Origin: a virus
IMG/VR virus record: IMGVR_UViG_3300046007_002545
Location: 1 to 34,066 of that record
Strand: one strand, 5' to 3'
DNA: 34,066 nt
Of the stretch, positions 1-34,066 are shown piece by piece (position 1 is the stretch's first letter; the number at the start of each line of letters is the position of its first letter). Position numbers and translations under genes: made by a program. Below the pieces are notes generated by a model, which was given only the letters and a program-made list of their open reading frames with translations, did not search any database and was not told the DNA's origin.

Positions 1-51
1 AGAGAGGCTCAGGGGTCTTTGTTTGCACGTCTCCCAGAAAAAGCGACCTAT
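1..51. other. left genome end, non-coding
   Basis: No gene is seen before the stop codon of the HNH gene. The nonamer GGCTCAGGG at 6-14 recurs at 34048-34056 near the other end. AGAGAG at 1-6 would pair with CTCTCT at 34057-34062 if the ends were joined. The end therefore looks like one side of a packaging or circularisation junction. This is inference from sequence symmetry; physical ends cannot be seen here. Confidence 0.4.
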
Positions 52-366
52 TCATGGATTAGTTGGGTGTCTTTTCATCGCGCCGCGCCTTGAGTTACAC
101 GATCGATGGGCTGCCAATAAGATACTATCTGGGTTACCAGGTTCGACGTGGTCGGCAGTCCAGGGGTCGTCTGTGTGCGCGCCTTCTTTGCACAACCAGC
201 ACACTGTCGCACTGGCTCGCACCTCGGCTGATCTACGTGCGTAGTCACCTCGGTAGTGTGGTCTGTTCGCGTTGCGTCGAGTCTCGCGTTGTTTTGCGCA
301 GATCGCGCACCGTGATGACTGGGCGAGTCTACCGCAGTCTAGGCAGGGTCTATAGGGCTGTCGCAT
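52..366 (-). CDS. HNH endonuclease
   Basis: This 104-residue protein is a small HNH nuclease. Paired cysteines near the N-terminus (CLDC at 8-11 and CAIC at 20-23) and near residue 56 (CWLC) can hold structural zinc. The nuclease core is the segment DPWTADHVEPG with a downstream AAHRSCNSRRG, the usual D-H...H..CN..R spacing. In HK97-like phages an HNH protein beside the terminase genes helps the terminase cut DNA at packaging. Here the gene is the last one at the left end, while the terminase genes are the first at the right end, so on a circular map they are neighbours. Its start overlaps the end of the preceding gene by 17 nt. The family call is firm; the packaging role is inferred from position. 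Confidence 0.88.
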   Translation of the reverse strand: MRQPYRPCLDCGRLAQSSRCAICAKQRETRRNANRPHYRGDYARRSAEVRASATVCWLCKEGAHTDDPWTADHVEPGNPDSILLAAHRSCNSRRGAMKRHPTNP

Positions 367-517
367 TTGAGCGCGCAGCCTTACGCTTGTGGTAGAACTG
401 TCGCTGACGCGCGGCGATCACGGCCTTGCAGTCGGTGCACATGGGTTCACCATGGCGTTGATGGCGTCTTGCCGCTGCGTAAGTTCCGCACGGTCTCAGT
501 TCTTTGATCTCGCTCAT
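350..517 (-). CDS. small Cys/His protein, probable zinc-binding
   Basis: A basic 55-residue protein. I chose the ATG at 517 because the frame further upstream runs into the secreted protein gene and has no family-like sequence. The core is CGTYAAARRHQRHGEP followed by CTDC, a Cys/His arrangement often seen in very small actinophage proteins, probably binding one zinc ion. The C-terminal half is a basic helix rich in Arg, Lys and Gln and could touch nucleic acid. It sits between the secreted transglycosylase-like gene and the HNH gene. No clear Shine-Dalgarno sequence precedes the start; a TAAGAT box lies about 10 nt upstream, so a nearly leaderless transcript is possible. No specific function is known to me. 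Confidence 0.6.
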   Translation of the reverse strand: MSEIKELRPCGTYAAARRHQRHGEPMCTDCKAVIAARQRQFYHKRKAARSNATAL

Positions 518-540
518 GGCGTTGATCTTATCACAGATGG

Positions 541-1065
541 CTAGGTTTGTGGATTCAAGCGCCACGGCTGCCACCCTGCTATGTCGTGCAGCAGTTTGCC
601 TGCTCGCAAGTTGGTGAGTGGGTCGAGCAGTGGCTCTTGTTCGCAGATTCCCATCTTGGTGCACACGGCTGCCCACTTGTTACGGCTGATGTCGTAGTTC
701 ACGCCGTTGATCTGCAACAGTCCTGTGTCTGATCGGTGCGACCAGTCGACTACCTTGGTGATGTTGCAGTCTTTGTCGACGGCGTCGCCACCTCGACGGT
801 TCGGGCAACAGCCAGATTCGCGTTTGATGATGTGGATGAGTCGCGGCAGTTGGTGTGGTTTCCAGCCTGCTTCTAGGGCTAGCGGTTCTACCCAGGTGCA
901 GTCGCCGTGTTTGAGCACGATGGGTTTAGCGGTTGTGGTTGGGGCTTGGGTTGTTGGGGTTTTGACGATCGGGGCGGCCACTGGTTCGGCTGCGTGGGCT
1001 ACCAGGGCGACCGACCCGATCAGGGCTACGGTTGCTGTGAGTGTTGCTTTGATGATGGCGTGCAT
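541..1065 (-). CDS. secreted lytic transglycosylase-like protein
   Basis: A 174-residue protein with a typical signal peptide (hydrophobic residues about 5-23, likely cleavage after AHA near residue 25), a short Pro/Thr-rich linker (about 27-48) and a lysozyme-like SLT domain. The probable catalytic Glu is E83 in KRESG. TGLLQING (114-121) and the DPLTNLRAGKLL segment (148-159) are the usual second and third motifs of the fold. Six cysteines (56, 86, 87, 100, 135, 141) suggest disulfides and hence an extracellular location. It would cut glycan strands of peptidoglycan from outside the membrane. It lies far from the holin/endolysin cluster, so it may act early or help release. Start: ATG preceded by AAAGG. 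The fold call is good; activity is inferred. Confidence 0.78.
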   Translation of the reverse strand: MHAIIKATLTATVALIGSVALVAHAAEPVAAPIVKTPTTQAPTTTAKPIVLKHGDCTWVEPLALEAGWKPHQLPRLIHIIKRESGCCPNRRGGDAVDKDCNITKVVDWSHRSDTGLLQINGVNYDISRNKWAAVCTKMGICEQEPLLDPLTNLRAGKLLHDIAGWQPWRLNPQT

Positions 1066-1138
1066 TAGTGCCTTTCGTTTGGCGCGGCAGACGGATAACT
1101 CGACGTCTGATGGTCAGTATTACCAGCCTAGGTTGCGG

Positions 1139-1336
1139 CTAGTCCTCGTTCCGTTCATTTACTAGACACTGGTGTAGCGACCTGACGGTCAGGTAGATGC
1201 CGAATGTCATGCAGATCGTGAACGGGTCGAGCCACTGCTGGCCTTGGGTGTGTTCGATCGCAGCGGCCGTACCTATCAGGGCGAGACCTGTGATAGCGCA
1301 GGTGGTTGTCCAGCGGTTGCGGTTTGTGATTCTCAT
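1139..1336 (-). CDS. small membrane protein, unknown
   Basis: A 65-residue protein with two hydrophobic stretches (about residues 11-27 and 36-51) separated by a short polar turn containing HTQGQQW. The N-terminus is basic (R2, R6, R8) and the C-terminus acidic, which predicts a two-pass membrane hairpin. The start overlaps the preceding stop codon region, and the gene is followed by the secreted transglycosylase-like gene about 70 nt on. A role in membrane association or as a small holin-like helper is possible, but I do not recognise a family. Confidence 0.6.
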   Translation of the reverse strand: MRITNRNRWTTTCAITGLALIGTAAAIEHTQGQQWLDPFTICMTFGIYLTVRSLHQCLVNERNED

Positions 1337-1338
1337 GG

Positions 1339-1827
1339 TCAGACCGCCTGCTTGATCATGGCCAACAAACGCTGCGCGGCTGCTTGATTTAGTTCGAGTT
1401 TGATCGTGCCGTCTTGGGTGACGTAGCCGAAGTATGGGTCGATGTCGAGCGCTTCGGTGATCTGGTCACTGATGACCCTGGACTCTTTGCGCTTCTGCTG
1501 TTGTGCTTCGACGTACCGCGCCTTTGCTGCGTTCCTCTCGCGGCCTTGCATTTCTTGGTCATGTCTCCAGGTGGCTGCTGTCTCCAAGTCGCGAGCGATG
1601 ATGCATGACACCTGGTTGAGTGGCACGCGCACGCTGGTCTCTGACACCACGCAGTAGTAGGTAGCGTTGTCTGCGTCGGTGCAGTTGAATCCGACGTTCA
1701 GGTAGCGCACGTGGCTGGTGGTGATTTGGGTGATGATGCCGTAACGAACGTGCCAGTTGCCGCTTTCGATTTTGAACACGGTCTGTGGGTTTGCTGCTGC
1801 TGCTGTCTGGATGTCTTTTGCTTTCAT
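1339..1827 (-). CDS. hypothetical protein, paralogue of the next gene upstream
   Basis: A 162-residue soluble protein. It matches the neighbouring 165-residue protein (1858-2355) in layout: both begin MK-KDI, carry NP-x3-F near residue 14, have a W-R-Y pair near residue 25 and end with a D/N-P-x(5,6)-V-x(2)-DG/NG-x-I/Y segment and a helix ending A-Q-x-LL. The middle third is a charged helix rich in Gln, Lys and Arg. The ATG is preceded by the recurrent strong ribosome site AAAGGACAGA. The pair looks like an ancient tandem duplication in an early operon driven from the promoter at about 2569-2598. No enzymatic motif is visible and I do not recognise the family. Confidence 0.72.
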   Translation of the reverse strand: MKAKDIQTAAAANPQTVFKIESGNWHVRYGIITQITTSHVRYLNVGFNCTDADNATYYCVVSETSVRVPLNQVSCIIARDLETAATWRHDQEMQGRERNAAKARYVEAQQQKRKESRVISDQITEALDIDPYFGYVTQDGTIKLELNQAAAQRLLAMIKQAV

Positions 1828-1857
1828 GGTTCTGTCCTTTGCTGTTGTGGTTGATGG

Positions 1858-2355
1858 TTACTTGTTGCTGTTTGCGAGCAGTGCCTGAGCCTGCTCTTCG
1901 GTCATCTTGATCGAGTAGTTGCCGTTGAAGTCGACGATTACGTAGGCTGGGTTCACGCCGATCGCTGCGGCCAGTCCTGCGCGCTTGGCTTCCATGCGCT
2001 CGTGCTTTGCATCCCTTGCCTTCACCGCTGCGATTCGCTCTGCGGTTGCTGCGTCTGCGTTAGCGAAGTACTCGACTGCGTACTCGTACATGTCCTGCTC
2101 GTCGTGTGCGACACACTCGGTGATCTGGTGTGCGGCGAGTGGCTCAATGCGGTAACGGTCGGTGATGGTGATTTTGACTTCACCAGTGTGGTCGTCACGC
2201 AGCATGAACACGTGGCGTGCCTTGATCTTCTGCACCTTGGCGATGTAGTTGATGTCGGCTGCCAGTTGGAAGTATTCGCTTCTCCACTTGCGGTCGCAGC
2301 GGAAGATTGCGTTCGGGTTCTCTTCCAGTGTCTTGATGATGTCTTTGATTTTCAT
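1858..2355 (-). CDS. hypothetical protein, paralogue of the next gene downstream
   Basis: A 165-residue soluble protein with no family I recognise. The N-terminal half is beta-rich, followed by a long charged helix (about residues 95-130, many Ala, Glu, Arg, Lys) and a compact C-terminal segment that contains IGVNPAYVIVDFNGNY. It shares its start, its layout and its end motif with the protein at 1339-1827. The spacing between the two genes is about 30 nt and both have the same AAAGGACAGAACC leader before ATG, so they were probably duplicated together with their ribosome site. It is the second gene after the promoter at 2569-2598. Confidence 0.72.
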   Translation of the reverse strand: MKIKDIIKTLEENPNAIFRCDRKWRSEYFQLAADINYIAKVQKIKARHVFMLRDDHTGEVKITITDRYRIEPLAAHQITECVAHDEQDMYEYAVEYFANADAATAERIAAVKARDAKHERMEAKRAGLAAAIGVNPAYVIVDFNGNYSIKMTEEQAQALLANSNK

Positions 2356-2385
2356 GGTTCTGTCCTTTGCTGTTGTGGTTAGTGG

Positions 2386-2544
2386 TTACTTGGTCTTGAT
2401 CGTGGTGGCGTAGAACGCTGACTGGTTGCCGCACAGATCGTTCATGAGCCATGCGTGACGGTGTGCGATTCGTGCGCTCTTGAACTCGCGAACGATCAGA
2501 CCGCTCTTGCGGCTCTTGACTACGTGCTTGGTGTTGGTGTCCAT
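2386..2544 (-). CDS. small basic early protein
   Basis: A 52-residue basic protein beginning MDTNTKHVVKSRKSG and ending IKTK. The start is well supported: AAGGAG lies 6-7 nt before the ATG, and the promoter at 2569-2598 sits only about 25 nt upstream, making this the first gene of the left early operon. The middle (SARIAHRHAWLMNDLCGNQ) is probably helical. The high Lys, Arg and His content would suit nucleic-acid binding or a host takeover peptide, but no family is recognised. Confidence 0.65.
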   Translation of the reverse strand: MDTNTKHVVKSRKSGLIVREFKSARIAHRHAWLMNDLCGNQSAFYATTIKTK

Positions 2545-2568
2545 TGGTGTCTCCTTGTTCATGTATCT

Positions 2569-2598
2569 ATCTTACCACACCAGTCTATCATCGATCAA
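2569..2598 (-). promoter_or_regulatory. promoter, TTGATC-18-TAAGAT
   Basis: Reading the minus strand, TTGATC (2593-2598) and TAAGAT (2569-2574) are 18 nt apart, close to the vegetative sigma-factor consensus. The start codon of the first downstream gene is 25 nt beyond the -10 box. The same boxes with the same 18-nt spacing occur at 12740-12769 and 13787-13816, with a variant at 11808-11837. Confidence 0.75.
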
Positions 2599-2624
2599 GC
2601 ATTCCACCAACCTAGCCACAGAAG

Positions 2625-2638
2625 CCCGTCGTGACGGG
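2625..2638 (-). terminator. possible terminator hairpin after the primase gene
   Basis: CCCGT (2625-2629) and ACGGG (2634-2638) form a 5-bp GC-rich stem with a 4-nt loop, about 27 nt after the primase stop and about 27 nt before the -35 box of the next promoter. There is no clear T-run on the minus strand, so termination may be weak or Rho-linked. The related place at 13.84 kb shares the ACGGGCTTCTG sequence. Confidence 0.4.
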
Positions 2639-2664
2639 GTTTTCGGGGGTATCAGCCTGGAACA

Positions 2665-4809
2665 CTAGAACAGTTCTTCGATCTCTAAGTAACTGGGTGT
2701 GCCGTCGCCGTGCCCCTCTTTAGGGGGGGGCACTGGCGGCACGTCACCGCTTTGTTGTGTGCCTGAGTGTGCCGCTGATGTGCCGCCGCGTCGTTCCGCG
2801 GTCTGACTGCGTGTGCCTGACGTGTGCCGAATATCGTCGTCGGTAGGCACGTCAGATAGTGTGCCGCGCTGTGTGCCTGACTCATCGAGATCACCTAACC
2901 ACGCGCTCATGTTGCCGTTTTCCAGTTTCTGACGTCGCATGCGTAGTGCTGATCTGAGCACGTCGCTGCTGCATTTGTGGCCGTGGTCTTTGAGCAGTTG
3001 CCTTGCTGTGCGCACTGGGATGTCGACGGCTGCGTGCAACTGGTCGAGTCGTGTGGCGGTTGCTTTGGCTGCGTCGCTGATCTCGTCGCCGAGCAGGTGG
3101 TGGGCGAGTTTGCCGTTGGTTTCGCGCAGTTCGATCTCCACCTTGTCGGGTATCCACTGCATTCGTCGGTGTGTGGCCTCGACCAAGATCGATGTTGGGC
3201 TGAGTTTGGTGAATCGCCACACCACATCGACGTCGTCGTTTTTGGCTGATGTTCCGCGTTGGCCTTTACCTGTGTCTTTGCCTGCGTGGTCTGCGCGTAT
3301 CCAGGTGACGCCTAGGGCTTTCATGTTGACACCTGACCACCTGTAGAATGCTCGCATTGTGTCGGCGTCGTTTTCTTCACCTTCCACTGCGCGCGCTGTG
3401 GTGTCGATGATGACGAGCACGCTGTTTGTGGCTTTGATCGCGTCGATGACTGCTTTCGCACCTTCTGGTGTGTCCAGACCGCCGATCGATGGCAGCAGCA
3501 CGTAGTGCAGGTGCGATAGGTCGTCGTCGATACTGTAGCCGAATGCGTCGAGTCGATCGCGTACGTCGCTGGCTGTCATCTCGAAATCGATATACAGCAC
3601 GTGTTGCGGTTCGCGTTTCGGCTGGTTGAGCACTGGCTTGCCTGTGGCGAGCGCGGCGGCAAGTTCCAGCAGCAGCAGCGATTTACCTGATTTAGCGCCT
3701 GCGTACAGTGCGTGCGCTCGGCCTTTGGCCAAGATCGGTTCTAGCAACCATTCTTGGTCGGTGGTGTCTTCTGTCCAGAGCCGTTGCCAGTCGACGTACC
3801 AGGTGGCGAGTGGGTCTTGGTTCGGTGTTTTGAGTGTTGGCGGTTGCTCTTGTTGAATCGAGCGTACCCAGTCGGCGATCTGTGTGTCGTTCTGGGCGGC
3901 GAGTATTCGTGCGGCTTCTTTGAAGTCTCCGTGGTGTCTGGTTTGTGTCCAATATCCGAAGCGATCGTAAGAGCCTGGTGGCAGGTTCGAGATCGATGTG
4001 GTGAACACGGTGAGACTGTCCGTGCCGTTGTGGTTGACTGTGGCGCTGATGCCGTCGCGTGGGTGTTTGCCTGGTCGTGTCCAGTAGTAGGTGTTGTTGC
4101 TGGGGTCGAAGTGGTGTGGTGTCCAGCCGTCTGCGGTTAGCAGTGTATCCCAGGTGGTCTCGCGGTTGAATCTTGTACCTGCACGGGTGTCGGTTTCTGG
4201 TGCGACGGTCGCTGTGGTGGCTGTGGTTGTGGTGGTGGGTGTGGCTGGTTCTGGTGTTAGCAGTCGGATGAGCCAGTCGGGTGCGGTGGCCATTTCGATC
4301 TCGCCGATCGCGTGGTCTTGTTCCCATTCGTAGTAGTTCCCGTTCGGGTGTATGGTGGGTGCGACTACGATCTGGGCGTTGGTGCAGCGGATGTCGATAC
4401 CAGCGCCGAGCAACCTGCCTGCACCGTTCCCGATGTCTGGGTGGTGGTCGGCGAGTCGGTACAACATGTGTGTGCCGCCTGAACCTGTGCGTGCGCGGAT
4501 GGTGTCGGGCAGTTGGCCGTGTTTCTGTTGCAGCCTGTTGATGGTGTCGCGACCTGACGCGTTTGGGTCGTGTTCGTCGACATCGAGCACGAAGAACCGT
4601 GTGCCGTTGTCGAGTTTGCCTGTGACGATGCCGATGCCGTGGTCGGCGTAGCGGTCTGTCCACCAGGCGGTGATCGTGCCTGTCTGGGTGGTGGCTGCGT
4701 CTTGCCAGGCGCTGATCGGTGGCCGTTTGTCTTTCGGTTTGATCGGGATTACGCGATAGCCGTGGCTAGCGTAGTGTGTCGCCCATTCCAGTGTTACGTT
4801 GTTTTGCAT
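2665..4809 (-). CDS. PrimPol-helicase replication protein (primase-polymerase fused to RecA-like ATPase)
   Basis: A 714-residue replication protein. Residues 1-180 are a bifunctional primase/polymerase domain: catalytic DVD at 76-78, SGGTH at 110-114 and the third acidic motif GIDIR with D139. A Thr-rich linker (about 186-203) and a middle domain follow. Residues 355-560 are a RecA-like ATPase: Walker A GAKSGKS (371-377), YIDFEM (406-411), Walker B LVIIDT (465-470), DHAGKD (507-512) and GQRGTSAK. The C-terminus holds a helical, possibly DNA-binding segment (about 575-615) and a polar, low-complexity tail. Such proteins prime, copy and unwind phage DNA. No family A, B or C polymerase is present in the window, so this may be the main replicase, as proposed for the PrimPol of cyanophage S-2L. 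The start follows an AAGGACAGA ribosome site. Confidence 0.9.
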   Translation of the reverse strand: MQNNVTLEWATHYASHGYRVIPIKPKDKRPPISAWQDAATTQTGTITAWWTDRYADHGIGIVTGKLDNGTRFFVLDVDEHDPNASGRDTINRLQQKHGQLPDTIRARTGSGGTHMLYRLADHHPDIGNGAGRLLGAGIDIRCTNAQIVVAPTIHPNGNYYEWEQDHAIGEIEMATAPDWLIRLLTPEPATPTTTTTATTATVAPETDTRAGTRFNRETTWDTLLTADGWTPHHFDPSNNTYYWTRPGKHPRDGISATVNHNGTDSLTVFTTSISNLPPGSYDRFGYWTQTRHHGDFKEAARILAAQNDTQIADWVRSIQQEQPPTLKTPNQDPLATWYVDWQRLWTEDTTDQEWLLEPILAKGRAHALYAGAKSGKSLLLLELAAALATGKPVLNQPKREPQHVLYIDFEMTASDVRDRLDAFGYSIDDDLSHLHYVLLPSIGGLDTPEGAKAVIDAIKATNSVLVIIDTTARAVEGEENDADTMRAFYRWSGVNMKALGVTWIRADHAGKDTGKGQRGTSAKNDDVDVVWRFTKLSPTSILVEATHRRMQWIPDKVEIELRETNGKLAHHLLGDEISDAAKATATRLDQLHAAVDIPVRTARQLLKDHGHKCSSDVLRSALRMRRQKLENGNMSAWLGDLDESGTQRGTLSDVPTDDDIRHTSGTRSQTAERRGGTSAAHSGTQQSGDVPPVPPPKEGHGDGTPSYLEIEELF

Positions 4810-5128
4810 TTTCTGTCCTTACCCATTGGTCGAGTGTTGTGACGGCTAACCAGCCGTGTTTGCGATGTTTGATGAATAGCACACCGTTGTCGGTTTGTGC
4901 GTTTTGCTGCTGCTGTCCTAGTTGTTCTATCCCCTGTGTTATCGCTGCTGTGATGTTTGCCCAGTTTTTCACTTGTGCTGTTGTGTTGTCGAGTCCGTCA
5001 AGATCGCCGACGTCATCTGATCTACCCGCGCCCAACATCCGTCTGATCGGGCGGCTGAGCAGTGTGCTCAACAGTGTGGCTATTTCTCTTTCGCCACGGT
5101 CGCCCTTTCTTTTGTTGGGGTTGGCCAT
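4766..5128 (-). CDS. Holliday-junction-resolvase-like nuclease (PD-(D/E)XK)
   Basis: A 120-residue protein opening with NKRKGDRGEREIATLL, then LGAGRSDDVGDLDG and AQVKNW (51-56). The early Glu (E13/E15), the acidic D42 in VGDLD and the QVK triad at 52-54 fit the small PD-(D/E)XK nucleases that include archaeal Hjc and many phage resolvases. It would cut branched DNA made during replication or before packaging. Its stop lies inside the primase start region (44-nt overlap), and its own start overlaps the preceding gene by about 107 nt, which is long. No good Shine-Dalgarno precedes the ATG, so translation is probably coupled to the upstream gene. Confidence 0.75.
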   Translation of the reverse strand: MANPNKRKGDRGEREIATLLSTLLSRPIRRMLGAGRSDDVGDLDGLDNTTAQVKNWANITAAITQGIEQLGQQQQNAQTDNGVLFIKHRKHGWLAVTTLDQWVRTENAKQRNTGMGDTLR

Positions 5129-5309
5129 CGATCAAGTTTATCAGGATGTTGGTGGCGATCTCGGCGCGCAACAACCTAAGGCAGATGTCGTACATAACGT
5201 CTTTCGTTATGATGATCGGCTCGCTGTCCACTTCGTCGATATCTTCGGCGATCTGTGACACGGTGAGCGATGCGAGCATCTCTTCGACGTTTTTAGGGCT
5301 GTGTATCAT
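5022..5309 (-). CDS. hypothetical protein, overlaps the resolvase gene
   Basis: A 95-residue protein. The first 60 residues look like a folded, helical domain (VEEMLASLTVSQIAEDIDEVD followed by a hydrophobic helix ending in LINLI). The last 35 residues are polar and are read from the same DNA as the start of the resolvase-like gene in another frame. Its start overlaps the preceding stop by 17 nt. The conserved-looking part is the N-terminal one; the tail may be a by-product of the overlap. No function recognised. Confidence 0.6.
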   Translation of the reverse strand: MIHSPKNVEEMLASLTVSQIAEDIDEVDSEPIIITKDVMYDICLRLLRAEIATNILINLIDGQPQQKKGRPWRKRNSHTVEHTAQPPDQTDVGRG

Positions 5310-5547
5310 CGCCGTGCTTCCTGATGATGATCAACGGTGCGTCTTCACCGATGTAACCGCCGAGAATGTTGAACTCGATGTATTCGTCTGCTTCTTCTCG
5401 TGTCATGCTGTCACGGTTGACGAGCACGTCGGCCATGAGTTCGATGTCGTAGATCGCTGTTGCGTGTGTCTCGCCGTACCAGTGTTTGGCGTAGCCGATG
5501 ATCGCGTCGTCGAACCCTGTGTAGGTGATCGGGCCGTAGATGGTCAT
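5293..5547 (-). CDS. conserved phage hypothetical protein
   Basis: An 84-residue acidic protein with FDDAIIGYA (12-20), a predicted helix with MTREEADEYIEFNILGGYIGEDAP and a short C-terminal strand. Small proteins with a similar EEA-x-EY-x-x-FN...GGYIGE segment are, from memory, common in phages and cyanophages; their function is unknown to me. It is coupled to the gene before it (4-nt overlap) and to the gene after it (17-nt overlap), so it belongs to the replication operon. Confidence 0.7.
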   Translation of the reverse strand: MTIYGPITYTGFDDAIIGYAKHWYGETHATAIYDIELMADVLVNRDSMTREEADEYIEFNILGGYIGEDAPLIIIRKHGDDTQP

Positions 5548-5777
5548 TGTTCGCCCGTTTGCATGGCGACTTTGAGCCGTTCGTTTTCTGCGCTCAACTG
5601 GATGATGGTCTTGGCCTGGTTTGCGATCTGTTTCATGTTGAAGTCGTTAGCGGCCAGCACTTGCGTGTGTGCGCTGCGCAACATGTCGAGTTCGTCGATC
5701 AGTTGGCTGATCGCTGTGTCGAGTCTGCGTAGGTGGTATTTAGAGTCGGTGACGATCGACTCGTAGGGTTGTGTCAT
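5544..5777 (-). CDS. hypothetical coiled-coil protein
   Basis: A 77-residue protein that is almost fully helical. Heptad-like hydrophobic spacing runs from about residue 15 to 72 (LRRLDTAISQLIDELDML and IIQLSAENERLKVAM). It is likely a short dimeric coiled coil. The gene is translationally coupled to the next gene by an ATGA overlap. A role as an adaptor in replication or regulation is possible, but nothing specific can be said. Confidence 0.6.
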   Translation of the reverse strand: MTQPYESIVTDSKYHLRRLDTAISQLIDELDMLRSAHTQVLAANDFNMKQIANQAKTIIQLSAENERLKVAMQTGEQ

Positions 5778-5782
5778 TTTTT

Positions 5783-5992
5783 CTATCTCCTTATTTGTTC
5801 GATGATGTTGGTGAGTTTACTGTGCAGGTGTGCGATCTCGTCTTGTTGGTCGCGTGCGACGACTCGTTCGATCAGGCTGCGGATGTAGATCAGGTCGCTA
5901 ACTGTTAGTGTCTCCGAACTGTTCAAAGATGAGTTTGAACTTGATGATTCTGACGTGGTGGTAGACGGTTGCTGTTGAGATTCCAAGGTCAC
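5783..5992 (-). CDS. hypothetical small helical protein, start uncertain
   Basis: Up to 69 residues from a GTG at 5992. The first 27 residues are Ser/Thr/Gln-rich low complexity and are read from the end of the WhiB gene in another frame. The likely functional part begins near ETLTVSDLIYIRSLIE and is a two-helix segment. An internal TTG at 5929 would give a shorter product, still overlapping the WhiB gene. The position in the operon and the helix pattern support a real gene, but the true start cannot be settled from sequence. Confidence 0.5.
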   Translation of the reverse strand: MTLESQQQPSTTTSESSSSNSSLNSSETLTVSDLIYIRSLIERVVARDQQDEIAHLHSKLTNIIEQIRR

Positions 5993-6341
5993 GCGCTGTT
6001 GCCTTCACTGGGTCGGTTCGGTTTTTATCCCGATGTTTCTGATAGGTGTTATACGTTAGCATTTCGCGTGTTCTGTCTTTGTTCGTTCTCGACGACGCTA
6101 TTTCGCGTCGTGCGCGTGGCGACAGACCGCCCCAAATGCCGTACTCGATGTCGTTGACGATCGCGTAACGTGCGCAGGCGTCTTGCACTGGGCAACGTTG
6201 GCAGACTGCTACCGCGTGAGCCGCGGCAGGGGTAGACATGTGATCTGGGAAGAAATCTACCCCTGCGTCGCGGCATGCGGCATTGACCATCCAGTCTGCT
6301 GTTGCGTCACGCAACGCTGGGTAGTCGAATGCGCTAGGCAT
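5898..6341 (-). CDS. WhiB-family regulator with C-terminal helix-turn-helix
   Basis: A 147-residue protein with the four cysteines of a WhiB iron-sulfur cluster: C23, C47, C50 and C56 (C-x23-C-xx-C-x5-C), followed by the G-I-W-G-G turn at 68-72. WhiB proteins are found in actinobacteria and their phages; they bind a 4Fe-4S cluster and act with the host principal sigma factor. Most phage WhiB proteins are about 80-110 residues. This one carries an extra tail with a resolvase-like helix-turn-helix (ARDLGISTATVYHHV, about residues 116-130) that could bind DNA directly. It is joined by 1-nt overlap to the next upstream gene in the replication operon. Likely a transcription switch for phage or host genes. 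Confidence 0.93.
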   Translation of the reverse strand: MPSAFDYPALRDATADWMVNAACRDAGVDFFPDHMSTPAAAHAVAVCQRCPVQDACARYAIVNDIEYGIWGGLSPRARREIASSRTNKDRTREMLTYNTYQKHRDKNRTDPVKATARDLGISTATVYHHVRIIKFKLIFEQFGDTNS

Positions 6342-6691
6342 TAGACGAGGTCGTCCGCTTCGACGGTTTTGCCTTTGGTCACGGTGACGTCGAAGTGCTT
6401 CAGGGTTTTACTGCCCTGCAACTTCTCCAGACGGGTGAACGTGATGCTGATCGTGTCACCGACTGCTGGCTTCTTCTCGGCCAGGATTCGCAACAGTTGT
6501 GTCTGCGATGCGAGCACCTCTGTGGCGACGCCGTTGACGTCGATCGTGAATGACGGGTACTTGTTACCGTCTGGCATGGTGGCGACTCGCAGACCTGTGA
6601 TTACGCCTGCGATGGCGTCGCCCTCGTTTTCGGGTTTCCACTTGTTGAAGTCTCCTGTCGGCTTCGCGAAGTCTTGCCAGTTGATACTCAT
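6341..6691 (-). CDS. putative OB-fold single-stranded DNA-binding protein
   Basis: A 116-residue beta-rich protein. The pattern (a Trp-containing start, GDAIAGVITGLRV, then KYPSFTIDVNG, VLASQTQLLRIL and VGDTISITFTRLE) suits a five-strand OB barrel as found in small phage SSB-like proteins. It lies between the RecB/Cas4-like nuclease and the WhiB gene and is coupled to the former by an ATGA overlap, which fits a role in coating single strands during replication or recombination. There is no long acidic SSB tail. The fold assignment is by pattern only; an SSB role is an inference. Confidence 0.55.
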   Translation of the reverse strand: MSINWQDFAKPTGDFNKWKPENEGDAIAGVITGLRVATMPDGNKYPSFTIDVNGVATEVLASQTQLLRILAEKKPAVGDTISITFTRLEKLQGSKTLKHFDVTVTKGKTVEADDLV

Positions 6692-8139
6692 TTTGCTTTT
6701 TCCTCTCCACGGGTTATCTGCAACCCGTTGGTCTTGGTGTATGTTACGCCGAGATCGCCGCGCTTTATGGCGTCGTTGATTTCGGACATCTGTTGCAGTT
6801 GCGGCATGTTGAGAGCGCCAAGTGCAGCGCCTGTCGTGTCGTCTGCTGTTTTGAATCCTAGATGTTCCATGATGGCGTCAAGCAGGTCGATGGTCTCGAC
6901 GCTCTCTTCCAGGATGTCGAGCATGACACCGACTAGGTAGGCACGTCGCATACTGGGCTTGTTGAGCGATATCGAGCGTTTCGCTGCGGCTGCTTGCTTG
7001 GCGATCAGTTTGGCGTTTTCGGTGACTTTCGGGTGCACGCTGTTTAGTCGGTTGCGCAGTTGTTCGACGACGCTCTCATCGACGTCGATCTCGTCGCTAG
7101 GCACGGTGCTTTTCGGTTTCGCTGTTTTCGGTGGTCGTGTCGGTTTCTTCGCTTGTGGGTCGGGTGTGTGTTCGTGAAACTCGACGTTGTGCTGTGCTTC
7201 GACGTCGTTGATAAGCAACTTGATGGCACGCAGTTGTTCGGCTGTGTGCTGGTGGTCGGTTTTCAGTGATGGGATGGCTGGCGACCATCGTGCTGCGACA
7301 TCGGCGAGCGCTGCTTTGTTGTTGTCTTTGAGCCACTGCAAACGATCGCGCAACCAGTCGCGTTGCTGTTGCAGATCGACGCCACCTGCTGGTGCGGCGA
7401 TGTTGCCGAGCAGGAACGGTTTCACTGGGATGTCGTAAACCTTGCGCACAGCCTGAAAGTAGACCCACGCGGCTTCGATGTCGCACTCGATGACTTCGTA
7501 GTCGCCATTCGCGCCGAATCGCACGGCGACGCCACGCTTGATCTGCGGCATCGGTTGCGACTGGTCGTTGTCGTCGATGTATTCAGTGCCGTGTGCGTAG
7601 GCTGACAACTGTGCGGCGACTTCTGGGTAGATCGCTTTGCTTGTCTTGTAGTCGAGCACGCAAAGATCGTCACCGAACTGCGGCAGTTTGCACACCATGT
7701 CGAACGAGCCTGCGTAGCCGACTTCGCTGTTGAACACTGTATGTTCGACCAGCACTGGTATCGGCTGGTGGTCGTTGAAGAATGCGCGCAGCGCGGTGAC
7801 GTAGCCGTCGATCTCTTCTGCCCACTCTGGTAGCACGCCTGTCTTGGCGTAGGTTTCGGCGAGTGCGTGCACGTCTGTGCCGCGTGATGCTGCACGGTCT
7901 AGGAATCTGAGCGGTTCGCGCTTGAGCAGGTCGATCGCTGCTGCGTCGTCGAGTGTTCGCCAGGCGTCGATGTTTTTGACTGCGTACTTGGCTACTTCGT
8001 TGGCTGCCCAGTGTTTCAGTGCGTCGCCTTTGCCGACTGTGCCGAGCACGGTGGTGACTGATGGGAACTGTGCACCTGTGAGTGGGTGCTGGTAGATTCG
8101 CCCTGATCGGGTTGTTTTGGCTAGTTTGGGTGATGTCAT
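6688..8139 (-). CDS. Cas4/RecB-like PD-(D/E)XK exonuclease
   Basis: A 483-residue protein. The N-terminal 200 residues form a RecB-family nuclease: RGTDVHALAE with H91, GYAGSFDMVC with D147, VLDYKTSK with D163 and K165, and QLSAYA (177-182) as the closing QhxxY motif. A Lys/Pro-rich linker (about 330-355) leads to a helical C-terminal region of unknown role. Such enzymes resect DNA ends and often work beside an annealing or ssDNA-binding protein; the next gene is an OB-fold candidate. No cysteines for a Cas4 iron-sulfur cluster are evident around the nuclease core, so I favour the RecB-like subgroup. The start is the ATG nearest the upstream gene end. Confidence 0.88.
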   Translation of the reverse strand: MTSPKLAKTTRSGRIYQHPLTGAQFPSVTTVLGTVGKGDALKHWAANEVAKYAVKNIDAWRTLDDAAAIDLLKREPLRFLDRAASRGTDVHALAETYAKTGVLPEWAEEIDGYVTALRAFFNDHQPIPVLVEHTVFNSEVGYAGSFDMVCKLPQFGDDLCVLDYKTSKAIYPEVAAQLSAYAHGTEYIDDNDQSQPMPQIKRGVAVRFGANGDYEVIECDIEAAWVYFQAVRKVYDIPVKPFLLGNIAAPAGGVDLQQQRDWLRDRLQWLKDNNKAALADVAARWSPAIPSLKTDHQHTAEQLRAIKLLINDVEAQHNVEFHEHTPDPQAKKPTRPPKTAKPKSTVPSDEIDVDESVVEQLRNRLNSVHPKVTENAKLIAKQAAAAKRSISLNKPSMRRAYLVGVMLDILEESVETIDLLDAIMEHLGFKTADDTTGAALGALNMPQLQQMSEINDAIKRGDLGVTYTKTNGLQITRGEEKAK

Positions 8140-8148
8140 GGTTTTACC

Positions 8149-8379
8149 TTATCTGGTAGGTGTTACACGGTGGATTTTGCGCTTGGCTGCGACCAGTAGC
8201 CTGATCGTGATGACGGCTGGGGATAGCACGCCCATGATGATCGCGTAGAAGATGGCTACTGCGAGATCGGGGTAGGTGACTCGGCCGAAAGTGTCGAGCA
8301 TGCGTGCGTAGAAGTACATGGTCATCATCACGGTGGTGACGACTCCCATCACTAGGTAGGCGGCGATCAAGAGAACCAT
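8149..8379 (-). CDS. small membrane protein, two helices
   Basis: A 76-residue protein starting MVLLIAAYLVMG. I chose the ATG at 8379 because AAAGGAAAGG lies 8-9 nt upstream and the extension further upstream is non-hydrophobic and runs through a repeat region. Two hydrophobic segments (about 2-23 and 38-60) flank a short loop; the C-terminus is basic. It is the first gene after the hairpin and repeat region at 8444-8519. Function unknown. Confidence 0.6.
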   Translation of the reverse strand: MVLLIAAYLVMGVVTTVMMTMYFYARMLDTFGRVTYPDLAVAIFYAIIMGVLSPAVITIRLLVAAKRKIHRVTPTR

Positions 8380-8443
8380 CCGAGAGCCTTTCCTTTGCTT
8401 TCTCCACGGGGGATATATGAAAATAGCGGTATATGGGTTTCTG

Positions 8444-8473
8444 ACGCAAGGGAACGCAAGGGAACGCAAGGGA
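8444..8473. repeat. three perfect tandem 10-bp repeats (ACGCAAGGGA)
   Basis: ACGCAAGGGA occurs three times without a gap (8444-8453, 8454-8463, 8464-8473). The array lies in the 180-nt gene-free stretch 8380-8559, next to a 12-bp inverted repeat. Spacing of one helical turn would put a bound protein on one face of the DNA, so it could be an operator or an origin iteron. Function is inference. Confidence 0.8.
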
Positions 8474-8479
8474 AAAGCA

Positions 8480-8519
8480 CTGGCGGCACGCTTATCGGGG
8501 GGTGATGGCGTGCCGCCAG
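8480..8519 (-). terminator. 12-bp inverted repeat, probable terminator
   Basis: CTGGCGGCACGC (8480-8491) and GCGTGCCGCCAG (8508-8519) are perfect reverse complements with a 16-nt loop. On the minus strand the stem is followed by TGCTTTTCCC, a short T-rich run, about 40 nt after the end of the nucleotide-metabolism operon, as expected for an intrinsic terminator. With the adjacent repeats it could also be part of a replication origin. Confidence 0.6.
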
Positions 8520-8559
8520 CGGTGCAAGCGCAGACGGACAGATGCCTGGCTGCACGACC

Positions 8560-9411
8560 TTACCTACCTGACGACCCGAAACCGTTCACTGAACGGTCTG
8601 AGTCTCCGAGTAGGCTACTCTGTTGCCACTTTAGCAGGTCGGCGACGTTGTTCATCGGCAATAGTTGCACGACTCGCTCGTTTGGCATGATCGTGGCGGT
8701 CTGCGTGCCGAAATTCCAGACGACGGCGAACAGTTCGCCTCGGAAGCCGTTATCGATCACCGACATCGGTGTGATCAGATTCCGTTTGGCGAATGTTGAC
8801 GAGCGCCCAGTGATGATCGCATACATGCCGCGCGGCAGTTGAATGCGCACACCAGTCGGTATCTTGGCCATAGCACCAGGCGCGATCTCCAACGGTGTGT
8901 GTCCGTTGTAGGCGAGATCGAACCCAGCGTCACCTTCGTGTGCTTTGCTCAGTTGCAGCGAGTTGCCGATGTAGTAGCCAGTGTTGGCGGCTTCACGTTC
9001 GTCGAGTGCTAGACATTGGGCGCGCCAACTTGCTGCTGGCAGGTCGCCCATGTCGTAGGCGTAGACGTTCGGGTGTGCAGCCCAGTGCTGTTCGATCAGC
9101 GACTTGTTGTTGTGCTCGTTGTAGAGCAACACAACTGGCACACCGATCTCGTTCGCTATCGCGATCTCGGCTGGCACACCACGTGACTTCGACCCTGATG
9201 GCAAGATCGCCACCATGCAGTCGCTTTGACGTAGCACCAATTCGTTGATTCGCTGCGTGCGTCGATCGAACGGCTGCTGTACTCTCCAGGCGGCTGCTGG
9301 TGTGAACACGCTGAGACCCTCGACTCGCAGTTCATCGAGCAGGTTGCTGGCGACTTGCCTGTCTTGTTCGGTGGCGAAGTCGATCGGCTGTGCGAAGTAG
9401 ATCAGCGCCAT
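8560..9411 (-). CDS. fused nucleoside deoxyribosyltransferase-like / dUTPase protein
   Basis: A 283-residue two-domain protein. Residues 1-110 resemble the nucleoside 2-deoxyribosyltransferase superfamily: IYFAQPID at the start, SDCMVAILP, then GVPAEIAIANEIGVPVVLLY with the Glu expected to be catalytic. Residues 135-283 are a trimeric-type dUTPase with all five motifs: DAGFDLA, GRSSTFAKR, VIDNGFRGEL (catalytic Asp), ERVVQLL and the C-terminal GFGSSGR. The dUTPase half turns dUTP into dUMP and keeps uracil out of DNA. The first half could exchange or hydrolyse bases on deoxynucleosides or their monophosphates. It is the last gene of the purZ operon and overlaps the previous gene by 10 nt. The dUTPase call is firm; the substrate of the first domain is unknown. 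Confidence 0.87.
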   Translation of the reverse strand: MALIYFAQPIDFATEQDRQVASNLLDELRVEGLSVFTPAAAWRVQQPFDRRTQRINELVLRQSDCMVAILPSGSKSRGVPAEIAIANEIGVPVVLLYNEHNNKSLIEQHWAAHPNVYAYDMGDLPAASWRAQCLALDEREAANTGYYIGNSLQLSKAHEGDAGFDLAYNGHTPLEIAPGAMAKIPTGVRIQLPRGMYAIITGRSSTFAKRNLITPMSVIDNGFRGELFAVVWNFGTQTATIMPNERVVQLLPMNNVADLLKWQQSSLLGDSDRSVNGFGSSGR

Positions 9412-9620
9412 CGGTTGATCACGATCTCGTCTGGGCTGCAGTTCGGTCGCACGACGGTCTCTTGCAAAACAGCGCCGTGATCATTGACGAACTGCACCAG
9501 TTCGACGGTGCGGTTGATGTTGACGCGGTGCTGTGCTTCTGCCAGTTGGTAGCGGTATAGACCGCTGGTGCGGCAGATGTTGACTGCGTCGATTCCGTCT
9601 GGTAGTTGGCTGTTGCTCAT
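9402..9620 (-). CDS. hypothetical protein in the purZ operon
   Basis: A 72-residue protein starting MSNSQLPDGIDAV. I chose the ATG at 9620 because it forms a 4-nt ATGA overlap with the MazG-like gene. A helical middle (YRYQLAEAQHRVN) is followed by strands (VELVQFVNDHG and AVLQETVV). No motif or family recognised. Being locked by overlaps between the MazG-like and the dUTPase fusion genes suggests a part in the same nucleotide pathway or complex. Confidence 0.65.
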   Translation of the reverse strand: MSNSQLPDGIDAVNICRTSGLYRYQLAEAQHRVNINRTVELVQFVNDHGAVLQETVVRPNCSPDEIVINRWR

Positions 9621-9934
9621 AACACTCCGTTTCTGGTTGCTAGTACCATCTTTGCGTAGACCGCGAGATCGTGCCACGTGTCATCGCTAGCCTGGCCGCC
9701 GTTCTCTACTGCGGACAGCAGCCGTTGCACTTTGCCGACGACGTAGAACAACACGCCGATCTCGTAGTGCTCTTGCGCTGTGACGCCAAGACCTGCAAGT
9801 TTGGCGAATGTCTCGCCGATGACGTAGAGATCGCCAGCACCGTACTCGGCCATTTTGACCAACATGCCGTCGACTTCGTTGGTGGCGTACTCGATCCACC
9901 ACTCGCGTGCTTTCTCGTTGTGTATCTTCATCAT
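9617..9934 (-). CDS. MazG-like nucleotide pyrophosphohydrolase, candidate MazZ
   Basis: A 105-residue all-helical protein. The pattern (NEKAREWWIEYATNEVD, KMAEYG-GDL, then HYEIGVLFYVVGKVQR, and DDTWHDLAVYAKM) matches small MazG-like or DUF550-like proteins that are frequent in actinophages. Acidic residues on successive helices (E20, D22, E30, E56, E59, D85, D89) could bind Mg2+. MazZ in Z-genome phages cuts dGTP to dGMP, the PurZ substrate. This gene starts inside the stop codon of the purZ-like gene (4-nt overlap), so the two are translated together. The MazG-like fold is a reasonable call; the MazZ role rests on the neighbour. Confidence 0.68.
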   Translation of the reverse strand: MMKIHNEKAREWWIEYATNEVDGMLVKMAEYGAGDLYVIGETFAKLAGLGVTAQEHYEIGVLFYVVGKVQRLLSAVENGGQASDDTWHDLAVYAKMVLATRNGVL

Positions 9935-11082
9935 GGCCTGGTGTCGTTCCAGTTGCGCACGACGTCGAGCAGACGGTCGTTGGTGATCACGGTCTTGGGT
10001 GACGTGCCGAACATCGCGATCTCACAACCGAGATCGGCTTCGCACACGGCCAGCCGCTGGTGCAGTTGTCCGAACGCTGCGTTCATCATCAAGTCATAGG
10101 ACTCGACGCCTGCGATCATCGGCTCGAAATAGTCGATGAACATCAGACACGGGTGCAAGTGTGGGTTCGCGCCGCCGTTTGCTGCGACTGCTTCACGCAC
10201 AACTTGCACATCCCACTCGGCGACTCGTCTGATCTTCTTGGTGACGGTGGTGCGCTCTGGTTGGATGTAGCCGCCGCTGATCTGGCCGAGTGTCTCCCAG
10301 TCGAGTTCACGCCCATCCATGCTGCCGCTGTTACCTGCGACGCGGATGGGGTAGGTGCGCAACACGAGCCAGGTGTGCACGTCTCGTGGCTTCATCGGGC
10401 TGAGTGGCGTGTAGCCGATCTGGGCGAGCAGGTCGACCGTGCGGCAGTCGCCGCTGGTGGTCTGCGGATAGAACCGCGTGTGCATGCCCAGGCCGTAGCC
10501 CTGTGTGCCTTCAACGATCACGTGCTGGTTGTTCTCGTGTGCTTCAGCGATCAACGGTGCAGTGTCGCAGATTTGGTCTTCGCTGTTGATGAACTCAAGC
10601 AGTCGATCGTGGTGGTCGCGTGCGATCGTTGCGGTGCGCATGATTCGATCTGCACGTGCAGCGCCGATGCCTTTCGACGTTGAACCTGTGCGTGCGTTGA
10701 TGTCGCTGCCCGATTCGCGGTCGATGTGCTTCTGTTCCAGGATGGTTGCATACTGGTCGATGATCAGACGGCTGGACACTGCGTAGCCTGCAGCGTCGAG
10801 CGCGTCGACTTCGCTTTCCAGAACGTCGCAGTCGATCTCGCTGCCTTGGGCGATGTAGAGCCTGGCGTCGCGGTCGATGACTGCAGCGACTGGCACTTGA
10901 CGCAGCGCCCACAACTGGCCGCGGTCGTCGATGGCGCTGTGTCCAGCGTTGCTACCACCGACGCGCACTAGGTGCAGTGGTCGGTCGAGTTTGCTGGTGT
11001 TGAATCGTTTAGCGAGTTGTGCGGCTACGTGGCCTTTGGCCTCGCTGCCGAACTGCCCACCAACGACGCAGTGGATGGTCAT
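9931..11082 (-). CDS. purZ: PurZ-like 2-aminoadenylosuccinate synthetase
   Basis: A 383-residue member of the adenylosuccinate synthetase superfamily (bacterial PurA is about 430). The N-terminal loop reads GGQFGSEAKGH (8-18). PurA has QWGDEGKGK there, with Asp13 as catalytic base; here residue 13 is Ser and the Trp is Phe. That swap is the known signature of PurZ, which joins Asp to dGMP to give the precursor of 2-amino-dAMP. The second catalytic His is kept (SNAGH, H48). EGTQGYGLG, YPQTTSGDC and TTVTKKIRRVAEWD are the other PurA-family motifs. AAGGAGAGACAG precedes the ATG. It heads a four-gene overlapping operon with a MazG-like gene. A phage form of PurA making AMP is the alternative, but the missing Asp argues against it. 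Confidence 0.88.
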   Translation of the reverse strand: MTIHCVVGGQFGSEAKGHVAAQLAKRFNTSKLDRPLHLVRVGGSNAGHSAIDDRGQLWALRQVPVAAVIDRDARLYIAQGSEIDCDVLESEVDALDAAGYAVSSRLIIDQYATILEQKHIDRESGSDINARTGSTSKGIGAARADRIMRTATIARDHHDRLLEFINSEDQICDTAPLIAEAHENNQHVIVEGTQGYGLGMHTRFYPQTTSGDCRTVDLLAQIGYTPLSPMKPRDVHTWLVLRTYPIRVAGNSGSMDGRELDWETLGQISGGYIQPERTTVTKKIRRVAEWDVQVVREAVAANGGANPHLHPCLMFIDYFEPMIAGVESYDLMMNAAFGQLHQRLAVCEADLGCEIAMFGTSPKTVITNDRLLDVVRNWNDTRP

Positions 11083-11113
11083 GTCTGTCTCTCCTTATGT
11101 GTTTGGGGTTGTT

Positions 11114-11119
11114 ATCTTA
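11114..11119 (-). promoter_or_regulatory. possible -10 box before the purZ operon
   Basis: TAAGAT on the minus strand, identical to the -10 box of the other phage promoters, lies about 30 nt before the purZ start and inside the gap after the previous gene. No matching -35 hexamer is seen 17-19 nt upstream, so activity would need an activator (for example the WhiB protein) or is absent. Confidence 0.3.
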
Positions 11120-11130
11120 CCGTGTAGGTG

Positions 11131-11526
11131 TTACGCGGTGAGAGCCTTGTCGTGTGCACGATCTTCGCGGTAGTTGCGCACCTCGTGCTTATATTGGTTC
11201 AGTCGCTTGAAGTAGTGTGGGTTGTCGGCGATGAACTTGCGCGCCCTGTGCTGGGTGCAGCCGCCCACTTCAGACAGTTCGCGTGTGGTGACTGTGTGAT
11301 ATGGGTGGGCGTCGCACCAGGTGGTGAGTGTGCTGTTGACCTCGTCGCCAGTGACGACTGCTGGCTGTTGGTTACGGTAACTGTCGAGCAGCAGCCGCAG
11401 TGTCAAGTTCGGCACTAGGTTGCGCACTCTGATCGGCACGTGGCACAACGCGAGCGGCATGCCGTGCTGGTCGAGCGCTGCGCGCATGGTTGCTGTTGCT
11501 TGCTCTGGTGTGGTGATGTCACGCAT
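11131..11526 (-). CDS. hypothetical protein, possible DNA-binding
   Basis: A 131-residue protein with no family I recognise. The middle (VTTRELSEVGGCTQHRARKFIADNPHYFKRL, in part a helix-turn-helix-like pattern around residues 78-98) and the basic C-terminus suggest nucleic-acid contact. The start has an AAAGGACAG ribosome site and overlaps the previous gene by 8 nt. It precedes the purZ operon by about 50 nt and could control it, but that is only a guess from position. Confidence 0.6.
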   Translation of the reverse strand: MRDITTPEQATATMRAALDQHGMPLALCHVPIRVRNLVPNLTLRLLLDSYRNQQPAVVTGDEVNSTLTTWCDAHPYHTVTTRELSEVGGCTQHRARKFIADNPHYFKRLNQYKHEVRNYREDRAHDKALTA

Positions 11527-11776
11527 TGGTCTGTCCTTTGCTGATGGCGATGAGCCTGGTCTTGGTTACGTTGCGCTGGTAGATGTTGCCGCTGTTGTGG
11601 TACTGCTCGACGATCGTCAGTTGTGTCTTGCCACGTGGTGCGATCGCGAGCACTGTGCTCTTGTAGTTGAAGTTCCAGACAAGCACGTCGCCGACTTGGA
11701 TGTCGGTTGCTGGCTTGGCTGGTACTCGGCCTACCCCGATGATCTGGGTGTAGTGCTCGGTGGTTGATGTGGTCAT
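11519..11776 (-). CDS. hypothetical small beta-rich protein
   Basis: An 85-residue protein whose core, IQVGDVLVWNFNYKSTVLAI followed by a TQLTIVEQY strand and a basic end, looks like a small beta barrel of SH3 or KOW type. Similar short proteins recur in this block (13487-13750, C-terminal part of 12060-12452). It is the first gene after the promoter at 11808-11837 and has a GGAGGACAG leader. Function unknown. Confidence 0.6.
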   Translation of the reverse strand: MTTSTTEHYTQIIGVGRVPAKPATDIQVGDVLVWNFNYKSTVLAIAPRGKTQLTIVEQYHNSGNIYQRNVTKTRLIAISKGQTNA

Positions 11777-11807
11777 GGGTCTGTCCTCCCTTGTCTGTCC
11801 TATGAAT

Positions 11808-11837
11808 AGCGTATCATATGTGGATAGGTTCTGTCAA
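11808..11837 (-). promoter_or_regulatory. promoter, TTGACA-18-TACGCT
   Basis: On the minus strand a perfect TTGACA (11832-11837) is followed after 18 nt by TACGCT (11808-11813). AATGCTTGA before and within the -35 box is shared with the promoter at 2569-2598. A hairpin lies just upstream. It should drive 11776 downwards, including the purZ operon. Confidence 0.68.
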
Positions 11838-11851
11838 GCATTGTCTTCAGG

Positions 11852-11867
11852 CCGCGTCGTTTCGCGG
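11852..11867 (-). terminator. hairpin between operons
   Basis: CCGCG and CGCGG (11852-11856, 11863-11867) form a 5-bp stem with a 6-nt loop directly after the stop of the gene at 11869-12063 and 15 nt before the next -35 box. No long T-run follows, so it is a weak terminator candidate. Confidence 0.4.
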
Positions 11868-11868
11868 T

Positions 11869-12063
11869 TCATCGGCTGACCAACTGGCCGCCAACAGCGA
11901 CGAACTGGCGCGACTGCACTGCGCGGTGGATGAAGTTCCACACGTGAACGTTCAGGCGGAAGCCTTCACGGTGGTTGTTGACGATGATGATCTTCTGGCC
12001 GTTGCCAGCCTGGAAGATGTCTACACCTTTGTAGTGTCCGATCGGTGTGAGTGTGTCGTTCAT
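11869..12063 (-). CDS. hypothetical small protein
   Basis: A 64-residue protein with GHYKGVDIFQAGNGQKIIIVNN, two or three beta strands, then a helix containing FIHRAVQSRQF. Its start overlaps the stop of the previous gene (ATGA). It is the last gene of an operon that begins at the promoter 12740-12769. No family recognised. Confidence 0.58.
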   Translation of the reverse strand: MNDTLTPIGHYKGVDIFQAGNGQKIIIVNNHREGFRLNVHVWNFIHRAVQSRQFVAVGGQLVSR

Positions 12064-12452
12064 TGTGCGACCTCGACGTTCTTGATGTTCGTGTAGAACT
12101 TCGCGCCGTTGTCATCGGTGAACCCGACTTTGATGACGTCGTAGCCGTCTGGTTGTGGTGCGACCCAGAACACTACGCCTTCAGTGCCGATCGCAACCTT
12201 GCGGCCTTTGACCACGACAATGCGCTGACCTTTGATGATCTCGCCAGAGTCGAGCCGCTGCTGTTGTGCTTGCTTGCGTGATTCGATGGCTTCGACGTCT
12301 TCGGTGCACCTGTGCACTGGGTAGACGACCTTGATGGTGCGGCCGCTGTCGCCGCGAATCTCGGTGCGTGCTGCAAGGTAGGTGCGGCCTGTCTTGCTGA
12401 TCTGCCATGACAAGCCTGTCTCCAGGCAACGGTTGCAAGTGATGACGCTCAC
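12060..12452 (-). CDS. putative zinc-ribbon protein with beta-barrel tail
   Basis: A 130-residue protein. Cysteines at 6 and 9 (CNRC) and the pair H47-x-C49 (VHRC) could bind a zinc ion in a small ribbon. After a charged helix (about 52-72) the C-terminal 60 residues (IKGQRIVVVKGRKV, GTEGVVFWVAP and NIKNVEV) look like a KOW/SH3-like barrel. The combination is typical of nucleic-acid or ribosome/RNA-polymerase contact, which is inference. It overlaps the previous gene by 4 nt. Confidence 0.58.
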   Translation of the reverse strand: MSVITCNRCLETGLSWQISKTGRTYLAARTEIRGDSGRTIKVVYPVHRCTEDVEAIESRKQAQQQRLDSGEIIKGQRIVVVKGRKVAIGTEGVVFWVAPQPDGYDVIKVGFTDDNGAKFYTNIKNVEVAQ

Positions 12453-12712
12453 AGCGTGACCCCTGCCTTGATAAGTGCGTCACGTGTTGCACGTGCGCTG
12501 GCGATCAAACCGCCGAACTCCCAACCGAAAACGCTGACACCTTGGTCTGCGTAGTGGTGTGAGTCGCTGAGCAGTTCATGTGCTTGTGCTTCATTGAGTC
12601 GCACGATGAAATGCTTGCTCAACTTGCGCACCACTGGGTCGCCGTCGCCATCGTAACAACCGCGTGAGCAGTGATCGATGAAGAACGTCTTCGGGATTCG
12701 GTACTCTTTCAT
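12449..12712 (-). CDS. hypothetical protein
   Basis: An 87-residue protein beginning MKEYRIPKTFFIDHC. I prefer the ATG at 12712 to one seven codons upstream because AAAGGACAGA stands at the right distance before it. The middle (HFIVRLNEAQAHELLSDS) is a helix; the end (WEFGGLIASARATRDALIKAG) is another. It is the first gene after the promoter at 12740-12769. No recognised family. Confidence 0.62.
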   Translation of the reverse strand: MKEYRIPKTFFIDHCSRGCYDGDGDPVVRKLSKHFIVRLNEAQAHELLSDSHHYADQGVSVFGWEFGGLIASARATRDALIKAGVTL

Positions 12713-12739
12713 GGTTTCTGTCCTTTCGTCCATATATCT

Positions 12740-12769
12740 ATCTTACCACATGGGCATGGGGTCGATCAA
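12740..12769 (-). promoter_or_regulatory. promoter, TTGATC-18-TAAGAT
   Basis: TTGATC (12764-12769) and TAAGAT (12740-12745) on the minus strand are separated by 18 nt, identical in both boxes and spacing to the promoter at 2569-2598. The three bases before the -10 box (TGG) are also shared. Confidence 0.75.
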
Positions 12770-12785
12770 GTATTCCCCACGGCCG

Positions 12786-12811
12786 CCCCGTCGCGCCCTC
12801 TCGCGACGGGG
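12786..12811 (-). terminator. strong hairpin, 10-bp GC-rich stem
   Basis: CCCCGTCGCG (12786-12795) and CGCGACGGGG (12802-12811) pair perfectly over 10 bp around a 6-nt loop. It follows the stop of 12827-13456 and precedes the next promoter by 17 nt. It lacks a T-run but is the most stable hairpin of the series. Confidence 0.6.
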
Positions 12812-12826
12812 TTGGCCTCGCTGCTC

Positions 12827-13456
12827 TCAGATCGTGAACCACTTCGCGTAGCCGTAGTCGCCGTCGCGCTTGGTCGACTCGACCGTGCGGATGACGCACT
12901 TGACTCGCTTCGGCGTGACTTCCATGACCAAGCCTGCGCGGTCTTTGCCGAAACCGTGCACCTTGACGATGTCGTTCACCTCGGTGTTGGTGTGTGGTGC
13001 TGGCAGTGCAGCGACACGGTCGCGACTCCAGGTGGACAGTTCGCGCGTGGCCTGATCAGCAGCACGCATGAAGTCCTCTTCGATCTGTGCCTGCTGCATG
13101 GTCTTCAGCCACTTAGCCACAACCTTGCGTGCCTTGGCTTCGCTGTCGTGCTTCCATGACAGGTGACCTGCACCAGCGATCACCTTATCGTTGGTGTTGT
13201 CGACTGCCACCCAGACGTTCTCGATCTCAAACGTGTAACTGTTCGAGCGGTGGATGTGCTCCACTGCCATGTCGCGCTTTTCGTAGCGCACATTCGTGAG
13301 AACTGCACGGTGGTAGTCGATGGTCGAGCCGTAGCCTGCCACCATCCCCGATGTGCTGATGAACTCTTGCATCGCCTGATATCCAGGATGTGCGTAGAAC
13401 TCTGCAGTGTCTGCACACTCTGAGTAGTCTTTCCAGTTGAATTCGATGGTCTTCAT
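12827..13456 (-). CDS. hypothetical protein, 209 residues
   Basis: A mixed alpha/beta protein I do not recognise. The N-terminal 80 residues are acidic to neutral (ending in VLTNVRYEKRD), a beta-rich section with FEIENVWVAVDN follows, then a helix (about 105-145) with KVVAKWLKTMQQAQ, and a C-terminal beta part with DRAGLVMEV and KCVIRTVES. The end again looks like a small barrel. The start has the AAAGGACAGAACA leader. It follows the gene at 13487-13750 with about 30 nt between them, in one operon from the promoter 13787-13816. Confidence 0.65.
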   Translation of the reverse strand: MKTIEFNWKDYSECADTAEFYAHPGYQAMQEFISTSGMVAGYGSTIDYHRAVLTNVRYEKRDMAVEHIHRSNSYTFEIENVWVAVDNTNDKVIAGAGHLSWKHDSEAKARKVVAKWLKTMQQAQIEEDFMRAADQATRELSTWSRDRVAALPAPHTNTEVNDIVKVHGFGKDRAGLVMEVTPKRVKCVIRTVESTKRDGDYGYAKWFTI

Positions 13457-13486
13457 TGTTCTGTCCTTTGTTGTTGTTGTTGGTTG

Positions 13487-13750
13487 TTACTTGGTGATTG
13501 CGACGAGCCAGCCGTGCTGCTGGTACTTGTAGGCATCTTTGCGCTGCTCATATGGCAGGTGCTCTTGGCTATCCCATTCGACGCCGATCGTCCAGTCGCC
13601 AGCCTTGGCGATCTTGACGTAGCCCCTTCTCCTGCCCTTGTAGCCGTATTCGTCTTTGGTGTTGCGCTTGACGAAGAACACTGTGCCAGTAATCTGTTCA
13701 AATCGGTACAGTGCGACTCTGTCGCCTCGCTTGAATGGTGGTGTGTTCAT
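13487..13750 (-). CDS. hypothetical basic beta-barrel-like protein
   Basis: An 87-residue basic protein starting MNTPPFKRGDRVALYRFEQ. The KRGDRVALY, TGTVFFVKR and GRRRGYVKI strands and the final GWLVAI strand suit an SH3-like barrel. The leader is AAAGGACAGAACA before ATG. First gene after the promoter at 13787-13816. Function unknown; RNA or DNA contact is plausible from charge. Confidence 0.6.
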   Translation of the reverse strand: MNTPPFKRGDRVALYRFEQITGTVFFVKRNTKDEYGYKGRRRGYVKIAKAGDWTIGVEWDSQEHLPYEQRKDAYKYQQHGWLVAITK

Positions 13751-13786
13751 TGTTCTGTCCTTTCGGTTGGTTGATCTTACCCATTT

Positions 13787-13816
13787 ATCTTACCACATCA
13801 GTGTATAGGTAATCAA
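13787..13816 (-). promoter_or_regulatory. promoter, TTGATT-18-TAAGAT
   Basis: TTGATT (13811-13816) and TAAGAT (13787-13792) on the minus strand with an 18-nt spacer and the shared GTGG before the -10 box. Upstream, ACGGGCTTCTG and AGGTTG repeat the sequence found before the promoter at 2569-2598, so the whole intergenic unit was copied. A second TAAGAT lies at 13774-13779. Confidence 0.72.
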
Positions 13817-13867
13817 GCATCCATCACAACCTGGCCAGAAGCCCGTTCCGACGCGGCCTGGAAAGGG

Positions 13868-14113
13868 TCAGCCGCAGACGGTCATCGACTTGACCATCCC
13901 GACGGGGATAGCCAAAACATGGTCAACGTCGCCGTCATCAGTAAACGACTGGGCGACCACCACATGGCCGTCTTTCACACCAGGCATCAGATAGCCGACA
14001 GTGTGCACCACACACGGCACGTCTTCGATCGCGTCTGGGTTGTGCCATCCAGTGCCAACACTGTGCGCGTCATGCCACACCACATGTACGATCGTCGACA
14101 GTTCAGTCATCAT
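13868..14113 (-). CDS. conserved phage hypothetical protein
   Basis: An 81-residue protein, probably an all-beta fold: VHVVWHDAHSV, VVHTVGYLMPG, HVVVAQSFTDDGDVDHVLAIP and a final MVKSM. Proteins of this layout (WxDAxS...TVGxL...AQS...P) are, as I remember, common in actinophages and other phages; their role is not known to me. Two ATG codons in tandem start the gene. It is the last gene of the late operon before the early promoters begin. Confidence 0.65.
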   Translation of the reverse strand: MMTELSTIVHVVWHDAHSVGTGWHNPDAIEDVPCVVHTVGYLMPGVKDGHVVVAQSFTDDGDVDHVLAIPVGMVKSMTVCG

Positions 14114-14192
14114 CGTCGCTGTCTTCGTTACAAGTCGGGTACGGCTGCACGGGTACGTTGCATGGGCATGCTGGGCGACGGCTACCGATCAC
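14103..14192 (-). CDS. possible tiny Cys-rich peptide
   Basis: A 29-residue reading frame from a GTG at 14192 fills the gap between the phosphoesterase stop and the next gene and overlaps that gene's start by 11 nt. It reads RRPACPCNVPVQPYPTCNED and ends in four Asp. The CPC...C pattern and the snug fit argue for a real gene, but there is no strong ribosome site and a peptide this short could be chance. Confidence 0.33.
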   Translation of the reverse strand: MIGSRRPACPCNVPVQPYPTCNEDSDDDD

Positions 14193-14200
14193 GTGCACGA

Positions 14201-15253
14201 CTACCAGCCTTCACGGTCACGATCAGCGCAGAAAATCGGCGCTTGCAGAATGATGCCACGATGCGAAGTCACCACCGCTAACGCTTGCTGCGGCTGTTCA
14301 CATCCGAAGTTATTGATGTAGGCGTATTCATCGTACCCTTTCATCGAGCCGTTGATGATCATCGACGGCGACGGCATGTACTGATGCCAGTGACCGAGCC
14401 ACAACGTGTCGAATGACGAGCCGATCGCCAGATAGCGTTGTGCTTTCCTGGCACGCAACCGCATGATCGGTGGGTAGATACCGCCGATGCCACCACCGCC
14501 GTGCGCTTGATCACCATGCGTCAGTAGATGGCCGTGACCGTAGATAGACACTAGGCAGTCGCTCGATTCAGGTATCTGGAATGTGACACGTCGATCTGTT
14601 TTGAAGTGGCGTTCTAACATCTTGGCTAGCAACCAGTCGAAGTTGGTGCGTGCTCGCAGTTTGGCTCGTGGCTTGCGTGTGGTGCGGCCGTGGTTGCCTG
14701 CCACTGCTGCGATGTGTACCTTACCGAACTCGGTGGCTAACATATCGATCGCTGACGCGATCTGCTCAGCCCAAAACAACAGCGACCCGATCATCGTGTC
14801 CTCGTTGGTCTCGCTCAGTTCCTCGTGGATGTCACCGCTAAAGATGTCGCCGCCGAGCAGCAGCACGAAACCGTCGTACTTCAAACCTGCCAGATGTTGA
14901 CGTGCCATCTTGATCGTGTTTGCTGTCCAGGTCTTTAGCCTGATCTCGGCGATCGCCCTGTTGTAGGCGTTCAAACCGTCTACTTCCTCTGGCAGCACCA
15001 CCTCATCTAGGTGCAGATCGGACAGCATGCACACGACTGTTGCGGCCTGGGTCTTCTTACGTTCTCTGGGCAGTAACCACTGTGGCGGTTGCAGCGTGGC
15101 CGACTCTGCACGGTCGACGACATTGAGCGCGTGGTTCAGTTGCTCGTTCTGTTCGACCAGGCGACGCAGTTCGTTGTTTGCGCTGTCACGTTCACGTCGC
15201 AGTTTGATCAGTTCGCTTTGGCTTTCGACGTTGATGTCATCTGATAGGCTCAT
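14201..15253 (-). CDS. metallophosphoesterase with N-terminal coiled coil
   Basis: A 350-residue calcineurin-like phosphoesterase. The ATG at 15253 is preferred because GAGGGGG stands just upstream; a longer form would overlap the previous gene more. Residues 10-50 are a charged coiled coil. Metal-binding motifs follow in the right order: SDLHL (D79, H81), GGDIFSGD (D136), GNHGR (N187, H188), THGD (H246) and GHWHQ (H288, H290). The enzyme would cut phosphodiester or phosphomonoester bonds; in phages, relatives are usually called DNA repair or RNA-processing enzymes without proof. Its place directly after the lysis genes is unusual for a replication enzyme. Family sure, substrate unknown. Confidence 0.88.
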   Translation of the reverse strand: MSLSDDINVESQSELIKLRRERDSANNELRRLVEQNEQLNHALNVVDRAESATLQPPQWLLPRERKKTQAATVVCMLSDLHLDEVVLPEEVDGLNAYNRAIAEIRLKTWTANTIKMARQHLAGLKYDGFVLLLGGDIFSGDIHEELSETNEDTMIGSLLFWAEQIASAIDMLATEFGKVHIAAVAGNHGRTTRKPRAKLRARTNFDWLLAKMLERHFKTDRRVTFQIPESSDCLVSIYGHGHLLTHGDQAHGGGGIGGIYPPIMRLRARKAQRYLAIGSSFDTLWLGHWHQYMPSPSMIINGSMKGYDEYAYINNFGCEQPQQALAVVTSHRGIILQAPIFCADRDREGW

Positions 15254-15470
15254 ACTCGCCCCCTCGGTATCGGCTGATGTGGGTACTGCTGATCGAAAAC
15301 CCACGGTTACGCAAAGCCCTGACGATATAGATGGCTGGTGTGTCTCCGTTGAGCGCTTCCATCAAGTCTACACGATCTTGCTCGTTCAACTCGGTGTATA
15401 TCTCTTGCAGCCGCGAAGTGCGACCGCCTACCTTCTTTGTTTGTGCGTTGATCTCGTCACGCAGCCCCAT
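15237..15470 (-). CDS. hypothetical small protein, possible HTH
   Basis: A 77-residue protein: a helical first half (IYTELNEQDRVDLMEAL) and a second half, IYIVRALRNRGFSISSTHISRYRGG, that resembles a helix-turn-helix with a recognition helix near SSTHISRYR. It overlaps the phosphoesterase start by 17 nt. It could be a small DNA-binding partner of that enzyme or a late regulator; this is only pattern-based. Confidence 0.55.
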   Translation of the reverse strand: MGLRDEINAQTKKVGGRTSRLQEIYTELNEQDRVDLMEALNGDTPAIYIVRALRNRGFSISSTHISRYRGGEYEPIR

Positions 15471-15484
15471 GTACGCCCCCAGTT

Positions 15485-15703
15485 CTAGTGTGTGTGGTTG
15501 TCGATCTTGTGTTCGACTTGTGTGATCTTATCTTCGACTCGGTCGACGTTGTCGTCTAGTTTGTCGATCTTGCGGCCGATGATGCGGATGAGCGCCATCA
15601 CGCTCGCGTGGTCGGCTGCGTTCTCTTTCCTAGCGCGTTGCAGCAACGCCACCACAACAGCACCGAGCGCTGTGATGAATGCCGCGACGACTGTGGTGTC
15701 CAC
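15485..15703 (-). CDS. membrane-anchored coiled-coil protein, possible lysis accessory
   Basis: A 72-residue protein from a GTG at 15703. One N-terminal transmembrane helix (about 4-21) is followed by a long amphipathic helix with heptads of Ile, Leu and Val (IIGRKIDKLDDNVDRVEDKI). It starts within the endolysin stop codon (TAGTG). Small proteins of this design next to endolysins often act as holin partners, antiholins or membrane organisers. Exact role not known. Confidence 0.62.
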   Translation of the reverse strand: MDTTVVAAFITALGAVVVALLQRARKENAADHASVMALIRIIGRKIDKLDDNVDRVEDKITQVEHKIDNHTH

Positions 15704-16185
15704 TATCCACCGAAGACTTTTTTGAATGCTGCGTCTACGGCGGCTGGGTTGTCGGCCATCGCTGGCGACAGTTCGACGTGCAACCAGTCGCCACCAGGCG
15801 CGCCGCTCACGGTCGGCTTATCGTACTTCTGCCACGCTGCGCGATCGCAACGCCATGCACGGCCGTGCGGCTGTGGGAAATAGTCGATGATCATCTCGAT
15901 ACCGAACGTGTCGGCGTTCTCGGCCAGGATTTTGCACCATTCCATGGCGTGCTTGCGGCCGTCTGTTTTCCCTTTGCTGCCCATCTTGCGGTAGGACAAG
16001 TCGACCGCTCGACCTGTGGCGTGCACGCTGAGGCTTTCCTTGCCTTTCATGTTGCGGATGCCCCAGTCGCCGTTGTTCCACAGTGCGCTCTCCGAGAGCA
16101 TGATGACGCGATCGATGAACGCCTTCATTCCTGGCCTGACGCGCTGTGCAGCGCCGTCTTTGTTGCCCGTGTATGGGCGGCTCAT
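15703..16185 (-). CDS. endolysin, M15-family zinc peptidase
   Basis: A 160-residue single-domain endolysin. The zinc site of VanY/M15 peptidases is visible: SVHATGRAVDLS with H55 and D62, and DWLHVEL with the third ligand H136 and catalytic Glu E138 two residues later reading as W-x-H-x-E. It should cut peptide bonds of peptidoglycan stem peptides. There is no signal peptide and no cell-wall-binding domain, so it needs a holin; two holin candidates lie directly upstream and overlap it by 4 nt. Confidence 0.85.
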   Translation of the reverse strand: MSRPYTGNKDGAAQRVRPGMKAFIDRVIMLSESALWNNGDWGIRNMKGKESLSVHATGRAVDLSYRKMGSKGKTDGRKHAMEWCKILAENADTFGIEMIIDYFPQPHGRAWRCDRAAWQKYDKPTVSGAPGGDWLHVELSPAMADNPAAVDAAFKKVFGG

Positions 16186-16457
16186 CGGGCTGCCGCTTTC
16201 TTCGCTGCTTTCTTAGCGCGTGACTTTTGCACGGATGAGCCGCCGAATGCGATATCGATCTCTTCCTTGGTGAGTTCACCGTCGAGCGACGCACGGGCGA
16301 GACGTTCGACCACCGATGCGACGGCGGCGAAACCAGCCAACGCTGCGGCCTTCCACATCGGGATGTCACCGATGACGCTTGCACCTGTGATGATTCCGAG
16401 TGCGCTCGTTAGGAACAGCGCCACGATACGTTGCACGATCTCTTGTGCTTTGTGCAT
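16182..16457 (-). CDS. holin, r1t-like
   Basis: A 91-residue protein with two hydrophobic helices (about 10-29 and 34-50), a Gly/Pro turn between them (GDIPMW) and a very basic Ala/Lys C-terminus (RAKKAAKKAAAR). This is the layout of r1t-type holins, which form holes in the inner membrane and let the endolysin out. A polar section with EIDIAFGG lies before the tail. It is coupled to the endolysin by an ATGA overlap and comes 1 nt after another small membrane protein gene. Confidence 0.75.
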   Translation of the reverse strand: MHKAQEIVQRIVALFLTSALGIITGASVIGDIPMWKAAALAGFAAVASVVERLARASLDGELTKEEIDIAFGGSSVQKSRAKKAAKKAAAR

Positions 16458-16458
16458 G

Positions 16459-16620
16459 TCAGTCCTCTTGCGATAAGTAGGTGAACAACCAGTGTATCAC
16501 GATGGTGGTGGCGGCTGTGAACAATGCCGCTGTCCTGGTCGCACCGCTCAACGTGATAAGAATGAACACGACGCCTGCCCAAGTCCACGCGTTATCACGC
16601 AGATACTCGAACAGTTTCAT
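16459..16620 (-). CDS. second small holin-like membrane protein
   Basis: A 53-residue protein beginning MKLFEYLRDNAWTW. Two short hydrophobic segments (about 15-25 and 31-46) are joined by SGATRT; the C-terminus is acidic. It overlaps the stop codon of the upstream PA14-like gene by 4 nt and ends 1 nt before the r1t-like holin start. Pairs of small membrane proteins in this position are often holin and antiholin, which would suit here. Confidence 0.65.
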   Translation of the reverse strand: MKLFEYLRDNAWTWAGVVFILITLSGATRTAALFTAATTIVIHWLFTYLSQED

Positions 16621-17960
16621 CTCATTCTCCTCGTTGGTGCGGCTACGGCAGACAGTGTAGCAGCGGCCGCCACCAGTGTACGTCGCACAGATACTGGAAC
16701 GGTAGAACCGACTGGCACGTAACTGTCGAACTTGCCACTGTACACGTTGATCTCTTGTTCAAACGCTTGACGCACTTCGGTCGGCGCTTCTTGCACAGCC
16801 TCGACCAGTGCGATCGCTTGGCTGTCGGTCAGTTCTGAAGTGTCGATAGCGTCGAACACCTGCTCGGCTTGTTGTTCGCTGATCGTGGCAAGAACCGCTG
16901 CACTGGTGACGACGGTGAGCGCTTGCTCTTGCGTGATCGGCGTGTCTTGCTCTAACGCAGCGACGACGTCGTTCGCTGTTTCAGTCTCTTCGATCAGTTG
17001 TTGCGGTTCGATCTCGACGATCGTTGTGGTCGTGGTCTCGATCGGTTCGTCGACTGGTAGACTGGTCACCGATGTTGTGGTTTCAGTTGTTGTTTCTGGT
17101 TCTGGCTGCGGTTGTTCTTCCTGTGGCGATTCTGACGGCTCGGTCGTCACGGGTTCAGGGTCTGTTGATGTTGGTGGAACTTCCACTACTAGCGTGGATG
17201 ACGTGGCTGGTGGCAACGTACCAGCGCTAGGCGGCTGAACGTAGACAGTCGTGGTTGTGGTCGTGGTTGTGGTCGTTGTTGACGTTGTGGTGGTTTCTGG
17301 CTCAGACGTCGACGTACTCGCCTGAATACTGCTGGTCGTTGCTTCCTGAAGCGTCGTAGTAGTGACTTCCGTGACAGGCACAGTCTCGATCGGGGCAGTA
17401 GTAGTAGTGGTCGTCGTCGGTGTTGTGTACTCCGTTGTAAATGCCCATGTCGGTACGATCTCCCAGTCTGCAGCGTCGTTGCCTAACTGCCAGAAAAGCA
17501 TAGCGCACGTGCCGCCACCGTTCTCGTACACCCATGCGTCGAGCGGCGCTGCACCGTCAAGTTCTACGCGATCGCTGTAAGTGATGCTGCAACCTTGATC
17601 TTGCCAACTACCGAACTGGTGGCCACCGATATCAACCCAGCCGCCGTCGTCTGACGCGATCGCAAACCGCACCGACGTGACACCACTGGGCAGTTCGATC
17701 TGTCCTGTGTAGTGCACCATGAATGAATCCCAACCGCAGTCGCCCAGGTGATTCTGCTCGTAATCCCAAGTCCAATTGATGTTCGGGTAGATGGTCTCGC
17801 CGCACACCGTGTACAGATCGTCGCTGCGTGTTGGTGGTGTCTCGTCGACGTGGTAACCAACTGCGCGCAACCCCGATACGGCTTCTGCGTTGACTTGGCT
17901 ATTAGATAGCGCAAAAAACAACAACGGTGTGAGCACTGCCCAACGTGCAGCGCGCGTCAC
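16617..17960 (-). CDS. secreted PA14-like protein with Thr-rich stalk
   Basis: A 447-residue protein with five parts. A signal peptide covers residues 1-25 (basic start, hydrophobic LTPLLFFAL, cleavage near VNA). Residues 30-175 look like a PA14 carbohydrate-binding domain, with IASDDGGWVDIGGHQFGSW as its core and six Cys. Residues about 176-330 are a Thr/Ser/Pro/Glu-rich stalk with runs of Thr. Residues about 332-400 are helical. The C-terminus has VPVGSTVPVSVRRTLV, an Ala-rich hydrophobic stretch and a basic end (RRMR). This design resembles a host surface protein. It sits between tail fibre and holin genes and overlaps both neighbours by 4 nt. It may be a tail-linked adhesin or be displayed by the infected cell; the signal peptide favours export. 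Confidence 0.7.
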   Translation of the reverse strand: MTRAARWAVLTPLLFFALSNSQVNAEAVSGLRAVGYHVDETPPTRSDDLYTVCGETIYPNINWTWDYEQNHLGDCGWDSFMVHYTGQIELPSGVTSVRFAIASDDGGWVDIGGHQFGSWQDQGCSITYSDRVELDGAAPLDAWVYENGGGTCAMLFWQLGNDAADWEIVPTWAFTTEYTTPTTTTTTTAPIETVPVTEVTTTTLQEATTSSIQASTSTSEPETTTTSTTTTTTTTTTTVYVQPPSAGTLPPATSSTLVVEVPPTSTDPEPVTTEPSESPQEEQPQPEPETTTETTTSVTSLPVDEPIETTTTTIVEIEPQQLIEETETANDVVAALEQDTPITQEQALTVVTSAAVLATISEQQAEQVFDAIDTSELTDSQAIALVEAVQEAPTEVRQAFEQEINVYSGKFDSYVPVGSTVPVSVRRTLVAAAATLSAVAAPTRRMR

Positions 17961-18187
17961 TCGATGTCGGTTAGCGGTTCTGCAGGCAACACTGGTGGGA
18001 TGAAGTCATCTGTCTCTTCAATGTACGCGAATCCGATGCCAGCGTAAGTTTTGCCTGGTGTATCAAAGAACGTCTCGACCCAGCGACCAGGGTAGCGGTC
18101 TGGGTTTTCTTCCATGAACTCTGCTGTGACGACAGAGACGTGAGTGACGATGCCGTTTCCATCTAGTTGTGCGAAGTATTGACTCAT
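17957..18187 (-). CDS. conserved tail-region hypothetical protein
   Basis: A 76-residue acidic protein starting MSQYFAQLDGNGIV. The ATG at 18187 is preferred to one four codons upstream because GGAG lies six bases before it and it forms an ATGA overlap with the fibre gene. It contains THVSVVTAEFMEENPDRY, W-V-E-T and a GKTYAGIGFAY strand. I recall closely similar small proteins near the tail fibres of cyanophages and other aquatic phages, without a proven role; a fibre chaperone or virion part is likely. The C-terminus overlaps the PA14-like gene. Confidence 0.68.
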   Translation of the reverse strand: MSQYFAQLDGNGIVTHVSVVTAEFMEENPDRYPGRWVETFFDTPGKTYAGIGFAYIEETDDFIPPVLPAEPLTDIE

Positions 18188-19065
18188 GACCAACTCCATG
18201 TGATAGTGCCTGAACTGTTGAATGTATAGATTCGGTGCGTCGACGTGGTGCTAACTGTCGGGCTGCCCGTTGTTGTAGCGGTTGGCGCGCCTATGGCAGT
18301 GCGCAAAATAACTACACCTGAACCACCAGCGCCGCCACTGCCACCAGCAGCAGAGCCGCCACCACCGCCACCACCACCAGTGTTTGCAGTTCCTGCAGGT
18401 GCAGTCACACTCCCCGACGTCGCGCCTGCTGCACCACCGCCAGAGCCACCAGTGCTAACACCTTCTCCACCACCACCACCACCACGGAACGTAGCAGTTC
18501 CAGTGATCGACGACTGGATACCGTTGCCACCGTTGATAGTCGTCGTCGTAGCACCAGCACCACCACCACCACCAGCAGTGCCAAGACCAGCACCATACGA
18601 GTCTGCACCCTTTGTTCCCTGTGTGGTTGGTTGGATTACAACTGAAGTGGCAGCGCCACCAGTGCGTGGGCTGCTATCTCCACGACCAGACGAACCACCA
18701 CCTGAACCACCAGCGAGACCGTTGCCTGCTGTCGTTCCACCACCACCACCACCGAGAGCGGTTATCGGCCCAAACACGCTATTAGAACCGTTCGCGGTAG
18801 CAGCGCCACCAGCGCCGACAGTGACAGTGTAAGCAGTGCCAGAGACTGGTACTAGGCGAAGTTCAGCCGTTACACCACCACCGCTAAGTTCACCTTGAAC
18901 TGATGATCGATAGCCGCCAGCACCACCACCACCACCACCAGATATGCCGTTGCCACCTGTGCCGCCTCCGCCACCACCAGCAACAACCACGTACTCGACC
19001 AACGGTGGTGTCGTGACTGGCACTTGCTGAATGTACGTACCGCTGATGTAACCGCCTGGCCTCAT
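18184..19065 (-). CDS. glycine-rich tail tip/fibre protein 1
   Basis: A 293-residue protein. The ATG at 19065 is chosen for its ATGA overlap with the previous gene; an ATG five codons earlier is possible. After a short start (RPGGYISGTYIQQVPV) it reads VEYVVVAGGGGGG, followed by many Gly runs of 3-8 residues divided by Ser/Thr/Ala stretches, and ends with a beta segment (IYTFNSSGTITW). Gly-rich repeats of this sort form polyglycine-II bundles in phage adhesins such as T-even gp38, with loops that touch the receptor. It is a paralogue of the next upstream gene. Likely receptor-binding. Confidence 0.78.
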   Translation of the reverse strand: MRPGGYISGTYIQQVPVTTPPLVEYVVVAGGGGGGTGGNGISGGGGGGAGGYRSSVQGELSGGGVTAELRLVPVSGTAYTVTVGAGGAATANGSNSVFGPITALGGGGGGTTAGNGLAGGSGGGSSGRGDSSPRTGGAATSVVIQPTTQGTKGADSYGAGLGTAGGGGGAGATTTTINGGNGIQSSITGTATFRGGGGGGEGVSTGGSGGGAAGATSGSVTAPAGTANTGGGGGGGGSAAGGSGGAGGSGVVILRTAIGAPTATTTGSPTVSTTSTHRIYTFNSSGTITWSWS

Positions 19066-19952
19066 GCGTTCACCGCCCATCGAACATAAACAATGCCAGA
19101 ACCGCCAGAACCGCCGCCGTTGCCAGCGCCACCGCGCATACCAGCACCACCACCACCGCCAGAGTTCGCAGTTCCTGACTGTGCAGCGACAGACGTACCG
19201 CCGCCGTTGCCACCACCGCCAACACCACCAGTGCCACCAGTGCCAGCAGCGTAACGAGAACCCCCACCACCGCCACCACCTTTATAGGTTGTGCCAGCAG
19301 ACTGACCGAGCCACGCAGATACGTCTTTGCCTGCACCACCAGCAGCACCGTTGTTGCCAGAGTCACCGTTGCTGCCTGCCGCACCAGCACCGCCACCACC
19401 ACCACCAGGCGTCTGCGATGAAGCGACAGCAGTGCCACCAGCGAAACCTTGTCCAGAAGTACCAGCGGATGACCCAGCGTTGCCGCCAGACCCACCACCA
19501 GAGCCACCGATAGACCCTTTGCTGTCAGCACCACCCTGCCCACCACCGATACCGTACGCGAATGTTCCGACAGATGACGCGACGCCATTGTTCATATAGT
19601 TGCCGCACGCACTGCTACCAGCGCCACCAGCGCCAACGGTGACAGCGTGTGTGCCAGCAGGTAGATAGATAGTCGTCTGCAAAACGCCGCCGCCGCCGCC
19701 ACCACCGCCGCCGCCGTCACCTGCACAACCAAAACCACCGCCAGCACCGCCGCCACCAACAAGACAGAGATCGAACAGACCGCCAGTTGTAACAGTGAGC
19801 GTGCCGTCTGAGTTGAAGTAGACGCCGTTATATGTGATGCCAGCGGTCGTGAATGCGCTGATAGAACCTGTGCCGCCTGACGCCCAGCCGTAGCGAGTCA
19901 ACGACTGACTCGACAGTGAACTGACGTAACCCAGTGTGCGGCGTGCGGTCAT
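19062..19952 (-). CDS. glycine-rich tail tip/fibre protein 2
   Basis: A 296-residue protein with the same design as its neighbour. A 45-residue N-terminal part (about LSSQSLTRYGWASGG) is probably the virion attachment. ITYNGVYFNSDGTLTVTTGG and LFDLCLVGGGG follow, then Gly-rich repeats including runs of 9 Gly, and a closing SGIVYVRWAV. In the DNA the repeats are written with mixed Gly codons, not a simple microsatellite, so selection keeps the protein pattern. Probably part of the host-recognition tip. Stop and next start overlap (ATGA). Confidence 0.76.
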   Translation of the reverse strand: MTARRTLGYVSSLSSQSLTRYGWASGGTGSISAFTTAGITYNGVYFNSDGTLTVTTGGLFDLCLVGGGGAGGGFGCAGDGGGGGGGGGGVLQTTIYLPAGTHAVTVGAGGAGSSACGNYMNNGVASSVGTFAYGIGGGQGGADSKGSIGGSGGGSGGNAGSSAGTSGQGFAGGTAVASSQTPGGGGGGAGAAGSNGDSGNNGAAGGAGKDVSAWLGQSAGTTYKGGGGGGGSRYAAGTGGTGGVGGGGNGGGTSVAAQSGTANSGGGGGAGMRGGAGNGGGSGGSGIVYVRWAVNA

Positions 19953-19955
19953 CGC

Positions 19956-20318
19956 TTACGCCGTGATCTGGTTGACAAACCCGTGGACAGTGATCACGTT
20001 CGCAGTCGCAGCAAAAGCGCGAACAACCAACGCAGTCGCGTTACCCTTGATCAGCAACCCAGGCGCTACACACACCAAACCAGCCTCAGGCTGAACAGTC
20101 ACCTCGATCAGATCATCTGGTGACGTCGTGCCACCCCACTCGATCGTCAACTTCACTGCTGACGTGTCGGTGTTCTGCGCGTAAAGCCAAACCTCGTCAT
20201 AAGTCGTTGCCGTCGTCGACCCCGTGTGGATGGTCGTGCCAGCCGTTGCTGTTGCAGCGACTTTGATGGCGCGACCGTCTGTTGACGCGCTCAGTTTCTG
20301 CTTGGTGTATGTTGCCAT
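19956..20318 (-). CDS. tail-region structural protein, unknown
   Basis: A 120-residue beta-rich protein (TGRAIKVAATATAGTT-like strands; DEVWLYAQNTDTSAVKLTIEWGG; VTVQPEAGLVCVAPGLLI). The alternation of strands suggests a jelly-roll or Ig-like virion domain. A strong TTAGGAGATCG leader precedes the ATG. It lies between a short tip protein gene and the glycine-rich fibre genes. I infer a minor tail or decoration protein. Confidence 0.62.
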   Translation of the reverse strand: MATYTKQKLSASTDGRAIKVAATATAGTTIHTGSTTATTYDEVWLYAQNTDTSAVKLTIEWGGTTSPDDLIEVTVQPEAGLVCVAPGLLIKGNATALVVRAFAATANVITVHGFVNQITA

Positions 20319-20327
20319 GTCGATCTC

Positions 20328-20594
20328 CTAACTGAAAACCTGAACCTGAAGAATGTCCGCGCCGCCAGACGACTGCACCCAGGCAGAACCGTTGTAGACC
20401 CACAGCGTCAATGTGTCGGTGGTGAATGCGAACATACCAGTGGCGAGCGTCGGCTCTCCAATACCACCGAACGCTGCATCGCGATCAGCGACAGACGCGA
20501 ACCGCATGATGGTTTGATCCATCAAGTAGGTGTTCACCTGCGCAGCGGTAAGAACACTTCCCGATGTGAACAGTTTAGCGCCAGCGCCAGCCAT
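20328..20594 (-). CDS. minor tail protein, short
   Basis: An 88-residue protein. The start, AKLFTSGSVLTAAQVNTYLMDQ, followed by IMRFASVADRDAAFGG and a Trp-containing end with LTLWVYNGSAWVQ, is a pattern I know from the N-termini of tail fibre or tip proteins of actinophages. Here it stands alone and may attach a fibre to the hub. No strong ribosome site is visible at the ATG. Confidence 0.65.
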   Translation of the reverse strand: MAGAGAKLFTSGSVLTAAQVNTYLMDQTIMRFASVADRDAAFGGIGEPTLATGMFAFTTDTLTLWVYNGSAWVQSSGGADILQVQVFS

Positions 20595-20608
20595 ATGATC
20601 AGTCTACA

Positions 20609-21862
20609 CTACGCCAGTGCGTTACTGCTATCAAGCACGCCGTACGTCGTATCATCGAGAATGAACTGGTATAGCAGTTCGGTGTAGCGCAAACCGATCT
20701 CCACATTGTGGAAAGACGGCGAGATGATGTGATTCACACGTTCAACAGCGTAGAACTGTGTAACTGACGCAGGTGTACCGACGCTGTACGTGCGCGTGAT
20801 ACTGATGACGTCGCCGATGTCTAGGCTGTTTACGATCGTGCGATCTCCGCTAGACAGTTTGGACACGGCCACGGTCATGCTGTCGAAGAAATAGCGTGGC
20901 ACTGAGTACAGATCGAGCAGACTGTTGGCGAGCGACAGCGCGGCCGCGTCAGTTTCCAGCAGTACGTTGTCGATCGCGTAGGTCGATATTCCGTATTCGG
21001 TTTGGCTTGTCAGGTTTTCGGCTTCTTGCAGTGTGCCGCCTACGCGTGTCACCTGGATACGGTTGTAGAGCAGTTCTTGACCATAGGCGATCGACAGCGT
21101 GGTGTATGGGATGTTCGCACCTGCGTCGCTGAAGTACGCGCTCACTGTGGCGAACGACGCAGCCAAGCGGTCGGTGAACGTCAAGTCGCCGTCGCGTGCG
21201 ATGAAACATAGACCGCTCTCGGCTTGCGCGATCTGCTGCAGGTACGACAGCGCGTTGGTGTTAGCGTCGATCTGGTACGCGCCCAATGCGGCCGTGCCAG
21301 TGGCGATATCGCGTGTCGACGGGTAGTTGATCTCTGGCTGATCGAGCAGGTAGGTGACTCGCGCACCGCTCAGTTCTGCAGTCGGTGTTGTGGCAGCGCC
21401 AGTGTAAGCGTTCGCTAACAGCACGAAGTCGTCGACGACTGAGATGTTCACGGTGCTGATGTTGCCGAATTGGTAGTTCAGGTCAATATCGGCGATGCGA
21501 CCGACGAACACAGTGACACCGCCTGCGATCACGGTAACTTTGCGTCTTGGTGTTACTCCTGACTGGCCGAGTGTCGCATCCCAGTATGGGCTGGACTGGT
21601 TGATCGGGTCGAAACGTCGATCGTTGTTGTTGAGCACGATGTTGCAGCGACCAGCAGCGAACTCATCCAACTGCGCAGACCGACCACGTGAGATCGACAA
21701 CGCCTGCACATACGGCGATACGTCATCGCCAACGAGCGTGCCGTCGAGATAATCTTCATCGAGCACGCCAAGTGTAGCGTCATCTAGCGTGAATGGGTTG
21801 ACTGGGAAACCCAACTCCATGAGAACGGTGACGTCTTCACCGTATACGAGTGTCGACGTCAT
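20609..21862 (-). CDS. minor tail protein, baseplate-hub-like
   Basis: A 417-residue protein following the tape measure gene after 2 nt. Order (tape measure, then this) and content fit a minor tail protein. The region around residues 50-130 (ISRGRSAQLDEFAAGRC, VTVFVGRIADIDLNY) is typical of the tail tip protein of actinophages with a Dit/gp27-like barrel. Near the two ends a related segment occurs: FTLDDATLGVLDED (about 24-37) and FILDDTTYGVLDSS (last 18 residues). Likely forms the ring closing the tail tube. Confidence 0.78.
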   Translation of the reverse strand: MTSTLVYGEDVTVLMELGFPVNPFTLDDATLGVLDEDYLDGTLVGDDVSPYVQALSISRGRSAQLDEFAAGRCNIVLNNNDRRFDPINQSSPYWDATLGQSGVTPRRKVTVIAGGVTVFVGRIADIDLNYQFGNISTVNISVVDDFVLLANAYTGAATTPTAELSGARVTYLLDQPEINYPSTRDIATGTAALGAYQIDANTNALSYLQQIAQAESGLCFIARDGDLTFTDRLAASFATVSAYFSDAGANIPYTTLSIAYGQELLYNRIQVTRVGGTLQEAENLTSQTEYGISTYAIDNVLLETDAAALSLANSLLDLYSVPRYFFDSMTVAVSKLSSGDRTIVNSLDIGDVISITRTYSVGTPASVTQFYAVERVNHIISPSFHNVEIGLRYTELLYQFILDDTTYGVLDSSNALA

Positions 21863-21864
21863 GG

Positions 21865-24444
21865 CTATGCGACGGTGTAGCGCGACGTGATCGGGATGTA
21901 ACCGTTGGCGCGCTCGTAGTCGCGCAGGTTGTCGATGATCACACGCTGGATTTCTTGCGCGTCAGCGCCCATGCCTGCAGTGATGTTGTTCACGATCTGG
22001 ATGTTGCGCGCTGCTTGCCCTGGGTTGTCGATGAAGTCGGGCACGGTGGTCATCGTGCCGCCAGTGGCGACACTGACGATCGCGTTCTGGTTGTTGCGCG
22101 CCACTTGTGAGATCGCTGCGCTGACAGCGCCGCCACCGACTTCGCCGCCGACGTCGCGCAGTTTCTCTTTCGCCTCGCGCAGTTTGTCGGTTGCTTCGAT
22201 CTCTTTCTCGATCGCTTCGCGCACACGGTCGTGCGCGTCTTTCTCGCTATCTTGCGCGGCGAGCAGTTCGTCGAGCGCTTCTTTATATTCGTCTGTTCCT
22301 TCAGCCGCGCCCTGCAAGATCATGGTTTGGAACATCTGCGCGACGGTCAGTTCATTGGTGGCGTCACGTTGATCGTCGATCGCGTCAGACACGGCCATCT
22401 TCGCGCGCATAAGATCGCGCTCGGCGTCTGCGATCTCTTCAGGTGTGGCCGCCATACTGCGTTCGCTAGCGAGTTTGGCCTCGGCGTCAGTGACTGCGTT
22501 GACCGCGTCGAACACTTCGAGTTTGGCTTCGGCCAGTGCGATCTCTGCGCGGCGGATGTCGCTTGCTGATGCTTCTGGGTCGAGCCTGGTGTCGGCCAGT
22601 TCTTTCTCTGCGTCGGCGACTCGGAAGTTCGCTTCTTCGACGCTGTACTTGGCTTTTTCGATGTTGCGCTCGGCTTCAGCCACCGATGTCGGGTCGGCTT
22701 TCTTAGCACGTAACTCGGCCAGTTTCTTCTCTGCCGCGGCTACACCACGAACTGCATCCTCTTGCGCGATGTTGGCGTTACGCAGTCGCTTCTGTGCGTC
22801 TTCCACTTTGCGCATGGCGTCGAGCGCTTGCTTGCTGTCGGCTGGGTAGCCTTTCGTCACCAGGTTGAACTTAGCCTGAGCGTCGGTCACTTTCTTCGTA
22901 GCGGCAGCCAAACTGCTGCGTGCTTTGCTCGTCGAGTCCATCGCGTCGCGTACCGCTTTCTCTGCAGCGGTCTGCCCTTTCAACGCGTCGATGTACTTCT
23001 GGATTTTCTCCTTGGCGGTCTCTACAGCCTTAGTCGCGCCGCTGCCACCTGTGTAGGTGGGCACGAACTTGGCTTCTGTGCCTGCACGTTCGGCGTTGCG
23101 AATCGCGCGCAGGCTCTCCATGGTTGTGGCGAGCGCTTTGCCTGCGTTTTTCGCGCCTGTGGTGATTCGACCGAGTGACACTTCGCCGACGTCGCCGAGT
23201 TCTTCCAGACCAGCGCCGAACTTGTTGGCCACTTTGATCATCAGGTTGATAGCGTCGCGGAACAAGTTCACGAAGTTGATCACGCTGTTGATCAGGTTCT
23301 CGATCATCCTGATCACAAAGTTGATGACCGAGTTCACGACTTTGCGCACGCCTTCAAACTTCAGGTACAGCGCAGCGAGAGCGACACCGAGTGCGATGAT
23401 AGCGGCAACTGCGATACCGATCGGGTTGGTGAGCAGTGACACACCGAACGCCACCTGTGCGATGGTTGCAGCGATCGTGACTAACCGCAACGTAACCAGC
23501 GCAGCAGTGATACCGAGCACCACGTTGCCGAGCGTGCCCATGTTTGTCGTCACCTTGAGCAGATCGGTGGCCAGTGTCTTGAACACAGCGCCCATACCGC
23601 TCTCGCCAGCGATATCAGCCAACTTGCCGAAGTATGGTACGACCTTGTTGTTCAAGAACTCAGCGAATCGTTCAAAGTAAGGCAGCAGCATCGAGCCGAG
23701 ACTCTCGGCCACTTCGCCGAATGCGAGCCTGATCTTGTCGGTTGCTTTCGCTGACGCTTCAGCCGTACCACCGACCTGCGTCTCGATCGCCTGCAGCAAA
23801 ATCTCCTGCGCAGCCAACATCTGACCAGACTTAGCCAGCGTCGCGATCTTCTCCTTCTCCTGGGCAGTGAACGTAACACCAGAACGCGCCAACGCATTGA
23901 TTCCCTTGATCGGGTCTTGCAGCGCCTTGCCCAACTGCGTCGCGTTTTGCGTCGCCTCACCAAACCCAGCAGCAGCAAGATCGAGCGCCGCCATCGTCGC
24001 ACGGTCGAACGCACCACCGACCTCGTCGGCCGTAGCCGCCAAGTTCTTGAATGTCAACAGTTTGGTCTGTGTCGCCTTGATCGTATCTTCATCGATACCG
24101 AGTTGTGCCTGCTGTGTCGACGCCAGTTCGGTCAGTCGATCAACCACCTGCTGCGTCTGCCCACCGAACAAGCCCATCGACGTCGCGACTTGCAACATCG
24201 CACGGTCGGCGACTTGTGCGTCTTCAGCGGTTTGTGCCAGTTTGTAGCCAACTGCAGCGAAACCAGCAGCAGCGATAGTGCCAAACTTGGCGATGTTGCG
24301 GATACCGTTACCCAGCGCACTGTCAAGTGTGCGGATACCGTAGGTCGCTTTAGCGCCTGCGGTTTCCAGTTTTTTGAACTCGGCGATCGCCTGCTTGATG
24401 CCTTTGGCGTTGAATTCGCTAACTATGTTTACGCCAACAGCCAC
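21865..24444 (-). CDS. tape measure protein
   Basis: An 859-residue protein from a GTG at 24444 with GAAAGGTGG upstream; it is the longest gene, as usual for the protein that sets tail length. The N-terminal 70 residues carry a hydrophobic helix (FGTIAAAGFAAVGYKL). A long hydrophobic region (about 315-375, VVLGITAALVTLRLVTI then AVAAIIALGVALAALYL) probably inserts in the host membrane during injection. From about 480 to 800 there is a charged coiled coil with a repeated pattern (A-x-x-D-x-x-x-x-L-x-x-A-K). The C-terminus is polar. The gene sits directly after the chaperone genes and one small gene. Confidence 0.9.
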   Translation of the reverse strand: MAVGVNIVSEFNAKGIKQAIAEFKKLETAGAKATYGIRTLDSALGNGIRNIAKFGTIAAAGFAAVGYKLAQTAEDAQVADRAMLQVATSMGLFGGQTQQVVDRLTELASTQQAQLGIDEDTIKATQTKLLTFKNLAATADEVGGAFDRATMAALDLAAAGFGEATQNATQLGKALQDPIKGINALARSGVTFTAQEKEKIATLAKSGQMLAAQEILLQAIETQVGGTAEASAKATDKIRLAFGEVAESLGSMLLPYFERFAEFLNNKVVPYFGKLADIAGESGMGAVFKTLATDLLKVTTNMGTLGNVVLGITAALVTLRLVTIAATIAQVAFGVSLLTNPIGIAVAAIIALGVALAALYLKFEGVRKVVNSVINFVIRMIENLINSVINFVNLFRDAINLMIKVANKFGAGLEELGDVGEVSLGRITTGAKNAGKALATTMESLRAIRNAERAGTEAKFVPTYTGGSGATKAVETAKEKIQKYIDALKGQTAAEKAVRDAMDSTSKARSSLAAATKKVTDAQAKFNLVTKGYPADSKQALDAMRKVEDAQKRLRNANIAQEDAVRGVAAAEKKLAELRAKKADPTSVAEAERNIEKAKYSVEEANFRVADAEKELADTRLDPEASASDIRRAEIALAEAKLEVFDAVNAVTDAEAKLASERSMAATPEEIADAERDLMRAKMAVSDAIDDQRDATNELTVAQMFQTMILQGAAEGTDEYKEALDELLAAQDSEKDAHDRVREAIEKEIEATDKLREAKEKLRDVGGEVGGGAVSAAISQVARNNQNAIVSVATGGTMTTVPDFIDNPGQAARNIQIVNNITAGMGADAQEIQRVIIDNLRDYERANGYIPITSRYTVA

Positions 24445-24457
24445 AGGCCACCACCTT

Positions 24458-24985
24458 TCACGAGTTTATGACGCGCTGCACTATCTTATCAGTAGTGGCG
24501 ACCGCTTTGGCTACGATAGCCTCGACCTGCGGCTTACGTCTAGCAACAGCACGGTACAGCACACGCGAGCGCAACTGCCCGACACGGCTGCTACCGCCGT
24601 GTTTCTTGTCCAAGTTCTTGACGAACGGATTCGACACGCGGCTACCAGCCGAGTCCAAGATCGCACCACCAGCGGTCATCTGCTGAATGCGCACGATTCC
24701 ACGTGGGTTGTCTTTGTTGCGACCAGCCGTAACTTTCGGCTTCATACCGCCACGAGCCGCTGACGGTGAGTAGGTCGGAAACGGTCTTTTATCAGATCGA
24801 GCGTTAGACGGGTTGGCCATCTTCCACCTGGGCAGCGTTTCCTCTGGGTAGTCGCGCCCAACTTCACTGGCCAGCGGTTGTGCGTCTTTGCGCATTTGGA
24901 TGGTGATCTGCATGTACATGCTGCGATCGTAGGTGCGTATCTCTTTCAGCGCTTTAGAGATTCCTGTGGTGTTCATGCTGATCAT
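24458..24985 (-). CDS. putative virion protein, possibly HK97 gp10-like
   Basis: A basic 175-residue protein. The N-terminal helix pair (ISKALKEIRTYDRSMYMQI and MRKDAQPLASEV) and the GG-rich middle resemble neck or tail-completion proteins of the HK97 gp10 type, but these usually stand before the tail tube gene. Here the gene lies between the tail chaperones and the tape measure, so a minor tail or assembly role is as likely. The start overlaps the stop of the frameshifted chaperone frame (ATGA). Confidence 0.55.
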   Translation of the reverse strand: MISMNTTGISKALKEIRTYDRSMYMQITIQMRKDAQPLASEVGRDYPEETLPRWKMANPSNARSDKRPFPTYSPSAARGGMKPKVTAGRNKDNPRGIVRIQQMTAGGAILDSAGSRVSNPFVKNLDKKHGGSSRVGQLRSRVLYRAVARRKPQVEAIVAKAVATTDKIVQRVINS

Positions 24986-25418
24986 AGCAGTGGGTTCACT
25001 TGTTTCTTACCGTTGCGCTTGTTCTGTTCTTTGACTCGCCACTCCATGTAGGCGATCATAGCACCGATCATCTCTGGGTCTTCACGCAGTATCAAGTGTG
25101 GCGCTATGCCAGTCTCACAGGCCAGTGACGCGATTAGCCAGTGGGCTGACCCATATCCAAAGGGGTCTCACCTTGCTCATCTTTGACTGTGACCTCGTCA
25201 ATGCTCTGAATCCAAGTGGGGTCGAACGGGTCGGTCGTTTTACCAGTGCGCTTGCACACGTTCCACGCGAGCCATGCCACGTCGGTCAGTCTCATCTCAG
25301 ACTCAAGTTTGACGACCGAACGCGACCAGGTGCGTTCAAACGCTACGAAGTCGCCGAATCGTGCGACAACTTCATACGGCTCGCCTTCGATAGGCGTGAC
25401 TACCAGTGCAAGTTTCAT
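24982..25418 (-). CDS. tail assembly chaperone, -1 frameshift product
   Basis: Ribosomes that slip one base back at C-CCT-TTG (25158-25164) leave the first frame after residue 87 and add 58 residues: GYGSAHWLIASLACETG, then APHLILREDPEMIGAMIAYM, ending VNPLL, total 145. The HWLIASL / Y-x-E-W segment is typical of the second tail assembly chaperone of long-tailed phages. The extension has no own start codon or ribosome site and begins open before the slip site. Stop at 24982 overlaps the next start. Both forms help fold and polymerise the tail around the tape measure protein. Confidence 0.8.
25134..25418 (-). CDS. tail assembly chaperone, short form
   Basis: A 94-residue protein made without frameshift. 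It has a beta start (MKLALVVTPIEGEPYEV), then FVAFERTWSRSV, MRLTDVAWLAWNV and an acidic end. FERTW and the WLAW segment are family-typical for the first tail chaperone of actinophages. An AGAGGACAG site lies directly before the ATG. It follows the tail-tube genes, the standard place. Confidence 0.8.
   Translation of the reverse strand: MKLALVVTPIEGEPYEVVARFGDFVAFERTWSRSVVKLESEMRLTDVAWLAWNVCKRTGKTTDPFDPTWIQSIDEVTVKDEQGETPLDMGQPTG
25158..25164 (-). promoter_or_regulatory. -1 ribosomal frameshift site C-CCT-TTG
   Basis: The heptamer CCCTTTG in zero-frame phase C-CCT-TTG fits the X-XXY-YYZ rule. The zero frame stops 24 nt later, while the -1 frame is open for 58 codons with chaperone-like sequence. 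Confidence 0.75.
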
Positions 25419-25439
25419 CTGTCCTCTTTCAGGTTGGTG

Positions 25440-25847
25440 TTATGAAGTGGCCTTAGCGATCGTTCCGCCAGTAAACGACAGCGACGTCATCGCCATCTCG
25501 CCAACCGCCCCTGCCACGGGCTGGTGGGCAGCCAAAAAGCAGTTAGAAATCGTATACATTGGATTCGTCGCCGACGTGGTCGCGCCGTTCGGCTTGATCA
25601 CAACAGTCGTCTGCGTTCCAACCAACGGGTAGATCGTGGCTTCGACGTTGCTTGCAGCAAAGTCCTGAAAGAACTCAACATCGACGGTCAGGTTCTGCAA
25701 GCCACCAGTGAACGAGTGGCCGCTAGAGCCGAAAGCCGTGTTTTCGACTGAATCGATCTCGTAGTTGAGAGTGACGTTTGCCCCATGATCGGACAGAACG
25801 ACCGAATTCACCGAGATGTACGCGTTGGTGAGAACGAGAGCGGCCAT
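25440..25847 (-). CDS. major tail (tube) protein paralogue 2
   Basis: A 135-residue protein that matches its upstream neighbour at about two thirds of positions without gaps (91 of 135 in my hand count). Shared blocks include FTGGLQNLT, EATIYPLVGTQTTVVI and SLSFTGG. The TGGLQNLT / Q-x-F pattern and length fit small tail tube subunits. The N-terminal 30 residues and the loop at 95-103 differ most, which is where a tube subunit would face outside or touch a partner. AAGGAG precedes the ATG. It may be the tube, a second tube type or a cap. Confidence 0.78.
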   Translation of the reverse strand: MAALVLTNAYISVNSVVLSDHGANVTLNYEIDSVENTAFGSSGHSFTGGLQNLTVDVEFFQDFAASNVEATIYPLVGTQTTVVIKPNGATTSATNPMYTISNCFLAAHQPVAGAVGEMAMTSLSFTGGTIAKATS

Positions 25848-25857
25848 TGTTTACTCC

Positions 25858-26265
25858 TTAGGAAGTTGCCTTAGCGAGAGAGCCGCCAGTAAACGACAGC
25901 GACGTGGTCGCCAGTTCACCGACAGCGCCCTGAACGGGTGTGTGCGCAGCGAGAAAAGTATTCGATGCAGTGTATCGCGGATTCGTCGACGACACAGTTG
26001 TGTTCACGGGGATGATCACAACAGTTGTCTGCGTTCCGACCAACGGGTAGATCGTTGCTTCGGTCTTCGTTGATGCGAAGTCTTGGTTCATCTCGACGTC
26101 GATCGTCAAGTTCTGCAAGCCACCAGTGAACTTGTGACCAGTATCGCCGAACGCCGTCACTTCGACCGAATCGACTTCGTAGTTGATGGTGGCGCTCGTG
26201 CAAAGTGCGCTCACATCCGTGCCACCGATGGTGATCGACGGGTTGGTCAGTACCAGCGTTGCCAT
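25858..26265 (-). CDS. major tail (tube) protein paralogue 1
   Basis: A 135-residue beta-rich protein, MATLVLTNPSITIGGTDVS and onward, with INYEVDSVEVTAFGD and FTGGLQNLT. Its place after the tail terminator and before the chaperones is that of the major tail tube protein. Only 10 nt separate it from its paralogue. The start overlaps the stop of the previous small gene (TAATG). Having two near-equal copies is unusual; either could be the abundant one. Confidence 0.8.
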   Translation of the reverse strand: MATLVLTNPSITIGGTDVSALCTSATINYEVDSVEVTAFGDTGHKFTGGLQNLTIDVEMNQDFASTKTEATIYPLVGTQTTVVIIPVNTTVSSTNPRYTASNTFLAAHTPVQGAVGELATTSLSFTGGSLAKATS

Positions 26266-26420
26266 TAGATGTCTTCCTTCTTTTCTGCTCGCTTAGCGGT
26301 CACAGGCTCGATGTGTCCACCTTCGACCAACGCGTCGACGTTCAAACCTTCGACGTCGGTGATGATCTCGCCGACTGCGTAACCTGCGACGCGGTCGCTA
26401 GTGACTTTGTACGATGCCAT
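26265..26420 (-). CDS. small structural-region protein
   Basis: A 51-residue protein, MASYKVTSDRVAGYAVGEIITDVEGLNVDALVEGGHIEPV, with a charged end (KRAEKKEDI). The pattern, a short strand-helix module with G-x-x-I-x-D-x-E-G-L-N-V-D-A-L-V, looks like the small head-tail or tail-tip accessory proteins often found before the tube gene. It lies between the tail terminator and the tube gene and shares TAATG with the latter. Confidence 0.65.
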   Translation of the reverse strand: MASYKVTSDRVAGYAVGEIITDVEGLNVDALVEGGHIEPVTAKRAEKKEDI

Positions 26421-26456
26421 GCTCAAATCCTACTAGTGGCCTGGGATGTCGACGCT

Positions 26457-26864
26457 TCAAGCATGTACAGTAACATCGACGCGAATCATCAAGAACTCGG
26501 CGTCTGCTTGCTGCTGCGGAAGTATCGAGATCGACGACGCCACGATCAAAGTTTGGCACACGCCGCCCAGTGTCGGGTCTGCCTCGATCGCGGCACGCAC
26601 AGACGTAGCGCCACTGTACGACAGGAATCCGTCGAGCGTGTCATACGCACGGCTGTCTGTCCACCTGCCGACTACCACGTAGATCGACCATTCCATCACC
26701 ACGTCACCACCAGCAAATGCACGGTGGTAAGTGACACCGTTGAGAACTGGGTACGCGACTGGTGGGTTCAACTGCTCAGGCTGGTAAGCGTAGGTGCGCA
26801 GGCCGCTGATCGTAGCGAGCCGCGCCTTCAGTCCTGCAGCGACTTGGTTGACTGTGCCTGGCAT
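26457..26864 (-). CDS. tail terminator / tail completion protein
   Basis: A 135-residue alpha/beta protein. A start helix (VNQVAAGLKARLATI) followed by LRTYAYQPEQLNPPVAYPVL, an M-E-W-S-I-Y-V-V-V strand and a long helix with DGFLSY match the tail terminator fold that caps the tube (lambda gpU, HK97 gp10-type neighbours). Position between the head-tail connector and the tube gene supports it. Its start overlaps the connector stop by 1 nt. Confidence 0.72.
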   Translation of the reverse strand: MPGTVNQVAAGLKARLATISGLRTYAYQPEQLNPPVAYPVLNGVTYHRAFAGGDVVMEWSIYVVVGRWTDSRAYDTLDGFLSYSGATSVRAAIEADPTLGGVCQTLIVASSISILPQQQADAEFLMIRVDVTVHA

Positions 26865-27460
26865 CAGGCGATACCGTAACGCACATACGGACTAAGCATG
26901 TCACGCACGTCTGGGTCGACGCTACGCACTTGAATCGCCATATCTGCAAAACCGACTACACCAAGCGCTGCGTTGTAACGTGCGAATCCGCGCATAGCGA
27001 GCAAGACACAAGCCTCGCGCACGTCGTCTGGGATAGCGCCCCAACCCCAGATACCGTTCACTTCGACGCCTGGTATCTCTGGTTGAATGATGATCGGGAA
27101 TGTTTTACCGCCGATCGCGGTGATTCGATTCCACGGCCTGCTTTGCAGTGCAGCATTCAACGGCTGCAACTGGTAGTCGACATTCAAAGTCCAGGTGTCC
27201 TCATACGTGCCATTCCCGTCGTCGTCTGTCTTCAGCGTGATGATCTGGTACAGGTCGTTCGGCAACAGCAGTGTGTACAAATCTCGTGCGTAGAACTTGA
27301 CGGCGTTGGTGGTCTGGTAGAAGAACCGACCCGTGAACCCATCAATGCGACGGCTCGCACCTTCGATCGCATTCTCCAACAGCGTGTCGTCTGCGTTGTC
27401 AGTGATACGCAGCGCGGCCTTCACCTCAGCCAAGGTACAGTAGCCGTTGGTGATGGCCAT
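26864..27460 (-). CDS. head-tail connector (gp6-like)
   Basis: A 198-residue mostly helical protein. YCTLAEVKAALRIT at the start, then DDTLLENAIEGASRRIDGFTGRFF is the classic signature of the HK97 gp6-like connector, which forms a ring under the portal. The centre is beta-rich (ITLKTDDDGNG; DYQLQPLN), and the last 50 residues form a helix (VREACVLLAMRGFARY) and a short tail. The start shares TAATG with the preceding stop. Confidence 0.87.
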   Translation of the reverse strand: MAITNGYCTLAEVKAALRITDNADDTLLENAIEGASRRIDGFTGRFFYQTTNAVKFYARDLYTLLLPNDLYQIITLKTDDDGNGTYEDTWTLNVDYQLQPLNAALQSRPWNRITAIGGKTFPIIIQPEIPGVEVNGIWGWGAIPDDVREACVLLAMRGFARYNAALGVVGFADMAIQVRSVDPDVRDMLSPYVRYGIA

Positions 27461-27669
27461 TAGATTTCGCGCCTACGCGCAGGCTTCTTCTTGGTGGCGC
27501 GTTCCGCTTCCTGCTCAACAGCAGCGGTCTCAACTTCGTCGGTCATGTACTTGCTTTCGTAACCGACTTCGCGCAGTGCCGCATCAACTTGTGCGACTCG
27601 ATCTTTCATGCCGCGCTGTTCATATCCGCGTCGCTCGATCAGCAACGCCTCGACGTATTTAGATGTCAT
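27460..27669 (-). CDS. small charged head-region protein
   Basis: A 69-residue, almost fully helical charged protein: YVEALLIERRGYEQRGMKDRV, then VDAALREVGYE, and a basic tail (KKKPARRREI). Small proteins of this type are common just after the major capsid gene in actinophages; the head of the family (LxxERxGYxxRG...RVxxVDxxL) suggests a head or neck accessory. An AAAGGACACAACA leader precedes the ATG. Confidence 0.68.
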   Translation of the reverse strand: MTSKYVEALLIERRGYEQRGMKDRVAQVDAALREVGYESKYMTDEVETAAVEQEAERATKKKPARRREI

Positions 27670-27686
27670 TGTTGTGTCCTTTATAC

Positions 27687-27733
27687 ACGTGTGGCGTGCC
27701 AGCAGTCTAGCAGACCACTAGCACGCCACGCGT
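27687..27733 (-). terminator. 13-bp imperfect hairpin after the capsid gene
   Basis: ACGTGTGGCGTGC (27687-27699) and GCACGCCACGCGT (27721-27733) pair over 13 bp with one G-T mismatch, around a 21-nt loop. It lies between the capsid gene and the next ribosome site. No T-run follows, so it may be a partial terminator or an mRNA stabiliser. Confidence 0.5.
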
Positions 27734-27738
27734 ACATT

Positions 27739-27756
27739 GTTCTAGGAAACTAGAAC
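27739..27756 (-). other. 7-bp hairpin overlapping the capsid stop codon
   Basis: GTTCTAG and CTAGAAC (27739-27745, 27750-27756) pair perfectly with a 4-nt loop. The TAG stop codon of the capsid gene is inside the stem. Together with the larger hairpin just downstream it could protect the 3' end of a capsid mRNA. Confidence 0.5.
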
Positions 27757-29045
27757 GTTGGGGTCACCAAACCCGTGCCGCTGATCTTAGCGAACGCGTT
27801 CGGGTAGCGGTTGGCGGTGAATGCCGCGTAGCCGTAGACGATGATCTGAACGTCGAGTTCAGAACCCTTCGGCTGCTCAAAGCGCAGCATCATCGGCTCG
27901 CCGTTGCCGTCTTCCCACAGGTGCAATTCCTGCATGTTGCAAACCACGATCGTGTCTTCGTTCGTGCCTGCACCAGCGTTGGTTGCAACGGTGGCGTCGG
28001 TGATGACTGGCAAGCCAGCGATCGCGTAGCCGCTGTTGCCGTACTGCACTGAACCCTGACCGAGCGCGACTGGGTTCATCGCGTACGGCTGCGGAACAGC
28101 AAGCGGTCGGTTGGTCGAGTCGAGCGCGGCGAGAATCCACGCGAGACGGCGTGGGTGCATCACGATCGCGTTCGGGCCAGCGAAGAAAGTGGTCTGCACC
28201 TTCTGCACTGCGTCGAGCAACTTCGGGTACAACTCGGCGACCGTTGGCGACGCGTCGGTGTAGGTCACCGACTGGCCAGCAGACGAGATAAGTTCGGCGA
28301 CGACGGCCGTGTTGAGCGACGTGTGGTAGGCCGACACGAGATCGTTCATCACGATCGAGTCGACACCAGTGCCACGCTCAAGAGCCTGGCGCGAGACGTT
28401 CTGCTGACCAGCGTACGTGTTGACGTTGATCGTGAGAAGCGTGTCGTCCATGTTGGTCTCGGACACTGCAGCACCTTCGGTCTGCTGTGCGACGCTTGAA
28501 CCAGTCGTGACCTTCGAGATGTTCAAGGTCAAACCAGCCGACGGAAGTTGGTGCTTGCGCGCGGCATCCGACGTTGGGCGGCCTGCACGTGCGAACGGTG
28601 CAGCGAGATCGGTCAGGTACTGCGGCACGACGAGACCAGCGAAGTTTGCGCTGGTGACGTCACGACGCTCGACGCGCTCTTCCTGCATGTGGCGTGCGAG
28701 ACGCTCACGTGCAACGAAATCGCCGTTGAACTGAGCGTTGAACGCGTCAGCGATGAACGAGTTACGAGACTCGGCGCTGTAGGTGCGTGGTTCGCTCCTG
28801 ACGGTGACGACGTCGGCTGGCTTGGCGGCGCGGGTCTCTGCTGCTGCAGCGGCGCGTGCCTCAAGTTCGGCGTGACGCTTGATCTGCTCATCGAGATCGC
28901 GCACTTCGTCGAGTGCGGAAGCGATGAGAGCATCCTCGTCCTTGGTGATGTCGCGGCTCTCAGAGACTGCGACCTGGGTGATCTGTTCTGCGCGTGCAAG
29001 CGCTGCGTCGCGCTTCTCGCTCAGGATATCGGTGTACTTCTCCAC
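27750..29045 (-). CDS. major capsid protein, HK97 fold
   Basis: A 431-residue capsid protein. The GTG at 29045 is the likely start because GAGGAG lies about 8 nt before it; an ATG 13 codons upstream has no good site. Residues about 1-100 are a charged helical scaffold (delta) domain (RDAALARAEQITQV; LDEQIKRHAELEARAAAA). The HK97 core follows: RDVTSANFAGLVVPQYL, then INVNTYAGQQNVSRQALERG (E-loop to spine), VMHPRRLAWIL and a C-terminal domain with VYGYAAFTANRYPNAF. The scaffold domain is expected to be cut off by the protease encoded just upstream. Confidence 0.93.
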   Translation of the reverse strand: MEKYTDILSEKRDAALARAEQITQVAVSESRDITKDEDALIASALDEVRDLDEQIKRHAELEARAAAAAETRAAKPADVVTVRSEPRTYSAESRNSFIADAFNAQFNGDFVARERLARHMQEERVERRDVTSANFAGLVVPQYLTDLAAPFARAGRPTSDAARKHQLPSAGLTLNISKVTTGSSVAQQTEGAAVSETNMDDTLLTINVNTYAGQQNVSRQALERGTGVDSIVMNDLVSAYHTSLNTAVVAELISSAGQSVTYTDASPTVAELYPKLLDAVQKVQTTFFAGPNAIVMHPRRLAWILAALDSTNRPLAVPQPYAMNPVALGQGSVQYGNSGYAIAGLPVITDATVATNAGAGTNEDTIVVCNMQELHLWEDGNGEPMMLRFEQPKGSELDVQIIVYGYAAFTANRYPNAFAKISGTGLVTPTF

Positions 29046-29128
29046 GATTTTATTCTCCTCGTGTGTCGTTGTGTGTATGTCCACGAGTGAATCCTGACCA
29101 GTGCCACTAAGTGGCGGCTGCGGTTCGG

Positions 29129-30379
29129 CTAGCGTTGTTTGGCTATTTGAATCTGACGCTTACGCGCAGCCAAATAACCAGACGCTTCAACAGTAGCAGT
29201 TTGCTTGCTACGTACGCTTACAACAGTGTCCTCGTAGGCTGGGTACGTCACCACGCTCACATCGAACAGTTGCACTTCTTTCAGTTCGCGCACACTGCGG
29301 TCGCTGTTCCACGAGTCCTTGATCGTGCGGAACGCGAACGACATCTGCGACAAATCGCCACGACGCAACGCCGACAACACACGCTGTGCGTCTGGGTTCA
29401 TCGGGTCAAGCGAAGCCTCGACACGCAAACCGCGCTCGTCTTCTTCCAACATCAACGTGCCAGACTTGGTGCGCGCCAGCGGCACACCTTCATGGTCGAT
29501 CAACAGTCGAACGTCAGCGCCATCGTTCAACGTCTTGGTGAAAGCACCAGAACGCACGTACTCGACGAACGGCATCGGCTCACTTGGCGAATCGAACAGC
29601 GCAGCATAGCCGTGCAACACGTTGCTGTCGCCCTCGGCGCGCAGTTCAAGCGTGGTGTACGCGACTGATCTGCGCTCGTCGATTTGATCGCTTACCCAGT
29701 GCACGGTCTTGGTTTCCATACTGCCACCATCGTACACGTCGCGACGCATAGCGACGTTTCCATTCTCTTCTTCCATCTCTTCACCTTCGACTTCTTCATC
29801 GACAGATTCTTCGGCCATGTAAATCACGAAGTCTTCAGGGGTGAACACTGGTACGTTCAACTCGCCCACCGCGGTCAAGTTCTCAGGCTGGTTATCGATG
29901 AACGCGTCAACCGTGTAGCCCTCGGACATCAGTTGCGTGATCGCGTCGGCCTTATACGCGGCGACACTGTCGACGTCGATCTCGCCGCTGTTCATGATCA
30001 GACGCTCGTAGTTGACGCCAGCGCTCTGCAACTGTTCCACGGTCTTATCACGGTCGATCGGTCGACGACCCGTAAGAATGAACACAGGGTATTCGGCTGC
30101 GTTCACGGCGTCGATCACTTCTTGCATCGGTTCAGTGCCATCACGCAGCAACGTGTCATCGATGTCGACCACGATGATCTCGTTCTCTGCACGTGCCTCG
30201 CGGCTATTCACTTCGCCCAACGGATCGATGCCTTCAGCGATAGACACGGCCACCATCTGATCGATCGCGTCTTGTTTAGTGCTGTGACAGCCGAGCGTGT
30301 CATATGAGCCGTCGCTGTTCTTTTTTACTGTTGCCCAACCTGAGCAACCAGCCTGCGAGTCACTGATTCCGTAAGGCAC
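29129..30379 (-). CDS. capsid maturation protease fused to a HAD phosphatase-like domain
   Basis: A 416-residue protein, about twice the normal size of an HK97-type protease. Residues 1-55 are a small N-terminal module (GCSGWATVKKNSDGSYDTLGCH) seen in other actinophage proteases. Residues 66-185 are HAD-like: motif I DIDDT (72-76), motif II LTGRR (T103), a Lys in AYKAD (K144) and the acidic motif FIDNQPEN (D162). A Glu-rich linker (193-207) leads to the protease (225-416): HGYAALFDSP, DHEG with H296, and DLSQMSFAF with S347. Prohead proteases trim scaffold domains. The HAD part could act on a 5'/3' end, nucleotide or phosphoprotein and may be packed in the head. Portal-side gene 88 aa lies 3 nt before. 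Confidence 0.87.
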   Translation of the reverse strand: MPYGISDSQAGCSGWATVKKNSDGSYDTLGCHSTKQDAIDQMVAVSIAEGIDPLGEVNSREARAENEIIVVDIDDTLLRDGTEPMQEVIDAVNAAEYPVFILTGRRPIDRDKTVEQLQSAGVNYERLIMNSGEIDVDSVAAYKADAITQLMSEGYTVDAFIDNQPENLTAVGELNVPVFTPEDFVIYMAEESVDEEVEGEEMEEENGNVAMRRDVYDGGSMETKTVHWVSDQIDERRSVAYTTLELRAEGDSNVLHGYAALFDSPSEPMPFVEYVRSGAFTKTLNDGADVRLLIDHEGVPLARTKSGTLMLEEDERGLRVEASLDPMNPDAQRVLSALRRGDLSQMSFAFRTIKDSWNSDRSVRELKEVQLFDVSVVTYPAYEDTVVSVRSKQTATVEASGYLAARKRQIQIAKQR

Positions 30380-30382
30380 GTG

Positions 30383-30649
30383 TTAGTCCGTATCTGGTGT
30401 CATGATGCGAAGATCGGCCGTACCAACCATCGCCGTAACGATGCCGTACATCTTTTGTTTGAGAGGCAGGAAGAACTCGTGTGGTTCGCTGTGTTTCTCC
30501 AGCGGCATCCCATTCGACGTCGTCACAGTGCCATCACCGACGTAGATCGTCGCACTGTTCACGATCTGCAGATAGATGTAACGGTTCTGGTCATCAGAAT
30601 CGACGATCAAGGTAGGCGTAGTTCCTACCGTCACCTGGGTCGATTTCAT
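30383..30649 (-). CDS. small beta-rich head protein
   Basis: An 88-residue protein, probably a beta sandwich: STQVTVGTTPTLIVDSDDQNR, then IYLQIVNSATIYVGDGTV and TSNGMPLE. I recall similar short proteins with a V-x-V-G-T-x-P-T-x-I-V and D-D-Q-N-R motif near the head genes of other phages, probably decoration or fibre-like. It lies between portal and protease and overlaps the portal stop by 4 nt. Confidence 0.62.
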   Translation of the reverse strand: MKSTQVTVGTTPTLIVDSDDQNRYIYLQIVNSATIYVGDGTVTTSNGMPLEKHSEPHEFFLPLKQKMYGIVTAMVGTADLRIMTPDTD

Positions 30650-31836
30650 TGTGGCATCCCTTCAGTTCCGAGTGTCGGCAAGTCGCCGCCCTCGACACCA
30701 GCGAGCGGCGCGCCAGCGATACCCATCACGAACTGGTCGCCACCGTCATACGGCTCGCGATCGTCGTCTGCGCGCGCTTCATTCGGTGTCAACGTGCCAC
30801 TCATGATCTGAATCTGCTGTGCACGCACGCGCGTGATCAAGTCGGCGCGCATAAACTCGTCAGCGTTGAACCGTACATACTGCGTAATCGGCAGCATCTC
30901 GCTGAGCGCGTCTTCGATTCGTCGCATCCACGGCAAAAGCGTGTAGCGCACGAAGTTCGTGCCCATCGACTCGATGTTCTGATAGGTCTGCGAGTCGCCA
31001 CCTGTACCGCTGATCATGTGCAACGGCACACGGTAGACACGCGCGATGTCACGAATCACAGACTCACGATGCTCAAGCATTTGCATGTCTGCAGCGCTCG
31101 TCGTGATCGGCCGCCACTTCAAACCGTTAGACAACACAGCAGGGCGGCGACGCTTGTAATGCGAATCTTCCCAAGTCTCGCGCATGATCTGTGCCTGCTC
31201 GTTCGTTAGCGGCTTATCAGTCTCCAACACGCTGCTCGGTGTAGCGCCATCACCGAAGAACTGAGCCAAGAACCTATCCATCGCGACCTGCATGCCGACC
31301 GTGTTGCGCATAGCGTCAAGCGGCGAGATACCGCGATAATGGCCAGCAAGTTGCATCCAGTGGATGACACGGATATCTGAGTGTTCGTAGCGCACTTTCT
31401 CGATCATATAGTAGGGCAAGCCGCTGTCGACATCGGTGTAGCCCTTGACGCGCTCTGGGTGAATCACTCGCATCTCACTGGGCAGTTCACCAGCGCGACG
31501 CGGCGCGTAGATGTAGACACAGCCGTGAATCGCCAACGTGATCGTCAACTGGTGCAGAAAGTCGAACATCGACTGGTGCATGTTCGGTTTGATCAGCACG
31601 CTCGGCGTCGGCAGCGACTGTTGGCGGCCGTTCTTGTCGCGCTTCAGTTCCAACTTCATCGACGCCACCGAGTCAGCGATCAACGACACACACGCCAAGA
31701 CAGCAGACGACGCGAACGCGTTCACCTCGTTGATCACTTCACCAGACCAGTTCTGGTAGAGCGGCCTCGCCGTTATCTGATACGGGTCGATATTAGTTGG
31801 CAGCGCTCGCTGCTCATGCTTACGGAACACGCCCAT
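30646..31836 (-). CDS. portal protein, HK97 family
   Basis: A 396-residue portal protein (typical 380-420). The N-terminal wing domain includes VNAFASSAVLACVSLIADSVASM (read in part as residues 37-58), the clip and stem follow (YEHSDIRVIHW, RGISPLDAMRNTV), and a C-terminal part with LMPNEAR-like TPNEARADD. It forms the dodecamer through which DNA enters. The start overlaps the stop of the small membrane protein gene (ATGA-type). Confidence 0.9.
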   Translation of the reverse strand: MGVFRKHEQRALPTNIDPYQITARPLYQNWSGEVINEVNAFASSAVLACVSLIADSVASMKLELKRDKNGRQQSLPTPSVLIKPNMHQSMFDFLHQLTITLAIHGCVYIYAPRRAGELPSEMRVIHPERVKGYTDVDSGLPYYMIEKVRYEHSDIRVIHWMQLAGHYRGISPLDAMRNTVGMQVAMDRFLAQFFGDGATPSSVLETDKPLTNEQAQIMRETWEDSHYKRRRPAVLSNGLKWRPITTSAADMQMLEHRESVIRDIARVYRVPLHMISGTGGDSQTYQNIESMGTNFVRYTLLPWMRRIEDALSEMLPITQYVRFNADEFMRADLITRVRAQQIQIMSGTLTPNEARADDDREPYDGGDQFVMGIAGAPLAGVEGGDLPTLGTEGMPQ

Positions 31837-31970
31837 CAGCGAGTCTCACCGAATGCTATCATCGCACCACCAGCCACAACACACGCCAACGCAGGCGACC
31901 ACTGAGCGACACCAGCGACAACCAGGACAGCGCCCACTGCTTCGACCAACAAAATCAAATAGTCGCGCAC
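31836..31970 (-). CDS. tiny two-helix membrane protein
   Basis: A 44-residue protein from a GTG at 31970 with AAGGACTGAA before it, so its ribosome site lies in the end of the large terminase gene. Two hydrophobic helices (LILLVEAVGAVLVVAGVA and PALACVVAGGAMIAF) are divided by QWS. It ends in GETR and its TGA overlaps the portal ATG. Such mini membrane proteins between terminase and portal genes are known in actinophages; function unknown. Confidence 0.68.
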   Translation of the reverse strand: MRDYLILLVEAVGAVLVVAGVAQWSPALACVVAGGAMIAFGETR

Positions 31971-31971
31971 T

Positions 31972-33447
31972 TCAGTCCTTCCATATGTCTACCACGCTCG
32001 GTGCTGGGTCTGCTCTCATCACCATAGTAGCACGATCTAGGGCTATGACTAGAGCAATAGCAGCGTCGATCTTTCTCTTCGACTTACCCTTCGACAGACG
32101 CCAACCATCATCAGTCATGCGCTGCGCAGCAGACAGAACTTGATCGATAAACATCGGCGACCCGTCGTGCACAACACGGCCGTTCACGATCATCTCGTAA
32201 GCGTTACCGCAGGCAGGTATCATGCGTGTGCGGTTCTGCGGATACTCAACCATCGGCAACCCGTCATCGGCCAGATGTTCGGCGCTGCGCTGAAAGTATG
32301 CAGGGTCGTAGGCGAATTCACGTATATCGTACTTACCGTGCAGGTCACGCAGGTAGTTCTCCACTTCGGCAACATCCAGACCGACATCTTGTGGATACCA
32401 AATCTTCGCACGAGTCACCACCACACCATCTTGCGGTTGTGCACACACCACAGCGATCGAGTCATGCTTCAACGCCATGTCGATACCCACGTACATCGGT
32501 AGCGTCGGGTCTAACTGACGATCGCTGCGCGCAGTCTCCCACGCACCAGCAGGCAGCCACGACTCCTGCGCACGCACGAACTGATTCAAACGGTAACGAC
32601 GAAATGCCGACTCGCTCGTCTGCTTCCTGGCGAGCGCCATGTCTTCGATATCGAGCAAACCAAGCGCGATATTCGGGTTCGCCGCTATCCACTGATCACG
32701 ATCATCGAGCGTGCAGTCGGTTACGGCTTCCCACCACCAAAACCCGAAATACTTGCCCTCATCCTCACCACCGACCACACGCTTGCCATATTGATACATG
32801 CGACCGCACAGCGACTCAAGATCGTAGCCAGCAGTCGTAATCGCCACGATCAACGGGTCGCGACGCGCACCAGACCCCAACGTCAAAGCATCCCACAGAT
32901 CATCATTCTTCTGCACGTGCAACTCATCGAACACAACCGTCGACGGGTTCAGTCCTTGTTGCAACTGCGCATCGCTCGACAGCACACGAAACACCGACCC
33001 AGTCGACGGTACAGCGATCGAATCGCGATAAATCTTGCAGATACCGCTCAACGCAGGCGACTGCATCACCTGGCGGCGCGCTTCCTCAAACACGATACGC
33101 GCCTGTTGACGATCACCAGCGGCCGCGTACACTTCCGCGCCCATACCGCCCTCGATCAACCCATGCAACGCGATCACCGAACCAAGCAGCGACTTGCCAT
33201 TCTTACGGCCAAGACCAACAACCGCACGACGGTAACGACGACGACCATCCTCATCACGCTCATAGAGAGCACGCAACAGATCGATCTGCCACTGCGTCGG
33301 CTCTAACGACTCACCAGCACGCATGCCCTTATCCACATGCATGAACGTACGCGCAAAATCAACCACAGCATCACCATCCGTAGGTGCGTTATTGCACCAC
33401 GAAGTCGCCCAGGTCGGCCTACTGTTGATGCCGCTTACGATACTCAT
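31972..33447 (-). CDS. terminase large subunit
   Basis: A 491-residue terminase with complete ATPase and nuclease centres. Walker A is GLGRKNGKS (78-86), Walker B with catalytic Glu is VVFDELH (171-177), and coupling motif ITTAGYD lies at 203-209. The nuclease has acidic residues D323 (GIDMALKHDS), D381 (AYDPAYF) and D461 (KIDAAIAL). It pumps DNA into the prohead and cuts it. It overlaps the small terminase gene by 29 nt. The protein is of the HK97/phage_terminase_large_1 type. Confidence 0.95.
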   Translation of the reverse strand: MSIVSGINSRPTWATSWCNNAPTDGDAVVDFARTFMHVDKGMRAGESLEPTQWQIDLLRALYERDEDGRRRYRRAVVGLGRKNGKSLLGSVIALHGLIEGGMGAEVYAAAGDRQQARIVFEEARRQVMQSPALSGICKIYRDSIAVPSTGSVFRVLSSDAQLQQGLNPSTVVFDELHVQKNDDLWDALTLGSGARRDPLIVAITTAGYDLESLCGRMYQYGKRVVGGEDEGKYFGFWWWEAVTDCTLDDRDQWIAANPNIALGLLDIEDMALARKQTSESAFRRYRLNQFVRAQESWLPAGAWETARSDRQLDPTLPMYVGIDMALKHDSIAVVCAQPQDGVVVTRAKIWYPQDVGLDVAEVENYLRDLHGKYDIREFAYDPAYFQRSAEHLADDGLPMVEYPQNRTRMIPACGNAYEMIVNGRVVHDGSPMFIDQVLSAAQRMTDDGWRLSKGKSKRKIDAAIALVIALDRATMVMRADPAPSVVDIWKD

Positions 33448-33931
33448 CTAACTCGTTCGCCACTCTGATCTCAAACAAACCCAACCGTGCACGCTCGCTA
33501 ACTGGGAAACCAAGCAACTGCAACCAACCAGTGATCTGCGCGTCAGCAGTCTCGATCTGCTTGACCGCAGGGTGCGTCACCGTCTGCCCATTCGCAGTCG
33601 TGTACCAGCGACGTTCAACGTCATCGCCTAGCCACTGCTGTAGACGGTTCACCAGTTGCAACTTTTCCACCAGCATGCACATCATCACCGTGTCATGTTG
33701 CTCACTCAAATGACGACGGCCAGCAGTCCACAACTGCGACCAGACAGCAGTGCCATATTCATCACACCACTCAGGTGCAGCAGGAATATCATCTAAGTTG
33801 ACCACCACGACCGCCGTTTCAGGGGTCGGCGCGTCTGGCAGTTTCTTATGGCCAGGGTTGCCACGTGCACGGTGCTGTTCGATCGGCAGCGGCTTAGCGC
33901 CTCGACCGACACCAGTCTTTGGCCTAGGCAT
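33419..33931 (-). CDS. terminase small subunit, P27-like
   Basis: A 170-residue protein starting MPRPKTGVGRGAKPLP. The ATG at 33931 is preferred over a TTG two codons upstream; GGTGG stands about 8 nt before it. The basic Pro-rich start, then a helical core with WSQLWTAGRRHLSEQHDTVMM and LVNRLQQWL, and the C-terminal LLGFPVSERARLGL match the P27-type small terminase, which binds the packaging site and loads the large subunit. The gene is the first of the genome, next to tandem repeats at 33961-33989 that might be its DNA target. Confidence 0.85.
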   Translation of the reverse strand: MPRPKTGVGRGAKPLPIEQHRARGNPGHKKLPDAPTPETAVVVVNLDDIPAAPEWCDEYGTAVWSQLWTAGRRHLSEQHDTVMMCMLVEKLQLVNRLQQWLGDDVERRWYTTANGQTVTHPAVKQIETADAQITGWLQLLGFPVSERARLGLFEIRVANELDEYRKRHQQ

Positions 33932-34066
33932 AAGCAACCACCGATCGGCTACGGGTCGACGCCGACGAACGGCCGACGACGGCCGACGAAACCGCGGCCA
34001 CGCCCGATCTAGGCGGTAGGGCGCTTCTCAGGATATATCTGAGGAATGGCTCAGGGCTCTCTCCCT
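33932..34066. other. right genome end, candidate packaging region
   Basis: No gene is seen in these 135 nt. They hold three copies of GCCGACGA, an inverted pair CTCAG/CTGAG (34027-34031, 34039-34043), the nonamer GGCTCAGGG (34048-34056) that recurs near the left end, and CTCTCT, the complement of the first six bases of the window. This density of short symmetric elements beside the small terminase gene suggests a cos or pac site. No promoter with the phage -35/-10 pattern is seen. Confidence 0.5.
33961..33989. repeat. three direct repeats (GCCGACGA) near the small terminase gene
   Basis: GCCGACGA starts at 33961, 33972 and 33982, that is every 10-11 bp, so copies fall on one face of the helix. 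Such iterated sites beside a small terminase gene are typical for terminase binding; here this is inference. Confidence 0.55.

Follow-up and report, generated by a model that had tools for sequence, protein, structure and literature searches.

A PurZ0 operon in an actinophage-like genome in which a PrimPol-helicase is the only polymerase found

The operon and its genomic setting

The window, that is, the whole stretch of DNA analysed here, is a virus record of 34,066 bp in the form of a linear contig without end repeats. Nearly all of its genes lie on the minus strand and, read from the right end, encode terminase, portal, protease, major head protein and tape measure, followed by the early genes. 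The following features are relevant to the analysis.

9931-11082, minus strand: purZ0, predicted 2-amino-adenylosuccinate synthetase of the PurZ0 type (383 aa; Ser13/Glu14/His48), assigned from phrog_1211, PDB 7vf6, tree position and active-site alignment
9617-9934, minus strand: gene X, a 105-aa, all-helical protein by its model, described through homologues, PurZ linkage and fold matches
9402-9620, minus strand: gene for a 72-aa protein without assigned function, its junction read directly
8560-9411, minus strand: DmtZ-DutZ fusion, with an N-terminal deoxyribosyltransferase-like domain (PF05014, 3e-7) and a C-terminal dUTPase domain (PF00692, 2e-20), assigned also from its likeness to an Arthrobacter phage fusion and its catalytic residues
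6688-8139, minus strand: exonuclease (PD-(D/E)XK/Cas4-like; phrog_298, 7.5e-41) adjoining the operon
5898-6341, minus strand: WhiB-like regulator (phrog_472, 7e-21)
2665-4809, minus strand: PrimPol-helicase of 714 aa (PF09250, 4e-39; AAA_25, 7e-29; PHROG primase/polymerase; motifs)

The operon consists of four serially overlapping genes, with overlaps of 4 nt (ATGA) between purZ0 and X, 4 nt (ATGA) between X and the 72-aa gene, and 10 nt between the latter and DmtZ-DutZ. For the 72-aa gene, the ATG at 9620, which overlaps the stop of X, is a more probable start than the GTG at 9677, and homologues of this gene are confined to close relatives of the window (L012-L017). An initial annotation of this DNA had described overlapping genes downstream of a PurA relative, a deoxyribosyltransferase-like/dUTPase fusion among them, in a phage carrying WhiB, and all three observations are borne out by the overlaps and family matches given above. 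The presence of a WhiB-like regulator suggests that the phage infects actinobacteria. The neighbouring exonuclease likely has a role in recombination and is not counted as part of Z synthesis. The window proteins scanned include no phage PurB, and the host enzyme is assumed to act instead; the window ORFs scanned gave no DatZ- or MazZ-type matches. Outside the operon, a 447-aa protein encoded between tail and lysis-like genes (16617-17960) has no Pfam or PHROG matches.

The PurA relative belongs to the phage PurZ0 clade

The protein encoded by purZ0, starting with MTIHCVVGGQFGSEAKGH, carries Ser13 in alignment with Asp13 of E. coli PurA, while Glu14 and an NAGH motif with H48 are kept. It matches phrog_1211 (4e-75) and PF00709 (6e-30), and its best solved relative is PDB 7vf6 (1.3e-69), the PurZ0 of Gordonia phage Archimedes (PMC12884076); matches of this strength are well outside what chance would yield. 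In two maximum-likelihood trees it groups inside PurZ0 with the proteins of phages Wayne, Ghobes and Archimedes (100/100 and 100/99), apart from PurA and from PurZ of the S-2L/phiVC8 type. PurA and PurZ are joined by long branches, which makes the deep order of the tree unsure and leaves the PurZ0 grouping unaffected. The initial reading as a PurZ-type enzyme, with Ser for the catalytic Asp13 and H48 kept, agrees with both alignment and tree; the placement in a PurA/PurZ tree that it had proposed as a check puts the protein inside the phage PurZ0 clade (100/100) and not in PurA. The gene is a purZ0, and by homology its product would condense dGMP with aspartate.

Among isolates, Streptomyces phage Galactica has the PurZ most identical to that of the window (46.5%). 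Descent of the window's gene arrangement from one of the Hiyaa type was considered and rejected, as the PurZ tree does not group the two. The scan of IMG/VR for close relatives found nothing when the PurZ protein alone was the query, and succeeded with an alignment.

Scanning the genomes of bacteria and archaea brought up further PurZ-like genes (loci L178-L256). Their counterpart of Asp13 is Ser in 69 of 80 and Gly in 10 of 80, and in the tree they branch separately from phage PurZ0. Among 30 loci sampled, they belong to a conserved cassette in which a gene of about 680 aa lies upstream (RNase H-like/kinase-like, DUF429 in some; 26/30) and a dCTP-deaminase-like gene downstream (28/30), sometimes together with a deoxynucleoside kinase (e.g. 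L180:5964-10113, L183:5917-10715, L179:6367-10156 and L188:5962-9858). The dCTP-deaminase/dUTPase neighbour recalls DutZ, and PADLOC matches are weak (PDC-S44). The patchy spread of the cassette over many phyla suggests that it is mobile, and it may serve cells as a Z-nucleotide or defence system. Separately, a phage contig with a PurZ0-type gene (L177; 43% identity) has apparently been binned with a Verrucomicrobia MAG, which may hint at a non-actinobacterial host.

Gene X is a near-constant partner of purZ0

Homologues of gene X were detected by tblastn in 31 phage records (Microbacterium 18, Gordonia 6, Streptomyces 5, Curtobacterium 1, Micrococcus 1), all of them labelled 'hypothetical protein', and the genera and their counts match those of the non-Arthrobacter actinophage PurZ0 records. 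In Arthrobacter phages, DUF5664 occupies the position of X. A scan of viral contigs seeded with X only returned 66 loci, with PurZ directly upstream in 60/60 of those having enough upstream sequence; the contigs include many near-duplicates, and 59 X sequences are left after removal of those more than 85% alike. Starting from PurZ0, either X (68 loci) or DUF5664 (5 loci) follows within 1.5 kb in 73 of 74 loci, the exception being L089. Gene X is a PurZ0-specific, near-obligate partner. Matches to X and to DUF5664 never occur in one locus, and hhalign of X against DUF5664-1 of Wayne, with a DUF5664 set of six sequences, gave a probability of 0.1; on these grounds, identification of X as DUF5664 was rejected.

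The AlphaFold model of X (pLDDT 95.6) has four helices. Beyond direct homologues, viral Nmad1/DUF6378 domains are among its best viral structure matches (Foldseek probability up to 1.0, TM about 0.5-0.6, E 0.08 or worse), while the DUF6378 Pfam match is weak (best E 0.03, in 2 of 60 sequences) and single X sequences searched against Pfam were uninformative. Comparison with DCTPP1, HisE and MazG chains gave VIA Z values of 4.3-6.0, which for helical bundles are only suggestive; Foldseek against PDB returned no match with E below 1e-3, and hhalign found none between X and MazZ of S-2L entered as a single sequence. Residues K27, L36, K68, R71, D85, D89 and Y93 are invariant, and the conserved acidic residues fit the MazG ExxE...ExxD pattern imperfectly, with no clean mapping. 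The label 'MazG-like' in the initial annotation has no Pfam support from 9617-9934 alone, but fold comparison leads to the related Nmad1/DUF6378 type. The modelled X protein resembles Nmad1/DUF6378 domains, of the MazG-like all-alpha group, and, weakly, MazG/HisE enzymes, although its sequence similarity to the Nmad1/DUF6378 phage domains is too weak for membership. From fold and linkage, X is a predicted dNTP pyrophosphohydrolase. It recurs in almost all PurZ0 operons under the annotation 'hypothetical' and is a clear candidate for a missing enzyme of the pathway.

The DmtZ-DutZ fusion retains known catalytic residues

In 2026, PurZ0 together with DmtZ/DutZ was characterised from Wayne and Ghobes, DmtZ and DutZ being fused in Wayne (PMC12884076). 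In both phages, DutZ was measured to cut dATP, dGTP and dUTP, and DmtZ to convert dAMP to adenine, with a deoxyribose phosphate that can be transferred to the Z base (PMC12884076). The window fusion is about 30% identical to an Arthrobacter phage fusion over 99% of its length. Residues Y6, D12, P57, N77, E103 and W124 of Ghobes DmtZ, whose roles are discussed in the same work (PMC12884076), are all present in the window protein as Y5, D11, P39, N57, E83 and W106. Judging from these sequence features, the DmtZ half is probably a dAMP hydrolase/deoxyribosylphosphate transferase and the DutZ half a dATP/dGTP/dUTP diphosphatase. The suggestion that the window holds a new set of partners proved mostly wrong: PurZ0 with DmtZ-DutZ is published for Wayne (PMC12884076), and Streptomyces phages Galactica and Hiyaa already show the order purZ0 - X - DmtZ-DutZ.

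DpoZ is absent from an essentially complete genome

The PrimPol-helicase, with intact AEP motifs (D76xD78, S110GGTH114, D139), a P-loop at 370-377 and a RepA-like helicase part, is the only polymerase found in the window genome. PF00476 (PolA/DpoZ) was not found in the window, nor in 36 of the 40 records of relatives, while Prim-Pol PF09250 is present in 35 of these. PF00136 (PolB) is missing from all 40, and PolB was rejected as an alternative polymerase. The window clade comprises 11 tree rows (100/98); none of the ten nearest relatives (G001-G010) has PolA and all ten have PF09250. Every cultured PurZ0 phage examined has DNA polymerase I (DpoZ), and Prim-Pol proteins also occur in PurZ0 phages possessing DpoZ. 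PolA-less PurZ0 phages are found as well in tree groups distant from the window (the L037/L075 and L131-L134 groups), which suggests losses or gains of DpoZ on more than one occasion. Within the L131-L134 group, Prim-Pol was found in G025-G028 and not in G029.

Some individual records deserve separate mention. G029 (locus L132; 38,426 bp, with end repeats) is an apparently complete PurZ0 phage in which Pfam detects no PolA, PolB or Prim-Pol. L036 and L090, on contigs of 94 kb and 81 kb, are large-genome PurZ0 phages that form basal branches among the phage PurZ0 proteins; both are without PolA, and in the L090 record Prim-Pol was not found either.

Because the window record has no end repeats, its completeness rests on comparison with G003, which holds the junction broken in the window in one piece. 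There, the stretch from the 541-like gene to TerS measures 680 bp; the window sequence outside these two genes amounts to 669 bp, both ends taken together. The nearest relative, G001, has a gene extent equal to that of the window, and two complete relatives, G008 (34,644 bp; end repeat of 159 bp, 158 identical) and G013 (34,080 bp; 99-bp end repeat), carry PurZ0 and PrimPol without PolA or PolB. From this comparison of sequences, the window appears to span essentially the entire genome, leaving no space for a polymerase gene. Unassigned proteins of 800 aa and 625 aa in G008 and G013 were rejected as hidden polymerases: they are tail fibres, in which a match to phrog_22681 ('DNA polymerase') covers only about 45 residues alongside many fibre families. 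G008 also encodes a DNA methyltransferase outside the Z operon (L155:11338-12516), which, if an adenine methylase, would be odd for a phage whose DNA may lack adenine.

The initial annotation recognised a PurZ-type operon and missed both the absence of DpoZ and the near-obligate partnership of X. What appears new is the lack of DpoZ, both in this essentially complete genome and across its clade, together with the X linkage. Our search found no literature on DpoZ-less PurZ0 phages; it missed key papers, so that priority is not certain. Key papers on the subject have appeared in Science and Nature Microbiology.

Comparison with known Z systems

The Wayne/Ghobes system comprises PurZ0, DmtZ, DutZ, DUF5664-1 and DpoZ-1 (PMC12884076). 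The window shares with it the PurZ0 clade, the catalytic residues of DmtZ and DutZ, the gene order and a small dNTP-hydrolase-like gene directly after purZ0, which is DUF5664 in Wayne and the X homologue gp51 in Ghobes. Unlike these phages, the window has no DpoZ-1 (PolA family), and its X is a stand-alone 105-aa domain rather than the DUF5664 of Wayne; its PurZ is just 42-47% identical to theirs and its DmtZ-DutZ about 30%. Galactica and Hiyaa (Hiyaavirus) likewise encode PurZ0, an X-domain protein and a DmtZ-DutZ fusion in this order. However, they possess DNA polymerase I, a PurB-like lyase and a genome of 81-83 kb, and their X domain is fused to a long N-terminal extension.

In polymerase content, the window is more like cyanophage S-2L (PurZ, MazZ, DatZ, PrimPol), which also lacks DpoZ and has PrimPol as its only polymerase. 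The S-2L PrimPol, the sole possible polymerase of that phage, does not discriminate between A and Z, and DatZ removes dATP (PMC8065100). In both phages, for the window presumptively, exclusion of A is left to nucleotide hydrolases. On the other hand, S-2L PurZ belongs to a different clade, the two PrimPols are 21% identical over the alignment and differ in the helicase part, and in place of an S-2L-like cluster with datZ and mazZ by purZ, the neighbours in the window are X, the 72-aa gene and DmtZ-DutZ.

A putative pathway for Z without a Z-selective polymerase

We propose, with a probability of roughly three in four, that the operon supplies dZTP and eliminates dATP, and that Z would thereby replace A in a genome copied non-selectively, A being excluded by dATP depletion. 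DutZ, the C-terminal half of 8560-9411, probably together with gene X, would convert dGTP and dATP to monophosphates. PurZ0 would join dGMP to aspartate, host PurB would release dZMP, and host kinases would raise this to dZTP. DmtZ, the N-terminal half, would destroy the resulting dAMP or shift its sugar phosphate to free Z base; rephosphorylation would be prevented, and DutZ followed by DmtZ could do the job of DatZ in S-2L. As no DpoZ is present, the genome would be copied by the PrimPol-helicase or a host replicase without choice between A and Z, and with PrimPol as the only polymerase and none that is Z-selective, adenine would be excluded by cleaning of the nucleotide pool, as in S-2L. 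Depletion of dATP alone may lead to partial replacement by Z.

Two alternatives that would dispense with this pathway or with its non-selective copying are both highly improbable. An ordinary adenylosuccinate synthetase that raises the AMP supply of a phage with normal adenine would be compatible with the PF00709 match, yet the catalytic Asp is replaced by Ser13, the protein lies well away from PurA in the tree and its gene is linked to DmtZ-DutZ, whose relatives destroy dATP and dAMP; tree position and Ser13 led us to reject ordinary PurA. A Z-selective polymerase encoded outside the assembled window is conceivable for a linear contig without end repeats, but hardly to be reconciled with the approximately 680 bp between the two end genes in G003, the equal gene extent of G001 and the complete genomes of G008 and G013, which lack PolA and PolB.

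A less remote, though still unlikely, arrangement is one in which the phage makes Z and host DNA polymerase III copies the genome, PrimPol serving as primase-helicase only. Such a priming role is plausible, given that Prim-Pol proteins also occur in DpoZ-bearing PurZ0 phages; against it, phage AEP polymerases have been described as replicating DNA in S-2L and NrS-1, and the window PrimPol keeps its polymerase motifs. Extended to the family, the odds seem about even that Z stands in for A throughout a large, uncultured PurZ0 phage branch that has no Z-selective polymerase, by means of a PrimPol and of pool cleaning by DutZ, DmtZ and the Nmad1/DUF6378-like X.

As to whether Z genomes need a Z-selective polymerase, the described exception was S-2L; PurZ0 genomes that are essentially complete and have only a PrimPol allow this need to be tested in another PurZ branch, separate from that of S-2L. 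If the proposal is true, the DpoZ-less PurZ0 branch parallels S-2L independently, and X would give a lead on what the Nmad1/DUF6378 fold group does.
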